Positions 1 to 64,000 of a stretch of DNA of 64,000 nt are shown here, piece by piece; position 1 is the first letter of the stretch; each line of letters begins with the position of its first letter. Origin of the DNA: Hoplostethus atlanticus (Eukaryota > Chordata > Actinopteri > Trachichthyiformes > Trachichthyidae). The notes under the pieces were generated by a model that was not told the DNA's origin, made no database searches, and was given only the letters and a program-made list of their open reading frames with translations. The position numbers were made by a program, and so were the translations under genes. The DNA lies in the NCBI GenBank assembly GCA_034670405.1, contig JAXDDX010000002.1, positions 3,876,001 through 3,940,000 on the forward strand. The letters are read 5' to 3'.

Positions 1-1343
1 CCTCATTATACCAGCGAGGGTTCAGCAGGACCCACGCAGCCCCAGACCAGCAGCAAGATAAACACATGATGAAACGGTCCATGTCACTTTTAGAGTGAGG
101 GGCAAAAGTTTGAGCGAATTCCTTTCGGCAGATGGAGCGAGGGAGAGCGCTTAGATAAACAAAGCCAGAGTGGTGGTGGGAGATAGATGGTTAGAACTGT
201 GGACCCTATGGAAAAAACATTGCTTCTATCCTCTTTTACTTTTCCCTGATTGTGATTTCCATTTCAACTTGGGGTTGGGGGAGCCAGCAGCAGAAACTCT
301 TTTTAACATCACACAAGACGTAATTACAGACTGCACCACTGCCAGTCTGCCTCAGTTTCTCCTAAATACTCACACCCCAAATTAGGGGTTACCTCTTTCT
401 AGTTAAACCTACTATTTAAGACTAGAACGTCACCGGCAAACATAGGGGAAGGGAAAGGGAGTTTGGAGAGGGAAGACCTAGTTTAACGGCTTTGTTTCAG
501 AATGACAGAGAAGGCCTTTGTTAAAGATGGTTGCTGGCAGGCCTTGCATAAAGCCAGGTGTGGAAACTGGGACAAAAACAAAAGTTGGAAAAGACACACA
601 TGGCTAGATAGAGCAGGGAGTGTGTTTATGTTCTCTCCGCAGACTATATGACAGCTGAAAATCTGCTAAGGATATTTCCAAAAGGCAGTGAGTTAAAGAA
701 AAACACCAACGCTAGCCTATGACCTCACTGGTTTGGACCGCGGCTCCTCAGTCGCGGATGACAGAGCGCTCACTCCTCGAGCCTTTCCCCAGCTCGCCCT
801 GCTCAGATAAACCACCGTCTTCCCTGATTTGTTTGTCGTTTTGTTTTAAGCTACCCGTCCTCATAGCGGAGTATCCCGATCAGATCCATGATGTCTGATT
901 AGTCTCGCGGAGTCCCCTGACCGGCCGAAGACCAGGGGCCAGCTGATCAACACTAAGTCTGCCTGTTGTGCTGTGCTGAGAACCAGGGCCTCTCCAGAGT
1001 ATTAGCAGATGAAAGGGAGGCCGCGCACCGCTCCTTTACTGATAAAAACAGGATCCAATTACTGTACTGCCTCTTGATTTATAGAGAACACTCCTACTGA
1101 GATCTCTGTCTTGTGTCTCTCTCTGCTCCTTCATCACACAGAGAGGCCACTCAGCACCACGGGGGAGAGGGTAGGAGCTCGAGTGTTGTGGTAGGCCCAC
1201 CGCTACAGCTAGCATTATTAGCAGTATTAGCAGTAGTACTTTTCAAATGGCATTCTCTACAGTAGGTGATGAATATGCTGCCTCCTGACAAGAGAGGAAA
1301 CAAACAAGTTGGCTCTGGCAAGGTTACCCTCCCACTCCCACTC

Positions 1344-1372
1344 CACACACACACACACACACACACACACAC
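1344..1372. repeat. (CA)n microsatellite
   Basis: Uninterrupted CA array. Confidence 0.95.
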
Positions 1373-2198
1373 CAGTCAATAGAGTACATTAGAGCAGTAT
1401 CACTTTCCAAGATCATACAAAATCAAAACCACATTCCATAACATGTCAAAGTCATGTGGTCCATCAGTCCTTATTATTATTACTTCAAACATTTCACTAA
1501 CTATATCATTTCAATGAGGTTTCTGGAACATAGTGAATAACAACTGCAACATACTGCTAATTACTGTACTTTCAATTAGATATTAGATATATTGCTTCAT
1601 CAGGGTGAGGGTGTCCCCACCCCATCAAAGTCTCTCTCCTCTAGTGCTCCTAACGCTGAGGTAGTAGAGTGTCGACTGGAAATCCACTCAGGAACAACAT
1701 CCTGTTCCCGGCCTCTAGGAAGTGACCTCAGCTCCAGAAAGGCCAGATAATAAGTCCCCATCAGAAACAAAAACACCAGGCTAGCCGTAATGAGCTATCC
1801 GCCAGGCTCCAGTGTGTTCTGAGGGAGACCAGGTGGTGTGACACACATATGACTCTGATTAGGGGGCCTTCGGGGAGGGGAGGGGGGGTAGGGCCAACAG
1901 GGACGTCCTGCATGATGCAACCATTAGTGGTGTGCAATGACCTCCTTGTGGCCCTGGGACAAGACACAACATCTCCAACACTCACATGAGTGGTCTATTT
2001 CCACTTCTGTTGAATGGGTGGGGAAGGGGGGGGGTCGTTGCCCTCATAGGTGCAACATGTGAACAGAATCCAGCTACTGGCCTCTACTGTCTGTGGCAAA
2101 GCCAAGGGACACAGTGAGTTACGGCAGCTTGATACTATTAGGAGGCTCCATGAATATCATTAGGAGTGCAGGAGGTTCATATATGGGGGTATGGTAGT

Positions 2199-2257
<59 letters not shown>

Positions 2258-2269
2258 CACACGCACACA

Positions 2270-2309
<40 letters not shown>
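2199..2309. repeat. (GCAC)n/(CA)n compound microsatellite
   Basis: Roughly 15 GCAC tetranucleotides pass through mixed CGCACACA into a pure (CA)n tail. Alternating purine-pyrimidine throughout gives Z-DNA potential. Confidence 0.97.
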
Positions 2310-2310
<1 letters not shown>

Positions 2311-2810
2311 CCACAATACACTTAAATCAGCCATCTGGCTGGCCAATTACTGCTACAGCCAACTATGAGCAAGGTATTCAGACCCTCAAACCAGACACCA
2401 AAGACTGTGCATGTGCATGTGCCTGTCTCTCACCCCTCTCTCTCTCACCTCAACCTCATTACATGACAAAGGTGTTTGGCATCAGTGTCTGTGGTCTCAT
2501 AATCATACTTCTGCTCTGTGCATATCCTCAAATTGTGGAAGGGCGAAATGTCGAGGGGGCCTCTGGCCTCATTCTTCACCCATTAGTTTTGGCTTTGCAC
2601 ATTGTGCTGCCTTCGACTGGACTGTTTAAATGTCTCCTGATATCAGGGAACACAAACAAGCGGAGCGGCCAGCCTGGCGGGGAGGATAAGGAACGAAGGG
2701 GAAACGGGGGCCATTCTTCTCTTTGTGTGATGGGAACTGTGTTGGAACAAGCACCTGTCCCCCCCTTCAACAATGACCACAGAGGTCAGGAAGAAATGGG
2801 GAGAGCTTAC

Positions 2811-2886
<76 letters not shown>

Positions 2887-2908
2887 AGAGAGACAGAGAG
2901 AGAGAGAA
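2811..2908. repeat. (GA)n microsatellite
   Basis: A nearly pure GA array of about 70 bp, then an interrupted part to 2908. Homopurine on the plus strand. Confidence 0.97.
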
Positions 2909-3516
2909 ATTAGCAAAAGACAAAGAGAAGAAGTGGAGAGGAAAACAAACAGTGAGAGAGAAAGAGAGCAGAGAACAGAAGATGACTGGTCTGTCTAACT
3001 CATTTTCCTGCCTCTCCCCCTCCCTCCCTCAAGTTCTCCCTCCTCCCTCCTTTTCTCTTCTGCCCAAACAACTTAATCTGTGTAAATTACATTCCAAAAC
3101 CAGCATATGTTACAAAGCCCCAGACTTACTGCAACATGAACCGGATAAATATCTGCACAATATCTGCATAACTTGCCTTGCTAACAAGGTGAGCGAGCCG
3201 CTACTGAAGGCTACCCCACTGGCCTTTCTCCCTCTGCCCCCCTCCTCCCCCATCACCTTCATTTGTTCTCTTAACCCACTTCACACCCATTTTTTTACTA
3301 GACAAAGAGCGGCAGCATCTCTGCGTCCTTCAACCTCCTCCTTCAGATGTCCTCTAAACAGCCGATACAGAGGAATGCTGGGCACAGCACAATCCCATAC
3401 CTACAACCGGATAAGAGACTGGCAAAGAAACTTCATAACCTCCATCCCAAGCTCGCTGTGACTTTCAAAACCACCACGCGTCGTCCCCCAAACCTGTACA
3501 TGGGTGTGTCTCTTAC

Positions 3517-3647
3517 CTCCCTGTCCTTGAGCTTCATGGCCAGGACCAGCTGGTTGCGATGGTTGGTCAACGCCTCGCGGTAGTTGCCCTTGGAGAAGAA
3601 TGCCGAGCCCAGATTCCCATGAGCGCGGCATTCCCCTGTTTGGTCAC
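3517..3647 (-). CDS. ttc28: ttc28 coding exon (TPR unit), third of the three in this window
   Basis: This 131-bp exon encodes 43 full codons after completing a split glycine codon. The peptide contains TGECRAHGNLGSAFF and SKGNYREALTNHRNQLVLAM, a textbook TPR helix pair with the G-Y-A spacing, and I recognise it as TTC28. The acceptor reads ...cctacccag before GTGACCAAAC, and the donor is GGGAG followed by gtaaga, so both ends are clear. It starts in the phase left by the exon at 4898-4626 and ends in phase 0. TTC28 is a very large TPR-repeat protein with a C-terminal CHAT-type domain, reported at the mitotic spindle midzone and midbody and as an Aurora B partner. That role is family knowledge, not visible here. 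The remaining exons should lie below position 1. Confidence 0.93.
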
Positions 3648-4625
3648 CTGGGTAGGACGCCGCAAGAGAGAGGAGAAGAGAAATTAAAAGCGCCAACAAA
3701 GAACATTTGCAACAGACCCTACATGAATAGAAAACCCCCTGGTGCTTGTTTATTTTGAATCAAAGCACCGCGCTACTGTTGTGATGTACAGGATCTTTAC
3801 CGCTGACGTGCCAGTACACCCTTAAAAGGGAACCTGGTCGTTCTACGTTCTCCACAGCAGAGCAGTTTAACTGACAGCAGGTAGTGTTGATCTCAAAGCT
3901 CCAAGGGGGTGAGAGGGGAAGGCCTTATTATTTCTGTCTGACGGAGAGGCCCCACAGACAGGGCCAGAGTAAAGCGTAAGCCACGGCTCCTTATCTCCAG
4001 CTGCTCTGCCCAGTCATGTGTCAAACTGTGTGGGGGCCCGGAGAGTGGAGCCAGTCTGTACTACCTTAGTCTCTCTCGTTTACCTTTTTTTTTTTTTTTC
4101 CCCATCTTGCTTTCTTTCCTTTCCCTCACTCTCTCCTTCTCTCTTCCTATATAAACATTCACATACTGTATACACACACAGCCTCCAGGGATGGCCGATG
4201 GGAGGAACATCGGTGGAAATTTTCTTGCAGACTATTTGCCGATTTAAATTATCTTGATCTTTGGTATTTTAAAATGGAGCCTCAAAGGAGAAGCACATGC
4301 AGGGACAAAAAATATGATGATTTCAATTTATTTAGAGACTAAACACAGCTGACATTTCCCAGTGCATTCCTCAGGGTGTGCTGATTTTGTCCCATTTGAG
4401 TGTCTTGTGCTACTGCTTCCTACTGGGAATGCCTGACTTGACTGTGAGGTCAATATACTATAATTTAAAATGTAAAATGTCCCTTCTTTGGGCCTAAAAA
4501 CATTTCAATTGAAGACATCGGGGATCGGCGATAAACGGCGGTCAATTGCGATCGGCTGACAGGAGGATGTACACTATTGCCCGACCGTATTAGCCTCTAC
4601 CTCTTCCCCCGCCCAGGCCTCTCAC
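3648..4625 (-). other. ttc28 intron between the exons at 4898-4626 and 3647-3517
   Basis: A 978-bp intron with a gtgagagg donor and a cctacccag acceptor. Nearly half of it is occupied by a probable hAT-like element (about 4155-4590). There is also a T15 run at 4085-4099 (A15 in the transcript). Confidence 0.85.
4155..4590. mobile_element. Probable degenerate non-autonomous hAT-like DNA element
   Basis: The two ends carry repeated ATCGGC/GCCGAT words (GGCCGATGGG and GCCGATTTAA on the left; GGGGATCGGCGAT and GCGATCGGCTG on the right). The reverse complement of the right end aligns loosely with the left end (CAATAGTGTACATC against CATACTGTATACAC, then CCTCC and GCCGAT). Subterminal repeats of this sort are typical of hAT MITEs in fish. 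There is no transposase frame. The left end has been blurred by a short CA run, and no clean target-site duplication is visible. Confidence 0.42.
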
Positions 4626-4898
4626 CTAAGGTCTTGGCCACCTCCAGGTCCTGCTGCATGTAGCCGGTACTCTTCTCGGTGTTGCCCAGGGACCAGTGGG
4701 CACTGCTGAGGGCTGAGTAGACGGAGCCACGTAGCTTGAGGCTGCAGGTGCCGATCTTCAGGGCGGCTTCCAGCACAACAACGGAGGCTGTGTGGTGGCT
4801 GCCTGTCAGCAGCTCCTGGCCAATCACAGACACCACCACAAAGGGACTTTTGTCCAGCTTCATCTTTTGCAGCTGCTGATAGGTGGGCTCTAGAGACT
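4626..4898 (-). CDS. ttc28: ttc28 coding exon, second of the three in this window
   Basis: This 273-bp exon completes a codon split after the exon at 9868-9721 (G plus AG gives Glu) and leaves one base at its 3' end. It encodes SLEPTYQQLQKMKLDKSPF, then a hydrophobic VVVSVIGQELL segment, then a TPR-like helix pair running from GSVYSALSSAHWSLGN to MQQDLEVAKTLG. The acceptor is ttcttgtacag before AGTCTCTAGAG. The donor is ACCTTAG followed by gtgagagg. From memory, the peptide differs from mammalian TTC28 at only a few positions (for example SAHW for SAYW and QQDLE for QQDLD), as expected for a fish orthologue. No stop or frameshift interrupts it, so it looks functional rather than a retrocopy. 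Introns on both sides confirm that it is part of the parental gene. Confidence 0.94.
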
Positions 4899-6724
4899 CT
4901 GTACAAGAAGGACACCAGTGAAAGAAAGATTAGAAACAGACTACGCCACATACCCAAATATAAAGCTGTGCTGAACTGGTGACTGACAAATCCTCAGTAT
5001 CGGAGGTTGATTGCAGTAAGCGTTTTCCATGTTTACCAACATAATCCCTCACCTCAAACCTCACTCCCCGTTTGAATTCAGACACTACTTTTCTCCAGTA
5101 ATGGCTGTGTTTTGGCTGGCTCGATAAGCACGGGCTGTAGCTTGGCTGAGTGATGGCTTTCACTGACAATTTGACAATAGCCAACATATGAGCCATTTTC
5201 AGGTCCTTCTATTCTGACTGGGGCAATTCCCAACAGCGCTGTATAAAAATGGTTTAGACGAGTGTGGGCAACCGTCTTTGACAAACCGCACAGTGAAAGT
5301 ATATTTCTGTTTTCTCTTCATGGCAGCCGATACGGCTGTTTGAGAGAGTAGAGGAGGCTGAGTGGGTTTTGAGATAGAGTTTGAAGAGTGATGGGGAGAC
5401 TACTGCAGCTAATGCACGGGGGGAGTAGCAGAGGAATGCAGAGCAGAGGAGACACACAAGGTGACCTTTGGGGAGGCTGAAAATGCACACAATGACATAA
5501 ATCAATGGTGGGCCACATGGGATTTGGGATCCACAGCCCCTCCAGATTACACAGCCCTCTGGTAGACAGCAGCATCGAACAACAGTGGGTGGAGGTTAGG
5601 GGAGAGATGTGTATGTGTCTGTATGTAGGTGCACATATTGGAGTATGCCTGTTAGTTTATCTGTGTGTGTCAGTGTGTCTGTGCATAGGAGTCTCTCTAG
5701 GGGGATGGTGAATTCTCATGGCTCCATATTTGCAAATATTTCGAGCATTGCTGCAACTAATTAGGTCGAAGCGCTTTACAGTAGATCCTGCGTGGTGTTA
5801 CCGTGCCTGTACAAAGCAGCAACGTGTGGTTGCTGAGGCATCGGTGTACATTTCATACTACATCGGTGAAGCCCAAGCACTCACACACCATGACATTAAT
5901 TTGTTTAGACAAACATTTAGGTACAAACAACAAGTACATAGTCACACGATCTGAACAAACTCATAGTTCTTGGAAACCCACACAGACGCTAATTCACACA
6001 CACGCATGCACACACCCTCTACGAGATGCATCCCCACACAAGCACTCAAAAGCATAATTGATGATGCTCTTTCAAGAGCATCACTTCTGTTCCAGCACTT
6101 GGCAGAATGTCGTGCTTGCAGAGACAGTGCGTGCATATAATATCCATTCATAGCTTGTAATTGCCTTCAGAGCGACACCGAGAGCCAAGTCATAAATCAA
6201 ACGCTGAGAGAATACTTTTTTAAAAAGGTGTCATGGCGGCTGCATTCATAAATAGGTAGTTATGACAGCATCAGAGGGTGTTGTTTCACACATGCACGCA
6301 CACACACCAAGTCAAATGCTAAGTGTTTGCTGAGCCCCGTCTTCAGATATGAATAAAGCATTGCAACGCCTATCTCACTGACACACACAGAGATAACAGA
6401 TACAGTCATTTCTCCCTCTATCTTTCTCCCCTATTGTCTTGTAACAGCGGATTATTTTGTAAAGGAGGCTTTTCCAGCCAGGCAGTGTAGCGGCAGTAGG
6501 AAAGCCAATGACCTGTGGTATTAAAAAAATAATACTTTCCTAATCTCAGTCTTAGTGTGTTGTGCAAAATATTACTCCCATACAGATTGAATGGATATAA
6601 TGAATGGCATCATTCAAAGGGAGACTCTGGACTGGCCATTCGGTTGGTACACATAAATTGGCGGACGCAGAATTTATGCTGGAGAGTTTGATCTGATGTG
6701 TTGGCATAGCAAAGGCATCATTTG

Positions 6725-6931
6725 CGGCGGCGGGTTGACCGTCCTTCAACTGCAGGACCTGGATTCAAGCTCCCGTGTTGGCAAGCATCCACCCTGCCTC
6801 AAGTGTCCTTGAGCAAGACATTGAAACCCAACCAGGTGCAGGGTGCTATACTGTAGCTGACCCCGACCTCTGACCTCCCTAGAGGAGGCACGCGAAAAGA
6901 CATTGTGCCTACCGGGATCAAAAAAGCATCA
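6725..6931 (+). mobile_element. Degenerate fish SINE
   Basis: A B-box-like GGATTCAAGCTCC (about 6760-6772) is followed by a body with GTCCTTGAGCAAGACA (6805-6820) and a tail CTACCGGGATCAAAAAAGC, resembling the GGGATCAATAAAG tail of an abundant teleost SINE. The same core occurs on the minus strand at about 56674-56689. It has no coding capacity. Confidence 0.6.
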
Positions 6932-7629
6932 CATTACTATTTAACTGAACGTTCCAGTGGAGGTTGTGCGGACGATGTTAATTTCCTGTGTTGAACATGT
7001 GCTAACCACACATGAAACCCAACTGGTTATAAAAATGCTATAATAGCCACTTTAGGTGTGCTGAATGGAGAGTACAATGATCCACCAGGAAGCATCCTCT
7101 CACCCAGTCTAAGTCAATAATTGCAACACTGTGAAACCATCTCTGCTAGGGTTCGATGTAGATGTGGGTATGTGAGGAAAACAATCCAATAATTAACTGC
7201 TAATGGACCCTTAGCACCCTCTCTGCCTGCAAGTAGCTGAGTGAGAGACAAAACCGGACCGGAGTGAAAGGAGGAAGAACATTACCCGTGTGAAAACGTA
7301 CACACTGACAGTTTTACGGGCCGGATTTCAGGCGTGTCATACAATGTTATCCATAGTTGGAGAAAGATGATTCAACACGCTGATATTAGAGGAAGAAGAG
7401 CCGCCAGGATGAGCAGAGGTGGCAGAGAGGGTGAGAGAGAGAGATATGGGGAGGGCTGTGCGATTGCTGTAGTTTCCACTTCTGTGAAAGGCCTTTGTTG
7501 TGGGGAAATACAGTACAAAGACATACCGTATGAGTCACATGAGAGCACTGGAGCTGCTTAACTCTGGAATAACAGGAAAAAAATCTTTGATCTACGAGAG
7601 TACAAAAAAAAAGGGAAGAGAACGACAGC

Positions 7630-7631
<2 letters not shown>

Positions 7632-7661
<30 letters not shown>
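7632..7661. repeat. (GA)n microsatellite
   Basis: Pure GA array of 15 units. Confidence 0.95.
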
Positions 7662-7664
<3 letters not shown>

Positions 7665-9658
7665 TTGAATTGCATATGACAGTAATAATTGGGGAATTAT
7701 ACATTGTGATACTACAATGTGTTGTGGCGTCGAAGCACGCTTTGATGAATTCGCTACACACGGTGTCCTTGAAGACATGTGCCTTGAAAATGTTCTCTCA
7801 CATTCATTATTTGTCTTCGCCTATCCTTGATTTTTTTTATGGAAGATGGATCTCTCTAGATCTTTCTGCTCTGTTCCAAAAAAATAAATAAACATAAAAG
7901 TGCTTTGGGAAGACGACAGTGTATTGAGATGTTTGTGGTGAAGATGAATGACTAAGACAAGTCAGTCACAACTAGGTACGATCATCTCTTTCATTCTTGG
8001 CAATACGGCAGCAACACCGACTTCCTATGCTGGTGGATATATTGCAGGATTGGAATAAGAGAATGAACTGTAATTACAAACGGATTAAATCTTTTCTGTG
8101 TATTTACAACGTTGTTACAAGAGCACGCCAAAACAAACAGGTGGACATCCAGTTGACTACAATCAGTAACTGTATGTAGGTTGTTCACAACGGCAAGCTG
8201 TATTCCTGGTCGAGAGTGAAGCCGTTTGTTCAAGGTGTCCAAGTTCTCCAAGAGCTTCGGCGGCACTCGACTCCAAGCGGGGTGAAAATGAAATTAGTGG
8301 GCGAGGTAATCCACCAGCTGAATCCTGGGAGGGGTGTGTTATGTGGCCGATAAGCAATGCTGGCAGGAACATAGCAGTCTTCTGGCTAGAATGAGAGAAA
8401 GTAACGCTCGCCTACCTTTCACTTATCAGAGGGGCTTTGGCTGAGTAACACTGATTATCCTCCCTGTTTGCCGGCGTAACATTGATTATCGCCCCCCCTG
8501 TGCCAGGAGCCCTTCTGAGAGGATCATTGCTCTTAATCCCTCGACCTAGCTACCTCTCCTCAACACACCTTGGATTTGGTCCTCCGCTGGAAGCCAGGCA
8601 CTACGGGAAATGTGGCGAACAATTAAGAGATTAAATGGCTCGGGCTAAAAATTGGTCTTCCCCTAATGAGAGGACCCACGCCGGTCCACAGTGCTCGGTT
8701 CTGGGCCCACACCCAAACAAGAAAAGGGTTTCTTGTTTGGGTTCCAGTAACAGGCTTATACATGCAATGTTGCTTGGATGGGCTCTTCGTTCTTTATTCT
8801 CTTTCAAAAATCACCACCACTGAATACAGGAGGGAAAAAAAACAAACAGGGATTCAAAGGAGCGCTGTATTCAATAAATGAAAGAATGATTCCTCTCTGA
8901 ACAAAGCCTTTCAGACCCCCTGATCTCATTGTACACTTCAGTCAAATTTTGATTTTAGAACAAGGCAGCATTTATTCACAGGCGCAGTTTTCAGTGCCGT
9001 CCGGAGCAGCAGATTCTGGCGATGACAAAGCGAGACCGCAGGATGACTCAGTCTATGTTTGGCAGTCGGTGCCATCCAGATCTGTAGCGTATTAAATCCT
9101 CTGCAGTGGTCAGCTGAAGTCAAATCGGTGCCAGGTTTGTTTTGAGGCACATAAGTTTGGCCCACACTGACTACTCACGGACAGCCAGGTCACTGCAGTT
9201 GGCTGATGTAACACAAATGACAATCGGCCCACGGGAGGAATACGTTTTAGTGGAAATCACTTATGAATCTACTTGGCTTTAGGAAATAGGTTTTCGCAGG
9301 GGCAGGCACAGACAATGGGCAGCATTGTTGGATGCTCATTAAGATAAAGGGCTATCTATGTGTGTGATCAGCCCCGACTGACAATCAGATATGCTGAAGC
9401 TTGCAGGCTACACAGGTCTCACGGTACTTGACACCCACAGTCAAGTCACAAAGACAGAAAGACAGACAGATGGAGAGATGCTCCGCCTGCCAAGTGGGTA
9501 GAGAAACTGACAGACAGGTAAAGTCACCCCAACACATTTATTGACTGACGGAGAAGGGGTGGGGGGGGGGGGATTATCTCGGAGACAGGCTTTCAGACAG
9601 TTGCAGGACAAAACATGCAGAGATGGTGAGGCAGATAGGCAGTGACACACAAACACAT

Positions 9659-9704
9659 GGACACACACACATAAACACAAACACACACACACACACACAC
9701 ACAC
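9659..9704. repeat. (CA)n microsatellite just past the exon donor
   Basis: It is pure at 9681-9704 and imperfect to about 9659. In the transcript it is a (UG)n array starting 16 bases after the donor of the exon at 9868-9721. Confidence 0.95.
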
Positions 9705-9720
9705 CCAGTGAGTATTGTAC

Positions 9721-9868
9721 CTCGTAACGGGGACTTCATGGCGGCCTCCACCATGCCCACCAGCAGCTGCAGGCTCTTGGGGTCTTGGGCCAGCCCCGAG
9801 GCGAAGGCGGCCAGCGCGTCGGCATGGCGACCAAGGTACTGAAGGGCGACACCCTGTCGGAAGTATGC
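9721..9868 (-). CDS. ttc28: ttc28 coding exon, first canonical exon visible in this window
   Basis: This 148-bp exon starts in phase 0 with Ala-Tyr-Phe-Arg and encodes AYFRQGVALQYLGRHADAL followed by AAFASGLAQDPKSLQLLVGM and VEAAMKSPLR. The first 34 residues form one complete TPR with the usual G/Y/A/F/P landmarks. The remainder leads to the linker continued by the exon at 4898. The acceptor is a (CT)n tract ending in ctgcag. The donor is TTACGAG followed by gtacaatac. In mammalian TTC28 this segment follows a conserved Lys-Trp-Pro-Lys, encoded by an upstream exon that I could not find in this window. The exon is unusually hemmed in by microsatellites, with (AG)21 on the acceptor side and a (CA)n array about 16 bp past the donor. 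Confidence 0.94.
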
Positions 9869-9869
9869 C

Positions 9870-9872
<3 letters not shown>

Positions 9873-9914
<42 letters not shown>
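9873..9914. repeat. (AG)21 microsatellite forming a splice-site polypyrimidine tract
   Basis: In the transcript this is (CU)21 ending in CUGCAG, directly at the acceptor of the exon at 9868. The array itself serves as the polypyrimidine tract. Confidence 0.95.
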
Positions 9915-9917
<3 letters not shown>

Positions 9918-12222
9918 TCAGGGCTCCAGTCTAGCGCCACAGCAAGGGGCTTTATGCAAACACATTACCAGACACACTCATTTCACGCCATGTGCATTTT
10001 TTCCACACGAGCAGGTTTCAGAACATGGCACCTATCTCCTTTGTATTCCCATAATACAGTGATCACTGGCTTTTTTTGTACTTGTTAATTGGATTATAAG
10101 TTTTACATAAATGCACAAGTGACACACTGGCTGGCTTGCCTTTCTCAGGAGCAACTATTGTTTTGCTATTCACTGTTTTTTGTTGTTTTTTCTGCTTGCT
10201 GTGGGAGTCAACTGCACACAAGTAGAGCATCGGGATTTTTCTTTGGCTGTGTTGGAAAAAAAAAATAAAGAAAGAGAAAAGGGAGACAGAGAGAGAGAGC
10301 TACTTACTGGAGTCAGCCTGTAGCGCCATAAAAGAATACCCATAAATACTTCAGACTCTTCATTCTCTTTCTCAGGGCGCAGTTGTAAAATAATAACACA
10401 ACTAGAGTCTGTTTCTGGCATGTTTTTACATCAGACGTGTGTAATCATGTCATGCCCTGGACATGTGGATGGCTATGCAAGTAGAAAAAGAAAAAAAGAA
10501 AAGAATTGAACTTGTCATCTACTGGTTTATTCACAGAGCGGGGGAAAGTCACATGGTTGAGAGCGTGACTCAACACCAGGGGTGACATAAACTGCATGTG
10601 ACTGCCGACATTTCTGATTGTGAGAGTCTCAAATCTTTTGGAACATTCTGCAGATTGAAAACTAAAACAGACGCTGCCTCTGGGATCCAAAACCCCCGCT
10701 CCGTACGTGTTTTTCTTCAGCCTTCAGTCTGTTTAGGCTCATCAGTGTTATCCAGGCAAGTTTGTGTCTTAGTACGTTTGTGTCCCAGGCCTGATGAGAC
10801 ACTAATCCCTGTGAGAAGCTCAACCTGGTCCAGGCCAACAGCAGCAGCAGCAGAGAGAAATGGAACCAGATACAGCTAACTATCCACTATCCAAACCACT
10901 AAATCCCCCCCAAGAGCCAGCGAATGGTCTCCCAGTCAAATCTGGACCCTATGTATGCGTTTGTGTGTGTTGGGGTGTAGTGGGGGGCAGTAGCAGTCTA
11001 GGCTGCCTTCTGGCCACTTCCTCAGTGAGTAGGCAGTCACTCCACTAGCAGCTTCCAAAAGTGACACAGGGGCTAATTTGCCATTAGCATCTAAGGCCTT
11101 TTCATTAGTCTTCCCAAGCTTCTCCGTTAGCACCGCTAGGGAGCGGGGGAAAGGGGGAGAGGATTAGGGAAAATGAGACATGACATCGAATTTATGGAGA
11201 CCAGTAATTAATTTTGCTTCCGTCTGAGGCCCCCGTAGACTACCAATCTCTGCCCTGCCGCCCCCCACTGCCCGTTTCCACCTCCCTCCGCTTGCATCAC
11301 AACTCCATTGAAACGGACGAGGACGGAGATTAGATTCAAAGCATTAACCTTTGTTCTAACACTGTTATTATAGGAAGGGGAGCGCGGGCCAGGGTAGCCG
11401 CTCAATATTAATTGCATCTCGTGGTGGTGGAGTTTTGGGCAGGACGTAGCGGAGAGGGAGGAGAGGCCCACGGACGTTCCGCCTCGGGGAACGGCAGACA
11501 TTTAAAAGCACTTCTCCCTTTGATTAGATTTACAATATGACTGCTCTCCCAGAGATTTTGCTTCCATTCTCTTCTAAGCGCTGTGCCAGGGAAGGACCAG
11601 GGAAGGGAAATAAGGCTTGCTTCAGACAAAAAAAATGGCATCTCCTTTAATCCTTTTATTTTACCCTAGCCTGCATGCAGCTAAAAGCCTATACTGTTCA
11701 GAGAGAGTATTAAAACGCTGCAAACACAAGCATGGGAATAAATGCATAAACCAAAGAGACGATGCGCTGTGAGACGATAAATCTCTCAGTGCAGCCAAAA
11801 CACATCATGTAGGCTGCACAAAGACACGCACACATAATATAACCGCAGCTTTTCCATAATCTAACAAGTCAATTCAACCAGGGTTCACCATAAAACAAAG
11901 GGCTCACTTGAATTGACATTACAGTAGCTGAATACCAACTCAGGACAAAACTGATACGACAATTCAATCAAGACTGATGTACAGTAGGACCTTAATGGTG
12001 CATAACAGGAGAAAGCAGTAGAAAGAACAGGCAACAAGTTGACTTTGCTATTGGCATGGAGCGTTCTGGGAGAGCAGAGAGCGAGCTTTTACCCCCTACA
12101 TGACATTTTCTATTCACACTTAACAGGATCGTTTCTAAAAACACAGCAGCATCTACTTAAAGCTGCTACTACAGCGATTAGCACAGCCTCTAGCTCTCAG
12201 CTCGACAGAAAGAGAGGGCGAT

Positions 12223-12248
12223 AGAGAGAGAGAGAGAGAGAGAGAGAG
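12223..12248. repeat. (GA)n microsatellite
   Basis: Pure AG array of 13 units. Confidence 0.93.
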
Positions 12249-12676
12249 CATCAGAGGCAAAGAGAGGCTCCACAGATTAACTCTGCCCTTTCAACATGCG
12301 GCATTACACACACACTACAGAATGGTACAAGTCAACGCTTAATCTTACTGCCAAAACCCCTCTCCCTACACAGGAAGCACATTACAGGACGACTCTTCTG
12401 AAGGGAAAGTTCTCACAAAGCAGAGGCTCTCCTGAAGCTGAGGCATCTGTTAGGCATCTTGTACGACATGACAACCACAACCATCACTTCTAATAATGTG
12501 TTTTGCCTGAAATTCAATCCGGGGCTAAATTATTGAACCTTCCTGCATCTTTTGCCTCCTCTAATTAAAGCCGCGATGTGCTGACGCAACAGAGGAGTGG
12601 ATCGAGCGGGGAAGGTTTGTCGCTCTTACCCGTGGGTAAATTCTGTGAGCGTTAATGCGTGTGCGCGTTTGAGTGT

Positions 12677-12681
<5 letters not shown>

Positions 12682-12731
<50 letters not shown>
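12682..12731. repeat. (GA)n microsatellite
   Basis: Pure AG array of 25 units. Confidence 0.96.
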
Positions 12732-12735
<4 letters not shown>

Positions 12736-12928
12736 CCTGGGAAAGACATAAGGAGAAGAGAGAGGATAAAAGCTTTCCTTGTTTCTCGAACATTTTAATA
12801 TTTCATGAATGCTTGTTTGAAGTAGTTTTAAATATTCATGTTTTTACGCTTAGGAGGAAGAGGGAAATGATGCAAAAAAATTATTCACTCTGGCAGACTA
12901 GTGCTGCACACTGTAGGCAACCGGCTAT

Positions 12929-12952
12929 ACACACACACACACACACACACAC
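12929..12952. repeat. (CA)n microsatellite
   Basis: AC array followed by short CTCTC runs. Confidence 0.92.
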
Positions 12953-15020
12953 TCTCTCACTCACTCGCACTCTCTCTGTCTGTCTCTTTAACACAGGGAC
13001 TGGCAAGATAGTTGGTATTAAACACGGACAGCTCTGTTGTTCACAATAAGGCCGGTAGTCAGAGCAGTTGCACAGAAAGTTGACAGGATTAAGATTGGGA
13101 GTGTGTGGCGCGAGAGCAGCTGTTAAAGGCTCCTCAATTAGCAGATTAATGCCTGAGCATATGTTCTTGTCCTCTTCTTAGGCTCCTCCTCAGCGTGCCC
13201 TCGACTCCTGTGGGCATGTGTGTGTGTGTGTCTCTGTCTAACCTTATTCAAGATCGAGGCCTAACAGGCTCAAAGGCAGACGTCACTGGAAGCATACTTC
13301 TATTAGTATGTACCAAATGTACATGAACAATATGCAGCGAATTCAAAACAAAGCATGATTTGTGGCGTGTCAGACATATGCACACACACACACAGGCACT
13401 CAGCATCCTGTCTGGCACCACTGATTGTACACAGTTTCTTATCTCACTTCTTAAAATAGGATGAATGCTAACAAACCCGTTCAGCCTCGTCCAGTCAATA
13501 GAGGTGGTGGCACGGCTCCAAGAGCACTTCTATGTATGCAACGTGGAAGTTCACTTCCCCCCGGGTCGCACAGCAGGGCGGCGCATGAGGTGGATTTACT
13601 CTTCCCAAGACAAAACGTTGATCAAAGACTGTGCAGAATCTATTTGTCTACCTCTTCTGAATCTGTCATTTTCAGAAGCAAGTCAAGCTGCCAAGGTAAT
13701 TTGTAAAAGCTTTGTACCAAGGACACCAGAGCTGGAAACCTGCCTGTGTAGTCAGTTGAGTTATTTACACACAAGTGGAGCTGCTTTCTGCCACCCATTC
13801 AGAGAGACAGGATCTAAACCAGAATGATGTCTTCCTAAACAAACAGCACAACTCCTCACCCACAGTAAAGGCAGTCTGTCATTGAACCGACTGCTCCAGC
13901 TGCGCTCCAGTCGCCAAAGGCCTTGTGTGGCGCACTGTGCCCCCGATCGGCCATATCAGCAGTAATAGAGATGCTCTCAAATGCGGAAATCAATAGAGGC
14001 CGCATAAGCTCCGTTTAGATAGTGCCACACCCTTCGCTGTTGTGGTGTGTTTAGGATACAGCTGGTGCAAATGGTTTCTGATCGCCCGCGGAGCAGTTGG
14101 TGCCAGTGTAGCGCCTCTGAACAGAACCCCTGCCAGCGCTATAATGGAACCCAAATCAGACCATCAAATCGGGACAGCAGGCTTGCAAACACACTGCACA
14201 CAAACACACACACATGCACACACAAATACAAACTGGAGAAAAATACATCAATAACCCCAGAAGAAACCAAACCATCTGTCTCAAACAAACATGTATTACT
14301 TGGTCCACCACACACCAGCCAGCCGTCCACACAGGCCGGGGCGGTGGGATCAGATCAACAGTAATGGTGTGGCATGAACAAAGGCATTGCTGCCTTTCTT
14401 CCCCTTGTATCTCGGCTCCTTAACTGCGAGGTGTTGTTGCCTGGTTTCCGACGTGACCCAGAAATGTCATGTGTCGACCAGGGTTTCAGACATGTGCCTC
14501 TAAACATCCCTCGCACATCTCTGCCACCGCACTTCAAGGTGACACAGTCGATTCACAGGGTACACAGAATGTCAACTGCTTAATTTAATATCCAGGGATA
14601 ACTGTCGGCCATGACAAATTAGCTGGGAGAACAGTTGAAAAAAAAAAGCGAAATGGAATGATTGCTGCTTTGGGCTTTCTGCCCTTCAACTTGACAAGCC
14701 GAAAGCCACAGAACAACACAATGGTGCCAGTACGTAATTAAATCCATCCCTGAAGCCAAATCCTTCTCTCCGTCTTCCTGTGTCTCCCTGCAGGTACAAG
14801 CCGCTTCCCCCCCCCCCCAGGACTGAAGAGGTCTGAGGTCGGTCCTCGCAAGGGTAGGGGGTGGGGGGGAATTACACCTTCTGCCCCGGGCCAAACACAA
14901 ACCTCTGGCCCAGGGGTCACAGGGATAGAATCATGACACAGCCGCCTGTCTATTACCATCTCCCCAATCTAATAAGACCCAGCCCAACACCGCCGGACAC
15001 CCCTGACCTATATCGATCAA

Positions 15021-15047
15021 GTGTGTGTATGTGTGTGTGTGTGTGTA
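15021..15047. repeat. (GT)n microsatellite
   Basis: GT array with one interruption (GTAT). Confidence 0.9.
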
Positions 15048-15389
15048 CATGTGTTTTCTCAATCAGACAAAACAGAGCCAGACCCATTCTTCCTCATCGT
15101 GACTGACGACTGCTGTATTCATTCAGCTAATGAATTAATAATGCTGCTTTGTGGGGGTTTTTTGTTCTTTGTGCTGACTTGGATGGCCTTGTAGAACAAC
15201 GCAGGTCACGCCTGCAGTGATTTCATGTTCTCTGTTGGCAACATGAGCCACATCAATGGTGCATGTTAAGTACTAAGAAGTCAAACAGAGGCACCCTGCA
15301 ATCTGCACGTAGGTAGACACAGTAAAATATTTATGATCCATTGATGTGTTCCTCCCTAAGGGCGATGTAGACTCTTGTGATTGCTGCTC

Positions 15390-15510
15390 CATCCAAAGCT
15401 CTTAATTAGCCCATTAGGTTCGATGGCTTTAATGGGAGCAAATTAAACTGATCATTCTTTGTGGAGCTGGCGATTAAAGGGTAAATGTTTCATTATTCAG
15501 AGAGCGAACA
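15390..15510. promoter_or_regulatory. AT-rich block resembling a conserved non-coding element
   Basis: Complex sequence with CTTAATTAGCCC, CCATTAGG, GCTTTAATGG and AAATTAAACTG words, typical of homeodomain-bound enhancers. The call rests on motif density only. Confidence 0.22.
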
Positions 15511-18500
15511 CAATGAGACCCAGGTAAAAGCCAGTGGTGGACTTGCCAGGTAGAGCCATCAGTGGGAGAGACATTGTAGTACTCTCTCACGGCTGCGAGC
15601 CATCGATTAGGAGGCTCGCATCAAGCAGGCAGCCGGCACAGGACTTCGGATTGGAAAAGGTCATAGTCAGGTATGTGGAATCAATGCTGAGCACTCTGTA
15701 TTCACCATGTCTCACATTATCTGGCTGGGGGATGGTTTAACACTTTCCAAAAACAATTACCAAAGGACAAAGAGAATCTTCAATGAAGAAGGTCAGAGCT
15801 TGTGATCGGGGTGCACATCCACTGTGACAGTCAAAGTGAAACAGAAGGGGAAAACTGATATTGCTCGTTTATCACAAACATATGAGACGGCACAATGGTG
15901 GCAAGCTGTGGGGTCCTGCAGTGACATGCTGTCACAAAACACTGTTTGGCAGAGGCAATTTAATTTTCTTTCTGCTATGTGCACATCCACCACAACAGAA
16001 GGTTTTCGCAAAGGAAAAACACCAGGGGAAAGCGTCAAGCCAGCAGATAAAATGGCAATATCCCCCTAGACCATTCCAAGCATGTTAATTCCAATGTTAG
16101 AGAAAACATCTCACACTCTACCGCTATGATTTATAGTCCTGATTTGTCACATGGCGCGGCAGAATGCAGCTAGCATACTTGCATTCCTATTAGCATCTCA
16201 AGAGTCTGGAGATGTGAGGCTGAGAGGGTCAGGGTGCTAAACAGATTTCCGTGCCCCTCTCATACAGATCCTTGGCTCTGCTCTGCCTGAGCATTACACA
16301 CCAACCCCATGGCCACAGGGGCTGACTCTCAATTAAAGCACCCATTAATTACTTAAAGGAGCTTTAATCAATCAAGGCCAGATGGTGAACCTGAAAAAGA
16401 GAGCAAACTCTAGGCTGCAAGGGAAGTGCCTTTCACCCCTACTAGAGGAGAAGTGGCCAAAAAAAAGGGAGATAATCTTTACAAGCAAAGAAGGCAATCA
16501 AGCAAGGAACAGCAATCTCTATACGATCCATTTTTTTAGATTAATTCTAACAACTGAACAACTTAACAATTAGTAAAATAGCCTAAAAAAAAAAAAAATC
16601 AAACCAGTTGGTCAGGGAGCCAAAAAAGATGAAAGCTAAAACTCTCTTTTTTACACCTACTTAAGGATATAATTATTTATAGCCTACCAATTGAGTGAGC
16701 TGCCCAGGCCGTGTGTCCCTGAGGTGGTTAGCCCTAGAGTGAGGACAGAGGAGGCTACTTGGCCCTGGTGCTGCACTGGCCTGAGGCACCACATCCTCCA
16801 TCTTCATTTGTACTGCCTTAATTGGCTTTGACAGTGAACTCAAGCATGGCTGAAAAATAACCACCTCTTAGTAAACACTGTCTGAGAGACACATGTTCTC
16901 AACATGGGGAACCAGGCATCTCCATTACCCATTAGGGTGGGCAGACATGTCCCACTGACCCTCTCTTAACACCTCTTCAGAGCACATCTCACACACTGCT
17001 GTCATCTTGTCATTGGATTTCCAGTGGGAGGGAAAGGCCAATTTAGTGCAAAACGTAATGTCACAATTCCCCAAACCATTGAGGCTATGTAAAATGAATG
17101 CTGTTGAAACTGGGATTTTGTGAGGTGTGAAAAGCCAGCCACTAACTGAATGAAGCATTGCTGAGCCTGAGGTGTTCTTTGTGGCTGGTTATCGTTGCTT
17201 GCTGAGTTTGAAGATCCTAAAGAGAGACAAATTCCACCAACATTTCCTCCCTTACACTGTCAAACAGTAGGCACAGCTCCTTGTCTGTGTCAGCACTTGT
17301 GTTGGGATCATTAGGTTGCTCTGGCCTTAGTGGGGAGTTGCTTTATCAAACAAGAGAGTCAGCAGCACAGGCTGCCTGACAGTGTGGCTTCTCCAGAGCT
17401 GCCCTGCAATACTTCAAAAGACTCACAGTGGGTCCTTATGGAGAGCTCTAATGAAAAGCATGGCATGAGCCCCACTCCTTTTGATTCTGCTAGTAAGAAG
17501 TCATACATGATTGAGTAAAGGCAAGCTGAATCACAGATAAGGCGCTGAGAGGCTGAGAGGACTGGAGAGGGCAGGGTGCGAGAGACAATGGTGATATAGC
17601 ACAGAGGGTTAGACATATATTCTACTTAAAGCAAGAGGGAGTTGGACAGACGGAGGGAGAGGGCAAGAAAGATAAAGGTTAGCACATGAAGGAGCGAGAG
17701 ACATGCCTCTCGTTATTCCTTCCCTGTGTACTGCACATGCCTACTGCCATCCTGGCTATCAAAGCTGTTTATTGTGTGTGACCCGTTTCTCGTTCTCATC
17801 TCCCCGTGCAGCAGCAGCAGTATACTGGGCTGTGGTGGAAGCAGCGCCGCTGCTCTGCCATGCTTGTGCACACGGAGATCTCCCCAGCGATTACCAGATA
17901 AATGCACTTTAATTCACAACACATGCAGCGGGGTTTATATATAGACTCGCTAATTCCCCCTCGGCCACACGGCAATATGAACTCCATGGCGCACCAATTT
18001 AAGTGTGTGATGAGTCCCACGCCGACTGGCTCCACTACTTATCATATATATTACATGCGCCAGCACATGACTGGGCCACGACTCAAAGAAAATATCAGAA
18101 GCTGAAAAATTAAGATTATGGGTGGACCAATGTGGATTTTTCATTATTAATGAGGAGAGCAGTTTCCAGGGCGACTTCCCTTTTGAGAATTACCGGTGAA
18201 TCCCAGATGGAATTGGAGCTGAATACTAGGCCAAATTCAGTGGTGGATAAGTCACACGCGCAATACATTTCAACAAGCACAATGCTACAGCTTAGCAACA
18301 CGTACAGCCTACCTCAGTCCTAACGCCTGACAGTCAACACTGGGATCAGATTATACAGCTAATTGGCAGCGTTCTACTGTATCTGACACTGATAACACTG
18401 AGTGGTCCTGTAGCACATCTGCAAAGCCCCTATGTTAGCTCATTAAACAGCGAGTTCCCTCCGTGTTCCTTGGCTATCATCATGCATCATTAATTGTATC

Positions 18501-18714
18501 CTACTGCTAATCAGGTTAGCTGTACTTCCTTGGCTTTGATATCTATCTCTGTGCACGCGGCGTGACTCGCTGGCCTGTTCAGTAATAAGATGAAGTGAAC
18601 AGGTTTCCGTACCACCTGTGGACAGTTCATAGCCGTCTAAAAAAACCAAAACAACATCTTAATTTAAACTCCTTTGGCAACTGGTCTCAACATAAAAGTA
18701 ATCCGCCGCCAGAC

Positions 18715-18728
18715 AACACACACGCGCA

Positions 18729-18771
<43 letters not shown>
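18715..18771. repeat. (CA)n microsatellite
   Basis: Imperfect start, then a pure CA array from 18732. Confidence 0.95.
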
Positions 18772-18773
<2 letters not shown>

Positions 18774-20446
18774 AGCCAAATAAACACACTCGCTCAAAGC
18801 TATGAGTCATAGCATGGGTGCCAACAATCAATGGGGCTCGCCGCACCCAGCTGGCTGTAGTAGCAGAATGTATTAATTTTCTCATTTAGAAACAAATATA
18901 TACTACAAATAGATTAATGGTGTTTGATCAGCTTGGCAGAGCAATGCTAGCTGGTATGCATGGATGGTGAGTGGGGTGATGCTTGGTTGTTTATGTGTGT
19001 ATGTGTGTCCTTCTAAAACATATAGCAGCTCCTAAAAAAAGGAGGAGTCAAAAAGAGGATGACACGGCTGCCCACCTCGTGCCTGCATTCAAAGGCAAAG
19101 CTCAGGGAAGGGGTTGTTTGGCACAGAGAGAGAGAGGGGGAGGAAGAGGACAGAGGAGCTATGGAAGCCAAGGGAGCAGGGGCACAAGCGTAGAAAATTG
19201 AGGCCATGGCTCGCTCAGGACTGGGGGAGAGGGAGAAAGTAGCCCTCATTTCATACTACACAGGGTTCGGCAATTATTGGTGACAGCGGCTGGCACCAAG
19301 ATGGAGAAAAAGATTGATCCGGACAAGCAAGACTCCGTTTGCTTTGTTAAAAGTAATTAATCACTGTGGCCAGGGAGTAATGGTGCCTGGAGTGCAATGC
19401 AGTTCTGCTGAGTGTGTAGGTGCGTATGCATAATGTGTGTGTGTGTGTGTGTGCGCACATAGGCGTATGTGCAAGTATGTACATCTAACGTGTGTACGCG
19501 TGTGCCTGCATATGTTTGTGTACACATGTCTGAAACAGCTGAAGTGAGAAAATGGGAAGGATGGAGTGGGGTGGCAAAGGAGAGCTTGGGGGAAAAAAAA
19601 AGAGTAACAGGCAGACGGAGGAAAGTGGGAGGGAAAGGAGGAACATGCGCACACAGCACCCATTTACTCACATGCATGCACTCAAGAGGACCACTAGTGC
19701 AATCCATCATAAGAGGCCTATCCACACCCACTGAGCAGGGAGCTACAGCGAAGGGGGGCTGTGGATAAAGGAGGAGGGAAACGAAGTAGGGAACATTTCT
19801 TCTTTCACCTTCACTTTGCTCTGAGTAACATGCGTGTGTGTCCTCTGCTGCAGATAACTAAATATTAATAACATTCCCTCTGTTTAACCGTGGGCGTTCT
19901 TACTGTCAATCACTCTGTTTTCTTTCTGTCTGAACAGCAAACTATGGAATAAAATCAGCAACAAAATCAATTATGTCTCTGCCACGCTCATATTGCTCAG
20001 TTTTTAATTGAAAGCCAACGAACATTCATGTTTTACCCCATTAAATACGCTGCTCCTAGTCCCCATTAAAAACTGCTTCCTGCTCTCTGTCTACTCCTAT
20101 TTGTCTACTTCCTCTCCTCTAAAGTCACTTCATGCCTCCTCTATTCTTCTGTTACCTTCCTCCTTTTAAGCAGTCAAACAGTTATCCGGCTGGGCCAGAC
20201 CCAGTAAATTGCAATTATACTTTTAATTGTATCAATTTTTGTACTAGTTGCAAATATGAAGCTGCTGAGAGAAAAAAATTAAACTGAAGACATGCTGTGC
20301 ATACCGTACATCCCATTAGATTACACACACTGCCCTGAAGCCCTCAGTGCTGCGAACCACCCTCCCTCCTCCCAACCTTCTACAGTGCAGTGATAACAGC
20401 AGCAGTAGCCCACAGCAACAGAGACAACACTGATCAATAACAGAGA

Positions 20447-20448
<2 letters not shown>

Positions 20449-20483
<35 letters not shown>
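20449..20483. repeat. (CA)n microsatellite
   Basis: Pure AC array. Confidence 0.95.
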
Positions 20484-20485
<2 letters not shown>

Positions 20486-21278
20486 CACACACTACAGGGA
20501 GTCCAGTGGTCCCGCAGTAGCTGGAGGTCTTAGGGGAATGGGCGACACTTGGAGATGGGAAAATTGGATGTGAAATCGTGAGTGGAGTAAAAAAAAGAGA
20601 GAGAGGGGCGCGCTTTCCACAGCATGAAAATACTATGGGTGTCCTCTGGTGTCACATTTCTATCCCTAAGCCAAAGTGCTTTGTGTTAGCGGGGCAGCAG
20701 AGAAATGGCCACTCGTGGAGAGAGCGCTCATTGAAGTGTTAGCCATGCAGCCGCAGGCCTGGACACTAATAGAAACAGAAGCCAGGGAGCCCTCTATGTC
20801 AGAGCCCCAGCCGAGCAGAATACCAAATCCTCCTCTGACGCTAATGATTACCCCTAGCAAGGTGCAGCTCTGCAAACGAACATCAGCATAACTGCAGAGT
20901 TACATTAGCACAGGGTCTGGACCTGCCTGTCTACCCTCATAGCTCTGTGGTTCAATAGCGAGATGACGCGGCTCAGTTCGGCTAATAAGGAGAATGCCTC
21001 TATGGTCTGAGCTGATTGGCTGAGGGCTTCGTTTATCACGTCGTGTTTCTCACCTCACAGTAATAACGCATTGGTTTGACTGAGTACCAGCCAATATAGT
21101 GGGGGTTTCAGAAATGGTATGATAAATGGTGAAATGGCAGTGACCCCCTCCTATGCAGCAGGGCTATATGAATTACCTATCAGGCTACCCAGGGAGTGAT
21201 GACCCTGGCTGATGGAGCCAACCCCACCACCATCATTTACTGAGCTACTAGCCCCTGCAGGAGACCCTGCCATAACTT

Positions 21279-21342
21279 ACACACACACAGACACACACAC
21301 ACACACACACAAACACAAAACACACACACACACACACACACA
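21279..21342. repeat. Compound (CA)n microsatellite
   Basis: Three CA blocks separated by GACA and AAACACAAAA interruptions. Confidence 0.93.
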
Positions 21343-22217
21343 AGACCTCTGGACCATTTAAGGAGGGCTCACACTCATAACTTATGATTAGGTGGCACCT
21401 TGTGTGAGCAATGTTCTATTACTTAACTACGATACAGATCGTGGAACATATTGCACCATGCCGACTGAGGTAATTAGAAAGGATGAGCAGAAGGCCTTAT
21501 CTCATGTTATCATGTCTGCTTCATTTAATACTGTGTTTACCTGCAGTTTGTAAGCCCACATTAGTTCTTCTATCAGTGTACATAGTTTCCTTTTCCCACA
21601 GTTGGCATGTACTGTATATTCTCCTTACTGCAAAATGTGTTCCTGGTCTGTGTGCAGGATAATATGGTACTGCATATTTCCTAACTATTTCCTAACGCTA
21701 TCCTCCCTGCATCATTTATCATGTTGTGGCATTAAGATAACATCCTGCGCTAAGCCATCTTCTAGTGCTACTCTATGAATAAACCTCCTAATATCAGCCG
21801 GTGATGGCTCATTATGCTGGCCTATCATGCTGGGTTTCTTTTAAAGTGTTTTCTCTCCTGGGTAAAAAACATGTGCTACCATGCTTTTTCAATGCTGCTG
21901 AATTAAGCTTCTGGTTTTAAACCTTTTTCTGCTGCTCTTTTCCCCAGAGCTTGAGGAGATGAAGAGAGCTTTGGAGTGCTGAGAGAGAATTTCATTCAAC
22001 CTATGGTGCTTCATGTCCCCCTGAGGGGGTTTCCTTTCCTCTGTCAGGGGTCTTGAAGCTAAACGCCCCTGAGGAGAGGGCCGGGGCACCACTGATCTAC
22101 TGTACATACATGGCAAGCACGCCCCTGATGGAGAGGCAGGCTGTTTACAAGGCTAACCCAGCACATAAATCACACTTGATTGCTCTCCGGTGAGACTGTT
22201 CCTCTGGAGGGGTCACC

Positions 22218-22277
22218 AAAAATGTCCATATAATAATAAAAATGTTCATATAATAATAAAAATGTTCATATAATAAT
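22218..22277. repeat. 20-bp tandem repeat, about 2.9 copies
   Basis: The unit AATGTTCATATAATAATAAA occurs from 22221 with a single C/T difference in the first copy. It is AT-rich. Confidence 0.95.
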
Positions 22278-23183
22278 CAGAAAATCGTCATTCAGTCTTA
22301 CAGATAAAAAATAATGGTTTGGGACCACAGGTTACATCACTGTAACTGTGACAAATAGCTGCTGAAAAATGAACTTTAAGAAAAAAAAAATACTTTAAGG
22401 TTTTATTATTGCTTTTTATTATATATATATATATATATTTTTTTTACTCAATAGAAATTAAAACCCAACAGTGAGTGTGAGCTTTCTCTGACCACTGCTT
22501 TCAAACAGTCAAGAAACGGTAAACAGGCGCCTTATTTCTGCCCCATAAAGCTTCACAGCTGCCTAAACCCTCTCCATCAACACACACATACACAAAAAAA
22601 CAGCCACGCAAACAAAATGCTACAAAACAAAACTTGTGTGTGCATATGTGTCTGTGTGTGCATGAATGTGAGTGAGTGTGTGTGTACACGTGTGCACCCG
22701 CGTGCTCTCCTTTCATCACTGAGTTGTCTTATTAAACCCGTTGCCTGGAGAGACTAGAGTAATTACTGAGTCCCTCACCAACACCTTTTGGACTTTAGGC
22801 CAGATTCGATGTGCTGCTCCAAATGTCACACACCTTAGCTGGCAATTGAACAACACTCTCCCTCAGTGGCTCTTTTAATGGGCTTCTTCTACTAAAAATA
22901 AAAACTGCAAAAGGTCTCCCTCATAACACAAGAATATGAGATGTGGTGCTTCTATAGGGAGCATAATCTTATTTGCAGATAATGTTAATGATTATTATCC
23001 CCAATCGGGGCGACATAGTGAGTGCCATACACACATATATGTCTGTGTGTGTGTGTGATCATTCTGTTTTGACACGAGTGCACAAACATAAGGTAATAAT
23101 TGTCTACAACGAAGCAAAACACAACTCAAGGTCAGAGACCACCCACTCTTAGCACCTACAGCAACCACAGCGCAAACTTTGAC

Positions 23184-23184
<1 letters not shown>

Positions 23185-23220
<36 letters not shown>

Positions 23221-23291
23221 CTCTCTCCTCTCTCCTCTCTCTCTCTCTCTCTCCTCTCTCTCCTCTCCCCTCTCTCTCTCTCTCTCTCTCT
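23185..23291. repeat. (CT)n microsatellite with CCT interruptions
   Basis: About 107 bp of pyrimidine-only sequence, CT units broken by CC. Confidence 0.95.
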
Positions 23292-24433
23292 GAGACCTAC
23301 CTACATCCAATCTTCTCCATCTAGTCTGTTCACCCCAGTGTCACACTACAATACGTTAAGTCCAATTAATAGGCCGGTATCTATGCATGCGCTGTCACGA
23401 TGGCAGCTGTCTTACCCCCTCCTTCTTCCTGGGCACGGCTACAGCGGGTGCTCAGTGTTTATGTCACCTCTTAATTGCATTTTTCCCCCATGGTAGAGGT
23501 ATGGTTTTGTGCAGATGCCCCGAGGAAGAAAAAGAAGGTCAGGCTGCCAATTTGGAGCTGGCAGGTCGAGAGCAGCAGCAGCACTTAGTCTCGCTCGAGA
23601 AGAGAATGGAGAGCTGCTGCTCGTCTATGGAAACCAGGACAAACAAAAGAGATAAATGAAGGGGAAAGGAAGACAAATCCCACTCTTCTCTGTGCTGTCT
23701 GGTGGCTCTGGGAGAGTGACACTGGGCTTACAGGGAAGCCCTATGGTGAATAGCTACCTGTGATTGAACGGGGTCGACAGGGAACGGGATCGAAGGATTT
23801 TGGTAGGACACTTATGAGCTTTAATATGCCAGAAGATCTCCAATATCCCCGTGCATGACTGTGTTTATGTAGAGGGAGCGCAATAAAGTATATCGATGCT
23901 CTCTGACTTACTACCTACAACAACAATGAACTGTTAGAGCTCTGACCGCCATCATTCATTCAAACCGAAGAACTTCCAGGCATTGAGACTAACAGCACTT
24001 AGTGGAAGTTCAGTGAATCATAATTGCTAGCTTTACGACTTATTGAGGTATGACTCCGGGTTTATACAACATGATTAAGCAAAGACGTTTCAGCTTTAGA
24101 TCTTAAATGGAATTCAAAGTCACCTTAAGAGCAGACAGTGAAGCAAGAGTGAATCACGGGGGCACATTATGATAAAATGCCAGGAACAAAAAAAAAAAAA
24201 AAAGTCTTTGCGCAAGCTAATGAAATGCAGTGCTTACAGTGGCTAAATAACAAATGGCTTTTCAGAGAAGTTAAGAAATGTGTGCCCCAGTTTCTACTAT
24301 GTCTTCTCTGACGTGAATAGATATGGTTTGACAAAGAGGCAGTGAACCTTGGACTCTTCGTTTCTTTCCATTACTGAATAATTTCCATTAAACCATCTCA
24401 ATGTGGCAGTAGGGGAGGCACGGGAGAGGGGAG

Positions 24434-24436
<3 letters not shown>

Positions 24437-24468
<32 letters not shown>
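24437..24468. repeat. (GA)n microsatellite
   Basis: Pure AG array of 16 units. Confidence 0.94.
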
Positions 24469-24475
<7 letters not shown>

Positions 24476-25273
24476 GAGAGAGAATGAAAGGATAAGGGGG
24501 CAAAGGTAGTTAATAGGCAGCCAGACTGGGACTGCATACACACAAAAGAGGGGATAAGATTAGGCCAACAGTATATCTTTCACCACTGCACTCTGTTTGA
24601 GCCCCCCTGAAAGCACTACCTAAAAAAACTCTGAAAAAAGAAAGAAAATAATGTACTCGTGACGAAAAATCAGTTCCAGTGAAACTACATTTTGCAACAT
24701 GAAAAGAAAAAAGGCACCTATCTCTTTGGCCAGGCCTCTCCGGCGAGGGTGACTTGCACACTAAAGGACCAAGGCTATTTAAAAAAAGCAGGCGGTATAA
24801 TCTCTGTAGATCCTCCTATTTGCATTCCAGTGTGTCTGGGTCACACTGTCAATCTGTCTCTCTCCCTCCGTCTGTCGGTCAGAATCCAGAGTGTCACCGC
24901 ACCAAGTCAGGAGGACATGGCAGCTCTGGTCAGGAGTTCATCGTGGGTCAACAACTAGGTCCCACCCGGGGGGAAACCAGCCATTGTTTATGGAAAGGGA
25001 TCTTTTCCGTAGGCAGTCAGCCGTGAAGGTCTGGCCTTATTAATGCTAATATACATCCACATTACACACAGTGGAGATGGCGGACTAATTGCCAACTTGC
25101 CAATGATTAAACCGGGGTATTATTTCATCTCTCGGGTTATAAAGTGATATATCATGGTTGGTAGGGAAGAGGAGTGAGGGATGGAAGGAGGAGGCGGCAG
25201 GTGAAAGGGCGAGGAAGTAAGGTCACCCATCAAAAACACACCCATCACTCCAACGGTGACCCATCTGACCGGG

Positions 25274-25276
<3 letters not shown>

Positions 25277-25306
<30 letters not shown>
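25277..25306. repeat. (CA)n microsatellite
   Basis: Pure CA array. Confidence 0.94.
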
Positions 25307-25308
<2 letters not shown>

Positions 25309-26971
25309 ATAAAAGAACAGATGCAGCCACACAGTCTCTGCAGCTGTCCCTGCCCTTCACTCATAAACCAACATGCAGTGAATCCAGACAACAAAAGTGA
25401 ATGGTTTCTGACACCCGGGTCAATTACAGAGGTATATTTATCACAGCCCCCAGACAAACCCCACACAGAGAGAGGCTCAATCCATGTGCTACACCACAAC
25501 TACTATCTTGTAGCAGCAGAGACCATATTGTCAATGTGGCCATTATGGCCGCACAATCCAAACCCCCTCGCCTGCCCCTGAACCGACCCATTCTCCTGAC
25601 CCGGCACAGCACAGGACACGGCCATTACTGTGAATTACCTTAAACACTTGGCTTTCAACTGGGCTGAAAACTGAAGGAGCCTTTGAACATCATCTCCGTA
25701 TGCTGAAAGAGAGCCTTAGTGCTGGCCCTGAGGGACCCCGAGGGTCGGTCTCACTCTCACTCATGTTTTTCAAAACAAAAACCTTGACACAAATGGAAAG
25801 AGCAGAGATTTGGGGAAAGGTTGGGGAGAGGAAAAGGGCATGGCAGTAAAGGGGGGAGAGATTTCTTTGCCCAGAAGGACCTGAAGACATCTAAGGTCAT
25901 TTCTCCACAGATATATAAGCTATTAATCCAAAATGAATAATATGTCTGTCAGTGCTCCTCTCACTCATAGTCTCCCTCCTCCCATCTAGCATTTATTTCC
26001 TTTTGGGAGTGAATCCCTTTCAAGAATGCTTTTTGATGATGCTGACTATTCTTGGTCTCTGAGGAGCAATTACAGCTGCCCTGTCAAATACCACAACGCT
26101 CCAAAAGGACCAGTTCAGTGCCAGAGGGGCCCTCCATGCTCTCTCCATTCTCCCTTGAAGCCCCAACCTTATGAAAGTTAACGCACACCAACCCTTGAAC
26201 CCTAATGAACACACTCCAAGTCTAGACCCACCAGGACAATGATGAAAATAGGATCCTACCCCAATGTGGATTGACTATAACGACATCAGATCTGGCTCTA
26301 TACCTCAACCTATCAATCCTAACGCCACCCCAAACCTCACAAACCCCCTGCAGGGACACCTTTCAAAGACAACCCCATCCATTTTTCAAGTCCCCAGTGA
26401 ACACACCCTTATCATTAGAGGAGGAAATCCAATTCCCGTTCCCGGGCAGACCCTGAGGTCCCTAGAAGCCCACCCACATCAGAGGAAGAGGCTGTCGTCA
26501 GAGATGACTCTATTCAATCAGCTCCGTGGCCTGGGGGTGAGAGAGCGCAGTGGGCTGGATGGGGGGGGGTATCTAAACGCTCCTCATCATCACCGCCGCG
26601 TGTGTCTTTGTAGGTGTGATCATCTGGCTGGCCCTCATCCTTAATTAACCACCTCCCGAGGTCAGAATGGCACAACAGCACAGGGCTCGGTCCGCCGAAC
26701 GCCACGGCTCCCTGGAGGAGGCGAGAGGTGTTGCAGCGCAGCCGCCATGCTAATGACCGTGTGAAGCAGGTGGCAGGCCTGAACCGTCAGCCAATTAGAT
26801 CAACCCACTAGACAGTATTGATATGCAACAGTCTGTTACATGAATATCACATCATCGTTGCCAGTCTGCGGTGTGCCATTAGGTGCGTGGGACATCACCT
26901 GGGTAGCTCGGCAGTTTCTTTGACAGACTGATCTGATATGATGCGGTTGTTATGTGGCATCCATCCAGAGG

Positions 26972-26979
26972 TGACGTCA
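26972..26979. promoter_or_regulatory. CRE palindrome TGACGTCA
   Basis: A perfect 8-bp CRE consensus in intronic sequence, without visible promoter context. Confidence 0.2.
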
Positions 26980-28398
26980 TCACACGCAGCGATGAAGCTA
27001 ATTTTCCACAGAGAAGAGCTGGCTAATTTCAACGTCAGTGGTATGAGAGGGAGGCCCTGAGCACTCATCACAACAGCCTTGAATCACATGTCAGTGATCA
27101 AAAGGCGCTTCAATGAAAGGTTATATTATTGCATACGCTGAGAGCTCAAACATTTACGGGACCGTCATCTACAATCATGAATCTTTGTCTAGTTTGAGCA
27201 CCTTTTAAGACTCCGCCCCCATCCTGGGTCCATTATACCCAAACATGTCAAGCCTTAAATAGGAAATAATAAGGGATTTACTGAGAGGCTAATTTAGCAC
27301 GGCACATACAGCGAGTACCTTGGAAGGGGAGTGCCTGTGTTTCAATGTCTTGTTATTATTCCCCCATCCTCCTCCTATATAAATTAATCAACAGTCCTGA
27401 TCATCTACTGTCTTCTAGCATAACAGCAAGCCAAACTCATTCTTAATGGCTAGCTAATGCTTTTTTAATTGCGAGCCTTGCATTCCACTCAGCATGTCAC
27501 TGTAGTTAAGTGTTTTCTGGCCTCGGTGAAGCAGTGCTGCACAGTAACATGTAGCTTTTTGACACTCACAATGCGGCAGACCCTCCTCCCGCCACGAAGA
27601 AGAACCCACGTAACTGTTTTTTTTTTCCCCTGTTTTCAGGGATTATCTAGGAGAATATAAAGGCTAAGAGCAGATTTATAAAGTGTGTGTGTGTGGGGGT
27701 GAGTAAATGTAGTCTCTGTGCTGCGTGTTTCAATCAGATTGAGCGGGTGCAAGCGCAGCACATTATTCTCCCCCTGCTCTGCATAGCGCTGTGCTGGGCT
27801 ACGTCCTCCTGCTGTATTAGTGTGATGTATGACCCAAGCGCTGTGCTGCGCCACACCACACCGCACACACTCCTACCACACTGCTCCAAACACCCTCTGC
27901 GGCTTTTTCATTCCACCTGTCAAACAGTTATTCATCTCTCCCTCTCTCCTCTCTCTCTCTCTCCGTCCCTTCCTCCCTCACACTTGCTTTATCTTTTCCC
28001 CCACCCCAACATCTCTCTCCTTCACTGTATCTTTCACTTTACTTTGTCTTTGTGAGCTTTCCTGCAGTTTTGCTTTACGAATACAGTGCTGTGCATAGCC
28101 TGTGCCCAATGCATCAACATATGATGCCCTGGCTGCATAAATGACCAGCCAATACACTGCATACATACATTCTTATACATCGCTACTGTTAGGGTGGACT
28201 GAGCGCCAGACATCTGCAATTCTATTCGCACTGACAAAGGTGTTTTGTCAGTTTTGTCACTGCCATCCTGTGCAGGGCTGTTGTGACAGGTAGTGAGGAC
28301 TCTTTCCCTCCATCAGCGGTGCTAGAGTAAAAATGATGTCTGACAACCAGTCAGCAGAGAAAGAGGGGAAACAAACTGCCCTTAAAAGTTCCACAAAA

Positions 28399-29160
28399 TA
28401 GAGTGGTGCAGGGATGACGTATTTTTGTGGAGGTTTTTGTGGATGCTAACCTGGAGGTTAGCATCGCCCTGGTTCCCTCGACAAAAAGCCAATGGGATTT
28501 TTGCATTGGATTTTGGATTATTGCAGAAAATAAGCTCTGTGGCAAATACGAGTTTATGATACTGACCTACCAAGTGTCCTACCAAGTTTTGTTCAGCAAG
28601 ATAATCTTCACAAATGAACACTACTTTTATTATTTTTGAAGCGTAAATGCAATTGCCAGAAGTAAAAAAGCTAATGTTAGGCTATAAACAAACTACACCA
28701 CGGTCGCATGACTTCAACGTAACCACCACTAAAAATACTAAAAATACTATAAATTGATAAATCTACAAGTTGGAAAGTTTGAGTGAGAAAAGTTTGGAAG
28801 AGCGCGAGTATAAACACAACTAGAGGCTGTAAAGGCAGACAAGAGAGGAGATGAGTTACCGTGTGATGCGTTTAATGTCCCCGACAACCTCTGTAGTCTC
28901 ATTTAGCCACTTGTTAGCAACCGCCTTTTTTAAGACACGTAAAAGCTTCAAAATTCACGAGTGGGGAATTTAATGACGTATTTTATGTCGTAGAAAAAAA
29001 CATGAAAACCTCTTAAGCTTGTGTTAACCACAGACCTTATTTCAGGCATCTAACCAAAAACCAATTAAAAAAACCCATAGACTTCGAGACGAGGGAACCG
29101 GAAGTGCAAAAATGCTAACTCATTTCTGGGGTTTAGGACTCGTTCCTGCACCACTCTATA
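28399..29160. mobile_element. Non-autonomous TIR DNA transposon (MITE-like), 762 bp
   Basis: The left end TAGAGTGGTGCAGG (28399-28412) is matched exactly by the reverse complement of the right end, CCTGCACCACTCTA (29145-29158). The outermost TA on each side fits a TA target-site duplication, as in Tc1/mariner-type elements. Near the left end is a perfect 10-bp hairpin (GATGCTAACC, 4-nt loop, GGTTAGCATC, 28442-28465). There is no long open frame, so it could move only with a transposase supplied elsewhere. The superfamily is not certain; piggyBac-like or other TIR families remain possible. Confidence 0.75.
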
Positions 29161-31667
29161 ACAGCCTATCTTAATAGCACAACAACAACCAGCCGCTGTG
29201 TGCTTAAGAGAATTAAGGGCTTGGTGGGAGGAGGAGGGAGTGAAGTGCGAAGGTTAGAAATGTAATCTGAGAAAGACAATCACCGTCACTTATCGCATCT
29301 TTTGTGGAGCAGGTCTGTTTTTATCAGTGACACTAATTTAACTCATTGGTATTTACAGAGGACCAATAGGACTGTGCTGTGGGAAGGAGAAAAGGGAGAA
29401 CTGGAGAAAAAAAGGCTGTCAAACCAATTCCCACCAACCCCCGCTTCCTTCATTATCTATGGCTGCTGGTTACAGAAATACCTAATTGGGTGGCTGGAGG
29501 TATGCTGTTGATCTGTCTGCCTCCTTTGTTCTTTCCTGTGTAGATGTGTCTTATCGGTGTAAAGCATAAGTAGAGGCAGGCTACTTACAGTTTAATACAA
29601 AAGACTTGTGCAAATCAAAAGGCTACTGATTGGTATTTACAGCTGTTTGGAGAATAGATAGCCCATGTCAGAAGTATTGTGCTTCATTTTGTGAAAAGTG
29701 AGAACAATTACCTTTTGAATAGTAACACCAACGATTCAACGATACTTTGTTCAGTTCAAAAAATGTGAACTGAGCTTTTGAGTATCCTTCTCCGATTTCA
29801 TTTCCATACTAAATAGACAGTACTAAAACTATCCCCTTCCAAAATCTGCTGAACCTGCAAGCAGGCAGTCCCTTCCCCCCTGCTGAGCAGCTTTGATCAT
29901 GTCTGTTTCGGTGGAGACAGGTGCTTAGGGCCGCCGGTGAGCAGGGGGTAGGACCTCTCTTCTGCATTCCCTAACCTGGACCAGCACAGCCACAGCACAG
30001 CCCCACACAATTATCCTCAGACAGACACCCAGAGCCAACCAGCTCCACACTCTTAATCACACAGTGGAACTGATTCAATTCATTCGGCCTGGGAGCAGAT
30101 ATGGAGCCATTACGTCCTTATTAACAGAGTGCGGAGGTGGAGCCACACCTGAATGCCCTGGAAATGGGCAGAGCACTCGGCTCAGTCCACTGCGGGAGGG
30201 AGGGAGGAGGGAGGGAGGGGAGATTGCAATTCAAAGATGTGGGGGCTAAATTTGATTAATCCATAAACTGATTTACGACGTCTGATAATATGCTGGTAAC
30301 ACATCGACACAAGGGCTGCTATGATTATATCTGTTATGGTTCATGGCCATCTAAGATAAGGTTGGGCTTGGGCTCAGGAGAGGGAGGGGGCATAATTGAG
30401 TTAGCATTAGGGCAATATCACACTCCTGATTACTACCAGGGTATATAAAATGAAGGATGTAACTTGAGGAGATTTGGCATTAGCCAGTTAGCCAAGTGAT
30501 TTTTATGAACCCTGCTAGAAGCCCAGTTATCAGCTTCTAAGCCAAAAGCCCGTTGTCTTGTATGACCCTCTCATTTAATGCTATACCTCTAGCTTTCACG
30601 GTTGAATAATACTACCACCTTCTTTGTGTGTGGATCCTTTCATTCATGCCTTGAAAATTGTTCTTGGCATTTCTTTTTCCATTGTTGAGCTATTTGGCCT
30701 TCCATCCAGTAAAAAGGGTTAATATGAATGCATCCCGTGATGTGGAAAGCCTCTTTAGGCAGATCAAAAGCCACAAATATGACCACAATTGTTTGAAATG
30801 ACATGTTAAACTCAATGGTATCCCCTTTGCTGAATAAAATGTTCCACTGTGCAATAATGCAACCTCTGAAGAAAAGGCTCATCTTCCTCTTTTGGCACTG
30901 GACTACCATACAATTGAGCAACTATTCAGAGGCTGCCATGTGATTTTGATAAAAATAGTGCCCCTAAAAGAAAATCTCCCTCACCACTCGGGCCATCCCG
31001 ACATCAACATGCCAGTGTCAAGCAAATATCTGTCTAGAATGGAACATGATGAAATGAAAAACTATCTGGAATATCAACTGCTCCCTCCTCAGAAAGGAAA
31101 ACAAGGGCTGGATACATTGAGCAATGGCTGTAAATTAAACGTGAACAGAGAGAGTGCGAGCAGATGGATGGAGCACCAAGTGCTAGTGGATCTAAGTGCT
31201 CCATAAGGGAACGATACACACATCACTAGACCTCAGGGGCAGAGCAGGAAGCCACTCCTTGGCTTGGCGGCCAAAGAAGGATCGCCAGGATGGTATTTCG
31301 GGAATGTTTAACCAAAGCCTTGGGAAGCTCGAGGGATGGTGAAATTATACACCCCGGCTCACAGGCTGTGCGAGTCTGGGAGCCGTTACTCACAGCTCAC
31401 AAGAATGTAATTTATGCATCTGTTTACTAACACAAGCACTTTGTTCTAAACCCCACGAGAGTCACGTTCCTCCTCCAAGTCAGTTTCAATTCCCCATCAA
31501 GGTAAATGCTGTATGAAAGTGTTCCCAAACACTGGCAGAGTATAATCGAAGCTGATTTGAGCTTTTCAGACTGAGGGAAACAGAAAGAGAGAGAGGGGAC
31601 TCTTTTCGGTTCCTAGACTCAATAGGATATGGGGGGGGGAGGCTTCGGTTCACAGCTCTCCCCGTGC

Positions 31668-31675
31668 TGACGTCA
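31668..31675. promoter_or_regulatory. CRE palindrome TGACGTCA
   Basis: A perfect cAMP-response-element palindrome. A related TTACGTCA lies about 50 bp further on, near 31722-31730. The sequence between them is somewhat CpG-rich. An isolated 8-mer can occur by chance, so function is unproven. Confidence 0.3.
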
Positions 31676-33053
31676 GAGGGGCCCAAAACATGGAGCCGGG
31701 GACTCGTAAAAACATGCTGCCATTACGTCAACAGCTACGGAACAACAGACACACAAACACACACGTACATTTGGCTGCGGTATCGCAAAAAACCAGGGGG
31801 ATTCTGTTGTTGTGCGCTCCGTTGCGATGCCAGCGTGTGAGATTTACGCAGCTCCTTAAGTATTCCTGTTGTTAAAAACCGGGCAAACAGCTGCACATCC
31901 GACTGCAGGAATCAATAAGATAAAGTTTAATGTTGAATGTCCAGGGAACTACTAAATGCATGTGGTGAGAAAATGAGAAAATAAAAGAGAACAAAGATGT
32001 TGAATACATCTTTGATTGTACCCCCCCCCCCGCCCCCCCGCCCGGTTTCCCTCTCAGACACACGTGTCATTAGCCATCTTTTCTCTCAGGCTTGATTGAT
32101 GTTCCCTCTCCGAACACAGCCATGCGTCACTAATCATTTCATACGAGGCTACACGCAAAAGTGGGGAAATTGACTAACCATTAAGAAACCATTTATTGGT
32201 AAAGGACAGCATTAATTGGGTGACATTGACTGGTGCTTTCATTTAAAGTTCACCCTCATCAATGGCCGCAGAGCAGTGAGGGTGTTAAAGTGCACTCACT
32301 GTACATCGACTAGCCGCGGAAATAAGGATATATCCCGATCGATTTCACTCAAGCTGTTTCAACACTTCGTGGTCGTCATGGTCGTTTCTTGTTGCATTTT
32401 ACTGCCACTGAGGCTTTCCAGGTGGTTGGCCCATATTCACAGTCTGCTGCTGATGAATGCACTTTCCTCCTTATTTTGTTGTGCGCTCTATTCAGTATTT
32501 GGTGAGCTGGCAGGCATAAATTGGCCTCGCGCTCCTAAAACAGTGCCCTCGCTTTCCAGAAGAGTTGCTGAATGTGTGAGAGAACGATAAGCTCAGTCTG
32601 GAGGAATCCTGGGAGGGCTGTGGGGGCATTTTGTGAATAATCTGACCCAGAGGGCAGGCTTAGGCTGGGCCATGGAGTGAAGGACAATGGGCCAGAGCAG
32701 TGGAGAAATTCATACGCAGCGGCTTCCACCCAAAATGACTTTAGACACGCTTCTGTCCGCACAAACAGATTATTGCTGTTTATCCGCTTTTCATTCTGAA
32801 TTTTTACATGTGTGAATTGGCGTCTTTGGCCTGATAATGGCAGTTCTCCACACCTCCCCTCTCAGCCATCGGCGGTCCAGGCGCTCCAATGTGTACTTTA
32901 AAAAATCAATTGCTACAGCTGTGAGATGAGAGTGTAATACTGAATACATTTTGTGTTTCCCCCTCTAATCTTCTCCCTCAACATGTCAGACAAATTGTGC
33001 TGCCTCTGCCAAATCTAATATAACCGCGCCCCCCCCTTCTGCCCACAATGCGT

Positions 33054-33083
<30 letters not shown>
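33054..33083. repeat. (CA)n microsatellite
   Basis: Pure CA array. Confidence 0.94.
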
Positions 33084-33088
<5 letters not shown>

Positions 33089-35085
33089 AACAACCCCCAC
33101 TTACATACAGGAGGAACTGGTGAAAGGTGGAGATTGACAGTGCGGTGTGTGGTAATCACAGCCAGGAGAGGATCAAATATGTATGAAAATGCCATTCTAC
33201 AAAAAAAAAAAAAAAACAGGCGCATTTTTGCGACCCTGGAGGGAAGACCACGCATGTAATCTGCCTGCTGTCTGTCCCGGGGTCCCTCTGTTCCTGCTCT
33301 TCAAACTCATTCACCCAGACCTGACTTATTGTGCTGTTGTATTGAAAGATAACAACTGTCCACAATGCATTCAGGATTCAACCATTCAATGCCCTGCCTC
33401 CCTTGAGTCATGGTTAAGTCCCCTCCACCACTTTCCCATCACATCTCCCATCCAGTTGCTTATCGCCTCTCCCCCCTTTGAGCCTGCTGCACTTTCCCTT
33501 TTCAGCAAAACTGCAATTCCACCACCGCGGGTAATTTATGCAGTGATTTATCCACCACATCTTGTGACCACCTGTCATGTGGAGACGGCGGCAGTCTCCA
33601 TACCAGTACGCCAACGCAATTACCAAACGGTTGCTCTCTGGTTCAGGCGGCATCTCAAGGCGCAGCAGACCTCCACCTTGTGACTGTGGTAATGGAAGCG
33701 GGCCTGCCTGAGTCCACGCCACTGGCCTCTTCATAAGAGCTCTCTGTGTGACATGACAGACGTAGACTTGGAGCCCGTGTGTCTCAGACAGGAGAAGGGA
33801 GAAGGGTAACAGTGTTGAGGAAAATGAGCCATCATCAAAGCATCTGTGGAGGCTGGACCTGCTGCAGACGGCCCTGGAACAGCAGAGCGCCGCCGTCTCT
33901 CTAATGACAGCCAATTTAATTGAAAATCCACTTCTATGTCTGAGAGCAAACAATCCAGCATAGAGGAGCTGGGGCACTATTCCCTGGCTTTCTATTTAAT
34001 AGTAAAATGCCAGAGAGAGAGGGGGAGAGAGAGGACAGAGGAGAGAGAGAAAAGAGAGAAATGGAAATACAGAGAGAGGAAGAGAAAGAAAGCAAAGACA
34101 AGGAAAGTAATGAGAGAGGACACAGAAATGGAGGGAGGGAGGGAGAATTAGAGATTGGAGTGAGATAAAGAGGCAGAACGATGGGGGGAGAGAGAAGAGG
34201 GGAGCGACAGAGAGGAAGGGTGAAGAGATGGGGGAGGGGGGAGGAGGGGAGCAGAGTAAAATGCGAGGACGGAAAAGTCCAAGCTCAGCAGTCTTCCTCG
34301 GGCTCAATTTCCAGGACATGATTAGTTTGGAGTGATGACATGTAATGGGTGCAATAAAAAAGGCTGCTTCTCCTTCACTCCCTCCCTAACTCTCTTGTTC
34401 TCTCAAAGAATCCTTCCTCCCAAAATAGAAGCCTGCATTAAAGCTTCAAAGCTCTGGGGACCAGTAGCCTTCGTCTCTCCTTTTATTTCACAACTCCCGT
34501 GCTTGTAAACCGCCACTACAACAAGCCACTAAGTATCTGTCAGTTCCTCTGCGTCTTTCACTGCAAATCACCCACGGGTAGTTCCTAGTTGCTCCCACTT
34601 CTTAATTCGGATCTCAAAACTGCTCCAACAGCGATAAATCAAGAGTCTCGACTGCCCGAGTCTGGCAGGAAATGACCGAATCTGTTCACCCTGCGGGGTC
34701 ACGTACCTGCTGGTGGCGCGAGCTCGGCCACAACCTTGCGCCTGTCTTTGGCGTTCCTCTGCTAAGATCGTTAGTCGATTCACACGGATCCTGATGAGAA
34801 ATAATCACCTCTGCAGCCCTCATTTGTTAGTGTTTAGAACAGGGCTTATTATTTCTAAAGGGCAGGTTTTTGAGCCAGTGAAGATGAGCAATGTTGCCTT
34901 CAAGGGGGGTGGGGATTTGCAAATAGGACAAATGTGAATAACAGGGGGTTATAAGAAAAAAAGTGGAAAAATACTGTTGGTCGCAATTGTTGGCAAAATT
35001 GTCCATCTGCAATGCTTCAAAAATGTTGCCTTAAAAGCATGATGTATCCACTTTCAGAGGAGGGATGTTAAGAGGAATACATGAG

Positions 35086-35090
<5 letters not shown>

Positions 35091-35116
<26 letters not shown>
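35091..35116. repeat. (GA)n microsatellite
   Basis: Pure GA array of 13 units. Confidence 0.94.
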
Positions 35117-35120
<4 letters not shown>

Positions 35121-35795
35121 TTTGGGCATTTCCGCAGGGAATGTGATGGTTCGTTGACACCAACACAAGCCTCGCCTTGCAAAACCACTGCAAGCAGCCC
35201 CCTGCATGGGACTGTGATAACCAAGGGAGAGAAAGGAGAACAAAGGAAAATGAAAAGGCATGAATATATCAGGAAGAAAGCTAATTGACTCCAAAACACT
35301 GGCAAGGGTTTCTGGCTTCACATGCTCTCCTCTCGTGCCCGCCCCCTCCCTCCTCTCACTGCTTTTCTTGCACTTATACCCTCTCTACTCCTCCTCTCCT
35401 TTCTTGTTCCTGCCACATCCTCTTTCTTCACCTCTCCAGAGCTACAGTGCAGTACAGTGTCCATTTGTTGCAGGCGTCTGCCATTACACAGGCACTTAGG
35501 CAGCTAACAGGAGTAAAGTTTCCATTCACCCCACCTGCACTCCTGATCCCCTTAGCATTAGCATGGAGACAGACTGGACTCTGGCCCCACCCAGACGCCC
35601 TGCTGCCGCTGCACGAGTCCCAGTCCTGGCCTGGCTCTGCCCTGGCGAGCTGCAACCTGGTCTCAGCCCTGAACACCAGATTGACGCCGTCTGTGTTAGC
35701 ACCCTGGCGGCTAATGCAAATACCGTCCATCTGCTTTAACCAATTCTAATCCTTCGCCCCCCCCCCCCCCGCCCCCAACTCCTGCATTACACGCA

Positions 35796-35798
<3 letters not shown>

Positions 35799-35834
<36 letters not shown>
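35799..35834. repeat. (CA)n microsatellite
   Basis: Pure AC array, preceded by a C-rich run near 35757-35776. Confidence 0.94.
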
Positions 35835-35836
<2 letters not shown>

Positions 35837-36094
35837 ATACGTGGCGTAAACACAATTCTACGGGATGAGATCGCACCCTATCCGATACAGCGCAATAAAT
35901 GTGATTAATTGATAGCATCACTATTGTTATAAAGCCTTTGTGTGTCTATCAGCTGATGATCAATGATGATAAAATAAATAGCAAGCTGCCACTGCAGAAT
36001 CTCTGAACATGTTCTTTTCCCAAAGGGTAGACACATACACACCAGTATCCTCTGAGATAACAGCATCCACATCGAACTAACCAGCATCATAGAG

Positions 36095-36115
36095 CACGCA
36101 CGCACACACGCGCAC

Positions 36116-36138
<23 letters not shown>
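36095..36138. repeat. (CA)n microsatellite with CG interruptions
   Basis: CACG-containing start, then a pure CA array. Confidence 0.93.
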
Positions 36139-36147
<9 letters not shown>

Positions 36148-36195
36148 TTAAGCACACACACACACATGCACGCAGCCCAGCCCCCGGAATCGCAA

Positions 36196-36230
36196 ATGTA
36201 CATGTACATGTACATACGTACACGTATGTG
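36196..36230. repeat. Self-complementary TGTACA repeats
   Basis: Three overlapping ACATGTACAT units followed by ACGTACACGTATGT. The stretch is largely its own reverse complement. Confidence 0.8.
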
Positions 36231-37010
36231 CAAACATATACACACATACAGTACGTGCACACACAGCCTGAGGAAAAACATGAAAAGTGATAACTGTAAC
36301 TGTAAACACGGAGAGGGAGGATCATGAGAACGCAGCAGTTTGGGGATGCTAGGAGATTAGCCACGGTTAAACAGAGCAGATACATGTAGCAAATATGGGG
36401 CAGAGTTGTTAAGCTAATCACACACATCCTGGGGATTAGTCCACGCACGGTGTTGGGGGAACCCCAGTAAGCTAACACAGTAAACACATTAGTGGGCAGA
36501 AAAGAGCCACTGAGAGAAGATGCACTGTCACCACAAAAACAAACCAGCAGAACCCTAGGGCATGCTAGCCGGGCCCCAACGCATGGAGCGCTGCTCTCCA
36601 ATACAAACCAACGTGGCAAATGGAAACTCAAACAGTTGAATCCAAAAGGCCCCCCCTCATGCACACATGAAGACCAGCAGCCAGAGTAAACAAGGAAATG
36701 AGTCGAACGGACTATTATAACTGAAATGTCATGTGATAATTGTTGAATCAAAGCTATTTAAGGACGTGTAACTGCGGCGTGAGTGTTATTGTGTTGAAAG
36801 GGCACGTTTTAATCACTTTTGGGGGTTTGACTGTCTGAGTTTCCATTTGCCCTGCTGCATTGGAGAGCAGCGCTCCAAACTGAGAGGCATGCAGACCCAT
36901 CGACAGAATTTTGTTCAGAATCGATTAACATGATGGCAAAAACTAGGAAAATAAGGCCAAGATTGAAAATAACCAGAATTATCCTTTAAGTGTCTGCAGA
37001 AGAGCTCACA

Positions 37011-37100
37011 GCGCGTGTGTGTGTAGTCAGTGTGTGTGTGTGTAGTCAGTGTGTGTGTGTGTGTGTAGTCAGGTGTGTGTGTGTGTGTAGTCAGTGTGTG
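37011..37100. repeat. Short minisatellite of (GT)n blocks joined by TAGTCAG
   Basis: TAGTCAG occurs four times, at 37024, 37043, 37066 and 37088, with GT runs of varying length between. Period 19-23 bp. Confidence 0.93.
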
Positions 37101-37779
37101 CAGAGCCCCTGACTTTGCACATCGCACGCATGGTGGATGAGTCCTTTCCCTATAATCTCATTTGAACCCCCTTCACACACCATAATTCAATTCTCTCATC
37201 TAGACAATGACCATGTCATCTTAATCTGGCAGGTAGATTATGCTGCATCCCACACAAGACTGCTAATGCTGAGGAAACGGCTCGGCCTATTGTATGCTCC
37301 TTCAAGGTTGGATGGGCTGCTATAGATTGCTTTAGAGGATTGCTCTGCCACTCGTGTTTTCCACCACCAGTTTCTTTCCTTTAATCGGAAAATCTATTCC
37401 CTCTTTTCACCATTTGGGAATCCTGCTCATGTGTTCAGTGTGAGGAAATCACAGCACCAGATTAGGTTGGTTCAACTTCACAACCCCAAATGACTTGCAG
37501 CTCGTCATGCTCATCTGTTTCATCTGTTTCCTTACAAGAGCTGAAGATGCTGAATATTCATCGGCCCGTCTTCATGAAACAAGCGGTGCCATCAACGTGT
37601 TGGCCTCTCATCACAGGAAGCTATCTTGTTCTAACCCTACAGCATTACACATTTCCACTGACCAAAAGGCAGACCTAAACGTTTGCAGGTGTTAAGAGGC
37701 GGGGCTGCGGTGAGCTGCTGGAGACGGCGAGCTGGCAGAGCTAATATCTGGCTTATGAGCTACAGCTCCCACGAGAGGT

Positions 37780-37910
37780 GAGTGGGTAATTGAGGCAAAA
37801 CTAAACCAGTTAATAATCTGTATTTCTACTAATCCAGCTTGTTTGTGAATCAGATATAATTAGAATTTTTAATTACTGTCAGTAATCAGCTGGAACATTG
37901 AGAGGAAATG
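37780..37910. promoter_or_regulatory. AT-rich block resembling a conserved non-coding element
   Basis: Dense homeodomain-type words (GGTAATTG, GTTAATAATC, ATAATTAG, TTTAATTAC) lie in about 130 bp of complex, non-repetitive sequence. Long introns of developmental genes often carry such elements. Conservation cannot be judged from one sequence. Confidence 0.25.
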
Positions 37911-38124
37911 CGAGCCGAGTGGCAGGTGTGAACACACCATTTGTCTGGCTGTGAGGACCTGATGCCGTCCCATCACGTCTCCCCAGCCTGCTCAATTGGA
38001 TTAAAGCTAAACCATCCAGCCATAACAGGGCCTATCAAGCTCCTTCATACCTTAACCACTGATCCTGCCTTGATCCACCCAGCAAGGCTCCCTAAACACT
38101 GGGCAACAACAGCCCCCTATTGCC

Positions 38125-38126
<2 letters not shown>

Positions 38127-38165
<39 letters not shown>

Positions 38166-38169
38166 GTGT
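38127..38169. repeat. (GT)n microsatellite
   Basis: GT array with one CGTG near its end. Confidence 0.94.
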
Positions 38170-41100
38170 ACGATGCACATGATAAATGTATTTATACAAT
38201 GGATCACAGTGACTTACACATACCATCGAGTTTTCAATTTGTACTGTAGCAGTTTCAGGGAATTAAGTGTGACCACAAAAAAACACACCCAAGCCAAATC
38301 AGTGGTGTGTCCGACTTAAACTCAGAGAAAAGATTTTTACATTGCGAGTGTAAACCAATCAGTCACATGGACACAACAAGCTGCTCCCAAGTCAGTCTGC
38401 TGCTGAGCTCAACTTAGCTCGGTCCAAATACTCTGTGTCCTTTGCTTGAGCTCAGTGAGCCGAACCCTCAGGATGGAAGGACCACTAACAAACTGTGATG
38501 AGGGCCCATGTTACAGGAAAGAGGAAAGATGTATGACAAGATTACAATACATGCCCCCCCCCCCCCCCACCCCCACCCTCCCCCTCAGCACGGCCAGGAT
38601 TCTCCAGACACAGCCCCGGTAATGAAAAGCAGAGCCCCAGTAACATTCCTGAGGGAAATGGCACAACAAACAAATAGACAGATAATACCAGAGCAAACTA
38701 AAAACCACACAATGAAAACAGCATTATAGCACAACCACATAGCGCTCAAATAAAATGGTGGCCAGTGGAGCTTTCTCTGTGAAAAAAACAAAAGCAGTCG
38801 GTGCAGACAGTCATTACAGACTCTCTAACTATACGACCACAACAAGTCACATTTTAAATCATTAAGGCCTCACAGACTTCTGGCTCTATCAACACATGGG
38901 CACCTTTGGAGCAGTTGATGTTTGACTGCTGACATGCAGCACAGACAGCCTCTCAATACTCCAGACCGGGGTTATCTGCTGAACTGTGTGTTGAGCTGCG
39001 GCCAGCGAACATGAGCACCAGCCAACCACCATGGAAACTTAGGAGACCGCTGGAGCAGATTCCAAACTGTGATCCACACATTTACATCCTGTGGCATTTC
39101 TGAGCCCAGGCAGTGATCACATCAATAGTTAGTGTCTACTTTTATCTCTAAAGAAGTAGATTTGACTCTGGAGTAGAAGGTTCCTCCCGCCCCCAGGCGG
39201 TTCCTCGGGAGGTCTCCTCCTCCTCCTCTGATCAGTCCCTTCTGTCCTTTCCTGCCAGAAAGCTCAGGCGGCCGCTCGCCTCCCTTTGTGGGTCGTCCAA
39301 CACGCCAGACAAGCAGACAGGCGCAGTCAGACACGCTTTTCTCCTACTTTCTTCTCCCTCTCCTGACCAGAGGGAATGCTCTCCAGCTGGACTAAGTTTG
39401 CCTCTCTTCTCTTTATCTTTCCAGTTACAGACTACAGTTGTTTTAGGTGACACACTGTTGGATTGTCTTCGCTGTGTGAATGTGAATATGGATGTGTGAG
39501 CTCGGGTTTTGCCAGAGTGTTCAGTACTTCGTAACCTCAGAGGAATGCATCGCGTCTCTCTGCAGAATGGCTCTCTGTGTACACGTCTCCATTGTGAGCT
39601 TCTCAGAACAATGCAGCCAGTGAGAGCCAGCGCTGTAAAGTGGTCTGTGGTGGGACCAGGTGTCTCCTGACTTGGTCCCAGAGGACCTATGTCTAGATAT
39701 CCTCTTGACATCCCATGAGGGGGGAGGACAGGGTAACTGGGGTGGCAGATTGGACCTGAGAGGCCCATGTAGATCACTTAGCACCATGGCAGTATGTCAA
39801 ACACTCATTTTTTCAGACACTGAGTCAAAATATCTCATTACAGAAGCCCATATCCTCTAAAGTCATGGCCAAAATGTACAGCAGTGTATAGATGAAACTG
39901 CTCTGGGTCACACACAACTTATTTCCAGGTTCTTGATTGACTTGTTTCCATGGACGGCGATGATATAGTGATTTATGGCACTATAACTCTTAAAATAACA
40001 TCCTGGCTTTTTACGATAAAGCACATTGTTGTATAAAGAGTGAATCTAGTTTTGCTCACGGTTCTGCTGCTCAAGTTAAGAAGCAAGCCAAGCAGCTTAA
40101 TGTTACTGTAGTGAGCTGATCAACTATGGAGCCAGAGAGCTGAGATCACATTCAAATAAACCCCTCATTAATTTATATCACGGGTAACGGTCATGCTTGC
40201 GTGTTGAACAATGAATTTTTATCTACTGTAGGTACAGAAACACTTGCTGACAGTACGTCTAGAGAGAGAGAGGGTCTTTACAGCTACTTCATTAATAAAG
40301 CAAGGTATGGTTGATTTAATTCTCCATCCATCACTTAACATTGTCAAACATGCAAACACGGTAGTGATTTGTTGTCTGCCAGTCTTTCCCACTTCCAGCA
40401 TGAACCAGACGTCAGGTAAATAGATCAAGCCACTTGGTTGTTCCGTCTCCTCTTTCGTTTTAAGCTATTAATCCAAGCCCCGTCTTTGTGCTTTTGCCTT
40501 GCCGGATTTACCAGATGGAAACCGAAAGAGCCCCAATCTGTTTCCTTTGGAGAACTTTTCCTGTTTATTGTATACACAGTTTGCAGTTGTCTGCAAACAT
40601 CTGAATTAGGTCTGTATGCCAAACAAGTGTTTTACTCATCCAATCCCCCCTTTAATCAAAAGGACAAAGCAAGGTCCTCATACTGAGCCAGGAGCGTGCT
40701 GTATAGAGGAAGCAGGGCCGTGTTTGGAAGGACATGGCTAAATATAACCTCCCCTCTCACCTCTCATTCTGCATCTGCCACCGCTCTTTCTCTGCCTGGG
40801 TCCCAGTTGCACTCCAGTCACAACTAAACAGACAGCTGGCAGTCAGTTAGGTTCCTGCTCTTCACGCTCAGAACAGGGTCCCTCAGCACCCAGCAATGTC
40901 AAAGGCACCATTCAGACGCCCCTAAATATTTAATCAGGACAAGTAGAAGGCAATCTTCTACATCCACTGGCATTAAACATTTAATACCTGACTGACATGA
41001 TAGCTAGCCAGTGGAGAGAAAGGCGAGAGACATGTGCGACGGAGAGCGGCAGACACTTGTTCCTTCTTCGTTAAATTACACAGAAAACGCTGTTAAAAAT

Positions 41101-41341
41101 ATAGAATATCTCTGCCATGTGTAGGTCAAAGCCAAGGATCAGACCCTGCGCACACACACACACACACAAACAGGCAAAGGTACACACCACACTCATACAC
41201 GCATCCATCATCCCTGAGAGGTGGAGCAGCGAGGAGGCTTGTGAATCCCATCAGTCATGGCTTTAGAGTAAGGTTAAAAGCAGGACAGGCCACCTAACCA
41301 GGCGCCACTGTCTGTGTGCACAACCCAACCAAGGACAGAAA

Positions 41342-41362
41342 GGGGGGGGGGGGGGGGGGGGG
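41342..41362. repeat. G21 homopolymer
   Basis: An uninterrupted run of 21 G. It may also mark a region prone to sequencing error. Confidence 0.9.
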
Positions 41363-41365
41363 CTG

Positions 41366-41640
41366 CAGGCAATATACCATAAAATATTGCAATACGGCCA
41401 TCGATATATATATGCTTTTTTTATAGTTTCCTTTTATTCAATGTTCCTAACAGAAATTGTGAAAATTAGTATGATTAGAGGAAGTGCCTTTTCATTTTAC
41501 TTACTTAGTATGTAAGGGTACGTGAACTCTGGTCTTTTCATGCAGTTTTTATTGGAAAAAGAAATATCATACAATATAGTTAAACTGTCCAAAATTAAGA
41601 CAATACTGCAATATGATATTGTGTCGATGTCACTCGGGGT
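41366..41640. mobile_element. Possible MITE remnant with ATATTGCAATA-type ends
   Basis: Inverted, diverged similarity links AAATATTGCAATACGGCCATCGA on the left, around 41382-41404 and split here only by position, with ACTGCAATATGATATTGTGT and GTCGATGTCAC on the right (about 41605-41634). The interior is AT-rich with no coding frame. The borders are unclear and one side abuts a G21 run. Confidence 0.3.
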
Positions 41641-44600
41641 GTCAGGGAAGGGAGGGCTTCAACCAGGCAAGAGACGTGAAGAGGAGTGGTTTCATATCTT
41701 TCGGTGCATTATTTGTACATGTGAGTTTGGTTGTTGGTCTGTATTCAGCGTCTGCGTGAAGATGTGTGGTCTGGCTCAATAACATACACAGACAAGTACA
41801 CTCACACCAATACATACACATAGAAACACGGTAACACACACAGATACAGATGCAGATACTGGAGGTGACCCGGCGCAGTGACAGGGCGGGACGTGACCGG
41901 ATTGAGAATGGTGAGGTAAGAGTGATAAAGTACTGCTTCAATCCACCCACATCCTGTGACCCTGCAATAAGTCAAACACGAACAACATGCACACACACAC
42001 CATAAATAACCCTGCACTGAAGTCTGGAGCAGCCCTCCCTCTGCTCACATTTAGATACATCATTGGACTCAATGTGAGACTGCAAGCTGAAATCTTTGCT
42101 TTGGGGAAAACAAATAGAAAGAAGACACGTAACGAGACGAGTGGAGAAGCTGCTAAAAGCTGCTAAATCTGACGCTCATCCTTTTCTCTATTTTCGTGCT
42201 CTCCCAGGTCACATGCAAAGGAAACGAGGCAAATAAAAATAACTTGCACTGCTCTCTCTCTCCCTCTCTCTCTCTCACATCATGTGGGGTTAATAGAGCA
42301 GGTGTCCACTGAAGCGCTCTCCCTGTACCCTTGGCTCCGGAGCCAAAATTGGGGGTTGATTAGAATAAAAAAACAGCAAACATTTGCTAGACCGTTCAGG
42401 CTAATGTTCAATCTGCTGCTCTCTGACACGGTGCCACTGTGCATCTCATTTCCATTCCTGAAGCCGCACCACGGACCTGCCAGCATCGCTGTGCCATGTG
42501 GTTGGACCGGGGAGAGGGGAAATGAGGAAAATGAGTGGAAGGGGGAAGAGGAAGAAGGAAGGGAGTGGAGTGTTTTTATGTGTGCGAGAAGAAAACGCTC
42601 AACTATTCAGGTTGAGAAAGAACGTGATTCTTACATATAAATGTGTCAGCAAAACATCATCAAGGTCGAGGTGGAAAAAAAAATAGACTTCCGTTAAACA
42701 AACGTGCACAGGTGCAAAAAAAGTGCCCAAGTGAACAGAAGACATTTTGAGAAAATAGGTAGATGAAATCTTAGGGAGCGTCTTGCAGGTTGGGGTAAAC
42801 CCTCAGCACACTTATATCCATCTCAGCTAAAATGTAAACCTCTCACATACACACACAGAAGCGTCTCCCCCCCCCCCCATCTCCCACAGCAGAGAGAAAC
42901 GAGAGAGAAATAAAGACAGGGAGGCAAACTGACAACAGTGGGATATTCTCTTTTGGAAAAATAATAAATGGGGAAAAGGACAGAGGGAGGAAAACATGCT
43001 CCCATGACAGACTGCTCGCTTCTCTGCGTAGCACGTTTCCACTCAATTTCCGCACCATCCCGAAGATAGCATCGCTCCCTCTTTCTCTAGTCCACAGGCG
43101 TGATGAGGGTTGCATAAAATTAGCTACTTGATGGGGGGAACGTGTCCAGGGGCGACATGGAGGACCTTGTTTCCACAGAGTCCCGACATGCGCTGCTCAA
43201 CCCCCCATATCCCCGAGTAACAACACACAATCAGATAGAGAGGGGAGAGGCCTGTTGAAAATAGCACCCCACAGAGCCTCCTCTGAAGAGCACAACCACT
43301 CGCAGAAAATACAGAAAATCACAAACTCCTGGGAGATTTTCTACATACTCAAACTGTCATGTAGATTTCTACCACCCAACCATGTGTGTGTTTGCACGTG
43401 TGTGTGTGTGTGTACATAGATTTGTTGCTTGAATTCGTTAAAAGAAAACCCAAGGACGTTACTCTGCCATCCCATACCCTTCACGCAACCTCTCTCAACT
43501 CTCAGAGAGACAGGACAGACCCATAAATGCTTCATCTACTCTCTGGTATCCCAGTCCAATTACAACTCATCCCACCAAGCCCTTTCTTTCCACACTCTCA
43601 CGGGCTGTCAGATTCTGATATGGAGGGCGTTGCAATATTGAAGGTCGGTCCGTCTACACACTTAACCTCATTTCCCAACACTCTGCTCTGCCTCTCCCAG
43701 AAGAGCCTTTTGATTGGTGTCCATTTGAAAAGGTGGGGGGGGGATCAGAGCAGCCTCAGCAGACTGAGAAAGGAGCTTTATGGAGCACGACTCCTGACTG
43801 CAGTCAGCTATAATAGCTTTCAATTAACCAGGGGAAAAGAGTGAGAACTAATCTGGGCCAGCACAGGAGAATCAGTCATGCAATATTCATGTACACAAAC
43901 TAATGAAAGCCCAGATTAGCCTACATATTTACATGGGGTCGGTGCTGTGTCGTCCACACATTGGAAAGAACCAGCCGCCGAGGGGAGAAAAACAGAGACA
44001 GAAAGAAATAGGAACAGAAAAAGATGGTAAATTGGGAAACTGGGTGAATAGAAAGGAGATTAAGAGAGAAAGAAATCAAGGAGCAAAAAATGAGAGGTCA
44101 ACGGGACACTGGGAAGACCTTGAAGGAAAAAGGAAATGGAATCACGAGATAAAGAGGTGGAGAAAAGCAGGAGGAGGTACGACTCCTCAAAAGAGATTAA
44201 GGATCATCTGCATTTTGCCTTTTCATCTGCCTCTCCACAATCATCCCTCTCCAAAGGCAGACACCAGCCCCCACTCAAGACGACACCAATCTGAATGAGT
44301 GATCTTGACAAATTGAGCTGCTCGAGAAAAGAGGGTGCGTTTTTTTTTTGTCTGAGGGGAGGGAGAGGGGGGCTGTAGACGGCGGGGTGTCTACAACAGG
44401 ACAGAGATATAACTGTAATTGGCTGCTACACTAGGGAGCTCTTCCTTCCTGTAATCGCAGACAAGAAAGTGGTGATTGGTGAAAATGGGACGGCAAGCAT
44501 GAACCAGACCTGCCACAACAGCAAATTGCTTTGTTGCGATGAATGTCATATACGTATCAAACCGATACGGGGAATTCATCCTTAATCCTTAGTAGGTCAT

Positions 44601-47600
44601 AAAGGACTGTAAGACTTCAAAGCTGGATTAATGTGTGACTGGACATGCCAATTCCACAGTGGGTAACTTCTTACCAAGCATTAACACTGTATGTCAAACA
44701 AGAAGCTAATCGTGGGTTTAGTTTGAAAATATCCTTTGACCTTTTGTAGAGGTCTCAGAATTAATTTTATGCTCCATGGATATCTAATTTTATGCTTTTA
44801 CGGACTTACACATTTGCAGAATAATGGAAATGTCCCGATATTCTTTCTTCGCTTAGGAAACCACCGAGCTCGGCCTGCTGCAAAACGTGTCTGCTTCTCT
44901 GTTTCATTTCATGACCAATACAGAAGGCGCTCGTCTACTTTCATTGACGTGCTAATGGTGAAGCGCAATAGAGAGAGGACACAAATACCGGCTGAATTGT
45001 GGGGGAAAAAAAGTCTCAAATTCTTGGTTCAAGGACCCACGGAGACTAATGAATTCACAGGTGTACCAATGTGCTGGGCTAGCAGGTTCTCCCCGTCTCG
45101 TCTCCTGCCTGCCTCAACTTCCTCAAATGAAATGTGAGAAATGGGCCAATTTACAGCTGAGGGCTGTTTCTTCCTAAGAGACACCGACACGGAGATGGAG
45201 TACAGAGGAGATGCAGAGGTAGATGGAGAGAGAGATGAGAGGTTGGAATTTAGAGGAGAAAGATGAAGAAAAAGATGTGAGACTGGAAAGCAAGACGTTG
45301 GCAATAATATGAGTGTCATCTCTGAGGGCAGACCGAAGTGCTTGAATTGCATTTTAAGCCGGTAACTTCTCTTATACAAAGAGACTGGAGTTGAAGGAGG
45401 CCTCATGATCGCTCCAATCAGCTACCGAGACAAGAGCCACTCAGACGTTCAACAAGCAGAAACAAAAGAGGACGTCAGCGCGGAGACATTTTCCAAAGTT
45501 TGAAAGGAGGGTGTAAAGAAGTTGGACAAAGCAGGCAGAATGAAGACGGTGAAAGAAAGAAAGGAATATGAGAGGTCCTCCGCCATCTGTTCATAATTAT
45601 GTCTGGGGTCCGTACTGCAGCTGAAATACTGTGTAGCCCACCATTTCCTCCAATCGTTGCTCTGTGTGTCTAATCACAACGCCCCTGTCATTCTTCTCCC
45701 TCTTTACCAAAAGCGTGATGGGGGATTATGTTCGACTGGCCACATTTCCCAATGTGTTAACTGTCGTCTACAGACAGCGACAGTCGATACAGAGGTGTTA
45801 GCAATGTGGAAATAGATGTAGAAACCAGGTCATTGTTCTCTGTGGGAAATATAATGGAGCGTTTCCACGCCATGACACGATGAAGTCGAGATGTCTGCAG
45901 TATCCTTGACAGACACCGTGGCAGCTCCGGGGTACTTGGTGGCAGACTGAGCTCTGCAGGATGACGGAGACAAAGCTTTCTGATTGCTCTGACATCCACA
46001 TCTGTTAACGGCTAAGCACAGCTTTGGAGAGGAGAGGACGAGACCGGGAGGCGGAGGAGCAGGTGGGTGGGCGGGTGGGCGGAGTATCATCTCCAGCCTC
46101 TACCCCCCCCGCTCCCTTTCTCATGGGACCAGTTACATTTTCATTTGATAGGAACTGGAAAACCACCATCTGTAATTAGATTACGCAGATAGATGGAACG
46201 AGAAAAACCCCTGAGTTAATTAACTCAAATGATATTCTAATCAGGTTTCATAACTCCCCCCTCCTCTCCTCCTCCCCTCTCCTCTCCCAAAAAACACCCA
46301 ATCTGAATCCTCGCACAAAGCCCCTGGGACTCACTGTCATACAAGCCAAGAAGAGATGGGCACTCAAACAAGATCATTTGGCGCTAATTTTCCAAACAGG
46401 AAAGCACTTAAAGACGAGCGCTGATTGAAACGAGTAAGCGTGTGCATCAATAGCTTATGGGGGAAAAAACGGAAGTCAGAGAAAGCACGTCGGATGAAAG
46501 GCAGAAAAAAAAGTCTTTCTGTCTGGTGTTGTTCTGCAGACGAGCAGTTCCTCCACCACGGCGGCGGTTTCCGTCATCACAGGAAATGAATCTTTATGGG
46601 AATGGGAGCAAGCGGCTCTGATAGCAGTCAAATTGGTGTTTCAGAAACCAGTGTCACCCTCGCCTCTCCATTATCTGTCAATCTGCCGGTCCATCTGTCT
46701 GTTTGCCACACGGTGCTCAGAGGGCTGACAAACGCCAACAGGGAACATGTGTCACGTTTACTGTGCAATCAGGAAAAAGGGGGCATCCTAAATGTGGCAC
46801 ACTGATCAGTACTTTTTTCTTTTCTGTTGTTCCATCAGTTTCTAATTATTTATCCTGCAGCAGAAAAAAGTATTGTATCAAAAGACATCTCCCAGACAGC
46901 CGTCACCCTGACAGCTCAATCACCCAACCATTACATTTGTCTCTCACTTTGATTAGAAATCCATTTCAAATGTCAAGTCAACTTTTATTTTCCAGAACAA
47001 AGCACAGCATGAATAAGGAAAAAAGGGAGGACAGCCACTGCTAAAACAAGAAGAGCAAGAGATTACATGTCAAACTGCTTCTTCACACTTGTGACTCTGA
47101 CATTGAGATATCCAAAAGAGAAAGTGCATTTCTCTTTGCTGCTCTACATGAATAACAGGATTTCTTTCAACTTGTTGTCTTGACAGTGTTTGAAAATAAG
47201 GCTGTGCAGGGGATGCACTACAGGGAATCCATTCTAGTAAAACCTTGATACATAAAGTTATTACACATCTCACAACGAACAATACAACTATGCCTAGAGA
47301 TCTGGCTTATTTCCTCTGATTGAGGCTTGAACCATATCGTTTCATCAACAGACGTATCACAGCAACAGGGACAAACCAAGTTATTAAATTAGATTTTTAA
47401 CTCGGTGCCAAAAAGACACACTTCAAAACACCAACTGGCACAGGGACACCCTGAATTGTCAACAGATTTGCAGTGAGCAGGATTTACCAGATCTAAACAG
47501 TTCCTCTGGGACCAAGTGCACATTGGCACATGGAGGGCTGCTTTAATTTCCAAACACCTGCTCGCTCTCGACTTAGACCGCAAAAAAAACAACCAGCACA

Positions 47601-47679
47601 GAGCTTTTTCTCCTCTCTAACAAACAATCCTGGCCTGCCATTTCACTGAGACTGGAGCCACAGCCAACCCGGCTCCCCT

Positions 47680-47681
<2 letters not shown>

Positions 47682-47735
<54 letters not shown>
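47682..47735. repeat. (GT)27 microsatellite
   Basis: Pure GT array. Confidence 0.96.
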
Positions 47736-47736
<1 letters not shown>

Positions 47737-50700
47737 AGGAGAGCCACCATCTCAGCAGCATCACAGCCTCACACACAGCCTGCACCTGCTCTGCCTCAGG
47801 CCCTGCTCTACTAGCTAGGACAATGCAGAGATTGAGGAACGAGGGGATGGAATGATAGAAAGCTAGGGGGAAATGGATCTGAACGCGCAAATGTCAGCAG
47901 CTTAGCTCAAACCAACTATCGTGCATATGAGGACCTAATATGAATTCAAGCACACAGTTATTGAGCTTGTGTGCACTGCAAATGCAAAGCTATAAATAAT
48001 ACAACGTCCCGGGTTGTCTGGGAGAAAATAAAAGCCAGGGCTTTCAGGAAAGTAGTTTTGTGTGCAGGCTCAGTTTAGATTCCTTACAGGGACTCGGCCA
48101 GAGCAGCTGGAGTAGAGCTGCTGCTGGTCAGAGCCTGGTGAACAGGTACAGTCGTGATCACGGACTGGCCAAGGGATAGATCACATACCCAAATGCCAGT
48201 GAGCATGGCCATGGTACATTTATGTCCCCAGGGCACTGTTGTAAAACTGCACACTACCTAGTAGCAACAAACAAGAAGCATTCAGTGCCCGTGAAGTATC
48301 TTTAACACTGGGATCAGCAATTTGAGGCAGCAAAAACCATACCTCAGCTTCACCCGGTCGTAATGGTGCAGCTGCAGTGTACTCTTCTGTCAGAGACACA
48401 TTCACAGCTTTATGTCTGCTAAACCAGTCACAGCCCTCTCTGCAACTGAAAAAAGACAACATTGTGCATATGAAGACAAAGAGTAGGGGGGGGGGGGGGT
48501 AAATGGTGTGGGTAATTTCACACCTGAAGCGTTACACCAACTGTTGTGTGCCAAGTTACGGTCTTTTGTTCCACTGAATGATCATGTATCTTTTTCTTTA
48601 CAGCCCTCATTGGAGCAGCTTGAGCGACTGGACACACACACGCTTTTTATTGCAGAAGCAGCATTCACGGCGCTAAACATGTTCTGTTCAGCATGATTTC
48701 ACTGTGCAGAACAGCCAGACAGGTGGTGGAGGCACCGAACACATTCTACATGGCTATAAAGGGAGGCATTACTTAAAGAAAACAACATCACGCCGTAGAC
48801 ATTGTGCGGCGTAGATCCAGGAGTGAACAGCAGCCTTCAGCCGGCTATATTTTAACTGCTACGGTGTCTCTAACGCTTGAGATTTCACAGCGGTAATTGG
48901 AACCCTCTTAAGACCGGTGAACAATATTTTCTCTAATGTGGCCTCTGACCCCAGGCGCAGGAGTACAGATCTAATGAGACGAGTGGGGGGAGGGGAATAG
49001 AAGGCTAGGGGGGAAGGAGAAAGTACCACTATCTGAGATGGATGATAATATTGTGCAGTTCTCATCGATCACTGCCTGCCTGGCACAAGAATATCACTCA
49101 CTTGTCAAGACAAACACTTGTCGAGACACTTGGAGCAGCGGACATAAACAGGCGTTTTAAAATGCGCAGTAGTACATGGGATGAACAGAAATCGACGCAT
49201 GTACAAACTGACACACCCACAAATCTTTCGCAATCATTTTTCACCGCTCCTCTGAAGCAAGGCGGCAGTGCAATTTATTGAAGGAGGTTTTGGCGCAGGC
49301 ATTAATGTGGGACTCACATCCAAAAAACGTAGGCTGCAGTGGGTGACAAAAAGCAAATACAACAACCGACAATTTCAGTCTCTGACTGAACGGGACGTTG
49401 ACAAGCAGGAGAAGAGGCACAACAGAAGATAACATCGACAAGATGGACACAGAGGAGGTGGAAAGGAGGTGAGGAGAGGAGAGGGGAGGACGAGACAGCG
49501 GTATAAGTAGCTATGGCTTTATTAGACCGCAACAGAACCTCTAGTTAAATATATAAAATCTATGAGGCATGAGATCATTAGAGATAGTGAAGCATGAGGG
49601 GGTGGAGTAGGGGGGTTTGTTCTGTAGTCCTCATTACCGAGTCTATCTCTGCCTGCCTGTCAGTCTCCACCTGTCTGTCTGCCTTGTTAAGAGTACAGGA
49701 ATCATGACTCTCCCTGAGGAGACGAGCCCACAGAGGATATACTGTATACCCATGCAACGCCCAAGCTCTCCCAGCCCACATATCTCTGCGACTATAAACA
49801 CGGGTCTGACAGAAGTAGCCCGCTATAACAACCATATATATATAAATCCTACAGGAGGGAACACCAGCTACGCCGAGCCCTGAGAGACAGCGATGGAAAA
49901 GCGTCAGTGGGTCTCGCCCTCCACATTTCTCCTTCCTTCCTGCAGCTTTTTACAGCTAGCAGTAAAAAATCCTTGCCTTGCCGCTCTCACCAAATCCTGT
50001 GCGGTAGGAAGAGAGTAAGGAGGCAGGGCCAGGTGGGCCAGAGTGGCAGTGGGGGGAACTAAAACAATCTGCTCTGGGCCCAGTTGCTGCTGTGACCCCG
50101 GGAGAAGCACTCTGCTGAGGCCGTTGGTGTGGCTGTCTGCTACACTCTTTGACTACAAAAACACCGCAGGAAGAGAGGAGAGGCTCAAACTAACGTTGTC
50201 TCTCTTGCACCGTGCAGCTAATCCAAGTGAGCGGTGGCCATGAAGATTCAGGGGTTAATTGACTCAATATTCAACGTCTACTGCGACATCAGATACTGTC
50301 CACTCCAGCCCAGACTGTCTCTCCAAGGAAAGGAATGCCTACCAGCCACATGAAGGCGGCAGCTAAGCCATGGACACACTCCTGGAAAATTGAGCCTTCA
50401 AAAGAAAGGCTTATGAATCCCATCTCTGACAAAAGAAGGTATGGAATTAGTGGGATTTAGGGGCGTCGGTATGAGGCAGGGTGGTATTAGTGGCACTCTT
50501 CACACGTCTCTATATGGCTGGATCGCAGGCGCCCTTTTGGACACACTGGCGGTGCGTGTCTGTCACTCCACTCGGTACTGGGCTGGATGGAGACAGCTGC
50601 AGGGCCTGGGGACTGAGCCGATACTAAGCCTGGCCCACTGGAGCCGCTCAACTGGGGAGTTACAACGGAATGTAGGAACTGTGGGTTTGGCAGCTGCACC

Positions 50701-53685
50701 CGTGATAAACGTTGTGAAACAGAGAAAAGTATGCATGTTTCTCATGCCATGTGCTGAAGGAAACACTGTGAGGATAAATGAATGTGTCCCTCGCGCCACA
50801 GACAGCGCTCATTCAAAGCTTGTTTTAGCATGAAACACTGCCTCTCTGTGTGCTAGTGGCATGCGCCTAGTGGAGCAGCTTAACTGAGGAAAAGAAGGAG
50901 CTAAGTCCAACAGGAGACTTTTCCACCTCATAGCGCAGGGACATGCGCTCCTTTTGATGTGGCCCATCAAGCCGGGTCTGCGTTACTCCCTGTTGAGGCA
51001 CCCAGAGGCAGGCACCTCGAGGACCCTCAGAGCATTAGACCACACCCCTGGGACAATGACCTCAATAAACCCCAAAGATGACTCCATTTACTCTGACAGG
51101 AGCACTGGAGGGGGGGGGGTTACAGGAAAACTGTGGCAAATCAGTAATGAGTGCTCTGAGGTTTGGAGGAAAACTTTACAAACGTACTGTTCTACACATA
51201 AATCAATCTTTCCATTTACCACTCGCCTATCCAAAAATCCATCTCCACGCGCAGTGGGATGTGCAGGGCCCAGGAATGAGGATTAATGAGAGCAGAATGG
51301 CCCAGTCACCATTGTTCCTATTGTTTCTCCCGCTATATTTTGACAGCGGACTCCCAAGTGTGCTTTACCAAGAATATGGCTGCAGCTTGTGCGTACTGCA
51401 GACCACTGCGTCACAATACGAGCGAGGGAGGCCTAGCGCTCCGTCCTCCATCTCTGTCCAGCTCTCCCAATGGGATGTGGCGGAGTGGGATTAACAGAGC
51501 GAGTATAGCACATAAATTTCAGCGGTGGTGCTGAGTCGCTGTTCCCTCCCACCCTCCCCCCCTCCCCATCTCCCTCCTCCCTCCCCAGGAGGATGGGCCA
51601 GGGGGCTGGCCACGCAGCCATATCCCGTTCCGCTCGGCATGCTGGGCCGTAAATACTGCGCAGCGTCAGAACAGCAGGTGCTATCACGCCCTATCATTAA
51701 TTATCCCTGCTGCATCACTCTAGGGCCCTCTCACTCCTCAACTCCAAATCTCTATCTCCTGCACCATCTTTCCTATTTTCTAGCCCCCGCCCCTTCCCCA
51801 TTTTCTCTCGCTTTCTCCCCTTCCATCTATCTCCAACTCTATCAATGTCTACAGTAATTCCATTTATTTTCCTCAAGATCCTCCCATCTCTTTCCTCATT
51901 TCTTACACTCTTACCATCTATCCCCCATTCAATTCATCCCTGATGTGTCTCAATCTCTGTCCAACATTCTCAGCTTCCCCCAAGTGATTCCTTCCCCCCG
52001 CTAACAGCCTCGCCGGCTTTCTCCTCTTCTCAGATCTGTGTCTTACAGCGCTTCTCCTCACATTCTGACGGGTTTTCCCCCCGCTGTAAATGTATTCCAA
52101 AACTGCTGTGCTGCTGCCAGCCAGGAGACGTCACAAGGACTGATGGAGCGCTGGAGGGAGAGATAGCCCTTTCCCCCCCCCCCACAAGAGAGCTCATAAA
52201 TAATACCGACTCAAAGAGAAAAAGCAGCATGAGGAACTCCCTGAGGTCAAAAGGCGATGAACATGGTCAGAGATGTAAGAGTGCGCATGCTGATAAGAGC
52301 CTGAGCACCTGGAGAGGACTGAATCTCCTCTGGCCACAGAAACACTGGCAGGGCACCCTGTCCCACTTAGACACAGGTGAGAAGGCTTTAAGTCAACTGT
52401 GAGGAACCCAGAGCAACATCTGGCACGACCACAAAAACAAACAGCCCCTTCCCCTGGTCCTGGACACGCTGCCATAAGCCTTAACGTGAACTCTAAATGC
52501 AGAAAGTGGGTTTGTAAACTGAGACCACCCAACGTATTAACAGGATGTGGGTCTACAACATGGGGTGATAATGACATTTGAAGAGGTTTAAACCAGAAGA
52601 CAAACCCACAATGCTCTGCTGTTTTTGCACAGGACATTCACGGACAAAAAAAGCAAAAACAGTCGCAGGCAATGTCTGACACACACAGGTATAAACCGTA
52701 CAGACACTTTGCCAAGCCATCCTGGTCCGGAATTCATGCCCAAACCACGTTGGAGCAGTGCACACGGTGCAGACACAGACAATACACTCAGACACTCAAA
52801 AAACAGCCTATTTTTTACTGTCTGAAAAAATATAAATGTGCAGTTTTCAACCTGTATACTGCAGGCTCTTTATTCTGTAAATTCACCCCGGGGGGGATTC
52901 TGTCAGCTGCTTTCTGTAATTCCGATGCAGTTGCAGGCACACTGCCAGCGCTCACCTGATTCGTTGAGTTAGCCTCCTCACAGGACAGGTACTGGGTTTT
53001 TTTTTTAATGCTCGTCTTCCTCTAATGCAAGGCAACCACACAAAACCGCGGTGTCCGATGATGCACGCCTAACACTACTCCACCTATTTCCACCTCAAGA
53101 GCCATGTTAGCGTTCCTCAGCACCACAAACCCATAACTCAGTATCTCTTCACTTTAGAAGGACAGTGACTTACCGTGGATTGTTGCGCTTGGCTGTTAAG
53201 CCCATCAGCAAAGCTATCTCCACAGAATAAATTGATTAGCAATGGGCAGACAGTCTTATCTCGCCTTTATCAGAATCCCAAGTGTAAGTCAGCCCTTAGT
53301 CCTACGCCTCCCCCTCCCAATTTTAACACTGTGTAATAGACACTCTCCCCTAATCGGCTCAGGTGGGCATCTCCACCAAATCACAGGAGGAGCAAGTTAA
53401 TCACACAAATCCCCGCAAAATAATTTTTCTGCCATACTCTCTTTAGAACAGATAGGCTATCAGCCACCAACATTACGGGAACCGCTCTCTCTTTCTCTTC
53501 AACATCACAGATATGGAATTTAAACTTATTAGTGTAATCCATTATGAAGAGGTGGAGCGGACTCAATCAATATGATCCTCCTACACTCTCCTATTGATCT
53601 CCATCGAACTACAAGTGGAGCAAAGAGACAGATTGAAAAGCAGATAAACAAGAATTGAGCATGGGAAAATTCAAGGACCTTTTCA

Positions 53686-53693
<8 letters not shown>

Positions 53694-53752
<59 letters not shown>
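53694..53752. repeat. (TG)29 microsatellite
   Basis: Pure TG array. It faces a (CA)20 array 140 bp away, so the two can pair. Confidence 0.97.
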
Positions 53753-53754
<2 letters not shown>

Positions 53755-53885
53755 ATTCTAAAGAAACCACTGGAGTGGGACACAATGGCTGAATTGTTAT
53801 GCCATTGTCCTGCCGGCTATGTGCAATGTCTTAGTCAGGAAGATATACTTGGCACTGTACCAGAGGACAGAGTGAAGAGACAATG

Positions 53886-53892
<7 letters not shown>

Positions 53893-53932
<40 letters not shown>
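53893..53932. repeat. (CA)20 microsatellite
   Basis: Pure CA array, inverted relative to the (TG)29 array at 53694-53752. Confidence 0.97.
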
Positions 53933-53933
<1 letters not shown>

Positions 53934-54775
53934 CTATGTGGGTGGCAAATGAATGATCCAAGATATTGAGTATTGCTGTATGTGTCTGTGCATGCATGTG
54001 CCTCTATCATCAAACATCTCTAACAGGTTAATCAACATCATACAAAACAGATGAACAATTTTCCTCCTTGATGGGAGAAACACCATAATTAGTGATCCGG
54101 TGCGCTTGCCTTAATAAAATCCTATCAACAGCGAATCATATCGTCAATGGAAATGAAGACAGCGGTTACTCTTATGATATTTTCAGGTTTAGCAGATTTG
54201 ACTGCAGTGTGACTGGGAATGAATTCCTGCAGCGAGTAAAGGCTTTTAGCCCTCAAGGGGGGGTCTCCAGGATGATTCTGGCAGATATGCTGCACAGCTG
54301 TTGAAATGATCAGGGCAGGCACACAGCTTTTATTTTCTCTGTTGATAATGCCATAATAAGAAGCTCAGTTTTGAAGAATTCCTTTCATCCTCGTTCAGTT
54401 TGAGATTATCCCCCATTAATGGCACATGATTTGGAACAAACCGCTGATGAAAATTAATCTAGGCAAAAAGACAGAGTGGGTTACTAAGTGAGGCCATACA
54501 CACCAACGTGGGCCTCAACTATTGGGTTACTCAGTAGTTCATCATCACATCTCAGCTGACCTGGTAATAAATGACTGGGGCCAGTAGGAAACAGTAGATT
54601 TGAATGCTGCTGTTGAATAAGAAAAAATATATTTTGGATAAAGAAAACAAGGGATGATAAAGTACAGGAGACGGAGAACAGAACAGAGTTGATCATCCTT
54701 CCATTCTTCTCCCTTTGCCTCTAGACTGCTGTGAAGCCCACCTCTGGAAAGGAAGGGTGCTTCTTGTTAGACAAG

Positions 54776-54790
54776 TGCCCCCTGGTGGTA
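54776..54790 (-). promoter_or_regulatory. CTCF-type binding motif
   Basis: The minus strand reads TACCACCAGGGGGCA, a close match to the CTCF core (CCACCAGGGGGC). It lies about 0.9 kb downstream of the candidate alternative first exon, inside the long intron. The motif is seen directly; occupancy is inference. Confidence 0.5.
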
Positions 54791-55688
54791 GAAATCCAAA
54801 CCATGGGCATTTTACTGCTCTGAGACTATTTTATGGATCCCGGGTGATTTTTCAGACATTTTTCCATGTCGTAATACTTGAAGGCTATGAAAATGGAGCA
54901 GTAAGGGGATAAGATAAGACTACACATTCGTTCTGGAAAAGAGACTTTTAATGTGGGAAACGAGGAAGAGACACGTTTGAGTCGCTGTAACGTCTGTAAA
55001 TCCACTGGAAGATTGATGTGCTGGATGATGGGTGCCAGTTCCTTCTGAAACTTTGGGGTGATTTCTTACAAATGTCATTCTGTATGCTTTCTTAAAAGGG
55101 CTTATTTTCCTATTCTGGGCCAGGAGTCAACACTGTGTCGGCCGAAAGCACCAGAGATTCATCCAAGACCAACATGATGTTATGATTATAGTCCCAATTA
55201 AGAATGCGGGCCCGTGTCTAATGTTATCAAGAGAAAGTACACGCAAGCCAAGAGCACACTCGGAAAAAATGAAACCACATTTTATGTCCCCGGGCGCGAA
55301 GTGTGACACCTCTCCTCCTACATATTTTCATTATGGGTATGCATGTGTCTACCTTAGCATCAGTATCAGATATGTAGTTTAGGTTAAAGCCTACAGAGCA
55401 CAACAGCTGACTGTAGGTCTTCTGGACAGTCATTTAGGCGAACTGGAACACAAAACACCAACAGAGAGGAAGATCAAAGTGAAAAGGAATTTAAACTTTT
55501 TGATTGTCTTCATCAACTCTTATAGCTCCAGTGCTACTACCATCTAGGTCCTACCATTTGGAGTAAAAAGAATATACCAAGCAAAGAGACCAGTCAGCCT
55601 ATGACCGAGCCCCCGTCTTGCCAACTTGTGATCTACCGGATAAGCGTTATATTTAGCCATAACTGGAAAAGAAATCAGATCCACTCAC

Positions 55689-55715
55689 CTTCTTCCGGGG
55701 CTGCCATTTCATCAT
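55689..55715 (-). CDS. ttc28: Candidate alternative first coding exon of ttc28
   Basis: On the minus strand, two adjacent ATG codons open a nine-codon frame, MMKWQPRKK, ending exactly at a strong donor (GAAGAAG then gtgagtgg). It ends in phase 0, as required to join the exon starting at 9868 (Ala-Tyr-Phe-Arg). An in-frame TAA at 55751-55749 lies 12 codons upstream, so this ATG would be the true start if transcription begins nearby. An A sits at -3, an acceptable initiation context. The flanking sequence is CpG-richer than the rest of the window. The exon would replace the canonical N-terminus and first TPR units. The alternative reading is chance: donor-like sites are common and a nine-codon peptide is weak evidence. 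An overlapping frame, MAAPEE plus one base, also opens here but is in the wrong phase for the exon at 9868. The assignment is inference. Confidence 0.5.
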
Positions 55716-56640
55716 ATTTGTAAACCAAAAATGAACAGCATTAAGATATTATATGAGAAGGGAATGGAGATTCAAAGAAATCCAGAGCGTAAGTCATGCT
55801 GCCTCTCGACTTTCCTCAATTTTGCAGCAGATTTTCTCCAAGAAGCGACGCATGATGGTGAGCGAGTCTGGGCTTTGCGTCAGTTTTTCGAGGGAGCTGG
55901 CACAGAAAACGCAAATCATTGACTGGTTTAATCCACGGAACGGGTCGGAGAATAAATCAGAGGGACATGGCGTGCTGTTACTCGGCTGAGGGTGTTTTGG
56001 AGACACGGTTCCTGTGCGTAAATCCAAAGTAGCTACCAGTCCGTTATGAGCCCAGTCCCTCCTCACTCAGCCCGCAGGATCGGCGCTTCTCCTCCCAGAC
56101 CAATCCGGACTGTGGAAAGGGGAAAAATGAATTCTTCAACTTTTTTGTAAACGCTGAAGTCGTCCCTGTAGGTGGGCAAGTCATATATACACTATGTCCA
56201 AGCTGTTCTCTCCGCACCTATTCGACCCAAAAGGAAGAAAAGGAAGACGACGCCGGTGCCAAAACGCAGAAACATTCATCACAGTGGTCAAATCCTTGGT
56301 TCCAGCGGCCAAAACACACTTTGGAAAGTGTTCGGGGGGGAAATAGTGCAACAGAACCCCGCGGAGATGGTGCGACATGCAGCGAAATTACTTGCAGGAG
56401 GAGGAGGGGGGGGACAACAACAAAAAAATCCCTGGAATTTCTGTGAGGAGCTGGAAGGATATCCTGGTTCCTGCAACAAACTGGACTACAGCTCTCTGAT
56501 GACTTCCTTCCCTGCTCTTTTCCAGCCTTGCCGTTTGCAGACTTGGAGCTGGAGGAGAGCAGGCGCGAGGTAGCAGGGTCATAGCGCCGCCGGTCGCGGC
56601 TTCCCCTCAAGTGCGCTTTAACGAGAATGGTTACGTTACG
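55716..56640 (-). promoter_or_regulatory. Candidate internal promoter and 5' UTR region
   Basis: This block lies upstream (minus strand) of the candidate first exon and is visibly richer in CpG than the surrounding intron, most of all at 56560-56640. Reading the minus strand, a TATA-like string lies at about 56181-56190. An ATTGG (reverse CCAAT) lies near 56100 and would fall inside the 5' UTR if the TATA-like string were used. No terminator or other gene separates the block from the exon. The assignment depends on the exon call and on base composition only. Confidence 0.35.
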
Positions 56641-56659
56641 CTCTCAGCTGACGCTCTTC

Positions 56660-56773
56660 AGCTTGGGGCTCAGTGTCTTGCTCAAGGACGCGTTGGCCGG
56701 AACACATGGCTGGTGGAGACTGAACCTGGGACTTTCTGGTTACAGGACAGTCTCTCTAAACACTAGGCTGCAG
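56660..56773 (-). mobile_element. Truncated tRNA-derived SINE
   Basis: On the minus strand a tRNA-like head (GCCTAGTGTTTAGAGAG, then B box GGTTCAGTCTC at 56726-56716) is followed by the GTCCTTGAGCAAGAC core shared with the element at 6725-6931. The 3' tail is missing. It lies directly upstream of the CpG-richer block at 55.8-56.65 kb. Confidence 0.65.
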
Positions 56774-58305
56774 TGTCTGGGTTGAGTCAAAAATAATCTC
56801 CAAAAGGGAATTTCCCCAGAAATGCTAGGTAGAGAATCTGCTTTTAAACACTAATTTCTGGTTCGTGTTGTACAGCGGCACGAACATACCCTTTTAAGGA
56901 AGAAAATGAAACACACTTGCATTTCTGAGCTCTGACTAAGATTAATATGATAATGTGTACAATGAAATGTAATTATGAAATTAAACAATTTAGAAATATC
57001 AAATAGGACCCTATCAAAGTAGTTTGCCTTGTTTAGCAATATAGTTTCCATGTTTCTATACAAGATAGAAGCATTCTGGATTATATCACTTGGTTTAGAC
57101 AAAATATTGTTGGCATTCAGTAACTGAGATTTCCACCTTCATCTACAAGTTGCACTGTTCTAACAATAAGAGTCAATACTCTTTTTTGCCCTTAAGAATT
57201 GCAGGTGAAAATATACTAGGCTGTTGAAAGAGAAGAGGTGTTCTATTTTAAAAAAGTATGTCTGCCTTTCAGATCAAAAATAATCACACAGTAAACAGTG
57301 TGTAAATTAGAGGAATAGATGTAGGCCGAGGTTTAAAACTGGGTTTCCAGGCCAGCCCTAATAGGTGCTTCCCAATGTAATTTGGACAGGTTTTTCATCT
57401 GAAGGACCTCGACATTTTATCTGTATGCACTGGAAAAGAGAAGGAAGCAAATGTCTTATGATTTTATGGAGAGGATTAAAACGCTCATGTGGCCTTAAAT
57501 GCTCACTGCTGCTCAATGTAAGCTCTTGTAGAGAGGTGAGGCAGGAGTGTGCCATAGTTGTATAGCCTACATAATACACAGTGGAAATACTGCAGTACTC
57601 ACTATTCAGTACCATGCACCTGTGGTATTGAATAGTGTTTGTAGAGACCTTACTACACTATAGACCTATTTTTTCCATAAGCGGCAGTTCATCTCCTTGT
57701 AAACTAGTCTGACAAAGGGAAGGTGACTAGGTGCACCTACTTTGTGTAAACCCTCCCACACTGCTCAAGCCCTTCGCTGTTTAAACTGGCATTACTGTGC
57801 TAAGGAGGTTCAAGTAACACCACACTACACTGCTGTGGCTGACTTGATCTCTGCCAGGCTACTGTAAGCTATACTGTCCTTGATTGTTTTGTGGGATTGA
57901 ATGGTTGTATAAAAGACAAGATTAAGACAAGGGATGATATTGAAGTGAAGGGAAAATCACTTGAAATGATAAGCTAGTGGTTTAAATTGGTTTAGGTAGG
58001 AGCTGTGACTCGGTCAATAACCTAGTGTCTTCAGGGTCAGTGGGGTACGCAATGCACCCAGGGGTCACTCAGATAACAAAAGGCAAATAGGAGGGGACAA
58101 GTTGACATATGGCCTTATGGACAAACCCCTGCTGTGCATAGAGTCCAAGAGGCACTCGCTAATCCACTTGGATGCACATGAACAAAATGCTTGATACTAC
58201 CTCCACAGCCACAGCTGGCACACAAGCAGAATGACACTCTCTCCACTGTGTTGTGTGGTCAAGCTCTGCGATCAATGCTCACTTTTTGTAGTCAAGGGAG
58301 GAGGG

Positions 58306-58308
<3 letters not shown>

Positions 58309-58358
<50 letters not shown>
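58309..58358. repeat. (TG)n microsatellite
   Basis: Pure TG array of about 25 units. Confidence 0.96.
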
Positions 58359-58359
<1 letters not shown>

Positions 58360-59611
58360 GAGAATATCTTAACCCATGCCTTATAATAGATTGCATCGTT
58401 AAATAATTAGACAAGTTTACACAAGAGACTGTTTCATAAAAGGCATGTCTGATGATCAGTCAAAGGCCACTTCACTGTTCTGTTCTGCAGTAGTCTGTGT
58501 TCGTAGCAAAGCCTGTCATCTGGCATCTCCATACAGAAGCAGGCTCCCTGTGCGTGCCTCTGCTTTCCCAATCAGAGCCGCACAGGAAATCAGACTCCAG
58601 CCTTCAGAGGGAAACAAAAAAACCCACTTTCATTTTCCACAACTTGGAGCCGTTTAAAACTTTGTGCTTCCTTTTCTTGTTCTTGCCAATCATGCCCTCA
58701 AAAATGTTGCCTCCGCTGTATGTTCTGACCGGGATGTGCGCGCATGTTTGCCTATGTTTCTGCATATGAGCGTGCCTGTGTACTTGTCGGCACACGATGC
58801 AGTATGTTAAAGAGGAAGGCGAAGGAAGGAGGAGAGAGGGAAAGTGCATTGCCCAGATGACACTAACAGAGGTGGTTTAGCAAAAATGAAAAATTGTCAA
58901 ATAAAAAGGCTTATAAAACCCCCAAAGAGTAGCCACCCGCTGATAGCTCTTCTGCACCTCTCGATGTAAATTATTTTCACTTAGGCAGACAGGCTCTTGC
59001 TCTTAAGTCACGACACTGGAGTGCTGCCATGTGCTATCTCTACCCCGTTTGAATGAACAGCGACCTTTTAATTACCAGGGTTGGAGTTTCAGGGCAATAA
59101 ATTCCACGCTAAGAGCATGCAGATACATACCCTCCTGTCACATGCCAGGGCATACACGGAGATATGGGAGCACCTGTATCAACATATAAACATACACACA
59201 TTTGTGTGCACACAGCAGTTATCACTTGTCACTCTCACAAGGAACGGCATAGTCCTCCATGTACGTATAAAGAATAAATATTGCAGTAACCAGAGCGGGG
59301 AATGTGAGGCTCATCATACCGGCTTTGGAAACCCATTCATAATATTTTCAATATGGACATTTATAACATACAAATATCATTTACAGCCTCTGACAGATTA
59401 CTTCCACATTAAGACGTGGCAGATGGATGGATCTGTTTTGAAATGCTGAACAACAGCATAATAATAAAAGTGTTAAGCGGTGATGTCACCCACCCACTCT
59501 GTTGTGCCATACATCATGGAGAACAAATAACCCTCATCAACATTCACTCACCTCTTTTACGAGTGCTCTCTTCTTTGATGATGATCTGTCAGAATTTACC
59601 CTACTGTGGAC

Positions 59612-59666
59612 TTGTGTGTGTGCATATGTGTGTGTGTGTGTGTGTGCGGGCGTGCGTGCGTGTGTC
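59612..59666. repeat. (GT)n/(GCGT)n microsatellite
   Basis: GT array with a GTGCATAT break, then GGGCGTGCGTGCGTG. Confidence 0.93.
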
Positions 59667-59784
59667 TTAGTTGGAGCTTGGTGTTGATTAAGTGTCTGGA
59701 GCCTGAGGGGGGATAATGAGAGCCTCTAATTAATGAGCCTGCGTATATCTCAGAGTCACAGGGTCCTATCTGCAGAGAACAACT

Positions 59785-59786
<2 letters not shown>

Positions 59787-59824
<38 letters not shown>
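59787..59824. repeat. (CA)n microsatellite
   Basis: Pure CA array, inverted relative to the GT array at 59612-59666. Confidence 0.95.
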
Positions 59825-59827
<3 letters not shown>

Positions 59828-61155
59828 TGTGGGGATCTTTCCCTGCACTGCCCGGCATTTTCTCCTGGGAAGCCCAGCTGGGAGTGTGTCACTCTGGCTG
59901 CTGTCCCTGATAAGTGTCCTCTAATAGGGATGGATGAGGGTTAGGGCGCCCCACTATGAGCCGGTCACGTATTGACCACCCAATGTGCCCTGAGCAAAAG
60001 CTGACGATATGGGCCCTGAAAGCCATTCCAAATCTTATTTGTTGGCTAGGTCCTGTCCACGGGGAGCAGAATGGTACATCTGGAGTACACTCAAGGCACA
60101 GCAGAGGGAAGGCAAGACACTCACTCACCCGCACACGGACGAATCGGTTGGGTCAGCGTTCAGCTGGAGGCACCGCTACTCACTGTGCAGTTGAATAAAC
60201 AGTTCAAATGGTGTGATGATTTGGTGTTGAATGGCCAAAACTGTTTTCAAAAGTGGAGATTTAGTATACAAAAGGTATTTTTTTCCTGCATGCACTCAAT
60301 TCGTGCCTCACAGGTTGCAGCCAGTGACCCTTACCACAGACTGAATGATGTGCTGCAGTTTATCTTCGTCCCTGGCAGATGATGCCAACATCACAGCACG
60401 CTTGACACAGTCTAGCAGCATCAGCTCTCCCTCTGTCTCCTTCTCACAAATAAAGTTTGAGTGTATTTTTATGAACTGAAAATATAGGACAATCCCAGAT
60501 TCCCACTGTTGTACTGGGTACTATCAATGGGCCTTCTTTACTACTGGAGTCTAAAGAGGTCCACTGCATGCTGATGTATCCAAAAGCCCATCATTAGAAA
60601 ATATAAACAACCTTAGCTCAATTCTGTACACTGTGTGATAATGAAAATACTAGTGAAAGCTCTCTTGGTTTTGAGACATTACAGTGTTTAATCAGTCCTA
60701 CTTCAATGAGTCTTCATTCAGTATGATAAAGATATATGATTATGATATTCTCTTAGATCCCTTCCCCTAAATCTCTCTTTTTTCTTTTCCTTCTCACAAT
60801 TACACTAATGAAGAAGGGCTTGTTTATCCCCTGAAGTGGCTGCACTCTAGATTTGTGTAAAGGCATTATGCAAAGAGAGGGACCTTTTCTTCAGAGCTGC
60901 GTTTAATAATTCAGCGGTCTTGGACATGGATGAAACAAGCTCCAGCATATTGTTTAAATCAGGGCAGCAGTTAAAGAGGCGCTGGGGTTTGACGTCTGCG
61001 GCAGGATCAATAATAACAGCGCTGCCACATACTCTGACGCATGGGGCCGAGATCCTGTGTGGTCCTCCTCAGTCTACACACTAAACGGAGAGACGGAGCA
61101 GGACAGTGTACTCAAATGGGCTTGTGTGTTTCGGTTTCCTCTGGATACAAATGTG

Positions 61156-61179
61156 CACACACACACACACACACACACA
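61156..61179. repeat. (CA)n microsatellite
   Basis: Pure CA array of 12 units. Confidence 0.93.
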
Positions 61180-63295
61180 TCACGCGAAACCATTACGTGG
61201 TCAGACCCACCCATCTCCAGTCCCTCATTTAGAAAACCCCCAAAACCAAACTCATGCCTCTCCTTTGCAATTACCTTTCTTCCCGCCATCTTTACCACAC
61301 CAAATCTATCTCCATTCTCCCACAGTCTCTTTTTCCTCTCTCTAATATCAAATGTATCCATGTGTTACCATTACAAAACAGAGATTGCACACACAGACAG
61401 ACACACACAGACAGACACACAGCACAATCTGGTAATCATAATAAGCACATTAAAGCATTAAAGCCATACTTACAATTTATGACTGATCTCTTGAACAGAC
61501 TACAATTGATATTAAATAATTGTGCAAAGATTTAACTACTTCTAAGAGCCTCTGTAGCTTCTCTATTGGTTCCTGTGCTTATTAAAATGCAGATGGCACA
61601 AAAGCAAAGATACTGTAGCCTTTAAGGTTGGCTTCAACAAAGCAAACTTTTTCCCTCAATAAGCAGGCTTTAATACCTTAATACTCAAGGCTTATTATGC
61701 CAATTACAGCTCTTTCTGCCCTTACTAATCTAACCCCGTGAAAGCACATCGAATCTGCATTAACCCTCTTCAAGGGGAGAGGGAGGAGTGGTGCACAAGA
61801 GGATTCTGGAAGGACTCCATTCCTCCATAGAGTAAGAGAGGAAATGTGAGAGAGAAGGCAATCTGGTGGTGTAGAGCGCAAGCCTGTCGACAGCAGTCCA
61901 TCCGGCACTTGCGGTTCTGGTCACTGTTGTGGAGGGATTAGGCCAGTCCCCCTCCTTAAATCACCTGCCTCCAGATCAAAGGGGTTAAAGCAGGATTAGG
62001 ATTAATCGGCCTGAGCAGAACAGGTGTTAATCCCTTAAATTAGCCATGTAGCACAGGCGGGCTCCTCTTTCATCCCAACACCTTACTTAAAGGTTGGAAT
62101 AGAGGCAGCTCGGTTACAGGAAAGCAGAGCCATTCCACACCATCGTTGTCACCCGGTCGGTATTAGCCGTCCTCTCTCACCCTGACCACTGTGATAACAT
62201 TATTGGCACCACCACTCCATTTGCATGCAGCCGGTGTTTTGAGAGAGGTAGAGTCAAACAGCTGTGCTCTCTGCCTCCTTTGAAACAGGGGTGAGGAAAG
62301 CATATGCTGTGATTTGTGATCCTTTATTAACGGGTGGTTTACAGGGTTTCCTCAGGCAAGGTGCGGCGCATACTTCATGAGAGATAAAACAGGCCCGCTC
62401 TATTGGTACGGCATCACGTCGAGGCTCAGTGGCTGCTGTAGCAGAAGAAGGAAGACGTAGGGGGTTTGACTCCACTCCAAGGACAGGATCACTCCAGTCC
62501 TTTCCCATCAGACTCTCCCACACACGCTGCCTCTCACCCCCACCAGCATCCTCCCCCGCCGTCAAGCCTCCTTGTCACAGCTTTGACTTTTCTACTCAAA
62601 TCATCTTCATCCTGCAGTGTGACCCACTCTGGCTCTGCCTCCTATCAGCTATAAATCCAGAATAAGACTGTGTGAGAGAAATGGGATGGAAAAACAACAC
62701 CTGTGACAAACTGAATTTTAAAAAAGCTCATTCCAAACCTATGCCAAACTACCACACGGCCTCAGGAGTGCAGCCGTCCATTACCGGCCTCTCATTGACC
62801 TTAACCCACATTCCGGTTTCATCTGCCCATCGTCCAATTCGCCTATCTCAACGCTAAAGGCAGCTAATTAGCGTTTTTGACAAAGGGGGGAGTTGCAGCG
62901 GTGGTGAAGCCACTCCCCGCAGAGCTGCTGTCTGCTGCCACAGTAACCAGTTTGGCCAGTGGGTTTGCCCCCGTCCCAGTCTACTGTCCCAGGCTAGGCC
63001 CTGCCATCTGGCTGGCCTGGTAACAGCCGGCCCCTCTCTCTCTCTCTCCCCCGCTGCCCCACTGCAGACAGGAAGACAACCCACGGAAGGTCAGGCCACA
63101 CTAGGATAGACAGGAAGAGAGAGCGAGAGAGTGGTGGATATATACTGCGGAGGGATGAGGAGGAGCACGTAAAGTAATGGATAGGATAGAAAGCAATAGA
63201 GGGACCATGAGAGACAGAAAGGACATTGCTTCCTTTAAGCTGCCACCCTCAGCATGAACCAATGACTGATGATTCCTTCTGTCTTTGCCTCCATG

Positions 63296-63297
<2 letters not shown>

Positions 63298-63382
<85 letters not shown>
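63298..63382. repeat. Compound (TG)n-(GA)n microsatellite
   Basis: TG for about 31 bp passes through AA into GA for about 53 bp, with no other interruption. Confidence 0.96.
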
Positions 63383-63386
<4 letters not shown>

Positions 63387-63570
63387 AGTGTGAGTATGTG
63401 TGCATGCATGAACACAACCCTGCTTTTCTCAAACAGATCCTGACAGCTCACAGTCGGAGCGAAAGCTTAATTTACCCACAATTCAGCAGTAATTCCCAGA
63501 TCCACAGCAGGACTTCCACTGTAGATGACCATTTGGAAGGTCATCAGAAGTTTGATTTAAAAGGAACACA

Positions 63571-63750
63571 AGGGGGCGTCCTGGTGGCTCAGTGGCCTAA
63601 GGCGCACACCACATAATCGTCCTGGGTTCGAATCCGGCCCTGGACCTATGTTGCATGTCATCCCTCCTCTCTCGCCCAGTCTTTCCTGTCTCTCTCTACT
63701 GCTAGCTATCCAATAAAGGCACATAAAAAATATTTTTTTTTATACAAAAA
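63571..63750 (+). mobile_element. tRNA-derived SINE
   Basis: It has a polymerase III A box TGGCTCAGTGG (63585-63595) and a perfect B box GGTTCGAATCC (63625-63635), 40 bp apart. These are followed by a pyrimidine-rich body, a CAATAAAGGC motif (63711-63720) and an A/T-rich tail. It is not a functional tRNA gene, because the cloverleaf is incomplete and a SINE body is fused to it. The family appears common in percomorph fish. Confidence 0.85.
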
Positions 63751-64000
63751 ATGGCAGACTAAACCCTATGGCCTGGATCTACTAATGCCACATTGTTTTC
63801 AGTGGAAGAACGACGATAAACTCTGCCAACATGGCTATCAAGTGCCTGCAGACAAAAGTTGGCAACAAAAGTTGAATTTTCTCAATTTTTGCCTTCTGCC
63901 ACGATGATGAAGACAAATCAGATGTTGAAAACGTTATCAAAATGAATGTGGAGACATACCCATTTGTGCACTTGCTGTTCATGTCTGGTCTTCTAATGAA

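Follow-up and report, generated by a model that had tools for sequence, protein, structure and literature searches.

A candidate internal promoter of ttc28 in Hoplostethus atlanticus with a short coding first exon

Alternative promoters are common, and for that reason a second promoter within ttc28 would be unsurprising in itself. A close parallel is found in long genes whose alternative promoters carry coding first exons of their own, DLG2 being an example (PMC5518101); there an internal promoter gives a different N-terminus on a shared protein body. In the gene considered here a second promoter would matter because Ttc28 acts downstream of Dachsous to restrain microtubule dynamics during cleavage and epiboly of the zebrafish (PMC12132318); the splicing of TTC28 exon 20 is treated in PMC10325915. 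We describe a position in a 64,000-nucleotide (64-kb) stretch of Hoplostethus atlanticus DNA, hereafter the window, from which a comparable short form of TTC28 might arise; unlike the DLG2 forms, this one is predicted from sequence. In the predicted protein nine residues replace the canonical N-terminus together with TPR units 1 and 2.

When a working version of the human TTC28 N-terminus was compared with solved structures (132 distinct sequences matched), the top match was an engineered TPR protein and the best natural relative was HOP (STIP1), with E values of 2e-36 for 7kw7 over the whole chain, 2e-18 for its TPR1 stretch alone and 5e-20 for 1elw (HOP TPR1). The likeness to HOP TPR1 in 1elw and 7kw7 takes the form of an ungapped alignment of 104 residues, and TPR units 1 to 3 of this human sequence resemble this carboxylate-clamp domain. 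The clamp residues of HOP, which we take to be K8, N12, N43, K73 and R77, are kept at four of the five positions, N12, N43, K73 and R77 falling on N, N, K and R in the working human sequence, and K8 corresponds to V when the ungapped alignment is extended one residue before its printed start. Tah1 has an analogous carboxylate clamp formed by Lys8, Asn12, Asn43 and Lys79, according to PMC4427203. TTC28 and the term 'carboxylate clamp' were not found together in the open-licence literature searched.

An earlier sequence-only reading had claimed a minus-strand ATG-ATG frame of nine codons, an in-frame stop 12 codons upstream of it and a strong phase-0 donor at its end, and all three are borne out. 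By direct reading of the minus strand over 55.4-57.0 kb, ATGATGAAATGGCAGCCCCGGAAGAAG stands at 55715-55689 and is followed by GTGAGTGGA; the ATG-ATG opens the frame MMKWQPRKK, which is our candidate first coding stretch (55689..55715, minus strand), and the stop is a TAA at 55751-55749. The donor AAG|GTGAGT (55683..55691, minus strand, last exon base 55689) has the highest score among the 7507 GT sites on both strands of the window, as computed with a consensus donor matrix, and by the same scoring it is the sole donor of at least 4 on the minus strand between 55000 and 57000.

The exon to which this stretch would be spliced lies at 9721..9868 on the minus strand and is recognised by reading, by tblastn, by the spliced frame and by Pfam. 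Its acceptor at 9868 is a CT repeat with a GCAG end, and the exon opens GCA TAC TTC CGA CAG GGT (AYFRQGV...) in phase 0 and carries TPR unit 3. The next ttc28 exon, at 4626..4898, and a third within the window, at 3517..3647, are likewise on the minus strand and are identified by tblastn and the spliced frame. With a working version of the N-terminal half of human TTC28 as the tblastn query, matches were obtained near 9868 (91% identity over 53 residues), 4898 (89% over 96 residues) and 3647 (81% over 54 residues), which places the three exons at 81-91% identity to the canonical long form of human TTC28 (TPRBK), in this working version, over the aligned stretches. This query found no earlier ttc28 exon in 9868-64000, and the canonical upstream exons therefore presumably lie beyond the window. 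The exon at 9868 is thus the next recognisable coding exon, and begins in phase 0, as had been proposed.

When MMKWQPRKK is spliced to 9868-9721, 4898-4626 and 3647-3517, an open frame of 579 nt (193 aa) results, the start codon being open to the donor in a phase that fits the 9868 exon. Pfam TPR_2 matches residues 9-40 of this product at profile positions 2-33 of 34 (E 8e-11 for the whole protein), with the last K of the leader at profile position 2, and TPR unit 3 is therefore complete. The spliced frame is without TPR units 1 and 2; of the clamp only the K and R positions, at TPR 3, remain, so that the predicted short form has neither clamp asparagine nor the full set of three units. Because short TTC28 would keep the K and R positions yet lose both asparagines, its uncoupling from chaperones is a specific and testable prediction, one that draws on the working human sequence and on homology.

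Taken alone, the nine codons and the donor are unremarkable. First-order random sequence is expected to contain 1.28 donors this strong per 64-kb strand, and for an equally strong donor combined with a phase-0 ATG and an upstream stop the expectation is 0.40 per strand of that length, with one or more such combinations in 35% of 60 simulated strands; frame and donor are for this reason within chance and do not rise above it on their own. The donors of the three ttc28 exons in the window score -0.5, 5.1 and 6.2 with the same matrix, so that donor strength is a poor guide in this gene, and we rejected it as proof of a first exon on the basis of both the random expectation and these scores. We also rejected the likeness of the leader to the canonical NPKWPK as a sign of function: the resemblance (KW-P-K within MMKWQPRKK) is weak, 15 of the 1891 ATG-to-GT frames, MMKWQPRKK itself included, score at least 15, and on the plus strand a decoy at 43157 reaches 31. 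The unusual part, which we regard as suggestive, is that the donor is situated at the edge of a CpG block; by our own post hoc estimate, the chance of the best donor falling at the block edge on the ttc28 strand is roughly 1% by position and strand. The CpG block is better evidence than the codons and the donor.

This block (55601..56700), a candidate promoter and 5'UTR, was seen with sliding windows moved in steps of 50 across the 64 kb, for which the overall CpG o/e is 0.428. At the 800 bp scale the maximum o/e (0.838) is at 55601-56400 and the maximum CpG count (43) at 55901-56700, with the top CpG retention also inside 55.6-56.7 kb; at 1000 bp the maximum o/e (0.781) and the maximum count (50) both fall at 55701-56700, and the top retention in the same block. 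With 600 bp windows the block leads by count (33) and by retention and ranks third by o/e, and at 400 bp it is exceeded by 28601-29000 in o/e (1.08) and by 11101-11500 in count (23). The CpG-richer surroundings that had been claimed for the exon therefore correspond to a block that ranks first for CpG in the whole window at 800-1000 bp, though not at 400 bp, and at these larger scales the AAG|GTGAGT donor adjoins the 3' edge of the strongest block, with promoter-like composition, part of it SINE-like, lying beside the exon. The two intervals that lead at 400 bp belong to further CpG peaks in intronic elements, one at 28601-29200, and the other at 11101-11700, where TpG/CpA is also lowest at that scale.

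Within the block the CpG o/e is only 0.57 across 56100-56560, and the outer edge is occupied by a stretch (56560..56790) that, from a reading of its letters, looks like a tRNA-derived SINE; a 27-nt piece of it is repeated at 6831-6805 with 89% identity. ARAGORN reported no tRNA in the 64-kb window, the SINE-like stretch included, and no Rfam family reached its gathering threshold in the window. When the block is cut to 55690-56560 to exclude this edge it is not the top window: its o/e is matched by 52 and its count by 24 of 2526 same-size windows (block-overlapping windows included), and it shows no special depletion of TpG/CpA, 227 of the 2526 having values equally low or lower. An ATTGG (inverted CCAAT) box at 56100..56104 and, as an alternative TATA-like element, TATATAT at 56183..56189, both on the minus strand, are weak candidates for promoter elements; because the patterns occur 58 and 31 times respectively on that strand of the window, they suggest a possible start-site position and nothing firmer.

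We propose that 55.7-56.6 kb is an internal ttc28 promoter with a short coding alternative first exon, giving TTC28 without TPR units 1 and 2, and we place this reading about midway between doubt and acceptance. The phase-0 join, the open frame, the strong donor and the CpG peak all speak for an alternative promoter and first exon as originally read, and what has been lost from that reading is the weight of donor and frame by themselves, which are within chance. In the proposed scheme RNA polymerase II would initiate inside the CpG-rich block, possibly around 56.04 kb and so about 60 bases past the ATTGG box, the first exon would terminate at AAG|GTGAGT, and about 45.8 kb would be spliced out to reach the 9868 exon. 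The protein would start MMKWQPRKK-AYFRQGV, without the canonical N-terminus and TPR units 1 and 2, and would retain TPR unit 3 in full together with the remainder downstream of it. Because TPR units 1 to 3 of the working human sequence resemble the HOP TPR1 clamp, the short form would be predicted no longer to grip the EEVD tails of Hsp70 and Hsp90, the remaining TPR array being kept. That ttc28 is transcribed from the block, that the junction is used and that translation begins at the ATG of MMKWQPRKK are steps that we infer.

The nine codons are the least secure part of this model, because of the ATGs upstream of them and of an out-of-frame ATG in a better context. Ahead of MMKWQPRKK on the minus strand, the interval from the putative start region near 56040 down to 55716 contains five ATGs. 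Reading of the candidate 5'UTR gives a 41-codon upstream ORF (55794..55919) and a nine-codon upstream ORF (55712..55741), the TGA of the latter overlapping the first ATG of MMKW; both are on the minus strand and neither has a Pfam match at E 0.05. At 55707, ATGGCAGCC provides a rival start with G at -3 and +4, an initiation context superior to that of the ATG-ATG, and its frame, MAAPEE (55689..55707, minus strand), exits the donor in phase 1 and is a misfit with the 9868 exon. Of the short-isoform splice that had been claimed, the phase-0 join and the frame open through three ttc28 exons hold, and the donor is more secure than the ATG start. The exon could instead serve the transcript as 5'UTR: promoter and first exon would then be real and feed ttc28, with translation starting at a downstream in-frame Met, such residues being present in the 9868 exon, or dampened by the upstream ORFs. 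The five ATGs, the upstream ORF that overlaps the start and the ATG at 55707 would all be accounted for in this way, but MMKWQPRKK runs without a stop into the donor in the only phase compatible with the 9868 exon, and its final K makes TPR unit 3 complete, and we think such a noncoding role unlikely.

It is also conceivable, and to our mind fairly unlikely, that the CpG block serves something other than ttc28, either as an intronic enhancer or as the promoter of a noncoding RNA (antisense or divergent) or of a nested minus-strand gene that begins with MAAPEE and uses the donor in phase 1. CpG enrichment is strandless, a donor on the plus strand at 57535 (score 6.4) ends a 37-codon frame, and the start at 55707 is by context better than the ATG-ATG; yet the best donor falls on the ttc28 strand, and as regards a nested gene or competing coding exons, the four long minus-strand intron ORFs scanned, of 76 listed, gave no Pfam match (E 0.05). 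Chance would instead leave an intronic CpG-rich stretch, partly raised by a SINE-like insertion, beside a strong GTGAGT that is never used. The 0.40 donor-plus-frame combinations expected per 64-kb strand, their occurrence in 35% of the simulated strands and the further CpG peaks at 11.1 and 28.6 kb are all compatible with such a coincidence, which we nevertheless judge quite improbable, notwithstanding these figures, as the highest-scoring donor of the window is on the ttc28 strand and borders the very block that tops the 800-1000 bp scale.

Beyond the internal promoter and short coding exon that we favour, a wider proposal is that a conserved second ttc28 promoter yields chaperone-uncoupled TTC28, the choice of promoter switching Hsp70/Hsp90 recruitment; this we regard as tentative and unlikely. 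If it is true, promoter choice would toggle Hsp70/Hsp90 recruitment in a protein that regulates microtubules and cytokinesis, and the uncoupled protein would lack the HOP-like clamp domain but keep most of the TPR array and any partner binding that resides there. A second promoter would also change how ttc28 mutants are read, since a lesion confined to exons upstream of the 9868 exon would spare the short form. If the N-terminal units are indeed a chaperone clamp, a promoter that removes them would provide a simple test of the role of chaperone binding in TTC28.

Searches for relatives and for earlier reports added little to this picture. Viral contigs yielded no relative, whether the query was a DNA pattern or the exon at 9868, and a search of non-animal genome contigs returned only one alphaproteobacterial TPR stretch of 42% identity, which is irrelevant here, and no animal relative. 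The peptides MMKWQPRKK, KWQPRKK, WQPRKKAYFRQ, MKWQPR and KKAYFRQGV are not printed in the open-licence literature searched.

Two further splice sites deserve mention. The plus-strand donor at 57535 reads GAG|GTGAGG and lies roughly 1 kb outside the CpG block, where it possibly belongs to a divergent transcript. The ttc28 exon that ends at 9721 has a very weak consensus donor, GAG|GTACAA at 9720 on the minus strand (score -0.5), and given this donor together with the pure CT-repeat tract of its acceptor, the exon at 9721-9868 may be skippable.
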